Assembly (NCBI RefSeq): GCF_018780105.1
Contig: NZ_JADMKC010000002.1
Span: forward strand, 62,001-126,000
Reading direction: 5' to 3'
Source of the DNA: Thiobacillus sp.
GTDB taxonomy: Bacteria > Pseudomonadota > Gammaproteobacteria > Burkholderiales > Thiobacillaceae
DNA: 64,000 nucleotides
The notes under the pieces are model-generated. The model was not told where the DNA came from. It saw nothing but the letters and a program-made list of their open reading frames with translations, and did not search any database. The translations under genes were made by a program, and so were the position numbers. This document shows positions 1-64,000 of this stretch, piece by piece. Positions within the stretch are counted from its first letter, which is position 1, and each line of letters begins with the position of its first letter.

Positions 1-2
1 CC

Positions 3-677
3 CTGCATCGCATTCTCAAAAACTTTCATGACCGCCAGCCGCCGGTCGAGCGTGCCGCCGCCCTGGCGTACCTGGGCGAAGTGTCCGCTGCCGAATTTGC
101 GGGCTTGCCGGCGTATACCGCGACGGTCTGGGCCCGGCGCTGGGCTGCCATTCAGCCCGCCTATGTGGACGCCTGGCTGGCGAGCGAGGCCGCGGGCTGG
201 CGCTATCAGTCGGGCGAAACGGCATTCGAGATGCCGTACGCGGTCGCCGGGCTGGGCGAAATCACCCTGCATGGCCGCATCGACCGTGTCGACCGGCGCA
301 CCGATGCCGGCGGCGGCGAGGCGCTGGCCGTCATCGACTATAAAACCGGTGCGTCACAAGGCCTGAAAGCCCGCCTCAAAAATCCTGCCGAGGCGGTTCA
401 GCTGCCGTTTTACGCCTGGCTGGCCGAGGCCGCTGCGGCCTATCTGCCGATCAACGAAACGCCGGTCGTGTCGCTGGCACTCGATGGGGAAACCGATATC
501 GACGCGATCTGCCGCCGCCTGCCGGCGTTGCTGGCCGCGATGGCCGCGGGCGCGGCGTTGCCCGCTGGCGGCGTCGATGGCATGTGCCAGCATTGCGAGG
601 CGCGCGGACTGTGCCGCAAGGGAATGTGGGAGGAAGCTGCAGCGGCGCCCGCTGCAGCCGGGAAAGCCGCTTATTGA
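3..677 (+). CDS. PD-(D/E)XK nuclease family protein, C-terminal part
   Basis: The gene runs in from the left edge in frame 3, so only the last ~224 residues are seen. A RecB-type nuclease core is visible: a GRIDRVD segment, then VIDYKTG about 20 residues later, supplying the Asp and Asp-x-Lys metal and catalytic residues, followed by a Q-hydrophobic helix (AVQLPFYAW). Near the C-terminus a CxxC-x5-C cluster (CQHCEARGLC) resembles the iron-sulfur staple of AddB-like nucleases. By family these proteins degrade DNA ends during recombinational repair with an upstream UvrD-type helicase, which would lie outside the window. Its TGA overlaps the end of the convergent next gene by 7 bp. Confidence 0.85.
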   Translation: MHRILKNFHDRQPPVERAAALAYLGEVSAAEFAGLPAYTATVWARRWAAIQPAYVDAWLASEAAGWRYQSGETAFEMPYAVAGLGEITLHGRIDRVDRRTDAGGGEALAVIDYKTGASQGLKARLKNPAEAVQLPFYAWLAEAAAAYLPINETPVVSLALDGETDIDAICRRLPALLAAMAAGAALPAGGVDGMCQHCEARGLCRKGMWEEAAAAPAAAGKAAY

Positions 678-1822
678 GGGCTGGACACGGTTTCCAGCGT
701 CACCCACTTGCCGTCCTTCACCTGATACAGCGTCACGGCGCCGCCGGTGATGTCGCCCTTGGCATCGAAGCGCACCCGCCCGGTCACGCCCTGATGGTCG
801 GTCTTGGGCAGCTCGGCCAGATACTTGGCGGGATCGCTGGAGCCGGCGCGTTTCATCGCTTCCGTCAGCACATACATGGCGTCGTAGGCGTAGGGCGCGT
901 AGTTCTGGATCTTGCCGTACTTGGCTTCGAACTTGGTCTTGAACGCCGCGCCGCCCGGCATGACGTCGAGCGGCAGACCGGGGTTGGAGGCGATGACGCC
1001 TTCGGCATCGGCGCCGGCCAGCTCGATGAACTTGGGCGTCTGCGTGCCGTCGCCGCTGAGGAATTGCGCGCCCATGCCGAGCTGTTTCATCTGCTTGGCC
1101 ATCGGTGCAGCCTGCGGGTCCATGCCGCCGAAGAAAACCAGGTCGGGCGCTTTGCCCTTGATGGAGGTCAGGATGGCCATGAAGTCGGTGGCACGGTCGG
1201 AGGTATATTCGCGCGCCACCACTTCGGCGCCGGCAGCCTTGGCGGCTTTTTCGACTTCGTCGGCCAGGCCCTGGCCGTAGGCGGTGCGGTCGTCGATGAT
1301 GGCGACTTTCTTCGCGCCGAGTTGGGTCGCTGCAAAATTGCCGAGCACGCTGCCTTGCTGCGCGTCATTGGTCATCACGCGGAAGGCGGTCTTGTAGCCG
1401 GAGGCGGTGTAGGCGACGGCGGTGGCCGAAGGCGAAATCTGCGGAATGCCGCCCTCGGAATAAATCCTTGAAGCGGGGATGGTGGAGCCGGAATTGAGAT
1501 GGCCGATCACCCCGGCCACGCCTTCGTCCACCAGCTTTTGCGCCACCGTGGTGGCAGTTTTGGGGTCGGCGGCATCGTCCTCGCTTTTCATTTCGAGCAC
1601 GACTTTCTTGCCGCCGAGGGTGAATCCGGCGGCGTTGATTTCATCCAGCGCCAGGCGGGCGCCGTTTTCATTGTCCTTGCCGAGGTGCGCCTGCGGGCCG
1701 GTGAGTGGCGACACCTGGCCGATGAAGACCACCTGATCGCCATTTTGCTGGGGCTTGTCGCCGCATCCGGCGATCAGGGCGGCAACGGCCAGAGCCGCAA
1801 AACTGAGTGTGAAGCGTGTCAT
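671..1822 (-). CDS. Branched-chain amino-acid type ABC transporter substrate-binding lipoprotein
   Basis: 383 residues starting MTRFTLSFAALAVAALIAGC, a lipoprotein signal peptide with lipobox IAGC; this fixes the start at 1822 rather than an in-frame ATG 24 codons upstream. The body matches the LivJ/LivK periplasmic-binding fold (GQVSPLTGPQAHLGKD near the N-terminus, GVIGHLNSGST, YGQGLADEVEKAAKAAG). It would capture branched-chain or related amino acids or amides in the periplasm for an ABC permease. No permease or ATPase genes lie beside it, so the partner transporter must be elsewhere and the ligand cannot be named. The gene is read on its own, downstream of the cytochrome gene and its hairpin. 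Confidence 0.9.
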   Translation of the reverse strand: MTRFTLSFAALAVAALIAGCGDKPQQNGDQVVFIGQVSPLTGPQAHLGKDNENGARLALDEINAAGFTLGGKKVVLEMKSEDDAADPKTATTVAQKLVDEGVAGVIGHLNSGSTIPASRIYSEGGIPQISPSATAVAYTASGYKTAFRVMTNDAQQGSVLGNFAATQLGAKKVAIIDDRTAYGQGLADEVEKAAKAAGAEVVAREYTSDRATDFMAILTSIKGKAPDLVFFGGMDPQAAPMAKQMKQLGMGAQFLSGDGTQTPKFIELAGADAEGVIASNPGLPLDVMPGGAAFKTKFEAKYGKIQNYAPYAYDAMYVLTEAMKRAGSSDPAKYLAELPKTDHQGVTGRVRFDAKGDITGGAVTLYQVKDGKWVTLETVSSPQ

Positions 1823-1912
1823 GTCTGGCTTTCCGCAATCGAAATTGAACGCAGGATTTATACCATAAGCCCGTCGTGCGCCGGCTACCCGCAAATGGCC
1901 GCGCCAGAAACG

Positions 1913-1939
1913 ACAAGGCCGACGCGAGGTCGGCCTTGT
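1913..1939 (-). terminator. Hairpin terminator after cytochrome c gene
   Basis: An 11-bp perfect stem (ACAAGGCCGAC / GTCGGCCTTGT) with a 5-nt loop lies between the cytochrome c stop and the start of the binding-protein gene. On the minus strand it is followed by CGTTTCT, a weak T-tract, so termination may be only partial. Confidence 0.6.
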
Positions 1940-1957
1940 GCGGCGGTGCCGGATGAA

Positions 1958-2275
1958 TTACTTCAGCGTCAGAATCCAGGCCACGATCGTGTTCAGATCG
2001 GCCGGGCTGACCTGCGGGTTCGGCGGCATCGGCACTTCGCCCCACACGCCTTTGCCACCGGCTTTCACCTTGGCGACCAGCTTGGCTTGCGCGCCCTTGT
2101 CGCCGGCGTATTTCTTGGCGACATCCTTGTATGCCGGGCCGACGATTTTCTTGTCGATGCCGTGGCAGGACATGCAGGCATTCTTCTGCGCCAGCGCCAT
2201 GCCGTCGGCCGAGGCCATGCCGGACAGCATCAACAGGGCAGCCGATGCTGCGGTCGTCACGAGTGTTTTCATCAT
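1958..2275 (-). CDS. Class I c-type cytochrome (c551/c552 type)
   Basis: 105 residues with a Sec signal peptide (cleavage probably after ASA, residue ~23). One CMSCH haem-binding motif lies near the N-terminus of the mature protein and a distal PMPP segment supplies the Met axial ligand. This is the pattern of small periplasmic monohaem cytochromes c551/c552 that shuttle electrons to terminal oxidases or denitrification enzymes. The start is MM; either Met is possible. It is transcribed alone, with a terminator hairpin on each side. The specific redox partner is not shown by the neighbours. Confidence 0.9.
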   Translation of the reverse strand: MMKTLVTTAASAALLMLSGMASADGMALAQKNACMSCHGIDKKIVGPAYKDVAKKYAGDKGAQAKLVAKVKAGGKGVWGEVPMPPNPQVSPADLNTIVAWILTLK

Positions 2276-2335
2276 TTACAGTCTCCGTGGAAATCAGGTT
2301 GGTGCGGATACAACGTCGCCCCGCAACTATTCAGG

Positions 2336-2367
2336 AAAACCCCACCCGGTGCAAGCCGGGGAGGGGG
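2336..2367 (-). terminator. Terminator after DUF2189 gene
   Basis: On the minus strand a GC-rich inverted repeat (CCCCTCCCCGG / CCGGGTGGGG, one bulge) is followed by TTTTCC, about 30-60 bp after the stop of the membrane-protein gene. Confidence 0.55.
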
Positions 2368-2396
2368 TATTTATGGCCTACCCGCATAAAACCTCG

Positions 2397-3185
2397 TTAT
2401 GTCGCTTCGACCAGATCGCGGTAGGCGTGCCAACTGGCGTGCCCCAGCCAGGGAAAGATCACGGCCATGGCGATGAAATTGGTCGCCATGCCAATCGCGA
2501 TCAAGCCGGCGATCAGCACGCCCCACAGCAGCATCGGCGGGAAATTGAGCCGGGTTGCCATGAAACTGGTGACCAGTGCGGTCGCAAAGTCGACCTTGCG
2601 GTGCAGCAGCATCGGCAGCGACACCACCGACAGGCTGAACATCAGCAGCGCCAGAACGCCGCCGAATGCCAGATAGGCCAGCACGAAATCGATGTGCTGC
2701 TGCAGGGTCTGCAGACTCAGCAGATCGGCCAGATTGCCGATGCCCGAACTGTTGAGAAACAGTCCGACCAGAATTGCCGAGAGGCGTTCCCATACCGACA
2801 GCGCGAACACCAGCATCAAGGCAAACAGGCCGAGCGAAGCGGGGTTGGCGCGCCACGACAGCAGCGGCACCCACAGCGCAGGCAGCTTGTGGTGATGTTC
2901 CAGGCGGTGACTCAGGCTATAAAACACGGTCGCCAGCAGAGGCGCGACAAACAGAAAACCGGACGTGAGCGCCAGCGCCAGATGTGGCCGGTCCCACGCT
3001 CCGTGCACCAGGGCATAGCCCAGCAGTGCAAACACGGCGCCATAAAACAGGCTCAGCGGCCAAGCTTTGAGCAGGTCCTGCATGCCGGCGCGCAGCCATT
3101 GCAGGGTGTCTTGAACGCTCACCTGGCGAATGCCCGGCAGCGCCATTTTTGCGGCCTGCGGGTGGTAAATGACATGGCTATTCAT
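2397..3185 (-). CDS. DUF2189/BPSS1780-like integral membrane protein
   Basis: 262 residues with about six hydrophobic segments (for example residues ~45-62, 70-90, 112-135, 160-190, 215-245). The sequence has the features of the DUF2189 family: an N-terminal cytoplasmic segment ending LQWLRAGMQDLLKAWPLSLFYG, and RLEHHHKLPALW after the second membrane span. The family's function is unknown; in betaproteobacteria it is usually a single inner-membrane protein. It lies between the cytochrome c and yyaL-like genes on the same strand, but terminator-like hairpins suggest it is not obligately cotranscribed with the cytochrome. Confidence 0.8.
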   Translation of the reverse strand: MNSHVIYHPQAAKMALPGIRQVSVQDTLQWLRAGMQDLLKAWPLSLFYGAVFALLGYALVHGAWDRPHLALALTSGFLFVAPLLATVFYSLSHRLEHHHKLPALWVPLLSWRANPASLGLFALMLVFALSVWERLSAILVGLFLNSSGIGNLADLLSLQTLQQHIDFVLAYLAFGGVLALLMFSLSVVSLPMLLHRKVDFATALVTSFMATRLNFPPMLLWGVLIAGLIAIGMATNFIAMAVIFPWLGHASWHAYRDLVEAT

Positions 3186-3267
3186 GATCGGCTCCTCGGG
3201 TGAACGGACTGCCTGTTAGATAGCAGGCGCGGAGCCGAGTTCCAAATAGCGAATGCTGATAGAGGTT

Positions 3268-5286
3268 TCAGGCCAGCACGGCGGATAGCTCGCTGACTGG
3301 CGGCAGGCAGGCCGTGCCGCTGCACACCCAGGCGGCGGGCTGCGCGGATTCGGGTTTGGCCAGCGCAGTGGGCAGCTTCAAGCCATGGGGCAGCGTCAGC
3401 ATCAGGTCGCGCGGGCCGAGTTGGGGCGTCAGCGTGGCGGTCCATTCGCCCAGTGCCGCCGTCGGGCCGCGCAGCAGGATGATGCGCGGCGGCGCCAGGG
3501 CTTCGTCGAGCACCGCAAGCAGGGTGGGAAATGCGATCGGCTGCTGACTGAGTTGCGCCTGGAACAACCGCAGGCAACGCGCGCTGGCGTCGAGATAGCG
3601 CGCTTCGCCCAGCAGGTGTCCCAGCCGTTGCAGGGCAAACGCGGCGACGCCGTTGCCCGATGGGGTGGCGTTGTCGTAGCCCGGTTTGGGGCGGGTGATC
3701 AGGGTCTCGTGGTCATGACTGGTGAAAAAGAATCCGCCGGACTCGGTATCTTCGAAATGCGCCAGCAGGGCGTCGGCCAGCGCGCATGCCCAGGCCATGT
3801 CGGTCTCGCGGTAGCGGGCCTGCAGGCTTTCCAGCAGGGCGTCGAGCAGGAAAGCATAGTCGTCGAGATAGGCGTTGAGCCGCGCTTCGCCGTGCTGGTA
3901 GCTGGCGAGCAGGCGGCCGTCACGCCACAGGTTTTGATGCAGAAAATCGAGGGCGACCTGCGCGGCGTCGACCCAGTCGGCACGCGCCATCACGCGTCCG
4001 GCGTGGGCGAGGCCGCCGATCATCAGTGCGTTCCAGCTGGTGAGCTGTTTGTCGTCGCGTCCCGGGCGCACCCGGGTTTCGCGCGCGGCGAACAGTTTGG
4101 CGCGTGCGCTGTGGAGGCGCGCCATGGCCACGTCCGGGTTGAGCCACAGTTGGGTGGCGATGCTGTCCAGGGCTTGGGCGAGAATGGGATTCCAGCTCGC
4201 ATTCTCGAAATTCGGTGGCTGGTCAAACCCATACAGCGGCGCGGCCACGGCGTATTCCTCGTCGCTCAGCACGGCGCGTACTTCATCGGGCGTCCAGACG
4301 TAGAACTTGCCTTCATGCCCCTCGCTGTCGGCATCAAGCGCGGAATAGAAACCGCCTTCCGGTGCGCGCATTTCGCGCAGCAGCCAGGCGACGAGATCCT
4401 CTGCGGTTTCCCTGAACAGCGGGTCACCGGTCAGCGCCCAGGCGTCGGCATACAGGTGCAGCAGCGGGCCGTTGTCGTAGAGCATTTTTTCGAAATGCGG
4501 AATCGCCCATTGCTCATCGACCGAGTAGCGGCAGAAGCCGCCGCCGATCTGGTCGCGCACGCCGCCCGAGGCCATCTTGTCGAGGCTGAACAGTGCCATG
4601 TCGCGCACCACCTCCTGGCCGTTGCGCGCGTATTCGCGTAGCAGAAAGTGCAGCTCACCGGGGCGCGGAAATTTGGGTGCCTTAGAAAATCCGCCCCATT
4701 TTGGATCGAAGTTGGCGGACAGGTCGCGTACCGCATCGGCGAACGGCGCCGCGTTCAAATCCTGCGGCGCGCCGGATGCAGGGTGCTGCTGCGTCAGCGC
4801 GTTGCGCACGGCTTCGGTTTGCGTCAGCACGTCGCCGCGTCGCTCGTGCCAGGCGCGGGCGATGTTCTGCATCAGGTCGATGAAACCCGGCAACTGGTAG
4901 CGCGCGGTCTTGGGGAAATAGGTGCCGGCATAAAACGGCGTCTGGTCGGGAGTGAGGAACATCGTCAGCGGCCAGCCGCCGCCGCGCTGCGTGAGCAGTT
5001 GATGCGCCGACTGGTAGATCTGGTCGAGGTCGGGGCGTTCCTCGCGGTCGACTTTTACATTGACGAACAACCGGTTCATCACCGCCGCCACCTCGGCATC
5101 CTCGAAGCAGTCGTGCGCCATGACGTGGCACCAGTGGCAGGCCGAATAGCCGATCGACAGCAGGATCGGCTTGTTCTCGCGGCGGGCCTTTTCCAGCGCT
5201 TCGGGGCCCCATGGATACCAGTCGACCGGGTTGTCGGCGTGTTGCAGCAGATAGGGGCTGGGCTCGGTGGCAAGGCGGTTTTTCAT
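3268..5286 (-). CDS. Thioredoxin-domain protein of the YyaL/SSP411 (DUF255) family
   Basis: 672 residues, the usual family length. The N-terminal ~165 residues are a thioredoxin-like domain beginning [24 protein letters not shown] with a CHWC redox motif (SACHWCHVM). The rest is an (alpha/alpha)6-type barrel like the N-acyl-glucosamine epimerase/cellulase fold ([33 protein letters not shown]). The family is found from bacteria to mammals (spermatogenesis-associated protein 20) and its biochemical role is unsettled. It is cytoplasmic, with no signal peptide. It is divergent from the ankyrin gene, and a near-perfect IscR-like palindrome lies in its promoter region, suggesting control by an iron-sulfur Rrf2-type regulator (inference). 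Confidence 0.9.
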
Positions 5287-5308
5287 GACGGATTCGACGC
5301 AGCGCGCA

Positions 5309-5333
5309 ATAGTTGATTGATTTAGTCAACTAT
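5309..5333. promoter_or_regulatory. IscR type-1-like operator
   Basis: A 25-bp near-palindrome sits between the divergent yyaL-like and ankyrin genes. Its outer arms are ATAGTTGA and TCAACTAT; including flanking bases the perfect arms are 10 bp (5307-5316 and 5326-5335). By hand comparison it agrees at 24 of 25 positions with the published type-1 IscR consensus (ATASYYGACT, then RWWWY, then AGTCRRSTAT) on either strand. A TACAAT hexamer at 5332-5337 on the minus strand could be a -10 element for the yyaL-like gene, so a bound repressor would block it. No iscR gene is in this window. Confidence 0.65.
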
Positions 5334-5373
5334 TGTACGCTTCGATCCATTCGTCAATGCGCAGGAGCCTCTC

Positions 5374-5952
5374 ATGTCCCAGGAATTATTTGCCGCCGCT
5401 CAATCAGGCGATACCGCCCAACTCAAAAGCCTGCTCGATGCCGGCGCGGATCATGCCGCCGTGAATGAGGCGGGCGAAACGGCGCTGATGCAGGCCGCGC
5501 ACGCAGGCCATGTGGCCGCGGTGCAGGTGCTGATTGCAGCGGGTGCAGATGTCCACGCCACATCGCCGCAGGGCTGGACCGCGCTGGCGAAAGCCGCCTA
5601 CAACGGCGACACCGAGCGCGGCTATGTCGAGGTGATCGAGGTGCTGCACGAAGCCGGCGCATCGCTCGACGCGCGCATTTTCTTCGGCATCACGCCCTTG
5701 ATGCTGGCCGCCGGCGGCGGCGACGCGGCGGTGGTGGAATGGCTGATCAACAACGGCGCCGACGCGCTGGCGGCCAACGAAGGCGGCCGCACCGCGCGCA
5801 TGATGGCGGACGACAAGTTCTATGTGGACGTGATCAACCTGCTGCACGAAGCCGAGCAGCAGCTCGGTGTGTCGGTCGATGGTTCATGTTCGTCGACCAA
5901 GAGCGTGGCCAAGCCGCAGGTGGTCAACCTGATGAAGCAGACCTCGCACTGA
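5374..5952 (+). CDS. Ankyrin-repeat protein
   Basis: 192 residues, almost entirely ankyrin repeats: four to five units with the typical G-TALM-AA--GH--VV--LI-AGAD pattern (about residues 8-40, 41-73, 74-110, 111-143, 144-170). The third unit carries a short insertion (NGDTERGYVEVI). There is no signal peptide, so it is probably cytoplasmic and mediates protein-protein contacts; the partner is unknown. The RBS is GCAGGAG, 7-8 bp before the ATG. It is divergent from the YyaL-like gene and shares the IscR-like operator region, and convergent with the ParA-like gene. Confidence 0.9.
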   Translation: MSQELFAAAQSGDTAQLKSLLDAGADHAAVNEAGETALMQAAHAGHVAAVQVLIAAGADVHATSPQGWTALAKAAYNGDTERGYVEVIEVLHEAGASLDARIFFGITPLMLAAGGGDAAVVEWLINNGADALAANEGGRTARMMADDKFYVDVINLLHEAEQQLGVSVDGSCSSTKSVAKPQVVNLMKQTSH

Positions 5953-5971
5953 AGTCTGCCGACCGACCTGC

Positions 5972-6577
5972 TCAGCGGTCGAGCCAGTCGGTCAAACCCT
6001 GCCACTGTTCGAGTTCGCGCTCGACCAGATGGTGCGGCATATCAAACAGGCTCTTGCCTTCGAAGGCCGCGTTGACATAGGCCTGCGTATTGCGCAGGTA
6101 GGTCAGCACCGGCAATTCCTGCTGTTCCATGAAACCTTCCAGCGTGACCCCGGCGCGGGTGCGCGGATCGACCCGCATGCCGATCACGCCGACAAAGGCG
6201 TGTCCTTTGCGCACCGCTTTTTCTTCATGCAGCGCAGCCAGAAAATCCTGGCTGGCGCGGATGTCGAACAGCGACGGCGCGATCGGCACCACCACTTTGT
6301 GCGCCAGCTTGAGCGCGCGCACCAGATTCTTGCCGTGCAGCCCGGCGGGGGAGTCGATCACCAGCCAGTCGCTGTCCTCATTCTGGCCTTCGCGCATCAA
6401 TTCGATGTCCGGCAGCGCCATGTCGCGCATCGCCAGCCAGTGGGTGGCGGATTTCTGGCGGTCGAGATCGAGGATCGCCACCCGTTTGCCGGTGGAGGCC
6501 AGATAGCCGGCCAGATTGGTCGACAGCGTGGTCTTGCCGCTGCCGCCCTTGGGATTGGCCACCAGAATCACGCGCAT
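5972..6577 (-). CDS. ParA/MinD-like P-loop ATPase
   Basis: 201 residues with the deviant Walker A of ParA/MinD ATPases (NPKGGSGKTTLSTN, residues ~8-21), followed by AILDLDRQKSATHW (A' motif) and VIDSPAGL (Walker B). The length is short for ParA and fits orphan ParA-like proteins that position protein cargo rather than chromosomes. No parB or cargo gene is adjacent, so the target is unknown. It lies 13 bp after the ilvD-mutarotase fusion gene on the same strand and is probably cotranscribed with it. Confidence 0.85.
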   Translation of the reverse strand: MRVILVANPKGGSGKTTLSTNLAGYLASTGKRVAILDLDRQKSATHWLAMRDMALPDIELMREGQNEDSDWLVIDSPAGLHGKNLVRALKLAHKVVVPIAPSLFDIRASQDFLAALHEEKAVRKGHAFVGVIGMRVDPRTRAGVTLEGFMEQQELPVLTYLRNTQAYVNAAFEGKSLFDMPHHLVERELEQWQGLTDWLDR

Positions 6578-6590
6578 GATTGCTCCTTGT

Positions 6591-9368
6591 TTATAGCGGC
6601 TCGACGCTGTACGTCACCGCCAGCGTATGCGTCTCGCTCGGCGCCACGCTGACGAGATTGTCCATCGCGTTGGCGGATTCGACGCACACCATTTCGCGCC
6701 AGCCCGCACCGGATTTGCCTGCGCCCATGTCGCCCATCTTGTCGGCCTTTTCCGTCCACGGCGTCCACACGATGGTGGACAGTGAGCCGGTCTTGGCGAT
6801 ACGAATGCGGCGCTTCAGGCCGGCGTCTTCGATCACGCAATCGGCCGGCGTATTCACGTACACGCGGTCGACTTCGCCATTAAAGCCAATTGCGCCGCTC
6901 TGTTTTTTGGTGGCGAAGTGGTCGACCTTGTCGTGGAAGGTCGCGCCTTCGAGGCCGCTGACTTTCACCGTGCCGATGTCGCTGATCTGCAGATAGGTGT
7001 GCAGCGCTTCGCCGATCAGGATCGATGCCGTGCCGGTGTTGGTCGTCGCAAGTTGCAACTCCAGCTTGTCGCCCACCACCACGGTCAGCGTCAGCCGGGT
7101 GGGGTGCGGCCATTGCGCACGGGTCTGTTCGTTGTCGACCAGTTGCAGGGTGATCTCGGTTTTGGCGTCGTTGCGCTTGCGTGTGGCGGTCACCTGCCAC
7201 GGCACGGTGCGGGCGAAGCCGTGCGCGGGGAATGCGGCTTCGGTCGCGTGCGCGCCGAACCACGGCCAGCACACCGGCGCGCCGCCGCGGATGGATTTTC
7301 CGGCCGCGAACTTGGCGGCATCGGCCACCCACACGACCGGCTCGTGTTGCGATTTCGGACGGAAGCTCACCACATGCGCGCCCTGCAGACAGATCGTCGC
7401 GCGGCCGCCGTGGTTGTCGATGTCGGCATAGGTCAGGCCGCCCGCGCCGACGCGGAAAGTGAGCTGACCAGGAATGGCGAAGCGCGCCAGCGGGTCGGCA
7501 TGAATCTGCGCCTCGGTCGGGTGCTCGACCAGCGACACGTCACGCACCGCGCCAAAGGCCGCCGAGGTCACCATCGAGGCGTAGGCGCGCAGCGCGGGGG
7601 ACACCGCGCGAACACGGTTGGCCGGTTTCCAGGCCAATGCGCCCCGGGCGTCCATCGCGGCGCGGCGGCGCTCAAGTTCGGCGTCGCTCACGCGCACGTT
7701 GAGCGTGCGCTTGGGGATGTCGATGTCGATCATGTCGCCTTCTTCCACCAGGCCGATGGTGCCACCTTCGGCCGCTTCCGGGCTGGCGTGGCCGATGGAG
7801 AGGCCCGAGGTGCCACCGGAGAAGCGGCCGTCGGTGACCAGCGCGCACACCTTGCCGAGATCTTTCGATTTCAGATACGAGGTTGGGTAGAGCATTTCCT
7901 GCATGCCGGGACCGCCGCGCGGGCCTTCGTAGCGGATCACCACCACGTCGCCGGCGACGATCTTGTCGGTGAGGATGGCGTCCACTGCCGCGTCCTGCGA
8001 TTCGAACACGCGGGCGGGACCGGAGAATTTCCAGATGCTTTCGTCGACGCCAGCCGTCTTGACGATACAGCCGTCGGCGGCGAGGTTGCCGTACAGCACG
8101 GCGAGGCCGCCGTCTTTCGAGTAGGCGTGTTCGAGGTCATGGATGCAGCCGTTGACGCGGTCGTCGTCGAGCTTGGCGAAGCGGCGATCCTGCGAGAACG
8201 CGGTCTGCGTCGGCACGCCGCCGGGGGCCGCACGGAAGTATTCCTTGACGTCCGGGTTGGTGGTGCGGCGGATGTCGTAGGTGTCGATCTGCTCGCCCAG
8301 CGTCTTGCACAGCACGGTCGGCAGGTCGCGATGCACCAGCCCGCCGCGTTCGAGTTCGCCAAGGATGGCCATCACGCCGCCGGCGCGGTGCACGTCTTCC
8401 ATGTGATAGGTCTGGATCGACGGCGCGACTTTCGACAGATGCGGCACGCGGCGGCTCATGCGGTCGATGTCGGCCATGGTGAAATCGACGCCGGCCTCGT
8501 GTGCGGCAGCGAGCAGGTGCAGCACGGTGTTGGTCGAACCGCCCATCGCGATGTCGAGCGCGATGGCGTTTTCAAACGCATCGAAGCTGGCGATCGCGCG
8601 CGGAAGCACGGAGTAGTCATTCTCTTCGTAATAGCGGCGCGCGTTCTTCACGATCAGGCGACCGGCGGCGAGGAACAGGTTCTTGCGGTCGGCATGCGTG
8701 GCCAGCAGCGAGCCGTTGCCGGGCAAGGACAAGCCCAGCGCTTCGGTCAGGCAGTTCATCGAGTTGGCGGTGAACATGCCCGAGCACGAACCGCAGGTCG
8801 GACAGGCCGAACGTTCGAGCTGGTTGACCTTGTCATCGCTGATCTTGCTGTCCGCCGCCGACACCATGGCATCGACCAGATCGAGCTTGATGGTCTTGCT
8901 TTCCCAGATCACCTTGCCGGCTTCCATCGGCCCGCCCGAGACGAACACCGTCGGGATGTTGAGGCGCAGCGCGGCGTTCAGCATCCCCGGGGTGATCTTG
9001 TCGCAGTTGGAAATGCACACCAGCGCGTCGGCGCAATGCGCGTTCACCATGTATTCGACCGAGTCGGCGATGAGGTCGCGGCTCGGCAGCGAATACAGCA
9101 TGCCACCGTGGCCCATCGCGATACCGTCGTCGACTGCGATGGTGTTGAATTCCTTGGCCACGCCGCCCGCCGCTTCGATCTCGCGCGCCACCAGCTGGCC
9201 CATGTCCTTCAGATGCACGTGGCCGGGCACGAACTGGGTGAACGAGTTGGCAATCGCGATGATCGGCTTGTTGAAATCGCCGTCTTTCATGCCGGTGGCG
9301 CGCCACAGCGCACGGGCACCGGCCATGTTGCGGCCACGGGTAGTCGTCCAGGAACGGTAGTCAGGCAT
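6591..9368 (-). CDS. ilvD: Dihydroxy-acid dehydratase fused to D-hexose-6-phosphate mutarotase
   Basis: 925 residues from [20 protein letters not shown], the typical IlvD start; an ATG three codons upstream (9377) is also possible. Residues 1-~612 are a full-length IlvD, including cluster cysteines C122 (ISNCDK) and C189/C192/C195 (CPTCGSC), and end with [12 protein letters not shown] as normal IlvD proteins do. Instead of stopping, the frame continues into a complete YeaD-type aldose-1-epimerase-like domain (~residues 640-920: [38 protein letters not shown]). The first half makes 2-keto acids for valine, leucine and isoleucine synthesis; the second would interconvert hexose-6-phosphate anomers. 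No internal stop or plausible frameshift is visible at the junction near 7535. Confidence 0.93.
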
Positions 9369-9387
9369 GGGAGTCACTCAGTCAATC

Positions 9388-9393
9388 TATAAT
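9388..9393 (+). promoter_or_regulatory. Probable -10 box of the lgt promoter
   Basis: A perfect TATAAT lies 43 bp before the lgt ATG. The -35 region (~9365-9370) falls inside the start of the divergent ilvD fusion gene and is poor, so this is a moderate call. Confidence 0.5.
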
Positions 9394-9435
9394 CAGCCGG
9401 GCATTTTACCCGCCCCGCCCCAACCCGGACACCTC

Positions 9436-10233
9436 ATGCTCGTTCATCCGCAATTCGACCCCATCGCCCTGCAGCTGGGCCCCGTCGCGATCCACTGGTA
9501 CGGCCTGATGTATTTGCTGGCATTCGCCCAGGTCATCCTGCTCGGGCGCTGGTGCATCGCCCACCGGCCGTGGACTGGATGGGACGCGAAAAAGCTCGAC
9601 GACGTGCTGTTCTACGGCGTGCTCGGCGTCATCCTTGGCGGCCGGCTGGGCTATGTGCTGTTCTACAAGCCGCTGGAATACCTGGAGCATCCGCTCAACA
9701 TCTTCAAATTGTGGGAAGGCGGCATGAGCTTTCATGGCGGCTTTCTCGGCGTGATCCTCGCGATGGCGCTGTTCGCCCGCCGTGACAAATTGCGCTGGCT
9801 GGCCGTCACCGATTTCATCGCCCCGCTGGTGCCGCTGGGTCTCGCTGCCGGCCGGCTCGGCAATTTCATCAACGGCGAGCTGTGGGGCCGCGCCACAAGC
9901 CTGCCCTGGGGTATGGTGTTTCCGCAGGCCGGCGACGGCATTGCGCGCCATCCTTCGCAGCTGTACCAGTTCGCCGGCGAAGGCCTGCTGCTGTTCGCGA
10001 TCCTGTGGCTGTATTCCAGCAAGCCGCGCCCGGTCGGCGCAATTTCTGGCGTCTTTCTCATCGGCTACGGCAGCTTCCGTTTCCTCGCCGAGTTCGCGCG
10101 CGAACCCGACAGCTTTCTCGGCCTGCTGGGGCTTGGCCTTTCGATGGGGCAATGGCTGTCGCTGCCGATGGTCGTGGCCGGCGTCCTCATGCTGCGCTGG
10201 GCGCAGCGTCAACCCGGGGCACGTCAGGCGTGA
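9436..10233 (+). CDS. lgt: Prolipoprotein diacylglyceryl transferase
   Basis: 265 residues, the usual Lgt length. The start at 9436 ([28 protein letters not shown]) matches family N-termini. Hallmarks: the first membrane span with [28 protein letters not shown] (the catalytic His region) and the Lgt signature [14 protein letters not shown]. This inner-membrane enzyme transfers diacylglycerol from phosphatidylglycerol to the lipobox cysteine of prolipoproteins, several of which are encoded in this window. The stop overlaps the GTG of the downstream vanZ-like gene, indicating translational coupling. Confidence 0.97.
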
Positions 10234-10598
10234 TCATCCATCGTGTTTGGTGGGCCTGCGCCTGGCTCGGCATGCTCATCACGCTGGTCGTCTCGCTGAT
10301 GCCGCCGCCGTTCAACGCAGGCGTGGCGCATGGTGACAAGATCGTTCACCTAACCGGCTACGGCGTGCTGATGTTCTGGTGGGCGCAGCTGATTCTGCAG
10401 CGGCGCGGGCGACTCGCTATCGCCGTGGTGCTGTTCGGCATCGCCATCGAGTGGCTGCAGGGCTTTACCCCCAACCGCCAGACCGACGCGCTCGACGTGC
10501 TGGCCAACAGCAGCGGCATGCTGCTCGGCTGGCTGGCCGCCCACCTGAGCCCCAATTTGCCGCAACGCCTCGGCGCGCTTTTCGCGCCACGCGGCTGA
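10230..10598 (+). CDS. VanZ-family membrane protein
   Basis: 122 residues from a GTG start whose bases overlap the lgt TGA. About four hydrophobic segments, with VanZ-like motifs: [16 protein letters not shown] (conserved K-x-x-H in the second span), [28 protein letters not shown] (the E-x-x-Q then D-x-x-x-N-x-x-G pattern). The family is named for a teicoplanin-resistance protein, but most bacterial homologues, including short ones beside housekeeping genes, have no assigned activity. Probably inner membrane. Confidence 0.8.
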
Positions 10599-10617
10599 GG
10601 CTATACTTTCACGCGTC

Positions 10618-10693
<76 letters not shown>

Positions 10694-10700
10694 CATTCAA

Positions 10701-10731
10701 GGCCAACTGTCCGCAGTTGGCCTTTTCTTTT
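10701..10731 (+). terminator. Rho-independent terminator after tRNA-Ala
   Basis: A 9-bp perfect stem (GGCCAACTG / CAGTTGGCC) with a 4-nt loop is followed by TTTTCTTTT, starting 8 bp after the tRNA CCA end. Confidence 0.9.
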
Positions 10732-10907
10732 GCCCGGCGTGTCGTTTGATAACGGTAATTCACCCACTATAAATGGGGCTTATCTCGTGCACTTAAAATT
10801 GATTTACTCTGTGTATGGGCTCAATGTTCTACCTGTTACGGCCGCTAGCGAGCCTGGAGACACACAAATAATGCGAAGCAAACGCGAACCGTTCGGGGCA
10901 AGACACT

Positions 10908-13139
10908 GTGGCGCTTGATGACGATGAGTTGCTTATTCTGGATGACGAAGAAGTCGTCACGTCCGGCGTCTGGAAAATCCTCATCGTCGACGACGATGAG
11001 GATGTGCATATCGCGACCGAGCATGCGCTGGCGGGTGAAACCCTGCTCGGCCGGTCGCTGGTTTTCCTGCATGCCCATTCGGCAGCCGAGGCCCGCGAGC
11101 GGCTGCAGGTGAATGCGGATGTGGCGGTGATCCTGCTCGACGTGGTGATGGAAACCCAGCACGCCGGACTCGATCTGGTGGCGTACATCCGGCGCGATCT
11201 TGAGCTGAGCATGCCGCGCATCATTCTGCGCACGGGCCAGCCCGGTTATGCGCCGGAGCTGACCGCGGTTCGTGATTACGATATCAACGACTACAAGACC
11301 AAGAGCGAACTCACCCGCAGCAAGCTGTATACGACGGTGCTGGCGGCGTTGCGCAGCTTCGACCAGTTGCGCCGCATGGATGCCAACCGCCGCGGCCTGG
11401 AGCAAATCATCGAAGCGTGCGGCGAATTGCTGCATGAGTCGGGGCTGAAGGCTTTTTCTGCGGGGGTGATCCGCCAGCTGGCAGCGTTCATCGGGGTGGA
11501 ATCGGATGGCCTGCTGTGTACCCAGGTCAATCTCGACCGGCGTGGCGGCAAGCATGCCGGGGACGACGACTACATCGTGCTGGCGGCGGCGGGCCGCTAC
11601 GAACCCCTGATCGGCCTGCATCTGAATCAGATCGACAGCCCTCGCGTGCGCGACAGCCTGCGGCTTTGTCTTGCGCGTCAGCAACACGTGTTCGAGCGCG
11701 AATCCCAGACGTTGTATTTTTCGATGCAGGGCAGCCGGGGATTCGCCGCCTATATCGACACCAGCCGGCCGACTTCCGTAATCGACAGCCGTCTGCTGGA
11801 AGTGTTCTGCGCCAATGTCTCCATCTGTGCGGACAACATCAATCTGATCAACCGGCTCAAGGATTCCGCCTACTTCGATCATCTGGTGGGCCTGCCCAAC
11901 CGCACCGCGTTCGTGCAGGCGGTGGACCACGCCTATGGCGAGGGGGCGAATCCGTGGGATTACGTGGTGCTGGTGGACATCGACCAGTTCGCCGAAATCA
12001 ACAATGCGTTCGGCCACGAATACGGAGATCATCTGCTGGAGGCGCTGGCCAGCCGTCTCAAGCAGCGGTTCGAACCGGATTGTTTCGTCGCCCGGATTTC
12101 CGGCGACACCTTCGGCCTGCTCGGCGCTGAAGCCGCGCTGAAGCCGGAATATCTGCGCGCGGTGTTCGCCGAGCCGTTCAACATCAACGGTGCAGGCCAT
12201 GTGGTCGCCATCAGCACCGGCATCGTGCGGCTGACCGACTCGGGGCCGGACGGGCAGGGCGTGCTCAAGGATGCCAGCATCGCGCGCAAGCTGGCGCGCG
12301 AAAAGAGCGTCAACAGCGATGCCTACTACGCGCCCCACATCGGCTTCCAGGCCAAGGAGCGCACCCGGCTGCTGCAACAGCTGCAGGGAGCGTTCGATCT
12401 GGATCGCCTGTTCGCGGTGTACCAGCCGCAGATCGATATGGTGACGCGGCGCGTCACCGGCTTCGAGGCGCTGATGCGCTGGCGCAACGACGCCGGCGAG
12501 TTCGTGCCGCCCGATCATTTCATTCCGCTGGCGGAACAGTCCGGACTGATCGTCGGCATGGGCGACTGGATACTGCGCGATGCCCTGCATGCGCTGCGCC
12601 AGCTGGCGGCGGAAGGCTGGCGCGACCTGACGATGTCGGTCAACGTTTCCGCGGTGCAGTTCCGCATGCCGAATTTCCTCGATTCCCTGCGCCAGGCAAT
12701 CGCCGACACCGGCGTTGCGCCGCAGCTGCTGGAACTGGAAATTACCGAGTCGGTGGCCATGATGGGGCAGACCGTGGTGGAAGAAACGCTGGCCAGCATC
12801 CGTCAAATGGGCATCAGCGTGGCAATCGACGATTTCGGAACCGGGTTTTCGTCCTTGTCCTACCTCAGCAATCTGCCGCTGGACCGCATCAAGATCGACC
12901 GCTCCTTTGTCCATGCCATGTCGGGCGATGGCGATAGCCGGCGCATCGCCGACCTGGTGATCCAGCTTGGCCGCAACCTGAATCTGCGCGTGATTGCCGA
13001 GGGCGTGGAGACCGAGGCGCAGGCCAGCCGCTTGCTGGAACTGGGCTGCCATGAGGTGCAGGGTTTTCTGTACGGCCGCCCGATGGACCCGGACAGCCTG
13101 CGCGACTGGCTGAAAAACTGGAAAGCGCTGTACGGTTGA
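10908..13139 (+). CDS. Response regulator with DUF3369, degenerate GGDEF and EAL domains
   Basis: 743 residues from a GTG start. A receiver domain (~20-145; KILIVDDDED, phospho-Asp in ILLDVVME) is followed by DUF3369 (~165-310), a GGDEF-like domain (~325-465) and an EAL domain (~480-740). The cyclase signature reads SGDTF instead of GGDEF, so cyclic-di-GMP synthesis is unlikely. The EAL domain keeps FEALMRW, NVSAVQF, ELEITES, DDFGTGFSSL, KIDRSF and EGVETE, so phosphodiesterase activity is expected. It heads a tightly packed set with yfiR, a sensor kinase lacking its own receiver, and a TonB receptor; its receiver is the obvious candidate partner of that kinase (inference). Confidence 0.92.
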   Translation: MALDDDELLILDDEEVVTSGVWKILIVDDDEDVHIATEHALAGETLLGRSLVFLHAHSAAEARERLQVNADVAVILLDVVMETQHAGLDLVAYIRRDLELSMPRIILRTGQPGYAPELTAVRDYDINDYKTKSELTRSKLYTTVLAALRSFDQLRRMDANRRGLEQIIEACGELLHESGLKAFSAGVIRQLAAFIGVESDGLLCTQVNLDRRGGKHAGDDDYIVLAAAGRYEPLIGLHLNQIDSPRVRDSLRLCLARQQHVFERESQTLYFSMQGSRGFAAYIDTSRPTSVIDSRLLEVFCANVSICADNINLINRLKDSAYFDHLVGLPNRTAFVQAVDHAYGEGANPWDYVVLVDIDQFAEINNAFGHEYGDHLLEALASRLKQRFEPDCFVARISGDTFGLLGAEAALKPEYLRAVFAEPFNINGAGHVVAISTGIVRLTDSGPDGQGVLKDASIARKLAREKSVNSDAYYAPHIGFQAKERTRLLQQLQGAFDLDRLFAVYQPQIDMVTRRVTGFEALMRWRNDAGEFVPPDHFIPLAEQSGLIVGMGDWILRDALHALRQLAAEGWRDLTMSVNVSAVQFRMPNFLDSLRQAIADTGVAPQLLELEITESVAMMGQTVVEETLASIRQMGISVAIDDFGTGFSSLSYLSNLPLDRIKIDRSFVHAMSGDGDSRRIADLVIQLGRNLNLRVIAEGVETEAQASRLLELGCHEVQGFLYGRPMDPDSLRDWLKNWKALYG

Positions 13140-13146
13140 GTGTCGG

Positions 13147-13716
13147 ATGCCCGCCCTGCCCTGCTGCCTGAAATGGATCCTGCTGGCGGTCATTGCGGGT
13201 AGCGCGGCCTGGCCCGCACGGGCTGCGCAGCCGGCGGCCGAGCCGAGCCGTGAATTCGAAATCAAGGCGGCGTTTCTCTACCATCTGAGCCAGTTCGTGG
13301 AATGGCCGCCGCGCGCCGGCGAGCGCGCTTTCACGGTGTGTGTGCTGGGGGCCGACCCTTACGGCGACAAGCTGAAGCAGCTGGAAAGCCGCCGCTACCG
13401 CAACCAGCCGATGGCCACGGCTTATCCGCAGAACGCCACGCTGGCGCGGGATTGCCAGATTGTTTATCTGGGCGCGGACCTGCGCGCCAATGTGCCGGCG
13501 ATCCTCAAGCAGTTGCGCGGCTACCCGGTGCTGACCGTCAGCAGCCTGCCGGGCTTTGTCGATCAGGGCGGCGGGGTCGGCTTTGTCATCGAAAACACCC
13601 GGGTGCGGCTGGAACTGAACAATCAGGCCGCCCGCGGCGCGCAGCTCAAGCTGAGTGCCAGGCTGCTGGAAGTTGCCAGGCGGGTGGTGGATGCCCCGGT
13701 CGAGGAAAAACCATGA
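13147..13716 (+). CDS. YfiR-family periplasmic protein (DUF4154)
   Basis: 189 residues with a signal peptide (~1-27, cleavage near ARA). The mature part begins REFEIKAAFLYHLSQFVEWP, the classic start of DUF4154/YfiR proteins, followed by VCVLGADPYGDKLKQL and a cysteine in ARDCQIVYLG. In Pseudomonas YfiR is a periplasmic repressor of the cyclase YfiN; other family members sit, as here, beside sensor kinases and TonB receptors. Eight bp after the EAL gene, its TGA overlaps the kinase ATG (ATGA). It probably conveys a periplasmic signal to the downstream kinase, whose sensor region faces the periplasm. Confidence 0.9.
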   Translation: MPALPCCLKWILLAVIAGSAAWPARAAQPAAEPSREFEIKAAFLYHLSQFVEWPPRAGERAFTVCVLGADPYGDKLKQLESRRYRNQPMATAYPQNATLARDCQIVYLGADLRANVPAILKQLRGYPVLTVSSLPGFVDQGGGVGFVIENTRVRLELNNQAARGAQLKLSARLLEVARRVVDAPVEEKP

Positions 13717-16277
13717 CGCGCATCGACCAGCTTTCGATACGCGGCAAACTGATCCTGATCATTCTGGTGGTCAGCCTGTCTGCGCTGGCCGTGGTGGCGC
13801 TGGCCTCCTATCTGCATTCGCGGCAGCAAGGCCGCGAAAGCCTGGCGCAACAGCTCACCACGCTGACGCAGTTGATGGGCGATCGCAGCGCCGCCGCGCT
13901 GGCCTTCCTCGATCAATATGGGGCACAGGGCAATCTGGCGGCCCTGCAGAACGTGCCCAATGTGACGCAGGCCTGCCTGTACGACGCCGAGCATCAGCTG
14001 TTCGCTTCGTATCAGCGGACGGGCGTGCAGCCGACCTGTGCGGCCCGTCAGCCAGACTGGGCGGGCAATGTGAAATTCGGCGAGACGGGCGTGCTGGCGC
14101 AAAGCGTGATTGCACTCAACGGGCGCTCGCTTGGTGTTCTGGAAATCGAGTCGACGCTGGCGCCGGTCGAACGCGAGCTGCGCGCACAGCTGCTGTTCAA
14201 TCTGGCCAGTCTGGCGCTGGCGGCCATTCTTGCGGTCGGCCTGTCGCTGTGGCTGCAACACCTGATTTCCCGCCCCCTCATCCGTATCCGCGATGTGGCG
14301 GAAGAGATCGAGCTCAAGGGCCAGTTCAGCCTGCGCGCACCGCACAGTGGCAGCGACGAAATCAGCCAGCTGGCGAAAAGCTTCAACCGCATGCTGGACA
14401 AGATCGAAACGCAGAACCGGCAGTTGATCCAGCGCCAGACCGAATCCTTCGAGCGCATGCGGCGCATCGAGTCGCAGCAGTCCGCCATTGCGATGCTGGC
14501 CAAATGGCCGGCCGTGCTGAGCGGCGACATGGCATCCGTGATGCGGCAGGTGACGCAAAACTATGGCGCCATCCTGAACGCGGCACGCACCAGCGTATGG
14601 ATGTTCAATGCCGACGAGAGCGTGCTGGAATGCCAGGATCTGTATCTGCGCGACCGCGCCGAGCACAGCTCGGGTCAGGTGCTCGCCGAGTCTGAATACG
14701 CCAGCGAATTCCGCGCCCTCAAGCGTTCCAAGTACGTGGATGCCGACGATGCGCTGAACGATTCGCGTACCGCCGGCTATGTGGAAGGCTATCTGAAACC
14801 GCTGGGCATCACCTCGCTGCTCGATGTCGGCATCCAGGCCGGCTCGCGTCACTATGGCGTGCTCTGTTTCGAACACATCGGGCCGCGTCGCCACTGGCAC
14901 GCCGACGAGATTTCCTACGCCATGGCGGTGGCCGACCAGATCGCCATCACGCTGCAGAATGCCCTGCGCGCAGCATCCGATGCGGCGCTGCGCGAGAGCA
15001 ATGCCTATACCAAGGTGTTGTTTTCGGACTCGCGCATTCCGCTGGTGGTGCTGGATCCTGACACTGGCACGATCCTCGATTGCAACCAGGCCGCTGTCGA
15101 CATTTATCAGATGCAGCGGATGGAGGACGTGTTGGGTTGTTCCCCGCTGGACGTGTCAGCACCCACCCAGTACGACGGCACCGATTCGGTGGTTGCCGCC
15201 AAGGCGCACATCGCACGCGCCATCACCGATGAGTCGCATGTGTTCGAATGGCGCCACCAGCGGCCGAGCGGAGAAATCTGGGATGCCGAAGTGCACCTGA
15301 TGCATTTTCAGGCCGGCGGGCGCGACCTCCTGCAGTTCAGTTTGCAGGACATCACGGCGCGTCGCCGGGCCGAGGCGCGGATACACCAGCTCAACCAGGA
15401 ACTCGAACAGCGCGTGGCGAGCCGCACGCTGCAACTGGCGGAATCGAATGGTCAGCTGCAGGCAACGCTGAGCACGCTGCAGCACGCCCAGACCGAACTG
15501 GTGCGCAGCGAAAAACTCGCGTCGCTCGGTTCGCTGGTGGCCGGGATCGCACACGAGCTGAACACCCCGCTCGGCAACAGCCTGACCGTCGCGACTTCAC
15601 TGGCCGATGCGACGAATGAGTTTCTGCACGAGATGAAGGAAGGGCAGATCCGCCGCTCGGTGCTGAACCGTTACCTGGTACAGGCCAGCGAAGCGAGCGA
15701 ATTGCTGAGCCGCAACCTGTTTCGCGCCAGCGATCTGATCACCCATTTCAAACAGGTGGCGGTGGATCAGACCAGCGCCCAGCGGCGCAGTTTCGACCTC
15801 AAGGAAAACATCGAGGAAATCGTGCTGACCCTGCAGCCGCAGTTCAAGCACACGCCGCACCGGGTCGAAATCGACGTGCCCGACGGGCTCCAGCTCGACA
15901 GTTACCCCGGCTCGCTCGGTCAGGTGATCACCAACCTGACCCTCAACGCGCTCCTTCACGGCGTGCATGGCCGGCCCGACGGCCTGATCCGCATTCACGC
16001 CGAGCAGCAGGGCGACGCGCGGGTGCAGATCGCAGTGGCCGACAACGGTTGCGGCATTCCCGCGGAGCATTTGCCGCGCATCTTCGACCCATTCTTCACC
16101 ACGCGCCTGGGCCAGGGCGGCAGCGGCCTGGGGCTGCATATCGTTTACAGCATCGTTACCCGCACCATGGGCGGCTTCGTCGACACCCAAAGCAGCGTCG
16201 GCCAGGGCACCTGTTTCACCATCGACATTCCGTTGCGGGCACCACATCAACAACCCGGAAAGGAGTTGCAGACATGA
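13713..16277 (+). CDS. Membrane sensor histidine kinase (periplasmic sensor-HAMP-GAF-PAS-HK)
   Basis: 854 residues. TM1 at ~10-31, a CHASE8-like periplasmic region ~32-160, TM2 ~162-182, HAMP ~183-235, GAF ~265-415, PAS ~430-550 and a coiled coil ~555-600. The HisKA domain has its phospho-His in AGIAHELNTPLGNS (~residue 614), and the ATPase domain includes VADNGCGIP and GGSGLGLHIV. There is no receiver domain. The ATG overlaps the yfiR stop and its own TGA overlaps the ATG of the TonB receptor, so all three are translationally coupled. The likely phosphoacceptor is the REC-EAL protein at the head of the operon (inference from gene order). Confidence 0.92.
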   Translation: MTRIDQLSIRGKLILIILVVSLSALAVVALASYLHSRQQGRESLAQQLTTLTQLMGDRSAAALAFLDQYGAQGNLAALQNVPNVTQACLYDAEHQLFASYQRTGVQPTCAARQPDWAGNVKFGETGVLAQSVIALNGRSLGVLEIESTLAPVERELRAQLLFNLASLALAAILAVGLSLWLQHLISRPLIRIRDVAEEIELKGQFSLRAPHSGSDEISQLAKSFNRMLDKIETQNRQLIQRQTESFERMRRIESQQSAIAMLAKWPAVLSGDMASVMRQVTQNYGAILNAARTSVWMFNADESVLECQDLYLRDRAEHSSGQVLAESEYASEFRALKRSKYVDADDALNDSRTAGYVEGYLKPLGITSLLDVGIQAGSRHYGVLCFEHIGPRRHWHADEISYAMAVADQIAITLQNALRAASDAALRESNAYTKVLFSDSRIPLVVLDPDTGTILDCNQAAVDIYQMQRMEDVLGCSPLDVSAPTQYDGTDSVVAAKAHIARAITDESHVFEWRHQRPSGEIWDAEVHLMHFQAGGRDLLQFSLQDITARRRAEARIHQLNQELEQRVASRTLQLAESNGQLQATLSTLQHAQTELVRSEKLASLGSLVAGIAHELNTPLGNSLTVATSLADATNEFLHEMKEGQIRRSVLNRYLVQASEASELLSRNLFRASDLITHFKQVAVDQTSAQRRSFDLKENIEEIVLTLQPQFKHTPHRVEIDVPDGLQLDSYPGSLGQVITNLTLNALLHGVHGRPDGLIRIHAEQQGDARVQIAVADNGCGIPAEHLPRIFDPFFTTRLGQGGSGLGLHIVYSIVTRTMGGFVDTQSSVGQGTCFTIDIPLRAPHQQPGKELQT

Positions 16278-18253
16278 CCCCTCATTCCACCCGTCCCTGC
16301 GCCGGGATGCTGCGCCCGCTGCTTGCGTGCCTGTTGATGTTTTCAGGTTTTACATCGTCCGCATTTGCCCGTTCGGACTACCTGGATCTTTCGCTGGAAG
16401 AGTTGCTCGACGCGCCGATCAATGTGGCGTCGCGCAGCGCGTTGTCGCAGCGTGAAAGCCCCGGCATCCTCACCGTCGTGCACGGCGACGAAATCCGCCG
16501 CAGTGGCGCCCGCAATCTGGAGGACGTGCTGCGTCAGGTGCCCGGCTTCGACTTTCGCCTGATCAGCACCAATGTGCTGGGGTTGGGCATGCGCGGGCAC
16601 ATCGGCTCGGACGGCCGGGTGCTGCTGCAGATCGACGGCATCGAAGTCAATGAACACCGTTTCGGCACCGCCCAGTTCGGCCAGGGTTTCCCGATGGCGA
16701 GCATCAAGCGCATCGAAATCCTGCGCGGGTCTGCCATGGCCATGTACGGCGGGTCGGCCGAGCTGGGCGTGATCAACATCATCACCCGCGACGCGAACGA
16801 TCTCGACGGCGGCGAAGTGGCCGTGGGCGCCGGCTACGCGGGCAATGCCCGCAGCAGCGAATACGTCGGCCTGATGGCGGGCCAGACCATCGGCGGGGTG
16901 GCGCTATCGGCCTCGCTGCACGATGGCCGCGCCCAGCGCAGCGACGGCATCTTCTACGGACAGGGCGGCGCGTCCTACGACATGTCGGCCACCGATGAAA
17001 TCTACCCGCGTTATGCGAATCTGGCCTTGAGCGCCGGCGGCTTCAGCATGCGCTACCTGCGGGACGCGTCGAGCCTGGACAGCCGGTTCGCGGTAGGGAC
17101 GATCCAGCCCGCGGCCTGGAAGATCGGGCAGGACGCCGAATCCCTGCAGCTGCAATACAGCGCCCAGCCCGCCGAACACGTCACGCTGCTGTCTAGCCTG
17201 CTGTATCAGGAGCAGACGCCGCGGGAAACCACCGACCACCTCGGTGTGCTGCAAAGCCGCACCGAAGTCCGCCGCACCCAGGCCAAGCTGGGCGTTGTGT
17301 GGGATGCGCAGGATGACTGGGACGTGGCCGGCGGTGTGGAATATCTGGATGAACACTACAAGGGCGTCGTCAGGACGTTTCCCCTGGGCAGGCTCGCTTA
17401 CACCCAGCTCGGTGTCGCCAGCGTGTATGGCGAAGTGAGCAAACGCAGCGAATGGGGCGATTTCATCGTCGGCGCGCGCCGCGACGACCACGATTACGCT
17501 GGCGTGGTGTGGTCGGAGCGGCTCGGTTACACCAGGATCATGGGCCCATGGCACGCCAAGGTGATGGCGAGCCATGCCGAGCGCGCGCCCTCGGTCGAGG
17601 ACTATTCGGCCAGCACTTCGACCCAGCGAAAAAACGAGACCGTGCGGACCCTGGAGCTGGAAGCCGGCTACCGGATGGATGCCGATACGCAGCTCACCCT
17701 CGACCTGTTCGACATCGAAACCCGCGACACGCTGATCCTGCTGAATCGGCAATCGGTCCGCACGCGCGGCCTGGAGGCGACGTATCAGATCCGCAAATCC
17801 TGGGGCGACGCCTCGCTGTCGTACTCGTACTACCGCGCATTTCACACCACCACCGCGGTGGTACAGCCGGTCGATGCGACGGCTGGAAACCTCGTGGTGG
17901 ACGACGAAGCCCATCTGGCGTTTGCCAACCACAAGCTGGTTGCCCGCTGCAGTTACCAGTTCACCGACGCGCTCTCGATCAACCCGGCGCTGGTGTATTC
18001 CGGCCCGCGCTGGGGCTACGACGTGCCGCAGATTGCGCCCGGGGTGGGCACGTTGCGCGAGTTCCCCTCCACCACCCAGCTGGATGTCACGCTGTTCTGG
18101 AAAAATGCCGGCATGCAGGGATTGGACCTGTCGCTGGGTGTGTTCAACGCGCTGGACGAAAGCGCGGTTTTCCTGCTGCCGTTCAACAGCACCACCCCGC
18201 CCTTGCCCGACCTGGGGCGCGAGTATGTTCTGAACGCCTATTTCGCGTTCTGA
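16274..18253 (+). CDS. TonB-dependent outer-membrane receptor
   Basis: 659 residues with a signal peptide (~1-35), then a short segment DLSLEELLDAPINVASRSA that stands where the TonB box and energy-coupling region lie in this receptor subgroup. A plug domain (~50-165; ILTVVHGDEIRRSGARNLEDVLRQVPG, VLLQIDGIEVN, IEILRGSAMAMYGGSAELGVINIIT) and a 22-strand-type barrel ending in Phe follow. The ligand is not evident. The ATG overlaps the kinase TGA. YfiR-kinase-receptor gene sets of this kind recur in proteobacteria, suggesting the receptor is the regulated or signal-input component of the same pathway (inference). Confidence 0.9.
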   Translation: MTPHSTRPCAGMLRPLLACLLMFSGFTSSAFARSDYLDLSLEELLDAPINVASRSALSQRESPGILTVVHGDEIRRSGARNLEDVLRQVPGFDFRLISTNVLGLGMRGHIGSDGRVLLQIDGIEVNEHRFGTAQFGQGFPMASIKRIEILRGSAMAMYGGSAELGVINIITRDANDLDGGEVAVGAGYAGNARSSEYVGLMAGQTIGGVALSASLHDGRAQRSDGIFYGQGGASYDMSATDEIYPRYANLALSAGGFSMRYLRDASSLDSRFAVGTIQPAAWKIGQDAESLQLQYSAQPAEHVTLLSSLLYQEQTPRETTDHLGVLQSRTEVRRTQAKLGVVWDAQDDWDVAGGVEYLDEHYKGVVRTFPLGRLAYTQLGVASVYGEVSKRSEWGDFIVGARRDDHDYAGVVWSERLGYTRIMGPWHAKVMASHAERAPSVEDYSASTSTQRKNETVRTLELEAGYRMDADTQLTLDLFDIETRDTLILLNRQSVRTRGLEATYQIRKSWGDASLSYSYYRAFHTTTAVVQPVDATAGNLVVDDEAHLAFANHKLVARCSYQFTDALSINPALVYSGPRWGYDVPQIAPGVGTLREFPSTTQLDVTLFWKNAGMQGLDLSLGVFNALDESAVFLLPFNSTTPPLPDLGREYVLNAYFAF

Positions 18254-18310
18254 GCCCGTACGCCGCGCGCGATAACCCCATGGACTGCAAGGCTGCATCG
18301 GGCTTGCGCA

Positions 18311-18339
18311 TTGCCCGATACCGCAGTCGGGATTAAAAT
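18311..18339 (+). promoter_or_regulatory. Candidate sigma-70 promoter of gltBD
   Basis: TTGCCC (18311-18316), a 17-bp spacer and TAAAAT (18334-18339), 67 bp before the gltB ATG. The upstream side overlaps an inverted repeat (ATCGGGC / GCCCGAT) that could end the TonB-receptor transcript. Confidence 0.5.
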
Positions 18340-18405
18340 AGCTCACATTTTGCTTTATTTCTGGCTGGCCGCATTTGGCTGGCCGCGTTTGTTTTTGGAA
18401 CACGC

Positions 18406-24322
<5,917 letters not shown>

Positions 24323-24333
24323 GCCGCAGCATG

Positions 24334-24361
24334 CGCGATGGCGGCCACCGCCATCGCGTTT
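24334..24361 (+). terminator. Terminator hairpin after gltD
   Basis: An 11-bp perfect stem (CGCGATGGCGG / CCGCCATCGCG) with a 3-nt loop, then TTT, starts 11 bp after the gltD stop. An in-frame ATG at 24338 lies inside the stem, which argues that glrK starts downstream at 24407. Confidence 0.75.
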
Positions 24362-24406
24362 CCCCAATCGGGGTATGCTGCGACATTGCCAACGCCCTTC
24401 ATCCGG

Positions 24407-25849
24407 ATGCTTGCTGGCCCTTACTATCCCCGTTCGTTCACCATACTGGTCATCGTCGCCATGGGCGTGCTGATCGTGCCGTTGGCCAGCGGCCTGATCA
24501 ACGTGGTTCATGTGCTGCAGGGCGTGGTCGATACCCAGCGCCAGTTCACCCGCAACAGCCTTGCGATTACCCTCGAGGTGCGGCAGATCGTCGAATCGGT
24601 CAGCCAGCTGCAGCGCGCCGCCGGGCAATACCATCTGTTGCAGGATGCCGAATTCGGCGGCCCGCTGCGGATGCGTTTCGACGAGTTGCAAACGCAGTTG
24701 ACGCGCCTCGATGCACAACTTGTCGACGCGCCCACGCATACCACTCTGGCCGCGCTGCAAACGCGCAGCCGGGTGCTGTATCGCAAGCTGCGGCCCGGAA
24801 GCTTTCTCGACAGCGCGCAGTTCCATGCGCTCGCTCCCGAATTCGATGCGCTGCACACGGCCGCCCGCACCTTGCTCACCGAGGCCGACGCGTCGGTGCA
24901 GAGCGAATTGCGAACGCTGGAAGCGGCCATGCAAACCACCCGGCAGCGCCTGATCCTGCTGGCGCTGGCGCTGATTCCGTTGACGTTGCTGCTGGCGGCC
25001 GTGTTTTCCTGGCTTATCAACCGTCCGATCAAGCAGCTCAAGGCCTCGATCCAGCAGCTTGGCCGGGCCGACCTGAGCCCGCTGCAGGCGATCAGCGGGC
25101 CGCAGGACATCGTTGAACTGGGGCGCGAAATCGACTGGCTGCGGCAACGTCTGCACGCGCTGGAAGAGCAGAAGCTGCGCTTCTTGCGCCACGTCTCGCA
25201 TGAGCTGAAAACTCCGCTGGCGTCGTTACGCGAGGGGGTGGCCTTGCTGGACGACGAGCTGGCGGGCAGCCTCAACGCGCGTCAGCGCACCATCGTCACC
25301 ATCATGGACAGCAGCAGCCGCGACCTGCAGAAACGCATCGAGGACCTGATCCGTTACGGCAGCCTGGTGCGCGATGCCACCCTGCCCCCCACCCTGCCGC
25401 AGCAGGCGCTCGACGACGCGCTCGACAGTGTGCTGGCGCGTCACCGGCTCGCGCTCGATGCCCGCCGTATCCAGGTCGACACGCAACTGGCGGCGCCGAT
25501 GCTGCACGCCGAGCGGGGTCAGCTGGAAACCGTGCTCGACAACCTGCTGTCGAACGCCATCAAATTCAGCCCCGAAAATGGGCGCATCCTGATTCGCAGT
25601 GAACTTTCCACCGATGCCGCCATCCTTGATGTGTGCGACCAGAGCGGCGGCATTCCGCTCGCCGAGCGCAGCCGCATCTTCGAGCCCTTTTTCCAGGGCG
25701 CGCGCCAACCCGACAGCGCGGTCAAAGGCAGCGGGTTGGGGCTGTCGATCGTGCGCGAAACGCTGCTGGCCGCCGGCGGGACGATCGAGATCGTCGACAG
25801 CCCGCCCTGGACAACCTGCTTCCGCCTAACCTGGCCCTTGCCGCAATGA
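24407..25849 (+). CDS. glrK: Sensor histidine kinase GlrK (QseE)
   Basis: 480 residues from MLAGPYYPRSF (E. coli GlrK has 475). TM1 at ~10-33, a helical periplasmic sensor ~34-178, TM2 ~180-204, HAMP ~205-255. The HisKA phospho-His is at ~265 in RHVSHELKTPLASLREG, which closely resembles the GlrK H-box, and the ATPase domain contains NLLSNAIKFSP and GSGLGLSIV. It phosphorylates the sigma-54 activator GlrR; in enterobacteria this pair responds to the envelope state and controls glmY and rpoE. The stop overlaps the ATG of the lipoprotein gene (ATGA), and gene order kinase-qseG-glrR is as in E. coli. Confidence 0.9.
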   Translation: MLAGPYYPRSFTILVIVAMGVLIVPLASGLINVVHVLQGVVDTQRQFTRNSLAITLEVRQIVESVSQLQRAAGQYHLLQDAEFGGPLRMRFDELQTQLTRLDAQLVDAPTHTTLAALQTRSRVLYRKLRPGSFLDSAQFHALAPEFDALHTAARTLLTEADASVQSELRTLEAAMQTTRQRLILLALALIPLTLLLAAVFSWLINRPIKQLKASIQQLGRADLSPLQAISGPQDIVELGREIDWLRQRLHALEEQKLRFLRHVSHELKTPLASLREGVALLDDELAGSLNARQRTIVTIMDSSSRDLQKRIEDLIRYGSLVRDATLPPTLPQQALDDALDSVLARHRLALDARRIQVDTQLAAPMLHAERGQLETVLDNLLSNAIKFSPENGRILIRSELSTDAAILDVCDQSGGIPLAERSRIFEPFFQGARQPDSAVKGSGLGLSIVRETLLAAGGTIEIVDSPPWTTCFRLTWPLPQ

Positions 25850-26328
25850 CGTTTAAATCTGTTCTGCTTGCCGGTCTTCTGCTGGGTCTGGGTGCGTGTT
25901 CCGCCCTGCCTCCGCCCCAACCTGAGCGTCAGGCGCCCCGCATCGCCCCGTCCGAGCCCGGCGCTTCGGTGCTGTTGAGCGAACTGGTACGCGTGGCGGC
26001 CCTGTCTCCGGAGCAACGGCGGCGCGAACTGGCCAGTCTGGATGGCGGGCGCCGCCTCGACGACGTCAGGCGGTTTCAGCTGGCTGCGCTGGCGGAACGC
26101 GAAGACAGTACGGACGCCTATGAGCGCGGCATCAAGGCGCTGGCCGCGATGGAAGAAGGCGATCCCCGCACGCAGGCGCTGGTCGAGTTGTTGAAAAGGT
26201 CGCTCAAGGCACGTATCGAGATCAAGCAACAAACCCTGCGTGCGGAGGAGTTGCAGGACAAGCTCGATCAGATCAAGGCGCTGGAAAAGTCCCTGCAACA
26301 GCGCAGCACGCCAGGCAACGCGCCATGA
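25846..26328 (+). CDS. qseG: QseG-like lipoprotein of the GlrKR system
   Basis: 160 residues. The lipoprotein signal has lipobox LGAC at ~15-18 (MTFKSVLLAGLLLGLGAC), followed by a Pro-rich linker and an alpha-helical domain ending in a likely coiled coil (EIKQQTLRAEELQDKLDQIK). Position, size and character match QseG, the lipoprotein that interacts with GlrK in enterobacteria. Sequence alone would not identify it securely; the assignment rests on lying between glrK and glrR with 4-bp stop/start overlaps at both ends. Probably outer-membrane anchored. Confidence 0.75.
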   Translation: MTFKSVLLAGLLLGLGACSALPPPQPERQAPRIAPSEPGASVLLSELVRVAALSPEQRRRELASLDGGRRLDDVRRFQLAALAEREDSTDAYERGIKALAAMEEGDPRTQALVELLKRSLKARIEIKQQTLRAEELQDKLDQIKALEKSLQQRSTPGNAP

Positions 26329-27677
26329 AAAAACCTGCCATTCTGGTCGTCGACGACGACGCCTCGCTGCGCGAACTGATCACCTTGCGGCTGGAAGCCA
26401 ACGGGTTTCGGGTCGAGGCGGTGGGCAGCGGCGAAGCGGCGCTGGCGCAGCTGTCGGTGACGCGACCGGACGCCGTGCTGACCGACATGCAGATGGCAGG
26501 GATGGATGGCATGGCGCTGTTTCGCGCCATCCATGCGCGCGACCCGTCGCTGCCGGTGATCGTGCTGACCGCGCACGGCAGCATTCCGGACGCCGTGGCC
26601 GCCACCCAGCAAGGCCTGTTCGGCTATCTGACCAAACCCTACGACGCCCCCACGCTGGTCAGTTTGCTGAAACGCGCCACCTTGCTGGCGGGCAGCAGCT
26701 CCGACACGGGCGACGACAGCTGGCGCAGCGAAATCCTCACCGCCAGTCCGGCAATGGACACGCTGCTGGCCGAAGCCCGGCTGGCCGCGCAAAGCGAAGC
26801 CGCGCTGCTGATCCAGGGCGAGTCGGGCACCGGCAAGGAGTTGCTGGCGCGCGCGATTCACCATGCCAGTCCGCGCCGCGCCAAGCCCTTCGTCGCCATC
26901 AATTGCGGCGCGATTCCAGCCGAGCTGCTCGAGTCGGAACTGTTCGGCCACATGAAAGGTTCGTTCACCGGTGCGGGGCGCGATCATCCCGGCCTGTTCC
27001 TCAGCGCGCACGGCGGCACGGTTTTTCTGGACGAGATCGGCGACATGCCGTTGCCGCTGCAGGTCAAACTCCTGCGCGTGCTGCAGGAGGGCGAGGTGAG
27101 GCCGGTGGGCGCGACCGAAACGCGGGCGGTGGACGTGCGCATCCTGTCAGCCACCCATCGCAATCTGGAAGAAGCGATCGCCAGCGGCGAGTTTCGCGAA
27201 GACCTGTATTACCGCCTCAATGTGGTCAACCTGACGTTGCCGCCGCTGCGCGAACGGCGCGAGGACATTCCGCTGCTGGCGCGGCATTTCCTCACCCAGC
27301 TGACGGAAAAATACCGTCGCCGCATCCACGGCTTTGCGCCCGAGGCGCTGGAAATGCTGGTGGCGGCCGACTGGCCGGGCAATATCCGTCAGCTGCACAA
27401 TGTGCTGGAGCAATGCTGCGCGCTGTGCACTACGTCGACCATTCCGGCCAGTCTGGTGGCGCGCGCCCTGCGCGACAAGCCGGCCGACATTCAGCCGCTG
27501 GCGGAAGCGCGGGCGGCGTTCGAGCGCGATTACCTGATCACGCTGCTGAAGCTGACGCGCGGCCAGGTCAGCGAAGTGGCGCGGCTGGCGGGACGCAACC
27601 GCACCGAGGTGTACCGGCTGCTGGAGCGCCACGGCCTCACCCCCGCCCTGTTCAAGGGCCGCGACGAAACCGGCTGA
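26325..27677 (+). CDS. glrR: Sigma-54-dependent response regulator GlrR (QseF)
   Basis: 450 residues (E. coli GlrR 444). The receiver ~5-120 has phospho-Asp in DAVLTDMQMAGMDG and the GlrR-like run VLTAHGSIPDAVAATQQG. The AAA+ sigma-54 activation domain ~145-375 has Walker A GESGTGKE, GSFTGA in place of the canonical GAFTGA loop, and FLDEIGDMPLPLQVKLLRVLQ. A C-terminal Fis-type helix-turn-helix (QVSEVARLAGRNRTEVYRLLERHGL) completes it. In E. coli it binds TGTC-N10-GACA boxes; boxes of that form lie upstream of the next gene and of the bactofilin gene here, next to sigma-54 promoters. The ATG overlaps the qseG stop. Confidence 0.92.
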   Translation: MKKPAILVVDDDASLRELITLRLEANGFRVEAVGSGEAALAQLSVTRPDAVLTDMQMAGMDGMALFRAIHARDPSLPVIVLTAHGSIPDAVAATQQGLFGYLTKPYDAPTLVSLLKRATLLAGSSSDTGDDSWRSEILTASPAMDTLLAEARLAAQSEAALLIQGESGTGKELLARAIHHASPRRAKPFVAINCGAIPAELLESELFGHMKGSFTGAGRDHPGLFLSAHGGTVFLDEIGDMPLPLQVKLLRVLQEGEVRPVGATETRAVDVRILSATHRNLEEAIASGEFREDLYYRLNVVNLTLPPLRERREDIPLLARHFLTQLTEKYRRRIHGFAPEALEMLVAADWPGNIRQLHNVLEQCCALCTTSTIPASLVARALRDKPADIQPLAEARAAFERDYLITLLKLTRGQVSEVARLAGRNRTEVYRLLERHGLTPALFKGRDETG

Positions 27678-27755
27678 TTCCGGGCGCTGCCAGGCGATCA
27701 TCCAACAAGTAGCTTGGCCCCTGGTTTTGCGTGTGTTCGGCGCGTCTGGACGATT

Positions 27756-27773
27756 TGTCGTCAAGCCCAGACA
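27756..27773 (+). promoter_or_regulatory. GlrR-type box 1 upstream of EF-hand gene
   Basis: TGTC-N10-GACA, an exact match to the half-sites of the E. coli GlrR recognition sequence, just downstream of glrR. It lies 62 bp upstream of box 2 (about six helical turns), on the same side of the sigma-54 promoter. Confidence 0.55.
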
Positions 27774-27817
27774 AAAATCCCGCCCAAAAACAAGGGCATA
27801 CAAATCCCGCCTGAATC

Positions 27818-27835
27818 CGTCGCTGTCAGGCGACA
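27818..27835 (+). promoter_or_regulatory. GlrR-type box 2 upstream of EF-hand gene
   Basis: CGTC-N10-GACA, extended inward as CGTCGC-N6-GCGACA. One base off the TGTC half-site, but it shares the GC extension with the two boxes upstream of the bactofilin gene. It ends 85 bp before the -24 element, a typical enhancer distance. Confidence 0.55.
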
Positions 27836-27920
27836 AATACCCGCCCTAAACGGCAGCACGCGCTTGCCGGTCAGGCCTCGAGATCGGGCATCCACTTGAT
27901 TTAATGGATAAAAATAGAGC

Positions 27921-27936
27921 TGGCATGATCGTCGCT
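27921..27936 (+). promoter_or_regulatory. Sigma-54 (-24/-12) promoter of the EF-hand gene
   Basis: TGGCATGATCGTCGCT fits the consensus TGGCACG-N4-TTGCW with the invariant GG and GC dinucleotides spaced by 10 bp. Predicted start of transcription is near 27947, leaving a leader of ~47 nt before the ATG at 27994. The 316-bp stretch 27678-27993 holds no gene; besides this promoter and the two boxes it carries three CAAAT/CCCGCC-like repeats (27772, 27801, 27834). Confidence 0.65.
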
Positions 27937-27993
27937 CTATCCCTGTCGAGTGCATCTGCATTCACATCCATTTAACGACAGGAGTAAATCAAG

Positions 27994-28275
27994 ATGACTA
28001 CCTTTGACATTCGTATCCGCAATGCAGCCATTGTCACCCTGGTGTGTGCTTTCGCCGCCGCCCAGGCCTGGGCCGCTTCAACCAAGCCGGATTTCAAGGC
28101 CTACGACAAGAACAGCGACGGCATGATCAGCCTGGAGGAATTTGTTGAACTGGGCGGCAAAGGCCAGGACTTCATGACCGGCGACGTCAACGGCGACAAC
28201 CGCCTCAGCAGCGAAGAGTGGACCAAGATCGCTGCCAACACGGTACCTGGCAAGTCGCCCAGCAAGACACAGTAA
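27994..28275 (+). CDS. Secreted EF-hand calcium-binding protein
   Basis: 93 residues with a signal peptide (~1-28, cleavage after WAA). The mature part contains two canonical 12-residue EF-hand loops, DKNSDGMISLEE and DVNGDNRLSSEE, with Asp/Asn/Asp at positions 1, 3 and 5 and Glu at 12. It is predicted to bind two calcium ions in the periplasm. The RBS is AGGAG, 9-13 bp before the ATG. It is the first gene after the sigma-54 promoter at 27921 and is probably a GlrR target (inference). No enzymatic domain is present; role unknown. Confidence 0.88.
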   Translation: MTTFDIRIRNAAIVTLVCAFAAAQAWAASTKPDFKAYDKNSDGMISLEEFVELGGKGQDFMTGDVNGDNRLSSEEWTKIAANTVPGKSPSKTQ

Positions 28276-28359
28276 GCCAATACGCTGATCTTCAGACCCG
28301 ACACTGGCCGGACGCGCCCACACCGCGGGCGGCCAGCTCGAATCAATACAGGAGCACCT

Positions 28360-28701
28360 ATGCGCAAGACCACGCAATACCTCAATGACGAACACATGCA
28401 GTTGTACGAATGGTGCGGCGCCGGCGCCGGGACGATCTGCGACATCCCGGCACCATCGAAACGATCCACCTCCCGGCGTACGGCCTGCGGCGTGCTGGCC
28501 CTGATGGGCAGCTTGCTGATCTTGAGCGGTTGCACTACCCAGAGCCCGGCTGAACAGGCGCAGGGGCAGGCTGTCGAGGAAATGAAAATGAAAGCGGGGG
28601 CGCTGTATGAAGAAGACGCATCTAAACCGGCATCCGTACAATCGCCGGAAGCAGCTGGGTACGCGGTGGGTGAGGCGCCCGCAGAGCAGCCTGCCCGATA
28701 G
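28360..28701 (+). CDS. Hypothetical protein with internal lipobox-like membrane segment
   Basis: 113 residues, not recognised as any family. A hydrophilic N-terminal ~44 residues (with a WCGAGAGTIC segment) precedes one hydrophobic stretch ending LLILSGCTTQ, which looks like a lipobox at ~residues 55-58. The C-terminal half is Ala/Glu/Pro-rich and probably disordered. The RBS CAGGAG lies before the ATG. The long N-terminal extension before the hydrophobic segment is unusual for a lipoprotein; it could instead be a single-pass membrane protein. It is 84 bp after the EF-hand gene and may share its sigma-54 transcript. Confidence 0.6.
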   Translation: MRKTTQYLNDEHMQLYEWCGAGAGTICDIPAPSKRSTSRRTACGVLALMGSLLILSGCTTQSPAEQAQGQAVEEMKMKAGALYEEDASKPASVQSPEAAGYAVGEAPAEQPAR

Positions 28702-28825
28702 CACAGGCATGTGCCTGCTCGATGTGCGTGCGGTCAGGCGATACCGTATCCAGCGGCGGATCAAGAAATCGGCGGCGCGCCGTCATCGGCCGGTTTGATC
28801 TGCGGCGCCCGTTGATGAGGCGCAA

Positions 28826-28857
28826 GCAAAAAAGAGTCTCTCGAGACTCTTTTTTGC
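28826..28857. terminator. Bidirectional terminator
   Basis: A 15-bp perfect inverted repeat, GCAAAAAAGAGTCTC / GAGACTCTTTTTTGC, with a 2-nt loop lies between two convergent genes. The stem carries A- and T-tracts on both sides, so it works for either strand. Confidence 0.9.
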
Positions 28858-28906
28858 ACTGCGTTTTGCCTGCGCGGGTGGGGGTTGCAGGCGAAAAGCC
28901 GTTTGC

Positions 28907-29584
28907 TCAGCGGTAGCCGGGTTCGTTCGAGTTGTAGATGATCCAGGTCAGATACTGGCCGCTGCTGAATCCCGCCTGATTGGAAAAGATCAACCGTCCC
29001 TGTCCCTTGTAGGTCGCTTCCCAGCGCGTGGTGTCGCTGCCGAAATAGAAGGGAATGAAGGCTTTGCCGGTGACGTAGGCGCCCTGATCGGTAGGCTGGC
29101 CGACCAGATCGAATACCTGTTGCATCGGCATGCCGATTTTCAGTTTGGTGAAGCGGCTGCCCTTGACCGGGACGCCGGTGATTTCGCCCTGCCAGTCGTT
29201 GATGCCCTTGACCTGGGTGCCTTGTCCCGCTTCGACCTTGCTGGAGTCCGTCACCGGCGTGTTTTTCGACAGGTCGTAACCGCCGGCTGCCACCGCAACC
29301 GTAGCCGGTTTGGCCGCCGTGGGGGCGGGTTTGACGCAAGCCGGATCCTGCGTCGGCTTGGCCTTGGTTTTGGAATTCTTCTTGCTGCTTTTGGCCGGCG
29401 CCGTGTCCTTGCAAACCGGCGTCTGGGCAGCAGCCGGCTGCGGAGCCGCCTCGGCCGGAGCCGCCGAAGTCGCCGTGGGCGCGGCTTCGGTCGGCCGGGT
29501 TTCGGTGCTGAGGCAGCCGGACAGGCTCAGGCCTGCAGCCAGCAGGATAAACAGGAGGGAGGCTTGTGAATGTGCGTGTGTCAT
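28907..29584 (-). CDS. Lipoprotein with BamE/SmpA-like C-terminal domain
   Basis: 225 residues. A lipoprotein signal peptide with lipobox LSGC (~21-24) is followed by a long Ala/Pro/Lys-rich linker (~28-100) that probably spans the periplasm. The C-terminal domain (~110-225) contains KLKIGMPMQQVFDLVGQPTDQG, the start of a SmpA/OmlA/BamE-like fold, then a beta-rich part with WEATYKGQGRLIF. It is probably an outer-membrane lipoprotein; its partner is unknown. It is followed by the bidirectional terminator and is read from its own promoter, in the same direction as the upstream DUF805 gene. Confidence 0.75.
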   Translation of the reverse strand: MTHAHSQASLLFILLAAGLSLSGCLSTETRPTEAAPTATSAAPAEAAPQPAAAQTPVCKDTAPAKSSKKNSKTKAKPTQDPACVKPAPTAAKPATVAVAAGGYDLSKNTPVTDSSKVEAGQGTQVKGINDWQGEITGVPVKGSRFTKLKIGMPMQQVFDLVGQPTDQGAYVTGKAFIPFYFGSDTTRWEATYKGQGRLIFSNQAGFSSGQYLTWIIYNSNEPGYR

Positions 29585-29638
29585 GGTCGATCCGGAAGTC
29601 AGTTGAACAAGATTGGTCTGTAAGCCTGCGGGCAGTCG

Positions 29639-30010
29639 CTAAGCCGCTACCCCTTTGGGGTTCGCACCGTGCTGATTGTCGCCGGGTGTGCCGTCGAGCA
29701 GCATGAATACCAGCAGCACGATCGCGCCGAGCAGGGGCACCAGACCGATCAGCAGCCACCAGCCGCTGCGGTCGGTGTCGTGCAGGCGGCGCACCGTCAC
29801 CGCCAGGCTGGGAACCAAAACCGCCAGCGAGTAGAGGCCGCTCAGCAAGCCGATGCCGAGTTCGGCATCCAGCAAGCCCGTCATGAAATCGATAGCCGTG
29901 AGCACCACGCTGGCGATCAGGTTGAACAGGATGAAAAACCAGTACTCCTTGCGGCGGGCGCGGCCCTTGAATACCGCGTATTGCTTGAGAACATTGAGAT
30001 ACCAGTTCAT
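29639..30010 (-). CDS. DUF805 inner-membrane protein
   Basis: 123 residues starting MNWYLNVLKQYAVFKGRARRKEYW, the signature start of DUF805 (YhaH/YhaI family), followed by four hydrophobic segments and the conserved VRRLHDTDRSGWWLL. The family is common in proteobacteria with no defined function. 54 bp separate it from the downstream lipoprotein gene, so the two may be cotranscribed. Confidence 0.92.
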   Translation of the reverse strand: MNWYLNVLKQYAVFKGRARRKEYWFFILFNLIASVVLTAIDFMTGLLDAELGIGLLSGLYSLAVLVPSLAVTVRRLHDTDRSGWWLLIGLVPLLGAIVLLVFMLLDGTPGDNQHGANPKGVAA

Positions 30011-30121
30011 GTTTTTCCCTGTTGGCTGAAGTGTGTGGCATGGCTGAAGTTGTCAGGCCATCGGTTTTGCGTCGTGTGAAATGCGTGCAGCGCAACGATA
30101 CACCGGCGCGTCCTGCGTGCG

Positions 30122-30958
30122 TCAGGCCTGATGGGTGAAATCTGTCGTTGCAGCGTTTGCGTTCAGCCGGTTTCGTATCCGCCCGATCAGCTCCGAAGCC
30201 GTCAGTCCTTCCGGGCCCAGACCGTCCGCGACTGCATCGTCCGCTGCCTGGCCGTGCAGCCATACCGCCAGCCGCAAGGCGTCTGCGGGCGGCAGGCGCG
30301 CCAGAAACGCGGCCAGCATGCCGGTCAGCACATCGCCCATGCTCGGCGCGCTCAGGGCCGGATTGCCGCTTGCATTGATCGAGACGGTGCCATCGGGCTG
30401 CGCCAGCACCGAGCCCGCGCCCTTCAGCACCACCCAGGCATGGAATGTCGCCGTCAGTTGCCGCGCCGCCTGTTCGCGGTTGGCCTGAATCGCGTCGGTG
30501 CGGGTGTGGAGCAAACGCGCAGCCTCGCCTGGGTGCGGCGTCAGTAGCGTCGGCGCGGTCCGCCTGGCACACGCTTCGGCCAGATCCCCGTGTTGCGCCA
30601 GACCGTTCAAGCCATCCGCATCGATCACCAGCAGCCCCGGGTGGCGCAAGGCGACCTGCAGCAGATCGACGGCCGCGCGCGTCTGTCCCAGCCCCGGCCC
30701 GATCGCCAGTACCGTCAGGCCGGGATCGTTTACCAGTGTTTCGGGCGGTGCAAACATCAGTTCGGGCGCGCAGAAATCGACGTGGACAGCCGCATCCAGC
30801 ACGCCCAGCGTCACCCGCCCCGCGCCGCATTGCAGCGCCGCCCGCCCCGCCAGCAGCGCTGCGCCCACCATGCCCGGCGCCCCGCCGACGATACCGACGT
30901 GGCCCAATTGCCCCTTGTGGCTGTCGTGCGGGCGGGGCGGCAGCAGCGGCGGGGTCAT
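30122..30958 (-). CDS. nnrD: ADP-dependent NAD(P)H-hydrate dehydratase, stand-alone
   Basis: 278 residues, a ribokinase-like carbohydrate-kinase domain: HKGQLGHVGIVGGAPGMVGAALLAGRAAL at the N-terminus, LAIGPGLGQT, LVIDADGLN, LTPHPGEAARLL and the catalytic NPALSAPSMGDVLTGMLAA. It repairs (S)-NADHX/NADPHX using ADP. In E. coli the activity is the C-terminal half of the bifunctional Nnr (YjeF) protein; here the epimerase half is absent and not adjacent. The start is taken at MTPPLLPP. Its ATG overlaps the stop of a short upstream reading frame (ATGA). Confidence 0.93.
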   Translation of the reverse strand: MTPPLLPPRPHDSHKGQLGHVGIVGGAPGMVGAALLAGRAALQCGAGRVTLGVLDAAVHVDFCAPELMFAPPETLVNDPGLTVLAIGPGLGQTRAAVDLLQVALRHPGLLVIDADGLNGLAQHGDLAEACARRTAPTLLTPHPGEAARLLHTRTDAIQANREQAARQLTATFHAWVVLKGAGSVLAQPDGTVSINASGNPALSAPSMGDVLTGMLAAFLARLPPADALRLAVWLHGQAADDAVADGLGPEGLTASELIGRIRNRLNANAATTDFTHQA

Positions 30959-31080
30959 GGCCGTGAGTCCACTGCGCCGACGCGGTCGAGCGCGATCATC
31001 CACGTCGGGTAATCGATCACCCTTTCGTGCTCGCGGACCGTAAGCACGCTGCGCAGCATCATGTTCAAGTATCGGGTCAC
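30955..31080 (-). CDS. Possible small ORF coupled to nnrD
   Basis: A 41-codon frame from a GTG, product VTRYLNMMLRSVLTVREH and onward to DRVGAVDSRP. The TGA overlaps the nnrD ATG, the same coupling used by real genes in this window. The frame is open 14 codons further upstream without a usable start (GWRLWARLEGRH). Not recognised; it could be a short leader, a real small protein or the remnant of a longer gene. Weak evidence: only the overlap and protein-like composition. Confidence 0.3.
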   Translation of the reverse strand: MTRYLNMMLRSVLTVREHERVIDYPTWMIALDRVGAVDSRP

Positions 31081-31181
31081 GTGGCGTCCCTCCAGTCGGG
31101 CCCAAAGGCGCCAGCCCGCACGGTATTTGTGTCAACTGTCGGCGCTGCCCTAAATTATGGGCTGTTTATGCACGATATACA

Positions 31182-31210
31182 GCGTACATGTGCGTTCAAG
31201 CCATGTACGC
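31182..31210. repeat. Inverted repeat upstream of the PilZ gene
   Basis: GCGTACATG / CATGTACGC, perfect 9-bp arms with an 11-nt spacer, 88 bp before the PilZ-protein ATG. It may be an operator or a leader hairpin. The rest of the ~340 bp between nnrD and the PilZ gene holds only the weak small ORF. Confidence 0.5.
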
Positions 31211-31297
31211 GCGCCAAGGCGCGAGTCGGGGCCCGGCCTGCAAATTGCGCAGGGGGCCGTGTTGAGACAAGCATGACAAATTCCGAGCAGGCAAACG

Positions 31298-32032
31298 ATG
31301 TCCACAGTACTTGATGAGGCCTCTCTCAAAACGGGCAAGCCAGAACCCTCCCCGCGTGACGCCGGTCCGCTGACGCTCGACCAGATCAAGCTGAATATCG
31401 GCGACGCCATCCAGTTGCAGTTCCAGTCCGATGTCGAGCCGTCGCGCTGCTTCGTCACCCTGATCGGTTATCTGGAAGGCCAGAGCGTCGTTGTCACCAC
31501 GCCCATCCTCAATGGCAGCATGATGCTGGTGCGCGAAGGGCAGGATTTCGTGGTTCGCCTGTTCAGCGGAAAAAGCGCCTACGCCTTCGCTGCCAGTGCA
31601 AAGCGCGTGACCAACACGCCTTACCCTCACCTGCATCTGACTTACCCCAAGGAAGTGCGCGGCATGGTCGTGCGCGGCAGCTCGCGCGGGCGTACCCACA
31701 TCATCTGCCACGCCACGGTCGAAGGCGGGCGCGGTCATGCATGCATCGCGCGCGACATCAGCATCGGCGGCGCACTGATCGCCGCCAGCGAGAAAATCGG
31801 CGAGGTCGGCAAGCTGCTCACGCTCAAGCTGCGCGTCAAGGTCGGCGAGGCCGAGCACGTGCTGGCCTTGAACTGCATGATTCGTTCAGTGAATGCCTCG
31901 CGTCCCACGGTGGACGAAAAGCCCACCGTCCTGCACGGACTGTCGTTCGAAGACGTGACCGGCCAGGACACCCTGGTCATCTCGGCCCTGCTTTACCAGA
32001 ATATGATCAGTGCGCAGGAAGTGGATGGCTAG
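31298..32032 (+). CDS. PilZ-domain cyclic-di-GMP-binding protein (YcgR-like)
   Basis: 244 residues. An N-terminal YcgR/PilZN-like beta domain (~25-125; IKLNIGDAIQLQF...SAYAFAASAKRV) is followed by a PilZ domain (~130-240). The two cyclic-di-GMP motifs are present: RxxxR (RGSSR, in VVRGSSRGRTHI) and D-x-S-x-x-G (ARDISIGGALI). This layout is that of flagellar-brake proteins, which slow motility when cyclic-di-GMP is high; no flagellar genes are nearby, so the effector target here is not known. Confidence 0.9.
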   Translation: MSTVLDEASLKTGKPEPSPRDAGPLTLDQIKLNIGDAIQLQFQSDVEPSRCFVTLIGYLEGQSVVVTTPILNGSMMLVREGQDFVVRLFSGKSAYAFAASAKRVTNTPYPHLHLTYPKEVRGMVVRGSSRGRTHIICHATVEGGRGHACIARDISIGGALIAASEKIGEVGKLLTLKLRVKVGEAEHVLALNCMIRSVNASRPTVDEKPTVLHGLSFEDVTGQDTLVISALLYQNMISAQEVDG

Positions 32033-32060
32033 CAGGTAACGCCATTCAAGCGGTGAGCCA

Positions 32061-32097
32061 GCAAAAAGGCCGGGAGTGTTGCTCCCGGCCTTTTTGC
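32061..32097. terminator. Bidirectional terminator between PilZ and FadL-like genes
   Basis: A 16-bp perfect stem (GCAAAAAGGCCGGGAG / CTCCCGGCCTTTTTGC) with a 5-nt loop lies between two convergent genes. A/T tracts on both sides allow it to act on both strands. Confidence 0.93.
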
Positions 32098-32112
32098 GAT
32101 CACGCCATCAGA

Positions 32113-33267
32113 TCAGTACGAATAACTGTACATCAGTTGCCAGTTCAACTGGCTGTGGGTGATCTGCATGCCGCCGTTGCCAAAAGGCATGGCCGGGCCG
32201 CTGCCGGTCACCGTCACTTCCGGGGCATAGCTCAGCGCGAAGTTGAGGTCGGACTGTTTGCTGAAGGCATAGCCAAAGCCCACCGTGTAGTGATCCTCGA
32301 CGATCGCCGGCCACAGGTAGCTGACGTTTTCATCCGGAATCGGATTGCTGCCGTGGTTGTAGCCGATGCGGCCGGTGAGCGCGTCGGTAAACAGGTAGGA
32401 CAGGCCCAGTGCCACCACGATCTGGTCATCCCAGTTCTGCACGAAAGGCACCGCGCCACCGGCGGGCGTATTGATCGTCACGGTATTCATGCTGCTGCTC
32501 CACAGCAGGTCCTTGACGTCGGCTGCAACCATCAAGCGGTCGCTCGCCTGCCAGGCCAGGCCGAGGCCCAGCGTGACCGGCATGTCGAAGCCGTCCACCG
32601 AGTAGCCGCCGCCTTTGAGATCCGGCAGGTTGCCCGCGGTCTGGTACACGCCGCCAATCGTGAAGGTGTCGTCAATCTTGTAGGTGAAACCGAGCTTGGC
32701 GGCCAGGCTGTAGCCTTTGGCTTCGCCGGTGAAATCGCTGTCGTCCTCGAAATCGAGACCGGCCCCGCTGAACACCAGATCCATCCCCGCCCAGACGGCA
32801 TCGATGCTGCCGCCGATGTTGAAGCGGTCATTGACCTGATAGGCCACGGGGAAAATCAGGCGGCCGACGCTCACTTGCGCCATGTCGCCATTGGCGTATT
32901 CACTGCCCATGCCGCCCTGACCGTAGATGCCCACGCCGTAGCTCAGCGCGCCCTGTTTTTTCACGTAACCGAAAGCGGGTCCGTAGAAGGCGTCGGCGCT
33001 GGAGTCGCCCCTGCTGCCGGGTGCGGACACATCGGGGCCGACGAAGCCCACCATTGCGTCCACCCGGCTGCCATCCGTCATCAATCCGAGCGTGGCGGGG
33101 TTGTTCGCCATCGCGGCCGTGCCGTTGTCATAGGCCAGGGCGGCGCCGCCCATGCCTTGGGCAATCGGGCCGTAGGCCTCCATCAGCATGCCGTTGGTGG
33201 CTGCGGCCAGGCCAGGCACAGCCATTCCCACCACGGCGAGCGCGGTTGCGAGTTTATTCAATTGCAT
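32113..33267 (-). CDS. FadL/TodX-family outer-membrane channel
   Basis: 384 residues with a signal peptide (~1-22, AAA|TNGML). FadL features: NGMLMEAYGPIAQGMGGAALAYDNGTAAMANNPATLGL (the family's N-terminal hatch and NPA motif), repeated beta-strands such as LGLGLAWQASDRLMVAADVK, and a C-terminal aromatic residue (Tyr). The family imports hydrophobic compounds (fatty acids, aromatic hydrocarbons) through the outer membrane. Somewhat shorter than E. coli FadL (446). It is a single gene; substrate unknown. Confidence 0.85.
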   Translation of the reverse strand: MQLNKLATALAVVGMAVPGLAAATNGMLMEAYGPIAQGMGGAALAYDNGTAAMANNPATLGLMTDGSRVDAMVGFVGPDVSAPGSRGDSSADAFYGPAFGYVKKQGALSYGVGIYGQGGMGSEYANGDMAQVSVGRLIFPVAYQVNDRFNIGGSIDAVWAGMDLVFSGAGLDFEDDSDFTGEAKGYSLAAKLGFTYKIDDTFTIGGVYQTAGNLPDLKGGGYSVDGFDMPVTLGLGLAWQASDRLMVAADVKDLLWSSSMNTVTINTPAGGAVPFVQNWDDQIVVALGLSYLFTDALTGRIGYNHGSNPIPDENVSYLWPAIVEDHYTVGFGYAFSKQSDLNFALSYAPEVTVTGSGPAMPFGNGGMQITHSQLNWQLMYSYSY

Positions 33268-33456
33268 TGGGGTCTTTCGAGGAGAGGGAGGTTATGAACG
33301 GGCGAGATTCTAACCGGTTTTTTTTCAAGCCCGTGTGGGCACGGGTGATTTTTCGAGCGTTCCGGGCCGGTGGAAAAACCCCTATAAAACAGCAGGGAAT
33401 ACGCGGCTCGGTTCAACCCCATGCATGAAGCGTCCGGGCGCCCGGGCGGTCACTGC

Positions 33457-33495
33457 AAAAAAAAGGGTTTACGCGTCTTGCTTACGCGCAAACCC
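33457..33495 (-). terminator. Terminator after the bactofilin gene
   Basis: On the minus strand GGGTTTGCGCGT / ACGCGTAAACCC (one mismatch, 7-nt loop) is followed by eight T residues, ~90 bp after the bactofilin stop. It indicates a monocistronic transcript. The rest of the 316-bp gap to the FadL-like gene holds a CCGGGCGCCCGG palindrome (33434-33445) and no gene. Confidence 0.85.
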
Positions 33496-33583
33496 CATTC
33501 GCCTATCGGGCAGGATGCGATCCGACCCCGACGTCACGCTGTCGCTCCTCAACGACATGCGCGCATCGATGTGTCGACTCGCC

Positions 33584-34225
33584 TTAACGTCGCCCCGCCA
33601 GATTGCGTGCCAGCGTGGAGCCGAAATGAATCTGCTCCAGTTCCGGCTCCTGCGTGGACGCTTCGGCCACGTCAGGTGTCGGGGTTTGCACAGCGGCTTC
33701 CGGCAGCTTGGCCAGGCTGGGTCCGGTAGCAAGCCGTTGCACATCCCCGGAAAGGGTGCCCCCCTCTTCGATCATCATCGCGCCATAGCGGATCACGCCG
33801 GTGACCTTGCCGGTGGCGTAAATCACCAGCCGTTTGCGGGCGGTCAGCTCGCCCTCGAAGATTCCGCGCACCTCCGCCACGTCGATCTCGGCCTTGCCCG
33901 AAAACACGCCGCCCTCGGCGATGCGAATGTCGCGGCTGTTCATCGACGCTTCCACGCGGCCTTCCACCACCAGGATTTCGCAATCGGTGATTTCCGAGCC
34001 TTTCAGCTTGATGTTCGGGCCGACGATGAGTTTGCTGCCCTCCTCGTTCCGTGCGTATTGGGCGGGGTCCTGCGGCAGGGCTTCCGGGGCGGCTTCAACG
34101 GCCTTGGCCGTCACGGCAGCCTTCGGGGCTTCGGCGGGTTTGACCGGGTAGCCCGCATGGCTCGTCTTGGTCGAGTCGGTTTTCGATTGGCCAGAATGGC
34201 CAGGTTGCATGAAGGATTTGAGCAT
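33584..34225 (-). CDS. Bactofilin (polymer-forming cytoskeletal protein)
   Basis: 213 residues. A central bactofilin domain (~62-165) is a right-handed beta-helix of short repeats: GSKLIVGPNIKLKGSEITDCEILVVEGRVEAS, GGVFSGKAEIDVAEVRGIFEGELTARKRLVIYATGKVTGVIRYGAMMIEEGGTLSG. Unstructured Lys/Ala-rich N-terminal and Glu/Thr/Pro-rich C-terminal tails flank it, as is usual. Bactofilins self-assemble into membrane-associated filaments that position cell-wall or envelope machinery. The gene is preceded by a sigma-54 promoter and two GlrR-type boxes, and is followed by its own terminator. Confidence 0.92.
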   Translation of the reverse strand: MLKSFMQPGHSGQSKTDSTKTSHAGYPVKPAEAPKAAVTAKAVEAAPEALPQDPAQYARNEEGSKLIVGPNIKLKGSEITDCEILVVEGRVEASMNSRDIRIAEGGVFSGKAEIDVAEVRGIFEGELTARKRLVIYATGKVTGVIRYGAMMIEEGGTLSGDVQRLATGPSLAKLPEAAVQTPTPDVAEASTQEPELEQIHFGSTLARNLAGRR

Positions 34226-34303
34226 GGGCTGGGTCTCTCTCGGATACGGGGTGGTAAAACGCTCTGGTGTGGTTGCGACCAGAATTGGGCGCAGTCCTCA
34301 ATT

Positions 34304-34319
34304 AGCAATACACGCGCCA
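34304..34319 (-). promoter_or_regulatory. Sigma-54 (-24/-12) promoter of the bactofilin gene
   Basis: Read on the minus strand TGGCGCGTGTATTGCT matches TGGCACG-N4-TTGCW with one mismatch and the invariant GG-N10-GC spacing. Predicted transcription start is ~34293, leaving a ~67-nt leader. It is the best sigma-54 promoter match seen in the window. Confidence 0.8.
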
Positions 34320-34393
34320 GCACTGAAAACCTGTTTATAAACAGTCAGATAAGGAATTTTCTTGGGGGAGTCGGGGTGAAAAATCGGGCAAAT

Positions 34394-34411
34394 CGTCGCC
34401 GAATGGCGACA
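34394..34411 (-). promoter_or_regulatory. GlrR-type box, proximal, upstream of bactofilin
   Basis: CGTCGCC-GAAT-GGCGACA on the plus strand, a CGTC-N10-GACA box with the same GC extension as the distal box. It begins 74 bp upstream of the -24 element of the bactofilin promoter. Confidence 0.6.
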
Positions 34412-34471
34412 GCCCGAGCGGCCGAATTCAAAACTACTTCAATAAAACAAGAACTTGGGCGTGTTTGCGGC

Positions 34472-34489
34472 TGTCGCCAGATGGCGACA
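34472..34489 (-). promoter_or_regulatory. GlrR-type box, distal, upstream of bactofilin
   Basis: TGTCGCCA-GA-TGGCGACA, a perfect palindrome (10-bp arms counting flanking C/G, 34471-34490) that fits TGTC-N10-GACA exactly. It lies 78 bp upstream of the proximal box, in the gap before the macrodomain gene. Confidence 0.65.
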
Positions 34490-34515
34490 GGTGCTATGCC
34501 GTGCGTGACATCAGC

Positions 34516-35028
34516 CTACGCTTCGGCAAGCAGTGCCTGGTAGACGGCGAGGTCGGCCGCTGAATTACAGCAAAAAATCACTTCGCAGATGGCGGGAAAC
34601 TCCAGCACAGCGGCGCGCACCGTCGCCACCGCTATCCCCGCGGCGAGCGCGACCGGGTAGCCGTAGACGCCGCTGCTGATGCCGGGGAACGCCAGGGTGT
34701 GGAGGCCGTGCTGCGCCGCGACCTCGATCGCGCGCCGGTAGCACGAGGCCAGTAATTCCGCTTCGCCCCGAGCACCGCCGTGCCAGACCGGGCCCACAGT
34801 GTGGATGACAAACCGGGCCGGCAACCGATAGCCCGGCGTGAGTTTGGCGTCGCCCGTCTGGCAGCCGTGCAGTTGGCGGCATGCGCCCAGCAATTGTGGT
34901 CCGGCCGTGCGATGGATCGCACCGTCCACCCCGCCGCCGCCGAGCAGTGACGCGTTGGCGGCATTGACGATGGCATCAACCGCGAGCGTCGTGATATCGG
35001 CCTGAATGGCGTGCAATGTGGCGGGCAT
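34516..35028 (-). CDS. ymdB: Macrodomain protein, O-acetyl-ADP-ribose deacetylase type
   Basis: 170 residues, a single macrodomain starting at [39 protein letters not shown], with the family's NAAN and GGGVDGAIH loops, then [12 protein letters not shown] and [14 protein letters not shown] around the ADP-ribose pocket. YmdB-type enzymes hydrolyse O-acetyl-ADP-ribose or remove ADP-ribose from proteins and, in E. coli, modulate RNase III. No ADP-ribosyltransferase or toxin gene is adjacent. Single gene; the region 35029-35175 after sodC holds nothing recognised. Confidence 0.92.
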
Positions 35029-35175
35029 GCTTCAAGGGTCTCCCAATCAAGCTGGGCATCAGGCTTTTCAAGCGCGAGGCGTCGTGTCCCGCGCCGGCAT
35101 GCCGGGCACGCCGCAAGGTTTGCGGATCGAGCCCAGGCAAGCCAATGGGGTTTGGCCCCATCTACTCCTGGCGCA

Positions 35176-35697
35176 TTACCTCGACACGCCGCACGCCATG
35201 CGCGCACCGCCGCCGCCCAGCGCAGCCGGGTGATCGGAATGGTTGTCGCCGCCGACGTGAACCATCAGCGAGCGCCCTTTCATGTCTGCCATTTTCAGGC
35301 GCGGTGCCAGAACCGGCTGGCTGGCATTGCCGCTGGCATCCACGAACAGCGGCGGCAGATCGCCCAGGTGGCCATCGCCCCACGGCGTGCCGTGGCGATT
35401 GGTGTTTTGCGGGTCGAAATGGCCGCCCGCGGCCAGTGCCGGAACCATCTTGCCGTCCTTGTCCTTGGGCATGCAGCTGGGATTGGCATGCACATGGAAA
35501 CCATGCAATCCCGGCGTCATGCCGTTGAGGGCTGGAGTGAACACCAGGCCATACGCCGATTCGCTGACCGTGACCTGACCGACAGATGCGCCAACGCCTT
35601 TGTCATCAACCAGCGTCATCGGAATAACGATGTCCGCCAGCGCCGAAAACGACGCAACGCTCAACAGGACTGCGGCAACACTAACTTGAACCTTCAT
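35176..35697 (-). CDS. sodC: Periplasmic Cu,Zn superoxide dismutase
   Basis: 173 residues with a signal peptide (~1-21). The metal ligands are all present: [11 protein letters not shown] (two Cu His and the disulfide Cys), GGHFDP (bridging His region), GDGHLGDLP (Zn His/Asp) and [11 protein letters not shown] (Cu His); the partner Cys is in ARMACGV. It converts superoxide to peroxide in the periplasm. The upstream 293 bp (35698-35990) contain no gene and no clear promoter that I could assign. Confidence 0.96.
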
Positions 35698-35990
35698 GAG
35701 TCTCTCTCCTTAAGTGGGTGGAACAACATGGCGTCGATTTCAAGGTAAGGATTGGCCGGCGATATGTTGCCGGCGTCCCGGTTGTGGTTCCAGGGGCCGA
35801 CAGTACGCCACCTGTCGACCCGCTCCGCATGAGGTGATGATAAAGGCTTTAGCCTGGCTGTTTGTATCGCACCTACTCGCCCATGCACTCTGCTGTGTTC
35901 AGTAGAGTCGATGCGAGGGTGGAGCCACTATCTGTAGACCGCGGGGCTGTTCGATGCTTTTTTCATGTGGCCTTCCCCACGCTTTAGCGC

Positions 35991-37442
35991 CTATTCCGTT
36001 TCACGCACGACGTTTCCCTTGCTGACACTCTCACCGTCGCCTGGGCGCAACGACCAGAAAGACAGTGAAGACAAGGAGGTCAGGCCGCCCAGCGTCAGAA
36101 ACGCGTAGTGCAATGCCGTCGTCACCGCCGCGCGGTCGGTTTGCGGCAGATCCCCCAAATACCAGGCTGCGATCAGCGAGCCGCAGGCCAGCCCAAAGCT
36201 CATCGACATCTGCTGCATCGAACTGGAAATCGTGCTCGCCATGCTCGAATCGGGCGCATCGATGTCGGCAAAAGCCATCGAGTTCATGCTGGTGTATTGC
36301 AGCGAATTGAAAAAACCCATCGACAGACTCAGCAGCACGATCAGTCCGATCGGCGTGGCCGGGCCCACCAGCGAGAACAGGCTGACGACGACCCCGATCA
36401 TCACCGTATTCACGGTCAGGATGCGGCGGTAGCCAAAGCGCGCCAGCACCCGTGCCGAAATGAACTTCATGAACATGGCCGCCGCAGCGGCAGGCATCAT
36501 CAGCAGGCCCGCCTGCCACGCCGGCATGCCGAGACCGAGCTGGTACAGCAGCGGCAGCAGAAACGGCATGCCGCCCACCCCCAGCCGCGTGATGAAGCCG
36601 CCCATCACCGACACGCGAAACGTGCGCACGCGGAACAGCGCCAGGCGCAGCAGCGGATGGGGCGTCGCGCGCGCGTGCCAGAAATAGGCGGCGAACAGGC
36701 TGAGGCTGAGCAGCAGCAGCGTCGCGGCCGAGCCCACGTCGAGTTCATGTTCGCCAAAGATTTCCAGCAGCCAGGACAGCAGCGCCGCACCGCTGCCGAA
36801 AAGCACCAGGCCGACGACATCCAGCGGCCGCGCCGCATCGCCCCGGTAATCCGGCATGTAGCGATGCGCCAGCCACAGCGCCAGCAGACCCGCCGGCACA
36901 TTGACGAAGAAAATGTAGCGCCACGACAGCCAGTGCACGATCAGGCCGCCGACCGTCGGCCCGAGCAGCGGCCCGATCAGCGCCGGAATGATGACGAAGT
37001 TCATCGCCCGCAACAGCTCCGCCTTGGGAAAGGTGCGGACGATCGTCAGCCGCCCCACCGGCATCATCATCGCCGCGCCGATACCCTGCAGGATGCGCCC
37101 CGCCACCAGCATCGGCGCGTTTTGCGCCAGACCGCACAGGATCGAGGCAAAGGTGAAAATGCCGACCGCGATGCTGAACACGCGGCGCGTGCCGTAGCGG
37201 TCCGCCATCCAGCCGCTCACCGGTATGCACACTGCCAAGCTTAGGATATAGCTGGTCACCACCGCCTTCAGGCTCAGCGGTGTCACCTGCAGACTCTGCG
37301 CCATCGCCGGCACCGCCGTGTTGACGATGGTGGTGTCGAGTTGCTCCATGAACAGTGCCACGGCCACGACCCAGGGCAGGTAGGTTTTGACTGTGGAAGG
37401 GTTCATTTGCGGGTGAGAAATGGCCGTATCAGAGCGACTCAA
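35991..37442 (-). CDS. DHA2-family MFS exporter (EmrB/QacA, HsrA-like)
   Basis: 483 residues with about 14 hydrophobic segments. Characteristic DHA2 sequences: LDTTIVNTAVPAMAQSL (motif D1), GWMADRYGTRRVFSIAV (motif A), GRILQGIGAAMMMPVGR (motif B region) and GPLLGPTVGGLIVHWLSWRYIFFVNVPAG (motif C). It is a proton-coupled drug or metabolite exporter; the substrate cannot be told. Start M1 or M13 (MNPSTVKTYLPW) are both possible. No EmrA-type adaptor gene is adjacent. Confidence 0.9.
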   Translation of the reverse strand: MSRSDTAISHPQMNPSTVKTYLPWVVAVALFMEQLDTTIVNTAVPAMAQSLQVTPLSLKAVVTSYILSLAVCIPVSGWMADRYGTRRVFSIAVGIFTFASILCGLAQNAPMLVAGRILQGIGAAMMMPVGRLTIVRTFPKAELLRAMNFVIIPALIGPLLGPTVGGLIVHWLSWRYIFFVNVPAGLLALWLAHRYMPDYRGDAARPLDVVGLVLFGSGAALLSWLLEIFGEHELDVGSAATLLLLSLSLFAAYFWHARATPHPLLRLALFRVRTFRVSVMGGFITRLGVGGMPFLLPLLYQLGLGMPAWQAGLLMMPAAAAAMFMKFISARVLARFGYRRILTVNTVMIGVVVSLFSLVGPATPIGLIVLLSLSMGFFNSLQYTSMNSMAFADIDAPDSSMASTISSSMQQMSMSFGLACGSLIAAWYLGDLPQTDRAAVTTALHYAFLTLGGLTSLSSLSFWSLRPGDGESVSKGNVVRETE

Positions 37443-37481
37443 TTTACGTGGGCAACAGGTTGCAAGTTAATCGGCGGTGGC

Positions 37482-37510
37482 TTGACAGATGCTAACGCGA
37501 GGCGTTAGTG
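37482..37510 (+). promoter_or_regulatory. higBA promoter with HigA-type operator
   Basis: TTGACA at 37482-37487, then a 17-bp spacer to a weak -10 (TTAGTG, 37505-37510). An inverted repeat CTAACGC-gag-GCGTTAG (37492-37508) covers the spacer and -10, the position expected for autorepression by the antitoxin. Confidence 0.6.
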
Positions 37511-37517
37511 TTGCGGC

Positions 37518-37796
37518 ATGATCAAGCGATTCAAATGTCGCGAAACACAAGCGCTGTTCGAGGGAAAACGCTCTCCGCGGTTTGCCAACGTCGCAAGCGT
37601 AGCGATCCGCAAATTGCAGATGCTACACGCAGTCGAGCGTCTGGAATCCCTGCGTATCCCGCCGCAAAATCGGCTCGAAGCACTCAAAGGCGACCGCAAG
37701 GGCCAGTGGAGTATCCGCGTCAACGACCAGTGGCGTGTGTGCTTTGTCTGGAAGGATGGCGCGGCGTGGGACGTGGAAATCGTCGATTATCACTAA
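37518..37796 (+). CDS. higB: HigB-type toxin (RelE superfamily mRNA interferase)
   Basis: 92 residues, beginning MIKRFKCRETQALFEGKRSPRF and continuing RKLQMLHAVERLESLRIPPQNRLEALKGDRKGQWSIRVNDQWRVCFVW, closely resembling the HigB/plasmid-maintenance killer family. The C-terminal WRVCFVW strand and preceding Arg/Lys residues form the ribosome-dependent RNase surface. The toxin gene precedes the antitoxin gene, the order that defines hig modules. Start chosen by family length and the operator just upstream. Confidence 0.95.
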   Translation: MIKRFKCRETQALFEGKRSPRFANVASVAIRKLQMLHAVERLESLRIPPQNRLEALKGDRKGQWSIRVNDQWRVCFVWKDGAAWDVEIVDYH

Positions 37797-37817
37797 CTCA
37801 ATTCACCAGGAGCCATC

Positions 37818-38120
37818 ATGGCAAAACGTCAAATCCCGCTCGCCACCCCCGGCGAAATCCTGCTGGAAGAATTTCTCAAGCCGCTGGGCGTCACCCAATA
37901 CCGGCTGGCCAAGGAAATCGGCGTACCGCAGCGCCGCATCGGGGAAATCGTCGCCGGCAAGCGCAGCATCACCGCCGATACCGCCGCGCGCCTGGGCGTT
38001 TTCTTTGGCATGGAAGCCGAGTTCTGGCTGAACCTGCAGGCGCACTATGACTTGGCGATCACGCGGGAAGCGCTGGCCGAGAATCTGGCCGCGATCCATC
38101 CGCTGGAGGCAGCGGCGTAA
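37818..38120 (+). CDS. higA: HigA-type antitoxin (XRE family)
   Basis: 100 residues with a helix-turn-helix at ~20-65 (LGVTQYRLAKEIGVPQRRIGEIVAGKRSITADTAARLGVFFG) and the HigA-typical start TPGEILLEEFLKPLG. It binds and neutralises HigB and represses the operon. It begins 21 bp after the toxin stop with RBS CAGGAG. An inverted repeat (CCATCACC / GGTGATGG, 38153-38175) follows. Confidence 0.96.
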   Translation: MAKRQIPLATPGEILLEEFLKPLGVTQYRLAKEIGVPQRRIGEIVAGKRSITADTAARLGVFFGMEAEFWLNLQAHYDLAITREALAENLAAIHPLEAAA

Positions 38121-38152
38121 GTCGGGCGTCGCGTATGTGTTATTGCAAGACC

Positions 38153-38175
38153 CCATCACCACCCAGAGGTGATGG
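38153..38175 (+). terminator. Hairpin after higA
   Basis: An 8-bp perfect stem with a 7-nt loop 33 bp after the antitoxin stop. There is no T-tract, so it may be only a transcript-end or stability hairpin. Confidence 0.45.
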
Positions 38176-38212
38176 CCTAAGTTGATAATCGAAAAAAATG
38201 GAGGGGGAGACC

Positions 38213-38596
38213 ATGACCAATAATATGAAGGACACAGACTGGCAGGAAACCTATAGCTCTCTCCTAAAGTTGTCCACCGAGGGCTTTAAGTTTTGCGCCT
38301 TAGCAAATGGTGGTGCGGCTGTTGCTATCCTCGCTTACTTAGGGGATATCGCTGGAAAGGACGGGCCAGTTCCTGACATGCGTTGCGCGATGCTGTCATT
38401 TTTGCTTGGGCTGTTTTTTTGCGGCGTCGCCATGTTGTATGCATATTTAACCCAATTGAAGCGACTGAATAACCTCGTGGACGGCAGCGGCACGCGCGGC
38501 GACTGGCGCTTAGTGGTGTCCCTTGTATTCGCTGTCCTGAGTCTGTTTGCATTTGGCCTTGGGTCCTTGCTTGCGGTCACATCGTTTGTTAAGTAG
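38213..38596 (+). CDS. Hypothetical three-pass membrane protein
   Basis: 127 residues starting MTNNMKDTDWQETYSSLLKL, preceded by a strong RBS GGAGGGGGAG; an ATG five codons upstream lies within this RBS and is less likely. Three hydrophobic segments (~21-43, ~55-79, ~97-125). Not recognised, though small membrane proteins of this shape often sit in accessory islands. Codon use is visibly less GC-biased at third positions than in the neighbouring genes, in keeping with horizontal transfer. Confidence 0.75.
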   Translation: MTNNMKDTDWQETYSSLLKLSTEGFKFCALANGGAAVAILAYLGDIAGKDGPVPDMRCAMLSFLLGLFFCGVAMLYAYLTQLKRLNNLVDGSGTRGDWRLVVSLVFAVLSLFAFGLGSLLAVTSFVK

Positions 38597-38660
38597 CGGA
38601 ATCAAAGGGGACAGACTGAACTGACCGGGTATTTCGGACGCTCTAATCAAGCAACGCACT

Positions 38661-38789
38661 TTAGCTACGCCATAAAATGGCAATTAATATTGCTATACCA
38701 ACACTTAATATCCAATTCAATTTTTCTTCGATTTTGTTTAAAACCTTGCATGTTTCAATGCTTATTTCCCTTTCTGTTGGCTCGTACAT
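38661..38789 (-). CDS. Small single-pass membrane protein (42 residues)
   Basis: A short frame, MYEPTEREISIETCKVL then NKIEEKLNWILSVGIAI and a C-terminal LIAILWRS, with a GGAG RBS 5-8 bp before the ATG. The N-terminal half is a charged amphipathic helix and the C-terminal half one membrane span. The DNA is markedly AT-rich compared with the rest of the window. No homologue recognised. Confidence 0.55.
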   Translation of the reverse strand: MYEPTEREISIETCKVLNKIEEKLNWILSVGIAILIAILWRS

Positions 38790-38868
38790 TCTTTCTCCAA
38801 TCGATTAGATGAGGCTTGCCTAGAATTCCCATGAACTAAAAGGGCCAACTTCGGTTATCTCCACTGGT

Positions 38869-39879
38869 TCAGCCCAGCGTCTTGTACTTCCGGTACCACT
38901 CCACCCACTTCCCGATCCCATACTCCAGCGTTGTCGCCGGCTTGAAGCCGGTGTCGCGGATGAGGTCGTCGACGTCGGCGTAGGTCGCCTGCACGTCGCC
39001 GTCCTGCATCGGCAGGAAGTTCTTTTTCGCGGTCTGGCCGAGCGCGGCTTCGATGGTGCCGATGAAGTCCATCAGCTGCACCGGGGTGTGGTTGCCGATG
39101 TTGTAGACGCGGTAGGGCGCGTGGCTCGATGCCGGGTCGGGGTTGTTGTGGTCGAAGTTCGGGTTGCCCTGTGGGATGCGGTCGAGCACTTTGACGGTGC
39201 CGTCGGCGATGTCGTCGATGTAGGTGAAGTCGCGCATCATGTCGCCGTGGTTGAAGACGTCGATGGTGCGGTTTTCCAATATTGCGGAAGTGAACAGCCA
39301 CGGCGACATGTCGGGCCGGCCCCACGGGCCGTAGACGGTGAAGTAGCGCAGGCCGGTGGTGGGCAGGCCGTAGAGGTGCGAGTAGGTGTGCGCCATCAGC
39401 TCGTTGGCCTTTTTGCTGGCGGCGTACAGGCTCACCGGGTGGTTGACCGGGTCGTGGGTGGAGAACGGAATCTTGGTGTTGGCGCCGTACACGCTCGACG
39501 AACTGGCGTAGACGAAGTGCTTGACGCCGTGGTGGCGGCAGCCTTCGAGCAGGTTGGCAAAGCCGACGATGTTGGACTGCACGTAGGCGTGCGGATTCTT
39601 CAGCGAGTAGCGCACGCCGGCCTGCGCGGCGAGGTTGATGACGGCGTCGAAGTGGCCTTTCTCGAACAGGTCTTCCATCACCATGCGGTCGGAGATGTCG
39701 TCCTTGAGGAAGCGGAAGTTGGGGTAGGGCTTCAGCTGCTCCAGCCGCGCCAGCTTCAAGGCCGGGTCGTAGTAGTCGTTGAGGTTGTCGATGCCGACCA
39801 CTTCGTCGCCGCGTTTCAGCAGGATTTGCGCGACGTGCATGCCGATAAACCCGGCCGCGCCGGTGAGCAGAATTTTCAT
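38869..39879 (-). CDS. NAD-dependent nucleotide-sugar epimerase (UDP-glucuronate 4-epimerase type)
   Basis: 336 residues of the extended SDR family. NAD-binding GAAGFIGMHVA near the N-terminus, VVGIDNLNDYYDPALKLARL, the catalytic SSSSVYG and YAASKKANE (Y-x3-K), and RYFTVYGPWGRPDM all follow the pattern of UDP-glucuronate 4-epimerases (WbnF/LspL/CapI), which make UDP-galacturonate for capsule or LPS. It is a single gene next to waaA in divergent orientation, so a role in surface polysaccharide is plausible. Confidence 0.9.
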   Translation of the reverse strand: MKILLTGAAGFIGMHVAQILLKRGDEVVGIDNLNDYYDPALKLARLEQLKPYPNFRFLKDDISDRMVMEDLFEKGHFDAVINLAAQAGVRYSLKNPHAYVQSNIVGFANLLEGCRHHGVKHFVYASSSSVYGANTKIPFSTHDPVNHPVSLYAASKKANELMAHTYSHLYGLPTTGLRYFTVYGPWGRPDMSPWLFTSAILENRTIDVFNHGDMMRDFTYIDDIADGTVKVLDRIPQGNPNFDHNNPDPASSHAPYRVYNIGNHTPVQLMDFIGTIEAALGQTAKKNFLPMQDGDVQATYADVDDLIRDTGFKPATTLEYGIGKWVEWYRKYKTLG

Positions 39880-39965
39880 TTTTCAGCCTCCAGAAAGTGC
39901 CGTCGAGTTTAGCACTCCACGTTTGCGGCTATGGGCACAGCCGCTGCCCCGCTTACAATCCGCCG

Positions 39966-41222
39966 ATGCCCACCCCGCGTCTGATCCTCGACTGGAGCCT
40001 CTATCGGCTGGCTTTGCTGCTGGCCGCGCCGCTGATTCCGCTGCGGCTGCTGTGGCGCGGGCGGCGCGAGCGCGGCTATCTGCAACACTGGGGCGAACGG
40101 CTGGGGGCGGCGGACGTGCCGACAGGCGCGATCTGGATTCATGCGGTGTCGGTGGGCGAGATGCGCGCGGCGCAGCCGCTGATCGAAGCCTTGCGTGCCG
40201 ACCACCCCGATGCGCCCATCCTGCTCAGCTGCATGACGCCGACCGGCCGCGCCACGGCGGAATCGCTGTACGGCCGCTTCGCCCGCATCGTTTATCTGCC
40301 TTACGACTACGCCTGGCTGGTGCGGCGCTTTCTGCACCGCGCGCAGCCGCGTGCCGGCATCCTGATGGAAACCGAGCTGTGGCCGAACCTGATACATGCC
40401 GCCGCGCGGGCCAGCGTGCCGTTGATGCTGGCGAACGCGCGGTTGTCGGAACGTTCGGCGCGCGGCTATGCGCGTTTGCCTGCGCTGGTGCGCGCCTGCC
40501 TGCAGCGCATCGCCGTGGTGGCGGCGCAGACCGCGGCCGACGCCGCGCGGCTGGCGGCGCTGGGCGCACGCGCGCCGCAGGTCACCGGCAATCTCAAGTT
40601 CGACATCGCACCGCCCGCCGAGCAGCTCGAACGCGGCGCCGGGTGGAAAGCGGGTTGGGGCGGGCGGCCGGTGCTGCTCGCCGCGAGCACGCGCGAAGGC
40701 GAAGAGGCCCCGCTGCTGCGCGCCTTTGCCGGGGCCGCAGCGACCGACGTGTTGCTGGTGCTGGTGCCGCGCCATCCACAGCGTTTCGACGAAGTGGCCC
40801 GACTGATCGAAGCGGCCGGCCTGCCGTATCAGCGGCGCAGCGCGGGGGCGCCGCTCAGGCCGGAGTCGCGCGTGCTGCTCGGCGACAGTCTCGGTGAACT
40901 GTTCGCTTACTACGCGGCGTGCGATGTGGCTTTCGTCGGCGGCAGCCTGCAGCCGCTGGGCGGGCAGAATCTGATCGAGGCGGCGAGCGTGGGGCGGCCG
41001 GTGCTGGTGGGGCCGCACACGTTCAATTTCGAGGAGGCGACGCGGCTGGCGATCGAGGCAGGCGCTGCGCTGCGGGTGGGCGATGCCGACGCATGGATGG
41101 CGGCAGCGTTGCGGCTGCTGGTCGATGCGCCGGCGCGCGCCCGCATGGGCGAGGCCGGTCTGGCGTTTGCTGCGCGCCATCGCGGCGCGGCAGCGCGGGT
41201 GGCGGGGTTACTGCGCCGCTGA
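39966..41222 (+). CDS. waaA: 3-deoxy-D-manno-octulosonic acid (Kdo) transferase
   Basis: 418 residues from MPTPRLILDWSLYRLALLL, with an N-terminal membrane anchor. Family GT30 features: GAIWIHAVSVGEMRAAQPLIEALR, LLSCMTPTGRATAESLYG, LMETELWPNLIHAA and FVGGSLQPLGGQNLIEAASVGRPVLVGPHTFNFEEAT. It adds Kdo to lipid A precursors at the inner membrane. Its end overlaps the convergent tolC-like gene by 15 bp. Confidence 0.97.
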   Translation: MPTPRLILDWSLYRLALLLAAPLIPLRLLWRGRRERGYLQHWGERLGAADVPTGAIWIHAVSVGEMRAAQPLIEALRADHPDAPILLSCMTPTGRATAESLYGRFARIVYLPYDYAWLVRRFLHRAQPRAGILMETELWPNLIHAAARASVPLMLANARLSERSARGYARLPALVRACLQRIAVVAAQTAADAARLAALGARAPQVTGNLKFDIAPPAEQLERGAGWKAGWGGRPVLLAASTREGEEAPLLRAFAGAAATDVLLVLVPRHPQRFDEVARLIEAAGLPYQRRSAGAPLRPESRVLLGDSLGELFAYYAACDVAFVGGSLQPLGGQNLIEAASVGRPVLVGPHTFNFEEATRLAIEAGAALRVGDADAWMAAALRLLVDAPARARMGEAGLAFAARHRGAAARVAGLLRR

Positions 41223-42554
41223 GGCGGGACGCAGCACCTGATCGACGGTGGTCAGGTCTTCCGGGACGAGCGTGCCAACGGCCGCCTTGAGGCTGAGCCC
41301 GGCCAGAATGAACTGATAGCGCGCGGCAGCCAGGCGCTGCTCGCCGGAAAACACCAGCTGCTGCGCATTCAGCACGTCCAGCGTGGTGCGCACGCCGACC
41401 TGCACGCCGAGCCGCGTGGATTCGAGCTGCAGTTTGGTGGACGCCACCGTGCGTTCCAGTGCGCGCACCTGGGCGTCGGCGCTGGTCACGTTGAGGTAGG
41501 CCCGGCGAGCGCTCAGCACGGCATCGCGTTGCGCGGTGAACAGATCCTGGCGCGCTTTTTCCTGGTTGGCGACGGCCTGGCGCACCTGCGAATCGACGCG
41601 TCCGCCCTGATAGATCGGCACATTGAACTCGACCCCCACCAGCGCAGTGTTGATGTCGGCCAGGGTTATGCCGAGGCTCTGGTTCTTGTTGTAGTTGTAG
41701 CCCGCGACCGCATTCAGCGTGGGGTAGTGCCCGGCGCGGCTGAGCTCGATCTGCTGGTCGGCGATGGTCTTGTTGTAACGCTGGATCTGCACATTGAGGT
41801 TGCCCGTCTCGGCCTGGGTCGCCCACTCGTCAATGGCATGGGCGGCGGACAGTTTGCGGATGAGGGGGTCGATCAGCGCGGCCTGCTCGGCCTTGTCCGC
41901 CAGCGTGTCGAGCGCAGCCGGCTGCTTGCCGATGATCTGTTCCAGGTTGCGCAGGTTGATGTTGAGCGTGTTCTCTTCGGCGATTTCCTGCGCAATGGCG
42001 AGGTCGTAGCGCGCCTGGGCTTCCTGAGTGTCGATGATGGTGGCAGTGCCGACTTCGAAATTGCGCTTGGCGGCCGCCAGTTCTTCGGTGATGGCGGCTT
42101 TCTGCGCGCGGGTGAGGCCGACGTTGTCCTGCGCCTGCAAGACGTCGAAATACGCTTGCGCGGTGCGCAGGATCAGATCCTGACCCGCGAGGTCGAGCTG
42201 GCGGGCGACGATCTTGACCTGTTCCTCGGCCTGATCGACCTGCACCGAGCTGGCCTTGTTGTAGAGCGGCTGCACGGCGTTGAGATTGACGGCACCGTTG
42301 CCGTGCTGGGTGTCGCCACTGGGCAGGCTGGTGCGGACGTCGTTGTAGCGGGCGTTGCCGTCGATTCCGACTTGCGGCAGCAGTGCCGAACGCGCCTGTG
42401 GCAGGGCTTCCAGCCCGGCCTGATAGGCGGCGCGGGCTGCAGCGTACTGGGTGTCGTTCGCCAGCGCTTCACGGTAGATGTCGCCGAGGTTGGCCGCCTG
42501 CAAGGCCGGGCTGAGCGTGAGGCCGAGGGCGAGGATCAAAGGTTTGAGTTGCAT
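41208..42554 (-). CDS. tolC: TolC-family outer-membrane efflux channel
   Basis: 448 residues with a signal peptide (~1-20, LQA|ANLGDIY). Two tandem outer-membrane efflux (OEP) domains with the usual coiled-coil patterns: LGDIYREALANDTQYAAARAAY, TQHGNGAVNLNAVQPLYNKA, DLAIAQEIAEENTLNINLRNLEQIIG, then the second repeat EFNVPIYQGGRVDSQVRQAVANQEKARQDL. It forms the exit duct for type I secretion and RND/MFS efflux. It follows pcm and the rhodanese gene on the same strand (21-bp gap), an arrangement common in betaproteobacteria. Confidence 0.95.
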   Translation of the reverse strand: MQLKPLILALGLTLSPALQAANLGDIYREALANDTQYAAARAAYQAGLEALPQARSALLPQVGIDGNARYNDVRTSLPSGDTQHGNGAVNLNAVQPLYNKASSVQVDQAEEQVKIVARQLDLAGQDLILRTAQAYFDVLQAQDNVGLTRAQKAAITEELAAAKRNFEVGTATIIDTQEAQARYDLAIAQEIAEENTLNINLRNLEQIIGKQPAALDTLADKAEQAALIDPLIRKLSAAHAIDEWATQAETGNLNVQIQRYNKTIADQQIELSRAGHYPTLNAVAGYNYNKNQSLGITLADINTALVGVEFNVPIYQGGRVDSQVRQAVANQEKARQDLFTAQRDAVLSARRAYLNVTSADAQVRALERTVASTKLQLESTRLGVQVGVRTTLDVLNAQQLVFSGEQRLAAARYQFILAGLSLKAAVGTLVPEDLTTVDQVLRPASAAQ

Positions 42555-42575
42555 ACGGTTCCCGTTAATAAAGCG

Positions 42576-42893
42576 TCAATATCGTGGCATGGCCGGATCG
42601 ACTTCGTCTGCCCAGGCGGCCACGCCGCCGGACAGGTTGATGACATTCTCGAACCCCACGGACTCGAGATAGCGTGCCACGTGAAAGCTGCGCACGCCAT
42701 GATGACAGATGACCACTGTTTCGGCGTCCGGGTTCAATTCCTGGATGCGTCCGGTCAGTTCGCCCATCGGAATCAGCACCGAGCCCGCAATGCTGCAGCG
42801 TTCGGCTTCCCACGGTTCGCGCACGTCGACCAGAACGGGGGTGTGGCCCGCCTGCAGATAGGCGGCGAGTTCGGCGGGGCGGAATTGGCGCAT
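42576..42893 (-). CDS. Rhodanese-like protein
   Basis: 105 residues, one rhodanese domain. LVDVREPWEAERCSIAGSVLIPMGEL is the usual start, and the active-site loop CHHGVRS carries Cys63. Single-domain cytoplasmic rhodaneses (GlpE-like) transfer sulfane sulfur; the substrate is unknown. It starts 2 bp after the pcm stop and ends 21 bp before tolC, so it is probably part of one transcript. Confidence 0.93.
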   Translation of the reverse strand: MRQFRPAELAAYLQAGHTPVLVDVREPWEAERCSIAGSVLIPMGELTGRIQELNPDAETVVICHHGVRSFHVARYLESVGFENVINLSGGVAAWADEVDPAMPRY

Positions 42894-42895
42894 GT

Positions 42896-43549
42896 TCAGA
42901 ACACGAAAGCGGTCGGTTGCGGGGCGTTGACCAGTTCGGTCACGCAGGTTTCGAACAGCGTCACGCTGCGGAATGCGCCGGGCGCGGTGCAGGTGATGAG
43001 TTGCGCTTCCATCACCGGCGCGCTGCCGGTGATGGCGAACATTCGCCCGCCGATGCGCAGGCGGTTGCGGAACGCGCCCGACAGCAGCGGGGTCGAGCCG
43101 GTCAGCACGATGATGTCGAAGCCGGCCTCGTCGGGCCAGTCGCGCGCCGCGTCGGCGACATGCAGGGTGACGTTTTCGATGCCGTGGGCGAGCAGCTTGC
43201 GGCCGGCGGCGGCGGAAAACTCCGGGAAAATTTCGGTCGACACCACTTCGGCGGCGTTCATCGCCAGCAGCGCGGTGAGGTAGCCGCTGCCGGTGCCGAT
43301 TTCCAGCACGCGGTCGGTGGGGCGGATCGCGAGTTCCTGGATTACCCGTGCTTCCAGCTTGGGTGTCCACATCGCCTGGCCGTGGCCGAGGGGGATTTCC
43401 ATGTCGACAAACGCCAGCGCCTGGTGCGCTTCCGGCACGAAGTCTTCGCGGCGCAGCTTGAACAAAAGATTGAGCACGTCCTGATCCAGCACGTCCCAGG
43501 GGCGGATTTGCTGTTCCACCATGTTGTAGCGCGCCTGCTCGATGTCCAT
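42896..43549 (-). CDS. pcm: Protein-L-isoaspartate O-methyltransferase family protein
   Basis: 217 residues. SAM-binding features: VLEIGTGSGYLTALLAMNAAEVVSTEIFPEFSA. The N-terminal region RYNMVEQQIRPWDVLDQDVLNLLFKLRREDFVP is typical of the shorter PIMT-like proteins that precede rhodanese and tolC genes in betaproteobacteria. Canonical PIMT repairs isoaspartyl residues; this subgroup may have a different substrate, so the name is by family. First gene of the pcm-rhodanese-tolC set. Confidence 0.88.
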   Translation of the reverse strand: MDIEQARYNMVEQQIRPWDVLDQDVLNLLFKLRREDFVPEAHQALAFVDMEIPLGHGQAMWTPKLEARVIQELAIRPTDRVLEIGTGSGYLTALLAMNAAEVVSTEIFPEFSAAAGRKLLAHGIENVTLHVADAARDWPDEAGFDIIVLTGSTPLLSGAFRNRLRIGGRMFAITGSAPVMEAQLITCTAPGAFRSVTLFETCVTELVNAPQPTAFVF

Positions 43550-43627
43550 GTGTGCCCTTGAATATCAATAAGTTAGATGGGGACTTGCCTTGCAATTATT
43601 CCACATTTCGGCTAACTTGGACCGCTC

Positions 43628-43706
43628 GCCAGGGGTCTCCCGCTGGGCCGTTCGCCGCGTGGAGTGAGACATACCCTTTGAACCTGATGCGGTTGATACC
43701 GCCGTA

Positions 43707-43713
<7 letters not shown>
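43628..43713 (+). promoter_or_regulatory. TPP riboswitch (THI element)
   Basis: The conserved thi-box parts are present in order: AGGGGT, then TGAGA followed by ACCCTTTGAACCTGAT, and GCGGTTGATACCGCCGTAGGGA at the end. It binds thiamine pyrophosphate and would shut down expression of thiC, whose ATG is ~140 bp downstream. Confidence 0.95.
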
Positions 43714-45770
<2,057 letters not shown>

Positions 45771-45798
45771 ATCTGTTGTTCCGTTGCGGCCACTGCGC

Positions 45799-47526
45799 GT
45801 GATCCTTACCTGCTTTCGTCGGCTTGTCCAGCTCATCGGCATGCTGGTCATGTTGTTCGGCGCGTCAGCCGTTGCCGCGCCGCTGTCGGTGTTTGCGGAT
45901 CACGGCGCGGCAATAGGCCGTGCCACCGAAATCTTTCCGGAAACGGACGGCCGCCTCACGCTGGCCGAGGCGGCGGCGGCTTATCGCGCCGGCAGGTTCG
46001 CGCCTGGCGACAGTCCGGTGCTGAATTTCGGCATCGGCGCAAAGCCGGTGTGGATCCGTTTTGCGGTGGACAACCCGACTTCGCTCCCCGTACCGAAGCG
46101 GCTGTCGATCGAGACCGCCTGGCTCGATCAGGTCGATGTTTATTTCCAGCGTAACGGCCAGACCGTCGCCACGGCGCTGCTCGGCGATGTGAAGCCTTAC
46201 GCGCAGCGTCCGCTGGCGAGCCGTTTTTTTGTGGTTCCGCAGAACTTCGACCCGGGTGTCAGCGAGGTATTCATCCGCGTCGAAACGCCCGACCCCATGG
46301 TGGTGCCGCTCTATCTGCTGAGCCCGGATGCCTTGCGGGTGCGGCAGACGCAGCAGGAACTCAGCTACGGTGTCGTGTACGGCTTTCTGCTCGCCCTGAT
46401 GGCGTACAACGCCATTCTGTATTTCAGCCTGCGCAGTTCGCGCTATCTGCGTTACGCGATTTATCTGGCGATGTTCATCGCCATGAACGTGGCCTACACC
46501 GGCCATGGCTTCGCCTGGCTGTGGCCCGATTCGGTGCGCTGGCAGCAATGGTCCAACCCCCTCCTGATGCTGGCATTTGGCGTCAGCGGCTTGCTGTTCG
46601 CCATCCGCTTTCTGGATCTACGGGTGTATTTTCCGCGCGTGCGCCGCGTCGTGCTCGGTTTCTGCGCGGTATCCGGCAGCCTGCTCGGCGCGGCTGTGCT
46701 GCTGGGCAATCAGAAAGCCGCGCTGCTGGTGGCGTTCAGCTTCGCGCTCCTGTTCTCAGTTCTCATGCTGGTGCTGGGCGTCATCTCGGTTCGCGCTGGC
46801 CAGAAACCGGCGAAATATTTTCTGCTGGCCGCCTTTGCCGCGATGGTGGGTGCCGTGCTGACGGCGCTGTCGACCTGGGGTTTCATCCCGCACAACAGCT
46901 GGACTTTCCGCGCGGTGGAAGTCGGCATGCTGATCGACGCCACCCTGCTGGCGCTGGCGCTCGCTTACCAGATGCGCGTCGGTCAGGAAGACCGGCTGCG
47001 CGCCGAGCGCCTGGCGCAGCTCGACCCGCTCACCGGGCTCAACAACCGCCGCGCCTTCTACGACAAGACCAGCCCGCTGTGGGCGCATGCAATCCGCCAT
47101 GGCCACGCCACCTCGGTCATGCTGCTCGACATCGACCTGTTCAAGCAGACCAACGACGTCCATGGCCACGCCTTCGGCGACGAAGTGCTGAAAGTCGTGG
47201 CCGATGCGCTCCGCAGGTTCGTCCGGCATGAAGACGTGCTGGCGCGCTGGGGCGGCGAGGAGTTCATCGTGTTCCTGCCGGATTCTTCGACCGAAGCGGC
47301 AGGCGCGCTGGCGGAACGGCTGCGGATCGCCATCGCCGGCCTGCGCATCCCGCATGCAATGGACGTCATTGCGGTCACCGCAAGTTTCGGCGTGGCGCAG
47401 AAAGGCGAGCAGCACGCGACGCTGGATGCGCTGATCGCCTCGGCCGACGCGTGTCTGTACCAGTCCAAGCAGCAGGGCCGCAACCGGGTGACGGTCAGCC
47501 TGTCAGCGCTCGCGGCGGCGGGCTAG
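45799..47526 (+). CDS. Membrane diguanylate cyclase with 7TMR-DISM sensor
   Basis: About 575 residues from a GTG; the start is uncertain, with an in-frame ATG at 45841 as an alternative. A signal peptide is followed by a periplasmic 7TMR-DISM extracellular domain (~30-175; PVWIRFAVDNPTSLPVPKRLSIETAWLDQVDVYF), seven membrane spans (~190-390) and a GGDEF domain (~405-570). The active-site motif is RWGGEEFIVFLP (~484) and the inhibitory I-site RxxD (RHED) lies five residues before it, so an active, product-inhibited cyclase is expected. The DISM part probably senses a carbohydrate or other periplasmic ligand. It starts shortly after thiC. Confidence 0.9.
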   Translation: MILTCFRRLVQLIGMLVMLFGASAVAAPLSVFADHGAAIGRATEIFPETDGRLTLAEAAAAYRAGRFAPGDSPVLNFGIGAKPVWIRFAVDNPTSLPVPKRLSIETAWLDQVDVYFQRNGQTVATALLGDVKPYAQRPLASRFFVVPQNFDPGVSEVFIRVETPDPMVVPLYLLSPDALRVRQTQQELSYGVVYGFLLALMAYNAILYFSLRSSRYLRYAIYLAMFIAMNVAYTGHGFAWLWPDSVRWQQWSNPLLMLAFGVSGLLFAIRFLDLRVYFPRVRRVVLGFCAVSGSLLGAAVLLGNQKAALLVAFSFALLFSVLMLVLGVISVRAGQKPAKYFLLAAFAAMVGAVLTALSTWGFIPHNSWTFRAVEVGMLIDATLLALALAYQMRVGQEDRLRAERLAQLDPLTGLNNRRAFYDKTSPLWAHAIRHGHATSVMLLDIDLFKQTNDVHGHAFGDEVLKVVADALRRFVRHEDVLARWGGEEFIVFLPDSSTEAAGALAERLRIAIAGLRIPHAMDVIAVTASFGVAQKGEQHATLDALIASADACLYQSKQQGRNRVTVSLSALAAAG

Positions 47527-47566
47527 ACGTAGCGCGAGGCTGTCATTTGCGCCGCGTATAATCGGC

Positions 47567-47596
47567 GGGCGCGTCCACCGGGCGCGCCCTTTTTTT
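47567..47596 (+). terminator. Terminator before uppP, overlapping its promoter region
   Basis: GGGCGCG / CGCGCCC stem with a 9-nt loop and seven T residues, ~40 bp after the cyclase stop. A perfect TATAAT (47557-47562) lies just before the stem, so the uppP promoter and the upstream terminator are nested. Confidence 0.75.
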
Positions 47597-47613
47597 ATTG
47601 CCGAAACGTCGCC

Positions 47614-48444
47614 ATGATCGACCCCACTCTGCTGCTGCAAGCCCTCATCCTCGGCCTCGTCGAAGGCGTCACCGAATTCCTGCCGATCTCCAGCACCGGT
47701 CATTTGATCCTTGCGGGCCAGTTGCTCGGCTTCAACGGCGAGAAGGCCAAGGTGTTCATGATCGCCATCCAGCTGGCGGCGATTTTTGCGGTGGTGTGGG
47801 AATACCGGGCACGCCTCGGGCATGTCGCGATGACGCTGCACCGGGAGCCGGCATCGCAGCGGCTGGCGATCAATCTGATGGCGGGGTTCCTGCCGGCGGC
47901 GGTGCTGGGTTTCCTGTTCTACAAGGAGATCAAGGGCTATCTGTTCAACCCCATCGTGGTGGCGTCGGCGCTGGTGATCGGCGGGGTGCTGATTTTGTGG
48001 GCGGAACGGCGCAAGCATGTGATTACGACCGAGGGCATCGACGAACTCACCTGGCGACGTGCGCTGGCAGTGGGCTTTGCGCAGGCGCTGGCGATGATTC
48101 CCGGCACCTCGCGTTCGGGCGCGACGATCATCGGCGGCCTGTTTCTCGGGCTGTCACGCAAGACTGCCGCGGAGTTCTCCTTCTTTCTCGCCATCCCCAC
48201 CATGTTCGCGGCGACAGCCTACGACCTCTACAAGAACTGGCGGCTATTCGATGTGCACGATGTGCCGCTGTTCGCGGTCGGCGGCATCGCAGCCTTCGTC
48301 AGCGCGCTGATCGCAGTGCGCACTCTGATCAAATTCGTCAGCCGCCACGACTACACGCTGTTCGCGTGGTATCGCATCGTGTTCGGCGGCGTGGTGCTGG
48401 CGACCGCTTACTTCGGCCTGGTGGACTGGAGTGCGGGGCACTGA
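47614..48444 (+). CDS. uppP: Undecaprenyl-diphosphate phosphatase
   Basis: 276 residues. The two family motifs are visible: [22 protein letters not shown] (glutamate-rich motif 1) and [20 protein letters not shown] (PGxSRSGxT motif 2). About eight membrane spans. It recycles the undecaprenyl carrier for peptidoglycan, LPS and wall polymers; overexpression gives bacitracin tolerance. The RBS is weak; ATG chosen by family start. Confidence 0.97.
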
Positions 48445-48458
48445 TCGCGCTGCCGATC

Positions 48459-48697
48459 ATCCTGAAAACCGCAGTTGACCGCTTATCCATTTAAGCGAGT
48501 CCACATGAATACTGAGTTTTCTGCCTTCGTTTGAGTACGCCGGTTGGGTGACGCCGCTACGCACCCGCTGACACGCCTGGCCGTGCGCCTACCTTTGTCG
48601 CTTCTCGTTGCAGGCCCCGGCCTGCCGCCTCGTCGCTTCGCGGTAGCCACCCGCCCAGACGCACCATCGGGCGCGTCCAACTGCAGTTTTCAGGATC
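48459..48697. repeat. 239-bp segment bounded by ~19-bp inverted repeats
   Basis: The left end reads ATCCTGAAAACCGCAGTTG (48459-48477) and the right end (48679-48697) is its reverse complement with one mismatch (C/T). The inside is GC-rich with no gene. The right copy covers the last bases of regA. This shape suggests a small non-autonomous mobile or repeat element, but no target duplication was found. Confidence 0.45.
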
Positions 48698-49223
48698 ATT
48701 CCGGCTTGGGCGGGTGCTTGTCGAGTTTGCGCTGCAGGGTGCGGCGGTGCATTTTTAGCGCACGCGCGGTGGCCGAGATGTTGCCGTCGTGCTCGCCCAG
48801 CACTTTCTGGATGTGCTCCCATTCCAGCCGCGCCACCGTCAGCGGTTCGCTGCTGACTTCGAGCGCGGCATCGGGCTGGTCGCGCTGCAGCGCGGCGAGG
48901 ATTTCGTCGGCGTTGGCGGGCTTGGCCAGATAGTGGCGCGCGCCCAGCCGCACCGCCTCGACGGCGGTGGCGATGCTGGCGAAGCCGGTGAGGACGACGA
49001 TGGCGATGCCGGGCCAGCGTTCCGTCAGCGCCGCCACCACCTTGAGCCCGGATTCGCCGGGCAGTTTCAGATCGACGATGGCATGACTCGGCGCAAAGTG
49101 TTCGGCGATGGCCAGCGCGCCTGCGGCGTTGTGCGCCAGCTCGACGCTGGCGCCGCGTTTTTTCATCGCACGTGCCAGGGTCTCGGCGAAATCGATATCG
49201 TCTTCAACGATCAAGAGCTTCAT
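48696..49223 (-). CDS. regA: RegA/PrrA/ActR-type redox response regulator
   Basis: 175 residues. The receiver (~1-115) has phospho-Asp in HAIVDLKLPGESGLKV, and a C-terminal Fis-type helix-turn-helix with the RegA-typical ending WEHIQKVLGEHDGNISATARALKMHRRTLQRKLDKHPP. With RegB it controls respiratory, carbon-fixation or photosynthetic genes according to redox state. Its ATG overlaps the TGA of the regB gene (ATGA). Confidence 0.93.
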   Translation of the reverse strand: MKLLIVEDDIDFAETLARAMKKRGASVELAHNAAGALAIAEHFAPSHAIVDLKLPGESGLKVVAALTERWPGIAIVVLTGFASIATAVEAVRLGARHYLAKPANADEILAALQRDQPDAALEVSSEPLTVARLEWEHIQKVLGEHDGNISATARALKMHRRTLQRKLDKHPPKPE

Positions 49224-50476
49224 GACGGAGGATTCCAGGGTAATTGGATGCGCACCAGCGTGCCGCCGTCGGCACGTTCGGTGAGGGTGATGGCGCCGCC
49301 GGCGCGTTCGATCGTGGCGTGCGTGAGTACCAGGCCCATTCCCCATCCATGCCCCGGCTTGCCGCTGAACAGCACGCGTCCGGTCTGGGCTTTCTGTTCG
49401 GTGGTGAAGCCGGCGCCGCGGTCGGCAATGTCGATCCACAGGACGTCGTCCTGCGCCGTTGCAGCGAGTTCGACGTCATCGGGCGAGGCATCGGCAGCGT
49501 TGTTCAGCACGTTCAGCACTGCCTGTTCCAGCCCCTCGGGCGGGGTGAATTCGCGCCGCGTCGACACCGGTTGGGTTTTCAGATGCACGTCGGGGCGGAT
49601 CACCTGCCAGTGGGTGACCAGTTCGGCCAGCCAGGATTCGAGCGAGATGGAATGCGGGGTGCCGTCCTGCGCGCGCGCGGCCAGCTGGGTGAGGATGCGC
49701 TTGCAGGCCAGCGCCTGTTTTTCGAGCAGCTGGCAGTCGGCGCCGATCTCGGGGTCGTTGGCAAACTCGGTCGCGAGTTCGTGCGCCGTGGTCTGGATGG
49801 TGGCCAGCGGGGTGGCCAGCTCGTGCGCCGCCAGTGCGGCCTGGGTGCCGAGTGCGAGGATGCGTTCGTCGCGCAGCTGTTTTTCGCGCAGCGCCGCGAG
49901 TTCGCCGTCGCGCGCGCGCAGCCCGGCGTGCATGCGGGTGATGAAATACGCGATCAGTGCCGCGCTGATGAGAAAGTTGAACCACATGCCGCCCAGGTGC
50001 ATGCCGTAGGCGGCGACCGGGTCGGCGATCGCCAGCGGCTGGTAGACGAACAGCAGCAGGGCGTAATAGCCGCCCGCCACCGCCGCCAGCAGCCACACCC
50101 AGCGCGGGCGCAGACTGATCGCGGCAACGATGATCGGCACCAGCATCAGCGAGACGAACGGATTGGTGGCGCCGCCGCTGAAAAAAACCAGCACCGCAAA
50201 CGCGGTGAGGTCGACCAGCAGATGCGCCAGAAACTCCATCTGCGTGGCGGGCGCATCCAGCCGCAGCCGCCATGCGGTGGTCAGCGCAAAGCTGCCGAGC
50301 AGTACCAGCACCGTGCCCATCGGCAACAGCGGCATGCTGATGTGCAATCCCCAGTGCAGCCAGGCGATGCCGGCGGCCCAGCCGGCGGCGAGCAGTCCGC
50401 GCAGCACCAGCAGGCGCCCCAGCAGGGCGCGCGTGGGCAGGGTCGAGAGCAGAGTGGAATCGAGGATGGAGGGCAT
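49220..50476 (-). CDS. regB: RegB/PrrB-type redox sensor histidine kinase
   Basis: 418 residues from MPSILDSTLLSTLPTRALLG. Six membrane spans are followed by the RegB hallmarks: FFSGGATNPF (the GGxxNPF quinone-binding motif), the H-box AALAAHELATPLATIQTTAHEL, and a conserved cytosolic Cys in EKQALACKRILTQ, the redox-active position. The ATPase domain contains NVLNNAADASPDD and GMGLVLTHATI. It phosphorylates RegA when the quinone pool is reduced. Gene order regB-regA with a 4-bp overlap. Confidence 0.92.
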   Translation of the reverse strand: MPSILDSTLLSTLPTRALLGRLLVLRGLLAAGWAAGIAWLHWGLHISMPLLPMGTVLVLLGSFALTTAWRLRLDAPATQMEFLAHLLVDLTAFAVLVFFSGGATNPFVSLMLVPIIVAAISLRPRWVWLLAAVAGGYYALLLFVYQPLAIADPVAAYGMHLGGMWFNFLISAALIAYFITRMHAGLRARDGELAALREKQLRDERILALGTQAALAAHELATPLATIQTTAHELATEFANDPEIGADCQLLEKQALACKRILTQLAARAQDGTPHSISLESWLAELVTHWQVIRPDVHLKTQPVSTRREFTPPEGLEQAVLNVLNNAADASPDDVELAATAQDDVLWIDIADRGAGFTTEQKAQTGRVLFSGKPGHGWGMGLVLTHATIERAGGAITLTERADGGTLVRIQLPWNPPS

Positions 50477-50573
50477 GGCGGCATTGTAATGCGCAGCCTG
50501 CGGCGCGCTCCCGCCGCGTGCTTCGCGTACGCGGCGGGATGACGGCAGAGCGTACTGCCCGGCTCCCAGCGTG

Positions 50574-52838
50574 CTAGAACTTGACGCTGAGGCCAGCATA
50601 GATCGAGCGGCCCATGCCGGGAACAGTGGTGCCCCAGGCCGGGCGGCCGGCGCCGACGCCCGGCGGCATGGTGATGCCCTGGCCGACGTAGGCGCCGCCG
50701 AGCGGATAGAAGTACAGCGTGTCGAACACGTTCTCGATGCCGACGTCGAGCCGCACGGTTTCCCAGGCGTAGCTGCTGCGCAGGTTGAACACGCTGTAGC
50801 CCGGGGTTTCGATTTCGTTGCGGATCGCCGATACTTCGGTCTTGGCGTCGACCATCTGCAGTTCAGCGATATTGGTCCAGCCGCCCAGGGTTTGCGTCAC
50901 CGACAGCGTCGCGTTGAGCGGCATCATGTTGTAGAGATTGTCGCCGGTGCCGCCGGTGGTTTCGCCGCGTACGTAGTTCAGCAGGCCGTTGAGCGTGAAG
51001 TCGCCAAAACCGGTATGCGTGGCCAGCGGCATGTAGCCGGACACATCGATGCCGTAGAGCTGTGCGTCCTGATTGACGAATTTGAGAAAGACGAACTGGT
51101 TGGTTACCGTCGTGTTGGTCAAGCGGCGCGCATTGATGTAGTCATCGACATAGGTGTAGTAGGGCGTGATCTTCAGTCCCCAGTCTTGCTGCCTGGCGTC
51201 ATGCCAGTCGAACGTCGCGCTCAGGGTATGGGCGATTTCAGGTTCGAGTTTGAGGTTGCCGACATAGCCGTTGCCATCCCCGGCTAGGTTGACCATGTTC
51301 ATCGCCATGCCGCCGGTCGACCAGGAATAGCGCTCGTAGAGATTGGGTGAACGGGTCTTGCGGGCGAAGCCGAATTCGAGGGTCTGGGTTTTGGACGGCA
51401 CATAACGCGCCAGGGTCGTGAGGTCGAAATTGTTGTCGGTCTTCTCGCGGTCGGCAGAATTGAAGGCGGTTGCATCGGCCGTGTAGCTGGCGTTATACCC
51501 CTGTACTTCGCCGGCATTCATGTTGACTCTTTCGTAACGCAAGCCGAACTGGCTCAGCCACTGCGGGCTCCACTGCGCCTCCCATTCTGCAAACGCGGCA
51601 GTGCGGTCGCGCTCGCCGTTGTTGATGTTGAGGAAGGTATTGGGTGACATGCCTCCATTGCCGGACGCCGGCCACCAGTCGTCGAGACGGTACTGCTGAA
51701 GCTCGCCGCCGACGCGCAGCAGGTCGCGCGCAGACAGGGCGATCTCGCCCTTGACCACCGCGCCGGTGTTTTTGCCTTCGGTGAACATCGGCATGCCGGG
51801 CGCGGGAATGGTTTGACCGGGTCCCTGGTACCAGTACGCCTTGTCCTCCAGGAAATTCATCTCGTGCTCGGTATGCTCGTTGTAGAGGCGCGCCTCGAGC
51901 TTGCCCCAGTCGTATTGGCCCGTATAGCCGAGGTTGACCTGGGTGCTGGTGTTGTCGGTCATGTCCATGCGCTGGTTCGGATAGCCTTGATACGGGATGT
52001 GCTGATAACCCAGCTTGAGATCAAGCAGATGATTCTCGTGACGCAGCGCAAAACCGAGCGACTGGTTGGTGGATTTGTACATCGTCGAACCGACTTCGTC
52101 GCCGTCCAGCCAGATAGGTGAGTTGTAGAGCGACGGCGCGGTATTGGTATACGCCAAACCCGCTGGCTTGAAGTCGCCGCCCGCCGTGTAATTGTCGGAC
52201 TGAGCGGTCGAGCCGCTGTAGGTCACGCTCAGGTTTTCACCTGCAGCGGTGGCAGACAGATTGGCGCCCATTGCATTGCCGTTGCTGCGATAAAACGTGC
52301 CGGCTTCGCCCTGCAGCAGCGTGCCTTGCCCGGCCTTGGCAAATACCGGATCGGCCGACTCGACCAGGATCGTACCGCCGATGCTGTCGCCGCCAGAGCT
52401 CACCGGCGCGAGGCCGGCGAATACCGTGGCGCGGGCGACGCGGGTGGGGTCGATGTAGGACAGCGGCGGATTCATGTGGTTGCCGCAGGCGGACACCAGG
52501 TCCATGCCGTCGACCTTGATGCGCAGGCGGTCGTCGCCGAGGCCGTGGATCACCGGCAGGCTCGACACGCCGCCTGCGCCATAGACACTCATGCCGGGCA
52601 CGTTTTTGAGCAGGCTGGCCGTGTCACTAGTGGCTGCGCGCTGGGGCTGCAAGTCGGCGGCATCCAGCGTCACACTGCCGGGTTCGCCATCTGCCGGCTG
52701 CGTACCCACCACTACGACCGTCATCATGGGCGTATCGGACAACAGGACGTCGGCTTCGGTCTGCGCGGCGGCGGAAACGCAGAAAGATGAAAGCGCGAGC
52801 GAGATGGCGAGAGAGAGCGGTTTCCGGCTGGGCAGCAT
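50574..52838 (-). CDS. OprC/NosA-type TonB-dependent copper receptor
   Basis: 754 residues with a signal peptide (~1-25) and TonB-box region TPMMTVVVVG. A plug domain (TSDTASLLKNVPGMSVYGAGGVSSLPVIHGLGDDRLRIKVDGMD) is followed by a barrel ending in Phe. The segment SACGNHMNPPLSYIDP in the plug is characteristic of OprC/NosA copper receptors. OprC and NosA bind copper for import, including supply for nitrous-oxide reductase. It is divergent from the PCuAC chaperone gene, supporting a copper role. A TGTGGCAAATTGCCGCA palindrome (52898-52914) lies between them. Confidence 0.88.
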   Translation of the reverse strand: MLPSRKPLSLAISLALSSFCVSAAAQTEADVLLSDTPMMTVVVVGTQPADGEPGSVTLDAADLQPQRAATSDTASLLKNVPGMSVYGAGGVSSLPVIHGLGDDRLRIKVDGMDLVSACGNHMNPPLSYIDPTRVARATVFAGLAPVSSGGDSIGGTILVESADPVFAKAGQGTLLQGEAGTFYRSNGNAMGANLSATAAGENLSVTYSGSTAQSDNYTAGGDFKPAGLAYTNTAPSLYNSPIWLDGDEVGSTMYKSTNQSLGFALRHENHLLDLKLGYQHIPYQGYPNQRMDMTDNTSTQVNLGYTGQYDWGKLEARLYNEHTEHEMNFLEDKAYWYQGPGQTIPAPGMPMFTEGKNTGAVVKGEIALSARDLLRVGGELQQYRLDDWWPASGNGGMSPNTFLNINNGERDRTAAFAEWEAQWSPQWLSQFGLRYERVNMNAGEVQGYNASYTADATAFNSADREKTDNNFDLTTLARYVPSKTQTLEFGFARKTRSPNLYERYSWSTGGMAMNMVNLAGDGNGYVGNLKLEPEIAHTLSATFDWHDARQQDWGLKITPYYTYVDDYINARRLTNTTVTNQFVFLKFVNQDAQLYGIDVSGYMPLATHTGFGDFTLNGLLNYVRGETTGGTGDNLYNMMPLNATLSVTQTLGGWTNIAELQMVDAKTEVSAIRNEIETPGYSVFNLRSSYAWETVRLDVGIENVFDTLYFYPLGGAYVGQGITMPPGVGAGRPAWGTTVPGMGRSIYAGLSVKF

Positions 52839-52897
52839 GATGTTTTTTCGGTTGTTGATTTGTTGCCGAGTTTAGGGAACACGCGGCGGCGCGTGAA

Positions 52898-52914
52898 TGT
52901 GGCAAATTGCCGCA
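52898..52914. promoter_or_regulatory. 17-bp palindrome between copper receptor and PCuAC genes
   Basis: TGTGGCAAATTGCCGCA, symmetric at 7 of 8 base pairs around the central A. It lies 60 bp from the receptor start and 131 bp from the PCuAC start. It is a candidate operator for a regulator I cannot name. Confidence 0.4.
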
Positions 52915-53044
52915 AGCAACCGACGCGCTCGCCGTTCCTGCCAGCGGGCGCGACCCTGCGCTGTGACAATATGACGCATCGCATTTGGCGCGCGGATTGC
53001 CTATCGTTGTTCACCCCGCTGTTTTGATTTCGATGGAGAAGAGC

Positions 53045-53497
53045 ATGAAACTGAATACCCTGATCGCCACAGCCATCGCGGTGTGTGCCGCGCCTTCCGC
53101 CTGGGCGACCAATGTCAGTGTTACCGACGCGTGGGCGCGCGCCACCATGCCGGGTCAGCCGGTGAGCGGCGCCTACATGAAAATCCAGTCGGATGCCGAC
53201 GCGCGTCTGATCAGCGCTTCAAGCTCCGCGGTGCCGCAGGTTGAAGTGCACGAAATGAAAATGGATGGCGACGTGATGCGTATGCGCGAGGTTCAGGCAG
53301 TCGACTTGCCCAAGGGCAAGACTGTTTCGCTTCAGCCTGGCGGCTTCCACATCATGCTGATGAATTTGAAGAAACCGATCGTCGCTGGCGAAATCATCCC
53401 GCTGACGCTGGTGATCGAATCAGGTGGCAAGCGGCAAAACGTGGAAGTGAAAGCCGAGGCACGCGCTGCGACCGGCGGCATGCAGCACGCCCACTAA
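53045..53497 (+). CDS. PCuAC-type periplasmic copper chaperone
   Basis: 150 residues with a signal peptide (~1-21, AWA|TNVSV). The family's copper-binding pattern of His and Met is visible: VEVHEMKMDGDVMRMREV, then GGFHIMLMNLKKP about 40 residues later (H-x-M plus Met pairs). PCuAC delivers Cu(I) to cytochrome oxidase in cooperation with Sco proteins. Start chosen at MKLNTLIATAIAV behind a GGAGAAG RBS. Confidence 0.93.
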   Translation: MKLNTLIATAIAVCAAPSAWATNVSVTDAWARATMPGQPVSGAYMKIQSDADARLISASSSAVPQVEVHEMKMDGDVMRMREVQAVDLPKGKTVSLQPGGFHIMLMNLKKPIVAGEIIPLTLVIESGGKRQNVEVKAEARAATGGMQHAH

Positions 53498-53502
53498 GCG
53501 GA

Positions 53503-54264
53503 TCAATCAAGCGCGCGGCCGAAGATTGCGCCCTGCGCGCGAAGATCGTTCAGCAGCGCGCCGCCCGCTTGCACCACCAGCGCGCGGTCGGGGTGGCGGC
53601 TTTCGTCGGCCACCTGTTCCAGCGCTGCGTGGCCGCTCAACGTGCCGGGCTCCAGCAAGCCCAGCAGGCGTGCGGTGAAGGCATTGATCTCGCTGAACTG
53701 CACGCGGTCGTCGACGTCGCGAAACACCAGCAGATGCGTCTCGACGGGCTGCGTCTTGCGGCGCGGCGCGATGCGGTGCACCGGCCAGTCGTAGCGCAGG
53801 TTGGCCAGCACCGGGTTCAGCAGCGGCACCCCGTCGAGCAGATCGCCCGCCGGATCGCATGCGCGATCCGCGCAGCGCGTCGACACCGACAACACCAGCT
53901 CGATCCATTCGTAATGTGCCAGCGCCAGCGTGAACGGCGGATAGCCGGCGGGCGGCGTCCATTCGTTCTGCAGGAACTGGATGAATTCGTCCGGGATCTG
54001 GCGGAAGTAGGGCGTGTGGCTGCGATGGGTGCGGAAAAAATCGCGCACCAGCGCCGACCACTTGCGCGTTCCCAGTACCTTGCGCAGCACCGGAAAGCAG
54101 GCCAGCAAAAAATTTTCAAGATTGGTGTACACCAGCTCGGTGTAAATCTTCATGCGCCGCGCTTCGACGCCCGCCGGGCGCGGCTGCGCCTTGGGATCGC
54201 GAATGTGCGCGGTGAAGGCGTACTGGTAGCGCTGGAATTCAGGAAGCGGCGGCGATTTTTGCAT
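53503..54264 (-). CDS. DUF2063 protein, HvfC/BufC-type partner of the MNIO enzyme
   Basis: 253 residues from [21 protein letters not shown]; an ATG three codons upstream is possible. The N-terminal DUF2063 domain is typical ([48 protein letters not shown]). In HvfABC/bufferin systems this protein binds the precursor peptide and partners the multinuclear iron oxygenase. Its 5' end overlaps the hvfB-type gene by 26 bp, so the two are translationally coupled. Last gene of the sigma/anti-sigma/hvfABC set. Confidence 0.88.
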
Positions 54265-55090
54265 GGGGCGCATGGGCGGCCTGCAGGCGCGCGATCTGTT
54301 CGACTTCGCGCACCAGTTCGGCCAGCGGGGGAATGTTGAAGTCGCGCTCCAGCAACGTGGGCGCCACGCCATGGATGCGGTAGGTGGCGTCGAGCAGCGC
54401 CCACACTGGCTCGATCACATCGGCGCCGTGGGTGTCGACGATCAGATCGTCTGCTTCATTGTAGTGGCCCGCCATGTGCAGGTAAACGATGCGTTCGGAC
54501 GGCAGGGCGCGGATGAATTCGACGGCGTCGTAGCGGTGATTCACGCTGTTGACGTAGACGTTGTTGACGTCGAGATGGAGGTCGCAATCGGCCTCGTCAA
54601 GCACCGCGCGAATGAAGCTGGATTCATCCATATCGGCCACCGGCGAGGGCGTGTAGTAGGAGGCGTTTTCGATCGCGATGCGGCGCTCCAGGATGTCCTG
54701 GGCGCGACGGATACGCGCGGCAACGTATTTCACCGCTTCTTCGGTGAAGGGAATCGGCAGCAGGTCGTACAGGTGCCCGTCGTCCGAGCAGTACGACAGA
54801 TGTTCGGTGTAAAGCGCGATGCCATGGGCATCCATGAACTGCCGGATTTTACGCAGCAGCATTTCGTCGAGCGGCGTCGGGCCGCCAAGCGACAGCGACA
54901 GGCCGTGGCAGACGAAGGGATAGCGTTCGGTGAAGGCGCGCAGGTCGCGGCCATAGACACCACCCATGTCGATCCAGTTTTCCGGAGCGAGCTCGAAAAA
55001 GTCGATGGCGGCGGGGACGTGGGTTTTCAGCGCGGGCAGCAGCTCGCGCCGAAAGCCCAGCCCAGCGCCAGAAGGGCGCAGGGGGGTCAT
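54239..55090 (-). CDS. DUF692 multinuclear non-haem iron oxidase (MbnB/HvfB/BufB family)
   Basis: 283 residues. A TIM-barrel DUF692 enzyme with the expected iron ligands: [48 protein letters not shown] and YLHMAGH. Members install oxazolone/thioamide or thiooxazole groups on cysteines of precursor peptides. The Cys-rich EGKCG peptide encoded 12 bp upstream is the likely substrate (inference from position). Confidence 0.93.
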
Positions 55091-55102
55091 GCGTTCAGCG
55101 GC

Positions 55103-55417
55103 TTACTTAGTCTTGTCGGCGCCGCATTTACCGTCTTTCAGTTTGGCCTTGTCGGCGCCGCACTTGCCTTCGCCGCACTTGCCATCCTTCATTTTCTCGG
55201 CATTGCCGCACTTGCCTTCCTTGGCCTTCATCTCGGCTTCGGTTTTGCCGCCGCACTTGCCTTCCACCGGCTTGGCAACGTGATTGTCTGCCACTTGATA
55301 GCCGGAAGACAGGGCGGACAGCGCAAACGGGTTGCTGGCAGCCGAGGCGACCGGGGCGGCCAGAACGGCGGCAAAAGCGGTACCGGCTGCGGCGGCGATC
55401 AGGGTTTTCTTGGACAT
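55103..55417 (-). CDS. Cys-rich EGKCG precursor peptide (HvfA/bufferin-like)
   Basis: 104 residues with a signal peptide (~1-26, VASA|ASNPF). The C-terminal half carries five (E/D)GKCG motifs and all five cysteines of the protein lie in them. In HvfA-type peptides the Cys in EGKCG are converted to thiooxazoles by a DUF692 enzyme, giving a periplasmic copper-buffering peptide. RBS AGGAGAGAG before the ATG. It follows the anti-sigma gene by 78 bp. Confidence 0.9.
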   Translation of the reverse strand: MSKKTLIAAAAGTAFAAVLAAPVASAASNPFALSALSSGYQVADNHVAKPVEGKCGGKTEAEMKAKEGKCGNAEKMKDGKCGEGKCGADKAKLKDGKCGADKTK

Positions 55418-55495
55418 CGTGCTCTCTCCTAACAGTTGATAAACAATGGAACAACGGGGTGCCGACCGGGGCCGGCGGCTTGCAAAAGGCTCTAT

Positions 55496-55753
55496 TTATG
55501 AGTCGAGCCTATTCTGCAATTCGGTTGCGATGCGCTGCCGGGCCTCGGGTGCGAGTCCCGGTGCGTCATCGTTTGCCCTTGTTTCCAGCCGAAACAAGCG
55601 GCGCATAGCGTGTAGTTGCCGGGTAAAACGCCTGCAGTTCGTGCAGATCGCGAGGTGCATTTTCATCGCGACCCGGTCGCCAAGCGACAGGCCTTCGTCC
55701 ATGGCGCGCGAAACAAGTTCCGTTGTTTCCTTGCATGTGGTCATCCACTTCAT
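55496..55753 (-). CDS. Zinc-finger anti-sigma factor
   Basis: About 85 residues from MKWMTTCKETTELVSRAMDE, the ATG that overlaps the sigma-factor stop (ATGA). An HxxxCxxC motif (HLAICTNCRRF) marks the zinc-binding anti-sigma domain. There is no transmembrane span, so it is probably soluble. It would hold the upstream ECF sigma factor inactive until the inducing signal (copper or thiol stress, by context) is present. Confidence 0.88.
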   Translation of the reverse strand: MKWMTTCKETTELVSRAMDEGLSLGDRVAMKMHLAICTNCRRFTRQLHAMRRLFRLETRANDDAPGLAPEARQRIATELQNRLDS

Positions 55754-56325
55754 GCCGCGCCAGCCTTCGCAAAGCCGTTCACTTCCAGACATTGCCGCAT
55801 GAACAGCCGCGCCCGGTGTAGCAGTACCCAGCAGTTGGTCGGGGTGATATTCAGTTCCTTACAGATTTCTTCGGTTTCCATGCCGGCCACTTCGCGCAGG
55901 CTGAAAACCTGTGCCATCACCGGCTTCAGGCGGTCGGCGCATTCGTCCAGGATGCGCCGCAGCTGGCCCAGTTCCGCCTCGGCCTGCGGGTTGCCCCAGG
56001 GACGCAGCGGTTCGGCCCAGTGGCCGTCCTGCTTGAATAGGGCATCCACAGCTTCCTCACCGTCGGCGTCGCGCGGGATTTCGACTTCGCGCAGCTGCCG
56101 CCGGATGGCGTCGACGATTTTGTGCTTGAGGATGCCGGTGAGCCAGGTGCGCGGACTGGCATCGCCGGCGTAGCGGGCCTGCGCCGACAGCGCGGCCAGC
56201 AGGGTTTCCTGTACGGCATCTTCGGCCAGTGCGTCGGAATGCAGCTGGCGGCGCGCCACGCGGAACAGATAATCGCCGTGGTCGGCCAGCCAGCGGTGAG
56301 GATCGAGAGCGTTCAAAAGCGGCAT
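55750..56325 (-). CDS. ECF sigma-70 family RNA polymerase sigma factor
   Basis: 191 residues. Region 2 is at ~10-85 (YLFRVARRQLHSDALAEDAVQETLLAAL, ASPRTWLTGILKHKIVDAIRR) and region 4 at ~120-180 (LKPVMAQVFSLREVAGMETEEICKELNITPTNCWVLLHRARLFMRQCL), with helix-turn-helix ICKELNITPTNCWVLLHRAR. First gene of the sigma/anti-sigma/precursor/DUF692/DUF2063 set, and divergent from hsp20. It probably drives the set autogenously; I could not assign its promoter motif. Confidence 0.93.
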   Translation of the reverse strand: MPLLNALDPHRWLADHGDYLFRVARRQLHSDALAEDAVQETLLAALSAQARYAGDASPRTWLTGILKHKIVDAIRRQLREVEIPRDADGEEAVDALFKQDGHWAEPLRPWGNPQAEAELGQLRRILDECADRLKPVMAQVFSLREVAGMETEEICKELNITPTNCWVLLHRARLFMRQCLEVNGFAKAGAA

Positions 56326-56385
56326 GCCTGCAATACGCGGGAACCGGCACTGTAGAGGCAGTCGCGCCGGACCACAATCCGGGGG

Positions 56386-56413
56386 CTTGAAATCCCGGCA
56401 ACGTCCCCTAGAT
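56386..56413 (+). promoter_or_regulatory. Sigma-32 heat-shock promoter of hsp20
   Basis: CTTGAAA (56386-56392), a 12-bp spacer and CCCCTAGAT (56405-56413), close to the heat-shock consensus CTTGAAA...CCCCATNT, 39 bp before the hsp20 ATG. Confidence 0.8.
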
Positions 56414-56451
56414 CGGTTCTATCCGTAACCCATTATCTGAAGGAGGACGCC

Positions 56452-56874
56452 ATGGCCAACATTAGCCGCTATGAACCGTTTGAAATCAACGATCCGCTGG
56501 ACAACCTGTTCCGGGGGTTTTTCCGCCCGGTGCAAATGGACAAGGACATGCCGCAGATTCGCATGGATGTGAAGGAGGATGAGACCACCTACGCCGTGCA
56601 CGCCGACATGCCCGGCGTTGCCAAGGACGACATCCACGTCACCATCGACGGCAACACCGTGTCGATCAGCGCCGAGGTGAAGAAAAATACCGAGCAGAAG
56701 GAGGGCGAAAAAGTGCTGCGTCGCGAACGTTATTTCGGTCGCGTCAGCCGCAGCTTCGCGCTGGAAAACGAAGTGGACGAGGCCACGGCCAGCGCCCGCT
56801 ATCAGGACGGCGTGCTGGAGCTGGTGCTGCCGAAGAAAACGGCTGCCGCGGCCAAGCGCCTCGCCATCCAGTAA
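56452..56874 (+). CDS. Small heat-shock protein (Hsp20/alpha-crystallin)
   Basis: 140 residues with the alpha-crystallin domain ~35-130: MPQIRMDVKEDETTYAVHADMPGVAKDDIHVTIDGNTVSISAEVK, RYFGRVSRSFALENEVDEATASARYQDGVLELVLPKK (the A-x-x-x-n-G-V-L motif) and a C-terminal basic tail. An ATP-independent holdase chaperone. RBS AAGGAGGAC before the ATG; a sigma-32 promoter lies upstream and a strong terminator downstream. Confidence 0.96.
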   Translation: MANISRYEPFEINDPLDNLFRGFFRPVQMDKDMPQIRMDVKEDETTYAVHADMPGVAKDDIHVTIDGNTVSISAEVKKNTEQKEGEKVLRRERYFGRVSRSFALENEVDEATASARYQDGVLELVLPKKTAAAAKRLAIQ

Positions 56875-57840
<966 letters not shown>

Positions 57841-57895
57841 TCGTGGCTCGCCCGACTTTTCCGCTCCCTGCTTACCGCTTACCGTTCACCCAAAC

Positions 57896-58351
57896 ATGCG
57901 CTACTGGCTGATGAAATCCGAGCCCAGCGACGTCAGCATCGACGACCTCGCGAGCTTTCCCAAACAAAGCGTCGCCTGGTACGGCATCCGCAATTACCAG
58001 GCGCGCAACTTCATGCGCGACCAGATGCAGGTCGGCGACAAGGTGCTGTTTTATCACTCCTCGTGCGCCGAGCCTGGCATCGCCGGGCTGGCCGAAGTCA
58101 GCGTGCTGGCGTATCCCGACGCGTTCCAGTTCGAGCCGGGGCACAAGTATTTCGACCCCAAGTCGACGCCGGAGAATCCACGCTGGGTCAACGTCGACGT
58201 GAAACTGGTGAAGAAGACACGGCTGATGCCGCTGTCCGAAATCCGCACCTATCCCGAGCTCGCCAATATGCGCATCCTGCAGCGCGGCAACCGGCTGTCG
58301 ATTACGCCGGTCGATCCGGCTGAGTACGCGTTCATCGTCAAGCACCTGTAA
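57896..58351 (+). CDS. EVE-domain protein
   Basis: 151 residues beginning MRYWLMKSEPSDVSIDDLASFP with FYHSSCAEPGIAGLAEVS and NPRWVNVDVKLVKKTRLMPLSEIR, the standard bacterial EVE fold (PUA-like). EVE domains bind modified bases in DNA or RNA; function of the conserved proteobacterial form is not settled. Its TAA overlaps the ATG of the TauE/SafE gene by one base (TAATG). Confidence 0.94.
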   Translation: MRYWLMKSEPSDVSIDDLASFPKQSVAWYGIRNYQARNFMRDQMQVGDKVLFYHSSCAEPGIAGLAEVSVLAYPDAFQFEPGHKYFDPKSTPENPRWVNVDVKLVKKTRLMPLSEIRTYPELANMRILQRGNRLSITPVDPAEYAFIVKHL

Positions 58352-59157
58352 TGCCCGAACTGGCTCCGGCCCTGCTGGCCGCGTATGTCGGTCTCGGGCT
58401 TCTGGTCGGCTTCGTCGCCGGTCTGCTGGGCGTGGGCGGCGGCCTCATCATCGTGCCGGTGCTGATTTTCATGCTGCATGCACAGGGGCTGGCGGCTGGC
58501 ATGGAGCCGCAGCTGGCGCTGGGGACTTCGCTTGCGTCCATCCTGTTCACCTCGTTGTCGAGCGTGCGTGCGCATCATCGCCACGGCGCAGTCGAATGGT
58601 CGCTGGTGCGACGCATCGCGCCTGGCATCGTGCTCGGTACGCTGGCCGGTGCGCTGCTGGCGGCGCAGATGTCCGCGCTGCTGCTGAAAGGCGTGTTCGT
58701 CGTTTTTCTGTTTTATGCGGCGATCCAGATGTGGCTGGATTTCAGGCCGGCGCCGCAGCGCGGTTTGCCGGGACGCGCCGGGGCGACGCTGGCGGGCGGT
58801 GTCATCGGGGCGGTATCGAGCTGGGTCGGCATCGGCGGCGGCACGCTGTCGGTGCCCTTCATGCTATGGCACAACGTCGCGCTGCATCGGGCGATCGCCA
58901 CCTCGGCGGCGATCGGATTCCCGATTGCGCTGGCGGGCGCTGCGGGCTATGCGGTGGGTGGCTGGGGACTGGCTGGCTTGCCGGTGGGCAGCCTGGGATT
59001 CATCTATCTGCCGGCGCTGGCGGGGATCGTGCTGGGCAGCGTGCTGACGGCGCCGCTCGGCGCGCGTACGGCGCACCGCTTGCCGGTGCGGCCGCTGAAA
59101 CGGATTTTCGCGCTGTTGCTGATCACGCTGGCGCTGCGCATGGCCTGGACGTTCTAG
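58351..59157 (+). CDS. TauE/SafE-family sulfite/anion exporter
   Basis: 268 residues with eight hydrophobic spans in two halves, each beginning with the family's glycine-rich pattern: VGFVAGLLGVGGGLIIVPVL and AVSSWVGIGGGTLSVPFML. The family exports sulfite, sulfoacetate or related anions; the specific substrate is not shown, though it fits a sulfur-oxidiser lifestyle. It is translationally coupled to the EVE gene. Confidence 0.92.
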   Translation: MPELAPALLAAYVGLGLLVGFVAGLLGVGGGLIIVPVLIFMLHAQGLAAGMEPQLALGTSLASILFTSLSSVRAHHRHGAVEWSLVRRIAPGIVLGTLAGALLAAQMSALLLKGVFVVFLFYAAIQMWLDFRPAPQRGLPGRAGATLAGGVIGAVSSWVGIGGGTLSVPFMLWHNVALHRAIATSAAIGFPIALAGAAGYAVGGWGLAGLPVGSLGFIYLPALAGIVLGSVLTAPLGARTAHRLPVRPLKRIFALLLITLALRMAWTF

Positions 59158-59180
59158 CCGGCGTGCAGGGCAAGGGGCGT

Positions 59181-60296
59181 TCAGGCCCGGCTGTCCGACA
59201 GTTCGCGCATGATCGTCACCACGGCGTCGAGGCACTTTTCGAATGCGTGCACACAGGCTGGATCGAAGTGTTTCCCGCTTTCCGCCTTGACGAAATCGAA
59301 CGCCTGCTCAAAGGTCCAGGCGGCCTTGTAGGGGCGCACCGAAGTCAGCGCGTCGAACACGTCGGCGACGGCGACGATGCGCGCGGCCAGCGGAATGTCC
59401 TTGCCCGCCAGCCCTTGCGGATAGCCGCTGCCGTCGTATCTTTCGTGATGCCCCAACGCGATGATCGCGCCCAGTTTCAGGTAGCGCGAGGGACTGCCGG
59501 CGAGGATTTCATGGCCGATCGCCGGGTGGCGCCGCATGATGATCTGCTCGTCGGGCGTATGGCGGCCGGGCTTCAGCAGGATGTGGTCGGGGATGCCGAT
59601 TTTGCCGATGTCGTGCATCGGCGCGGCCGCCTCGATCTCGTCGCATTCCATGGTGGTGAGCTTGAGCTCCTCGGCGATCAGGCGGGCATATTTCGCCATC
59701 CGCACAATGTGGTTGCCGGTGTCCTGATCGCGGTATTCGCCGGCCTTGGCAAGCTTCAGCAGGGTTTCGCGTTCGCGCGTGCGCACTTCGCGGGTGGCCT
59801 GCATCACCTGCTCTTCCAGCCATTTCGCGCGTTCGGCCACCAGTTTCTGGCTGCGCCGCAACGCCAGCAGATTGAGGCAGCGGGCGCGGTATTCCTGCGG
59901 GTCGATCGGGCGGGTGAGGAAGTCGGTGGCGCCGTTTTCCAGCGCCTGGTAGCGGATCTGGCGATCTTCCACCATGGTGACGATGATCAGCGGCACGTCG
60001 GCCAGACGGCGTTCCGCGCGCACCCGGCGGGTCAGTTCGATGCCGTCGATGCCCGCCATGCGGTAATCGGTGATGATGATGTCCGGCGTGACGTGCTGCA
60101 TGAAGGCGAGCGCGCTGTGCGGGTCGTCGAAGCTGTCGACGGTGATGCCCGGCTCCAGCGTGCGCGCCAGGCCTTCCAGCAGGCTGCGTGCGGTACCACG
60201 ATCGTCCACGATCAGCACGCGTGCGCCGTTGCCCTGACGGGCATCAGGCATGGCGGCGTTCGGCGATGAAGCGGGTGTGGCGGTCAAGGGATTCAC
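59181..60296 (-). CDS. RpfG-type response regulator with HD-GYP phosphodiesterase domain
   Basis: About 371 residues from a GTG (VNPLTATPASSPNAAMPDARQ); the start is uncertain, with ATGs at 60251 and 60335. The receiver (~25-150) has phospho-Asp in DIIITDYRMAGIDGIE. The HD-GYP domain (~180-350) has the full signature: HDIGKIGIPDHIL, HPAIGHEIL, LGHHERYDGSGYPQGL and DVFDALTSVRPYK. It hydrolyses cyclic-di-GMP when activated by a partner kinase; none is adjacent. Convergent with the TauE/SafE gene. Confidence 0.92.
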   Translation of the reverse strand: MNPLTATPASSPNAAMPDARQGNGARVLIVDDRGTARSLLEGLARTLEPGITVDSFDDPHSALAFMQHVTPDIIITDYRMAGIDGIELTRRVRAERRLADVPLIIVTMVEDRQIRYQALENGATDFLTRPIDPQEYRARCLNLLALRRSQKLVAERAKWLEEQVMQATREVRTRERETLLKLAKAGEYRDQDTGNHIVRMAKYARLIAEELKLTTMECDEIEAAAPMHDIGKIGIPDHILLKPGRHTPDEQIIMRRHPAIGHEILAGSPSRYLKLGAIIALGHHERYDGSGYPQGLAGKDIPLAARIVAVADVFDALTSVRPYKAAWTFEQAFDFVKAESGKHFDPACVHAFEKCLDAVVTIMRELSDSRA

Positions 60297-60393
60297 GATG
60301 GGGTTCCAACTATTTTTTACTATTGATCGGGCCACGACTTCGTTGAACTATCGGTTGGCCGGAGATCAATCTTTAACCTGCGGAGGAAGAAAC

Positions 60394-61149
60394 ATGAAGC
60401 AAAACAACTTGTTGATCTGGTTGCTAGGTGTGTGGGCGGCGCTGGCCTGGCCGCTGCTGGCGGTCGCTGCGGAGGCGGATTACGCGCGCGAGAAAAAATG
60501 GGCCGATGAAGTGGTGCCCGGCCTGGTGGTGGGCGACCCGGTCTATCTGCAAACGCCGCGCGGCCACCACAAGTTCCTGACCCTGTTCACCCCGGTGGCA
60601 GGCACGGACAAGGCGGCGATTGTGGTGCACGGCATGGGCATCCATCCCGACTGGGGCATGGTCGGCACCCTGCGTACCGATCTGGCTGACCGCGGCATCA
60701 CGACCCTGTCGATCCAGATGCCGATTCTGGCTGCCGACGCCAAGGGCGAAGCCTACCCACCGACCTTTCCCGAAGCGGCCGAGCGCCTCGGCGAGGCGGT
60801 CGATTTTCTCAAGGCCAAGGGCTACACGCAGATCGCCATCGTCTCGCACAGCATGGGATCGCGCATGAGCCGGGTCTATCTGGCGGGCCATCCCGACCCG
60901 GCGGTCAAGTTGTGGGCGAGCCTGGGGCTGTCGCAGGACGACTATGCCGGGCTGAAACTGCCGATTCTGGATCTGTACGGCGACAACGATCTGCCGCCGG
61001 TGCTGGCGAACGCCGCCAAACGCAAGCAGACACTGGCAGGTGCTTCATCGCAGCAGAAGGTGATTGCGCGCGCCGACCACTTCTACAGTGGGCACGAGGC
61101 GGAAATGGTCGCGGCGGTGGCGGATTTCCTGAACGCGACGTTGAAGTAA
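60394..61149 (+). CDS. DUF3530 alpha/beta-hydrolase-like periplasmic protein
   Basis: 251 residues with a signal peptide (~1-26, AVA|AEADYAREKKW). DUF3530 alpha/beta-hydrolase features: AAIVVHGMGIHPDWG and the nucleophile elbow SHSMGSR, with a late DHFYSGHE that could carry the catalytic His. Substrate unknown; periplasmic by signal. RBS GGAGGAAG before the ATG. Confidence 0.85.
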   Translation: MKQNNLLIWLLGVWAALAWPLLAVAAEADYAREKKWADEVVPGLVVGDPVYLQTPRGHHKFLTLFTPVAGTDKAAIVVHGMGIHPDWGMVGTLRTDLADRGITTLSIQMPILAADAKGEAYPPTFPEAAERLGEAVDFLKAKGYTQIAIVSHSMGSRMSRVYLAGHPDPAVKLWASLGLSQDDYAGLKLPILDLYGDNDLPPVLANAAKRKQTLAGASSQQKVIARADHFYSGHEAEMVAAVADFLNATLK

Positions 61150-61154
61150 AACGT

Positions 61155-62051
61155 TCAGCCCAGCAGCCGCATCATCGCTTCGTTGTATTTGGCGGCGGTG
61201 CGGGCGACGATTTCGGGCGGCAGTTCAGGCCCCGGCGCCTGCTTGTTCCAGCCGCTGGCTTCCAGCCAGTCGCGCACGAACTGCTTGTCGAAGCTGGGCG
61301 GGTTGCTGCCGGGCTGGTACTGGTCGGCCGGCCAGAAACGCGACGAATCGGGGGTCAGCGCCTCGTCGATCCACACCAGTCGGCCGGCTTCGTCGAGGCC
61401 GAATTCAAACTTGGTATCGGCGATGATGATGCCGCGTGTGAGTGCATACTCCGCGGCAGCCTGGTACAGGGCAAGGCTGACGTCGCGCACCTGGGTGGCC
61501 AGATCGGCGCCGATCAGGGTGGCCATCTGCTCGAATGCGATGTTTTCGTCGTGCGCGCCGACGGCGGCCTTGGTCGACGGCGTGAAAATCGGCTGCGGCA
61601 GGCGGTCGGCCTGTTGCAGCCCGGCCGGCAGCGCGATGCCGCACACCGACTGGCTGGCCTGGTATTCCTTCCAGCCCGAACCCACCAGATAGCCGCGCAC
61701 GATGGCCTCCACCGGCAGTGCCTTGAGTTTTTTGACGACGATGGCGCGGCCCGCCACCTGGTCGCGCTCGCTGGCGGCGACCACCGATTCCGGGGCGATA
61801 TCGAGCGCTTGACTCGGCACGATGGCTTTCAGCTTGTCGAACCAGAAAGCCGAGACCTTCGTCAGCACTTCGCCCTTGCCGGGAATCGGTGTGGGCATCA
61901 CCACGTCGAAGGCGGAAAGGCGGTCGGTGGTGACGATCAGCAGCTTGTCGTCGCCCACGGCGTAGATGTCGCGCACCTTGCCGGTGTGGATCAGCGGCAG
62001 GGAGGTGATGCACGATTCGTGTAAGGGTTGGCCGGGCAGGGGTGCGGGCAT
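61155..62051 (-). CDS. purC: SAICAR synthetase (phosphoribosylaminoimidazole-succinocarboxamide synthase)
   Basis: 298 residues, the longer bacterial/yeast-like form. [33 protein letters not shown] at the N-terminus, [30 protein letters not shown] and [17 protein letters not shown] mark the SAICAR synthetase fold and ATP site. It joins aspartate to CAIR in purine synthesis. Divergent from purM; together with purM-purN it forms a purine cluster. Confidence 0.97.
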
Positions 62052-62156
62052 GGCGGTCGGGCAGGGTCGAGGGAGCGGACATTATAGCCGCCGCGGACGC
62101 AGACGCCCGTCAGGCGGGGCGTCAGCGCTGGAACGTCGCATCGACGGCATAGGCGG

Positions 62157-62162
62157 TAAAAT
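62157..62162 (+). promoter_or_regulatory. Probable -10 box of the purM promoter
   Basis: TAAAAT between divergent purC and purM. The -35 region is weak. Its position overlaps an in-frame ATG at 62161, implying that transcription starts after that ATG and supporting the GTG at 62191 as the purM start. Confidence 0.4.
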
Positions 62163-62190
62163 GGCGCACTTTTTTCTGTCTGGAGCGGGC

Positions 62191-63219
62191 GTGTCATCCA
62201 TTTCCTATAAAGATGCCGGTGTCGATATCGATGCGGGCGATGCCCTGGTCGAGCGCATCAAACCCCTGGCCAAACGCACCATGCGCCCCGAAGTCCTCAC
62301 CGGTATCGGCGGTTTCGGCGCACTGGTCGAGATATCCAAAAAGTTCAAGGAACCGGTGCTGGTCTCCGGCACCGATGGCGTGGGCACCAAGCTGCGGCTG
62401 GCGTTCGAGTTGAACCGCCACAATACGGTGGGTATCGATCTGGTGGCGATGAGCGTCAACGACATTCTGGTGCAGGGCGCCGAGCCGCTGTTTTTCCTCG
62501 ATTACTTCGCCACCGGCAAGCTGAGTCTCGACACCGCCGAAGCGGTGATCGCAGGCATTGCCACCGGCTGCGAGCAGGCGGGCTGTGCGCTGATTGGCGG
62601 CGAAACCGCCGAGATGCCCGGCATGTATCCCGACGGCGAATACGACCTGGCGGGCTTTGCCGTGGGCGTGGTGGAGAAGTCCAAGGTGATCGGCGGCGTC
62701 GACATCGTGCCGGGCGACGTGGTGCTGGGGCTGGCGTCTTCCGGTGCGCATTCGAACGGCTACTCGTTGGTGCGCAAACTGATCGACGTGTCCGGCATCG
62801 GTCTCAAATCGGATTTCCACGGCCAGCCGTTTGCCGATGTGGTGATGGCGCCGACGCGGATATACGTCAAGCCGCTGCTGGCACTGATCGCCTCGCTCCC
62901 TGTCAAAGGCATGGCGCACATCACCGGTGGCGGCATCACCGGCAACCTGCCGCGCTGCCTGCCCGAAGGCGTGGCCGCGCGGGTGGACGCCAACAGCTGG
63001 ACGCGCGCGCCGCTGTTCACCTGGCTGCAACAGGCCGGCAATGTCACGCCGGAGGAAATGCTGCGCACTTTCAACTGCGGCATCGGCATGTGCGTGGTGG
63101 TCGCGGCTTCTGATGCCGCCGCCGCCATGGCGCAGCTGCAGGCCAGCGGCGAAACCGTGTGGCAAATCGGCGAGATCGTCGCCCGTCCGGATGGCGCCGA
63201 GCAGGTGATTTACGCGTGA
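62191..63219 (+). CDS. purM: Phosphoribosylformylglycinamidine cyclo-ligase (AIR synthase)
   Basis: 342 residues from GTG ([21 protein letters not shown]), with GGAG 7-10 bp upstream; starting at the ATG ten codons earlier is less consistent with family length (~345). PurM blocks: [48 protein letters not shown] and [16 protein letters not shown]. It makes AIR from FGAM with ATP. Its TGA overlaps the GTG of purN. Confidence 0.96.
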
Positions 63220-63845
63220 CCCGTGTTGTCGTGCTGTTGTCCGGGCGCGGCAGCAACTTCCAGGCGATCGTTGAGGCGCAGTTGCCAATCGACATCGTCG
63301 CGGTCATCAGCAACCGGCCGCAGGCTACGGGCCTCGCGTATGCGCGCGAACGCGGGCTGAAGACCGTCGCGCTCGACCACACCGCGCATCCCGACCGTGT
63401 GGCCTTCGATGCCCTGCTGGCCGACGCGATCGAAGCGCACCAGCCCGATCTGGTCGTGCTGGCCGGCTACATGCGCATCCTCAGCCCGGCCTTCATTGCG
63501 CGTTTCGAAGGCCGCCTGCTCAACATTCATCCCTCCCTGTTGCCGATGTTTCCGGGGCTCAAAACCCACGAACGCGCACTGGAGGAAGGTGTGAAAATCC
63601 ACGGTTGCACCGTGCATTTCGTCACCGCCCAGCTCGACCATGGTCCCATCGTCATCCAGGCGGCGGTGCCGGTGCATGCCGACGACACGCCAGCCAGCCT
63701 GTCGGCACGCGTGCTGGCGCAGGAACACCGTATTTATCCGCAGGCAATCCGCTGGTTTGCCGAAGGCCGCCTGCTGAACCAGCAGGGCCGGGTGAACGTA
63801 CGGGGCGATTCAACGTCACAGGCTGTGTTATCCAGCGGAGCGTAA
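63216..63845 (+). CDS. purN: Phosphoribosylglycinamide formyltransferase
   Basis: 209 residues from the GTG overlapping the purM stop (GTGA). [36 protein letters not shown], the catalytic [20 protein letters not shown] and [20 protein letters not shown] mark a 10-formyl-THF-dependent GAR transformylase. It acts before PurM in purine synthesis. Confidence 0.97.
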
Positions 63846-63847
63846 TC

Positions 63848-64000
63848 ATGCGCAGCGTATTGTTGTTGGCCGCCTGCCTGTTCGCAGCTGCCGTCGAGGC
63901 CGCGCCGACGCATATCGAGCTGGTCTACGATCTTTTTCGCAACGGCCAGAGACTCGGCCAGGTCACCGACACCTTCTCCCGCAACGGCAAGCACTACACG
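63848..64000 (+). CDS. DUF3108-like secreted protein, 5' part
   Basis: 51 codons to the right edge: MRSVLLLAACLFAAAVEAA is a signal peptide, and THIELVYDLFRNGQRLGQVTDTF resembles the start of DUF3108-type periplasmic proteins. It starts 2 bp after the purN stop (TAATCATG), so it is probably cotranscribed. Family call is moderate because only the beginning is visible. Confidence 0.65.
   Translation, partial: MRSVLLLAACLFAAAVEAAPTHIELVYDLFRNGQRLGQVTDTFSRNGKHYT

Follow-up and report, generated by a model that had tools for sequence, protein, structure and literature searches.

This locus raises the question of what switches on a bactofilin gene, a subject on which little was found in the literature. 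The analysis covered a stretch of 64,000 nt (hereafter called the window; contig NZ_JADMKC010000002.1, positions 62,001–126,000), and the coordinates below are window positions unless stated otherwise. A preliminary description of this DNA had placed two palindromic boxes of the GlrR type and a sigma-54 promoter upstream of a bactofilin gene; the positions were confirmed, and the open reading frame belongs to PF04519. The features are collected in Table 1.

Table 1. Features of the bactofilin promoter, the glr genes and the second site in the window.
Feature	Position	Strand	Sequence or basis
Bactofilin gene (213 aa)	33584–34225	−	PF04519, 60.6 bits against a cut-off of 27.9
Predicted RNA hairpin at the 5' end of the bactofilin leader	34274–34293	−	TGCGCCC / GGTCGCA
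Sigma-54 −24/−12 element	34304–34319	−	TGGCGCGTGTATTGCT, exact GG-N10-GC
Proximal GlrR-type box	34394–34411	−	TGTCGCCATTCGGCGACG, read from the sequence
Distal GlrR-type box	34472–34489	−	TGTCGCCATCTGGCGACA, 0 mismatches to TGTCG-N8-CGACA
Macro-domain gene	34516–35028	−	Upstream neighbour, same strand as bactofilin
glrK-like sensor kinase gene	24338–25849	+	41% identity to E. coli GlrK over residues 209–500
Small lipoprotein-like gene in the qseG position	25846–26328	+	Position; N-terminal lipobox by eye
glrR, sigma-54 response regulator gene	26325–27677	+	55% identity to E. coli GlrR, 443 columns
Second-site distal GlrR-type box	27756–27773	+	TGTCGTCAAGCCCAGACA
Second-site proximal GlrR-type box	27818–27835	+	CGTCGCTGTCAGGCGACA
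Second-site sigma-54 element	27921–27936	+	TGGCATGATCGTCGCT, joint score 6
EF-hand protein gene	27994–28275	+	Pfam EF-hand_5, 43.9 bits; behind the second site

The gap upstream of the bactofilin gene (34226–34515) holds both boxes and the −24/−12 element. Direct reading of the minus strand agreed with the spacing of the −24/−12 element described earlier, and the element has one mismatch to a TGGCAC-N5-TTGC-like sigma-54 pattern. Two palindromes of the form TGTC-N10-GACA had also been described; this is exact for the distal box, while the proximal box differs at the outermost base (TGTC-N10-GACG). Transcription of bactofilin is predicted to start near 34293, which places the centres of the distal and proximal boxes at about −187 and −109, respectively. 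The macro-domain gene upstream runs in the same direction as bactofilin, so that the bactofilin gene is the one the site faces. The possibility that the boxes serve the macro-domain gene was considered and rejected: that gene ends before the boxes, and among the same-genus loci it was found upstream of bactofilin only in L016 and L017, so the neighbour varies and the promoter module remains in front of bactofilin. This genome encodes the DNA-binding domain of RpoN (PF04552), as do 38 of 40 genomes of the genus.

By its Pfam match and its modelled beta-helix fold, the 213-aa protein is a bactofilin. The structure model has a mean pLDDT of 70, with most of the core above 90 and strands over residues 65–164. 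The best two Foldseek matches of the predicted core were 2n3d (BacA) and 6rib (a Thermus bactofilin), both at a probability of 1.00, with TM (target) values of 0.81 and 0.84 and E-values of 0.017 and 0.019, respectively; no Foldseek match reached 0.001, and a sequence-profile search of the PDB with the bactofilin alignment returned nothing at E 0.001. The predicted core has the same fold as BacA and the Thermus bactofilin.

The combination of a double box with a −24/−12 element is correctly observed and goes beyond chance. In the joint scan, boxes were required 60–230 bp upstream of a GG-N10-GC site and each site was given a score. The window contains one site with a score of 8 (34304), one with a score of 6 (27921, before the EF-hand gene) and three others at 3. 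In 60 shuffles of the window, the mean number of sites was 1.5 at a score of at least 3 and 0.017 at a score of at least 5, none scored 6 and the maximum was 5. Over 1.61 million strand-bases surrounding the genes of 48 other enhancer-binding proteins, the same scan found 14 sites scoring at least 3 and one scoring at least 5. Moreover, the window has nine matches to TGTCG-N8-CGACA with up to one mismatch, where shuffles give 3.3 ± 1.6.

The opposite explanation, that the palindromes and the promoter-like string are chance or neutrally conserved sequences without function, draws on the behaviour of the single parts. The −24/−12 pattern alone is not enriched in the window (14 matches with up to two mismatches against 17.9 expected), and a single box with TGGC-N9-GC has 13 places in the whole genome, fewer than the 24 of its reversed counterpart. 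Across 40 genomes of the genus, the reversed control of a single box with a loose promoter was likewise higher overall. The box alone gave 394 genome-wide matches against 313 for the reversed control (one mismatch), and the longer box form gave 539 against 518 (three mismatches). Loose genome-wide patterns exceed their reversed controls little or not at all, and the signal rests on the double box, the spacing and the conservation. The joint score of 8 strongly disfavours an origin by chance, as do the conserved columns and the near-fixed spacing presented below, and we give this explanation hardly any likelihood.

A genome-wide scan for a box and a promoter had been proposed in the preliminary description; the pattern scan left two credible sites among its 13 places, those of bactofilin and the EF-hand gene. 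These two are the only ones among the 13 places to score at least 6. A further candidate target on contig C37 (score 5) was rejected; on inspection by eye it resembles coding sequence. Sites with a divergent −12 sequence would escape this pattern, so the regulon of this genome may be larger than these two sites. On another contig of the same genome (L209 2287–2810; C14, about 170.8–171.3 kb), two tandem copies of a box and sigma-54 element resemble the EF-hand site; no clear gene lies behind them, and they are perhaps decayed duplicates.

Of the 60 relatives in the genus sample (this genome included), 36 are members of the genus; a bactofilin match was obtained in 28 of these, giving 27 usable loci and a single remnant. 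A GG-N10-GC site with up to two mismatches to TGGCACGNNNNTTGCW is present in each of the 27 same-genus loci. Two boxes with up to two mismatches are present in 25 of the 27, the proximal box being weaker in L036 and L037; a proximal box with three mismatches was recorded in 2 of 28 measured loci. An alignment of 29 loci was made from these 27, L213 (from the genus) and L214 (from another genus of the family). The distance between the distal and proximal boxes, measured in 28 of the 29 loci, is 78 bp in 24, 88 bp in three and 77 bp in one, and in the 29th locus (L038) the boxes are 76 bp apart. The proximal box lies 92–93 bp from the −24 element in 28/28 measured loci. In the alignment, the information content of the box arms is 1.5–1.6 bits (1.6 for the distal box) and that of the −24/−12 element 1.3 bits, against a mean of 0.63 for the other upstream columns. 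An AT-rich element beside the −24/−12 element also reaches 1.3 bits, and the leader has a mean of 1.1 bits.

Several further elements of the promoter region were recorded. The predicted leader hairpin shows moderate covariation in an analysis of 25 leaders (4 of the 29 left out) in which the shuffles ignore relatedness: in the 8-pair helix, both sides have changed in 12 cells, where shuffles give 4.9 (0/500 as high), and four pairs have a double change against 2.5 in shuffles (81/500 as high). No confident IHF site was found in the 29 bactofilin promoter loci; in 13 of them the best IHF-like string sits 20 bp upstream of the −24 element, and in eight the best match was reached by up to 6% of shuffles. 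A TATC-N4-TGTTT string recurs in many relatives at two places, some 14 bp past the distal box and some 32 bp ahead of the −24 element; in the window, only the second copy matches well (34339–34351, minus strand).

The genes of the candidate regulator lie in the same window. The preliminary description had named a glrK-qseG-glrR cluster 7–10 kb away; glrK and glrR are present and lie 6.6–10 kb from the bactofilin promoter, while the qseG label is positional only, the middle gene having no detectable similarity to E. coli QseG (BLASTP E 0.14 over 20 residues). The glrK-like protein contains HAMP, HisKA and HATPase domains, and its match to E. coli GlrK covers the cytoplasmic half. The best NCBIfam match of the response regulator is GlrR NF011695, with 580.7 bits, which is below the cut-off of 763 bits. 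By sequence, the protein is a GlrR-like orthologue and not the curated NF011695 equivalog; with the score below the cut-off, the name rests on identity, gene order and the recognition helix. The helix motif RNRTE-Y-LL, which the window GlrR shares with E. coli GlrR, is found in 32/32 GlrR loci and in 0/48 loci of other bacterial enhancer-binding proteins, the 80 fetched loci having been split by their identity to the query (at least 53% against at most 48%).

Within the genus, 26 of the 27 genomes whose bactofilin locus is usable have a GlrR match of at least 86% identity, several of these matches being fragments at contig ends, and the GlrR of G007 was found only at a looser threshold. Among the nine genus genomes without a usable bactofilin, only G022, G023 and G035 have GlrR (Fisher 0.0003 against 26/27), and in these three there is no bactofilin match. 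In G026 the promoter is present and neither GlrR nor the neighbouring gltD was found in the assembly; as gltD is missing too, an assembly gap is likely but unproven. No glrK was found in G006, G026 and G029 in a search run without a positive control. G006 and G029 (99% and 97% complete, respectively) keep gltD, and no glrR was found in them, nor any GlrK match in the 1.5 kb behind gltD; the bactofilin of G006 is reduced to a remnant (within residues 6–119), and G029 has no bactofilin match. In the other four genomes without both genes the absences are weak evidence because these genomes are only 75–84% complete.

The association was also followed in 300 genomes of the order, of which 59 have a bactofilin match (E 1e-20), 121 a GlrR match (E 1e-130) and 47 both. 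The counts and Fisher values at this level ignore phylogeny, and relatives are not independent: GlrR occurs in 47 of the 59 bactofilin genomes against 74 of the 241 other genomes (p 8e-12), and a box and promoter with a score of at least 3 stand upstream of bactofilin in 28 of 47 genomes with GlrR against 0 of 12 without it (Fisher 0.00015). At a score of at least 5 the numbers are 21/47 and 0/12, and these 21 genomes represent eleven families, a breadth that again argues against chance. When the 28 positive regions were compared with 100 shuffles of their own, 26 were never equalled, G129 was equalled once and G309 five times. Relaxing the −12 sequence to GT or GA, a look taken at the 14 regions having a box and not at all 59, changed the counts to 31/47 against 1/12 (Fisher 0.0006). 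The preliminary description would have given up its proposal if the boxes were not conserved upstream of bactofilin orthologues; instead, all 27 genus loci keep them and the sigma-54 element at nearly fixed spacing (the proximal box being weak in two), and in the order box and promoter occur in 28/47 genomes with GlrR and in 0/12 without detected GlrR.

Among the 47 genomes with GlrR, 19 lack a joint match; three of these gain one with GT at −12, and in several others boxes are present and the promoter is not recognisable. GT or GA in place of GC at −12 was seen in L234, L236, L256 and L248 (G226, G190, G287 and G257, respectively), in which a sigma-54-like element follows the proximal box at 82–94 bp and the box pairs are 66–67 bp apart. 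GlrR was not detected in G257, which has a box pair and TGGCACGATGCTTGAT and scored 2 in the strict scan, nor in G189, which has a lone perfect box upstream of bactofilin; in G207, also without detected GlrR, the scan covered only 387 upstream bases. GlrR may have been missed in such genomes because only five candidates per genome were scored. The two genes are within 7 kb of each other in 9 of the 47 genomes with both. Of the 32 GlrR neighbourhoods fetched from named records, three (those of Dechloromonas denitrificans ATCC BAA-841, a Propionivibrio MAG and a gammaproteobacterial MAG) contain a bactofilin gene, with boxes and a sigma-54 element, at a distance of 2.4–2.6 kb from glrR.

That bactofilin is kept in the 12 genomes without detected GlrR fits another reading, in which bactofilin is mostly made from a sigma-70 type promoter and GlrR control of the sigma-54 promoter is minor or conditional. 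There is no direct counter-point to it; what can be set beside it is the conservation of the boxes, the −24/−12 element and the AT-rich element over the other upstream columns, with the leader between them. We consider this reading doubtful, and sigma-54 control by GlrR remains the preferred one.

A different question is whether GlrR is the protein that binds. Another regulator of the NtrC family could bind the palindromes and activate the sigma-54 promoter, given that these genomes hold several sigma-54 activators other than GlrR (7–14 matches each in eight genus members without a full-length GlrR) and that G257 has the module with no GlrR found there. Against this, the box matches one upstream of E. 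coli glmY. The K-12 gene has three upstream boxes, 18-mers whose first bases are at −230, −197 and −134 relative to the annotated start of glmY and which include TGTCGCTTTCTGGCGACA, and TGGCACAGTTACTGCA begins at −27; the distal box of the window, TGTCGCCATCTGGCGACA, nearly equals TGTCGCTTTCTGGCGACA. The available text of two sources gives the QseF/GlrR consensus as TGTCN10GACA (PMC8745638) and as TGTN12ACA, with three sites and assistance by IHF (PMC6075780). Moreover, the module tracks GlrR in the order, although G042, which lacks GlrR, had 76 first-look candidates of the family. The absence of the GlrR helix motif from all 48 other loci and the occurrence of a similar site directly after glrR, described next, also point away from another regulator, which we regard as improbable; GlrR is thus retained as the likely activator.

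The second site lies directly downstream of glrR. Thirty same-genus glrR loci were fetched, 29 of them with DNA behind glrR, and in 29/29 two boxes (up to two mismatches) 62–64 bp apart are followed by a sigma-54-like element. GlrR very probably drives the EF-hand gene there as well. A further box is found at the glrR stop in 17 of the 29 loci, followed 82–94 bp on by a sigma-54-like element. A DUF1328 gene after glrR was seen by eye in 18 of 19 stretches inspected (the 17 with the extra box, L168 and L184; it is absent in L168) and was confirmed by Pfam at four exact loci. In many relatives (within L161–L182), this gene for a small membrane protein has its own box and sigma-54-like element, starting at the stop codon of glrR; it is not at that place in the present genome. 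The TATC-N4-TGTTT string (up to one mismatch) occurs in 2 of the 19 stretches after glrR.

In Herbaspirillum, Chitinimonas, Dechloromonas, Janthinobacterium and Duganella, a BON-domain gene with a similar promoter follows glrR, and in a Methylophilaceae MAG (L046 6075–6617) glrR is followed by an EF-hand and BON fusion, likewise with a similar promoter, which unites the two protein types that occupy this position in other genera. From these arrangements, the bactofilin promoter looks like part of a wider betaproteobacterial GlrR regulon. A GlmY-like small RNA between glrR and the EF-hand gene of relatives was considered and rejected, as the gap holds the DUF1328 gene. The Rfam search of window positions 24000–35400 returned six matches, all below the gathering scores of their families. 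Weak matches to CsrC (24.6 against 61 bits), Thr_leader (30.6 against 55 bits) and ar35 fall at 31988–32153, between the converging PilZ and FadL-type genes, and are probably terminator hairpins.

Taken together, activation of bactofilin by GlrK/GlrR and sigma-54 from the predicted promoter is highly likely. Sigma-54 RNA polymerase would transcribe the gene from the −24/−12 element. Phosphorylated GlrR would bind as dimers to the two palindromes, centred at about −109 and −187, and, via DNA looping, remodel the sigma-54 polymerase, so that transcription is switched on. The GlrK kinase, encoded 7–10 kb away, would supply the signal, perhaps together with the product of the adjacent lipoprotein gene, and the transcript would start near 34293, at the leader hairpin. 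The layout of the site, its near-fixed spacing and conservation, the association with GlrR and the near identity of the box to one of E. coli glmY are observed directly. Binding by GlrR, dependence on GlrR and RpoN, activation as the direction of control and the envelope nature of the signal are what we infer from the DNA.

If this is true, an envelope sensor kinase is tied directly to a cytoskeletal protein, GlrK/GlrR gains a clear job outside the enteric bacteria, and its signal becomes testable with a simple bactofilin reporter. In a broader proposal, betaproteobacterial GlrK/GlrR would be a sigma-54 switch for envelope maintenance with structural direct targets (a bactofilin, an exported EF-hand or BON-domain protein whose gene adjoins glrR, and a small DUF1328 membrane protein), and the enteric control of GlmY would be a later specialisation of an older cytoskeleton and envelope regulon; we find the case for and against this proposal evenly balanced.

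No link between bactofilin and GlrR/QseF was found in the literature searched, in which subscription journals are thinly covered and earlier reports may exist; to this extent, the earlier statement that no report of a bactofilin under GlrR/sigma-54 control was known holds. The same literature yielded nothing on GlrR in Betaproteobacteria. In the available portions of the sources, a bactofilin is a protein partner of VemR (PMC9218911), bactofilin and RpoN occur together (PMC6501431), the membrane targeting of bactofilins is treated (PMC12448750), and GlrR/GlrK are listed in Acidithiobacillia, section 17 naming no targets (PMC12194929). The available text of PMC3162934 contains no mention of cytoskelet, CcmA, DUF583, YfhA or polymer-forming. 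What appears to be new here is bactofilin as a very probable target of a known kind of GlrR/sigma-54 promoter, in Thiobacillus-like bacteria and many relatives.

Among known systems, Rhodobacter offers a likeness in that NtrX, like GlrR a two-component envelope regulator, binds near a bactofilin operon; it is a different regulator, however, and the expression value given for bactofilin in the available text is 0.06 with p 0.99 (PMC7240162). In enteric bacteria, where it contributes to the upkeep of the cell envelope, GlrK/GlrR is described, as far as the available text goes, through the small RNA GlmY and rpoE (PMC8745638, PMC6075780). In E. coli, QseF also activates the sigma-54 promoter of rpoE, an envelope-stress gene that, like bactofilin, codes for a protein (PMC6075780); the target there is a sigma factor. 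A close counterpart is the GlrR/QseF-dependent promoter of E. coli glmY, with a near-same palindrome in several upstream copies, a −24/−12 element and genes for GlrK, a lipoprotein and GlrR nearby. There, three boxes stand before a small RNA, whereas in the window two boxes stand before the gene of a cytoskeletal protein.
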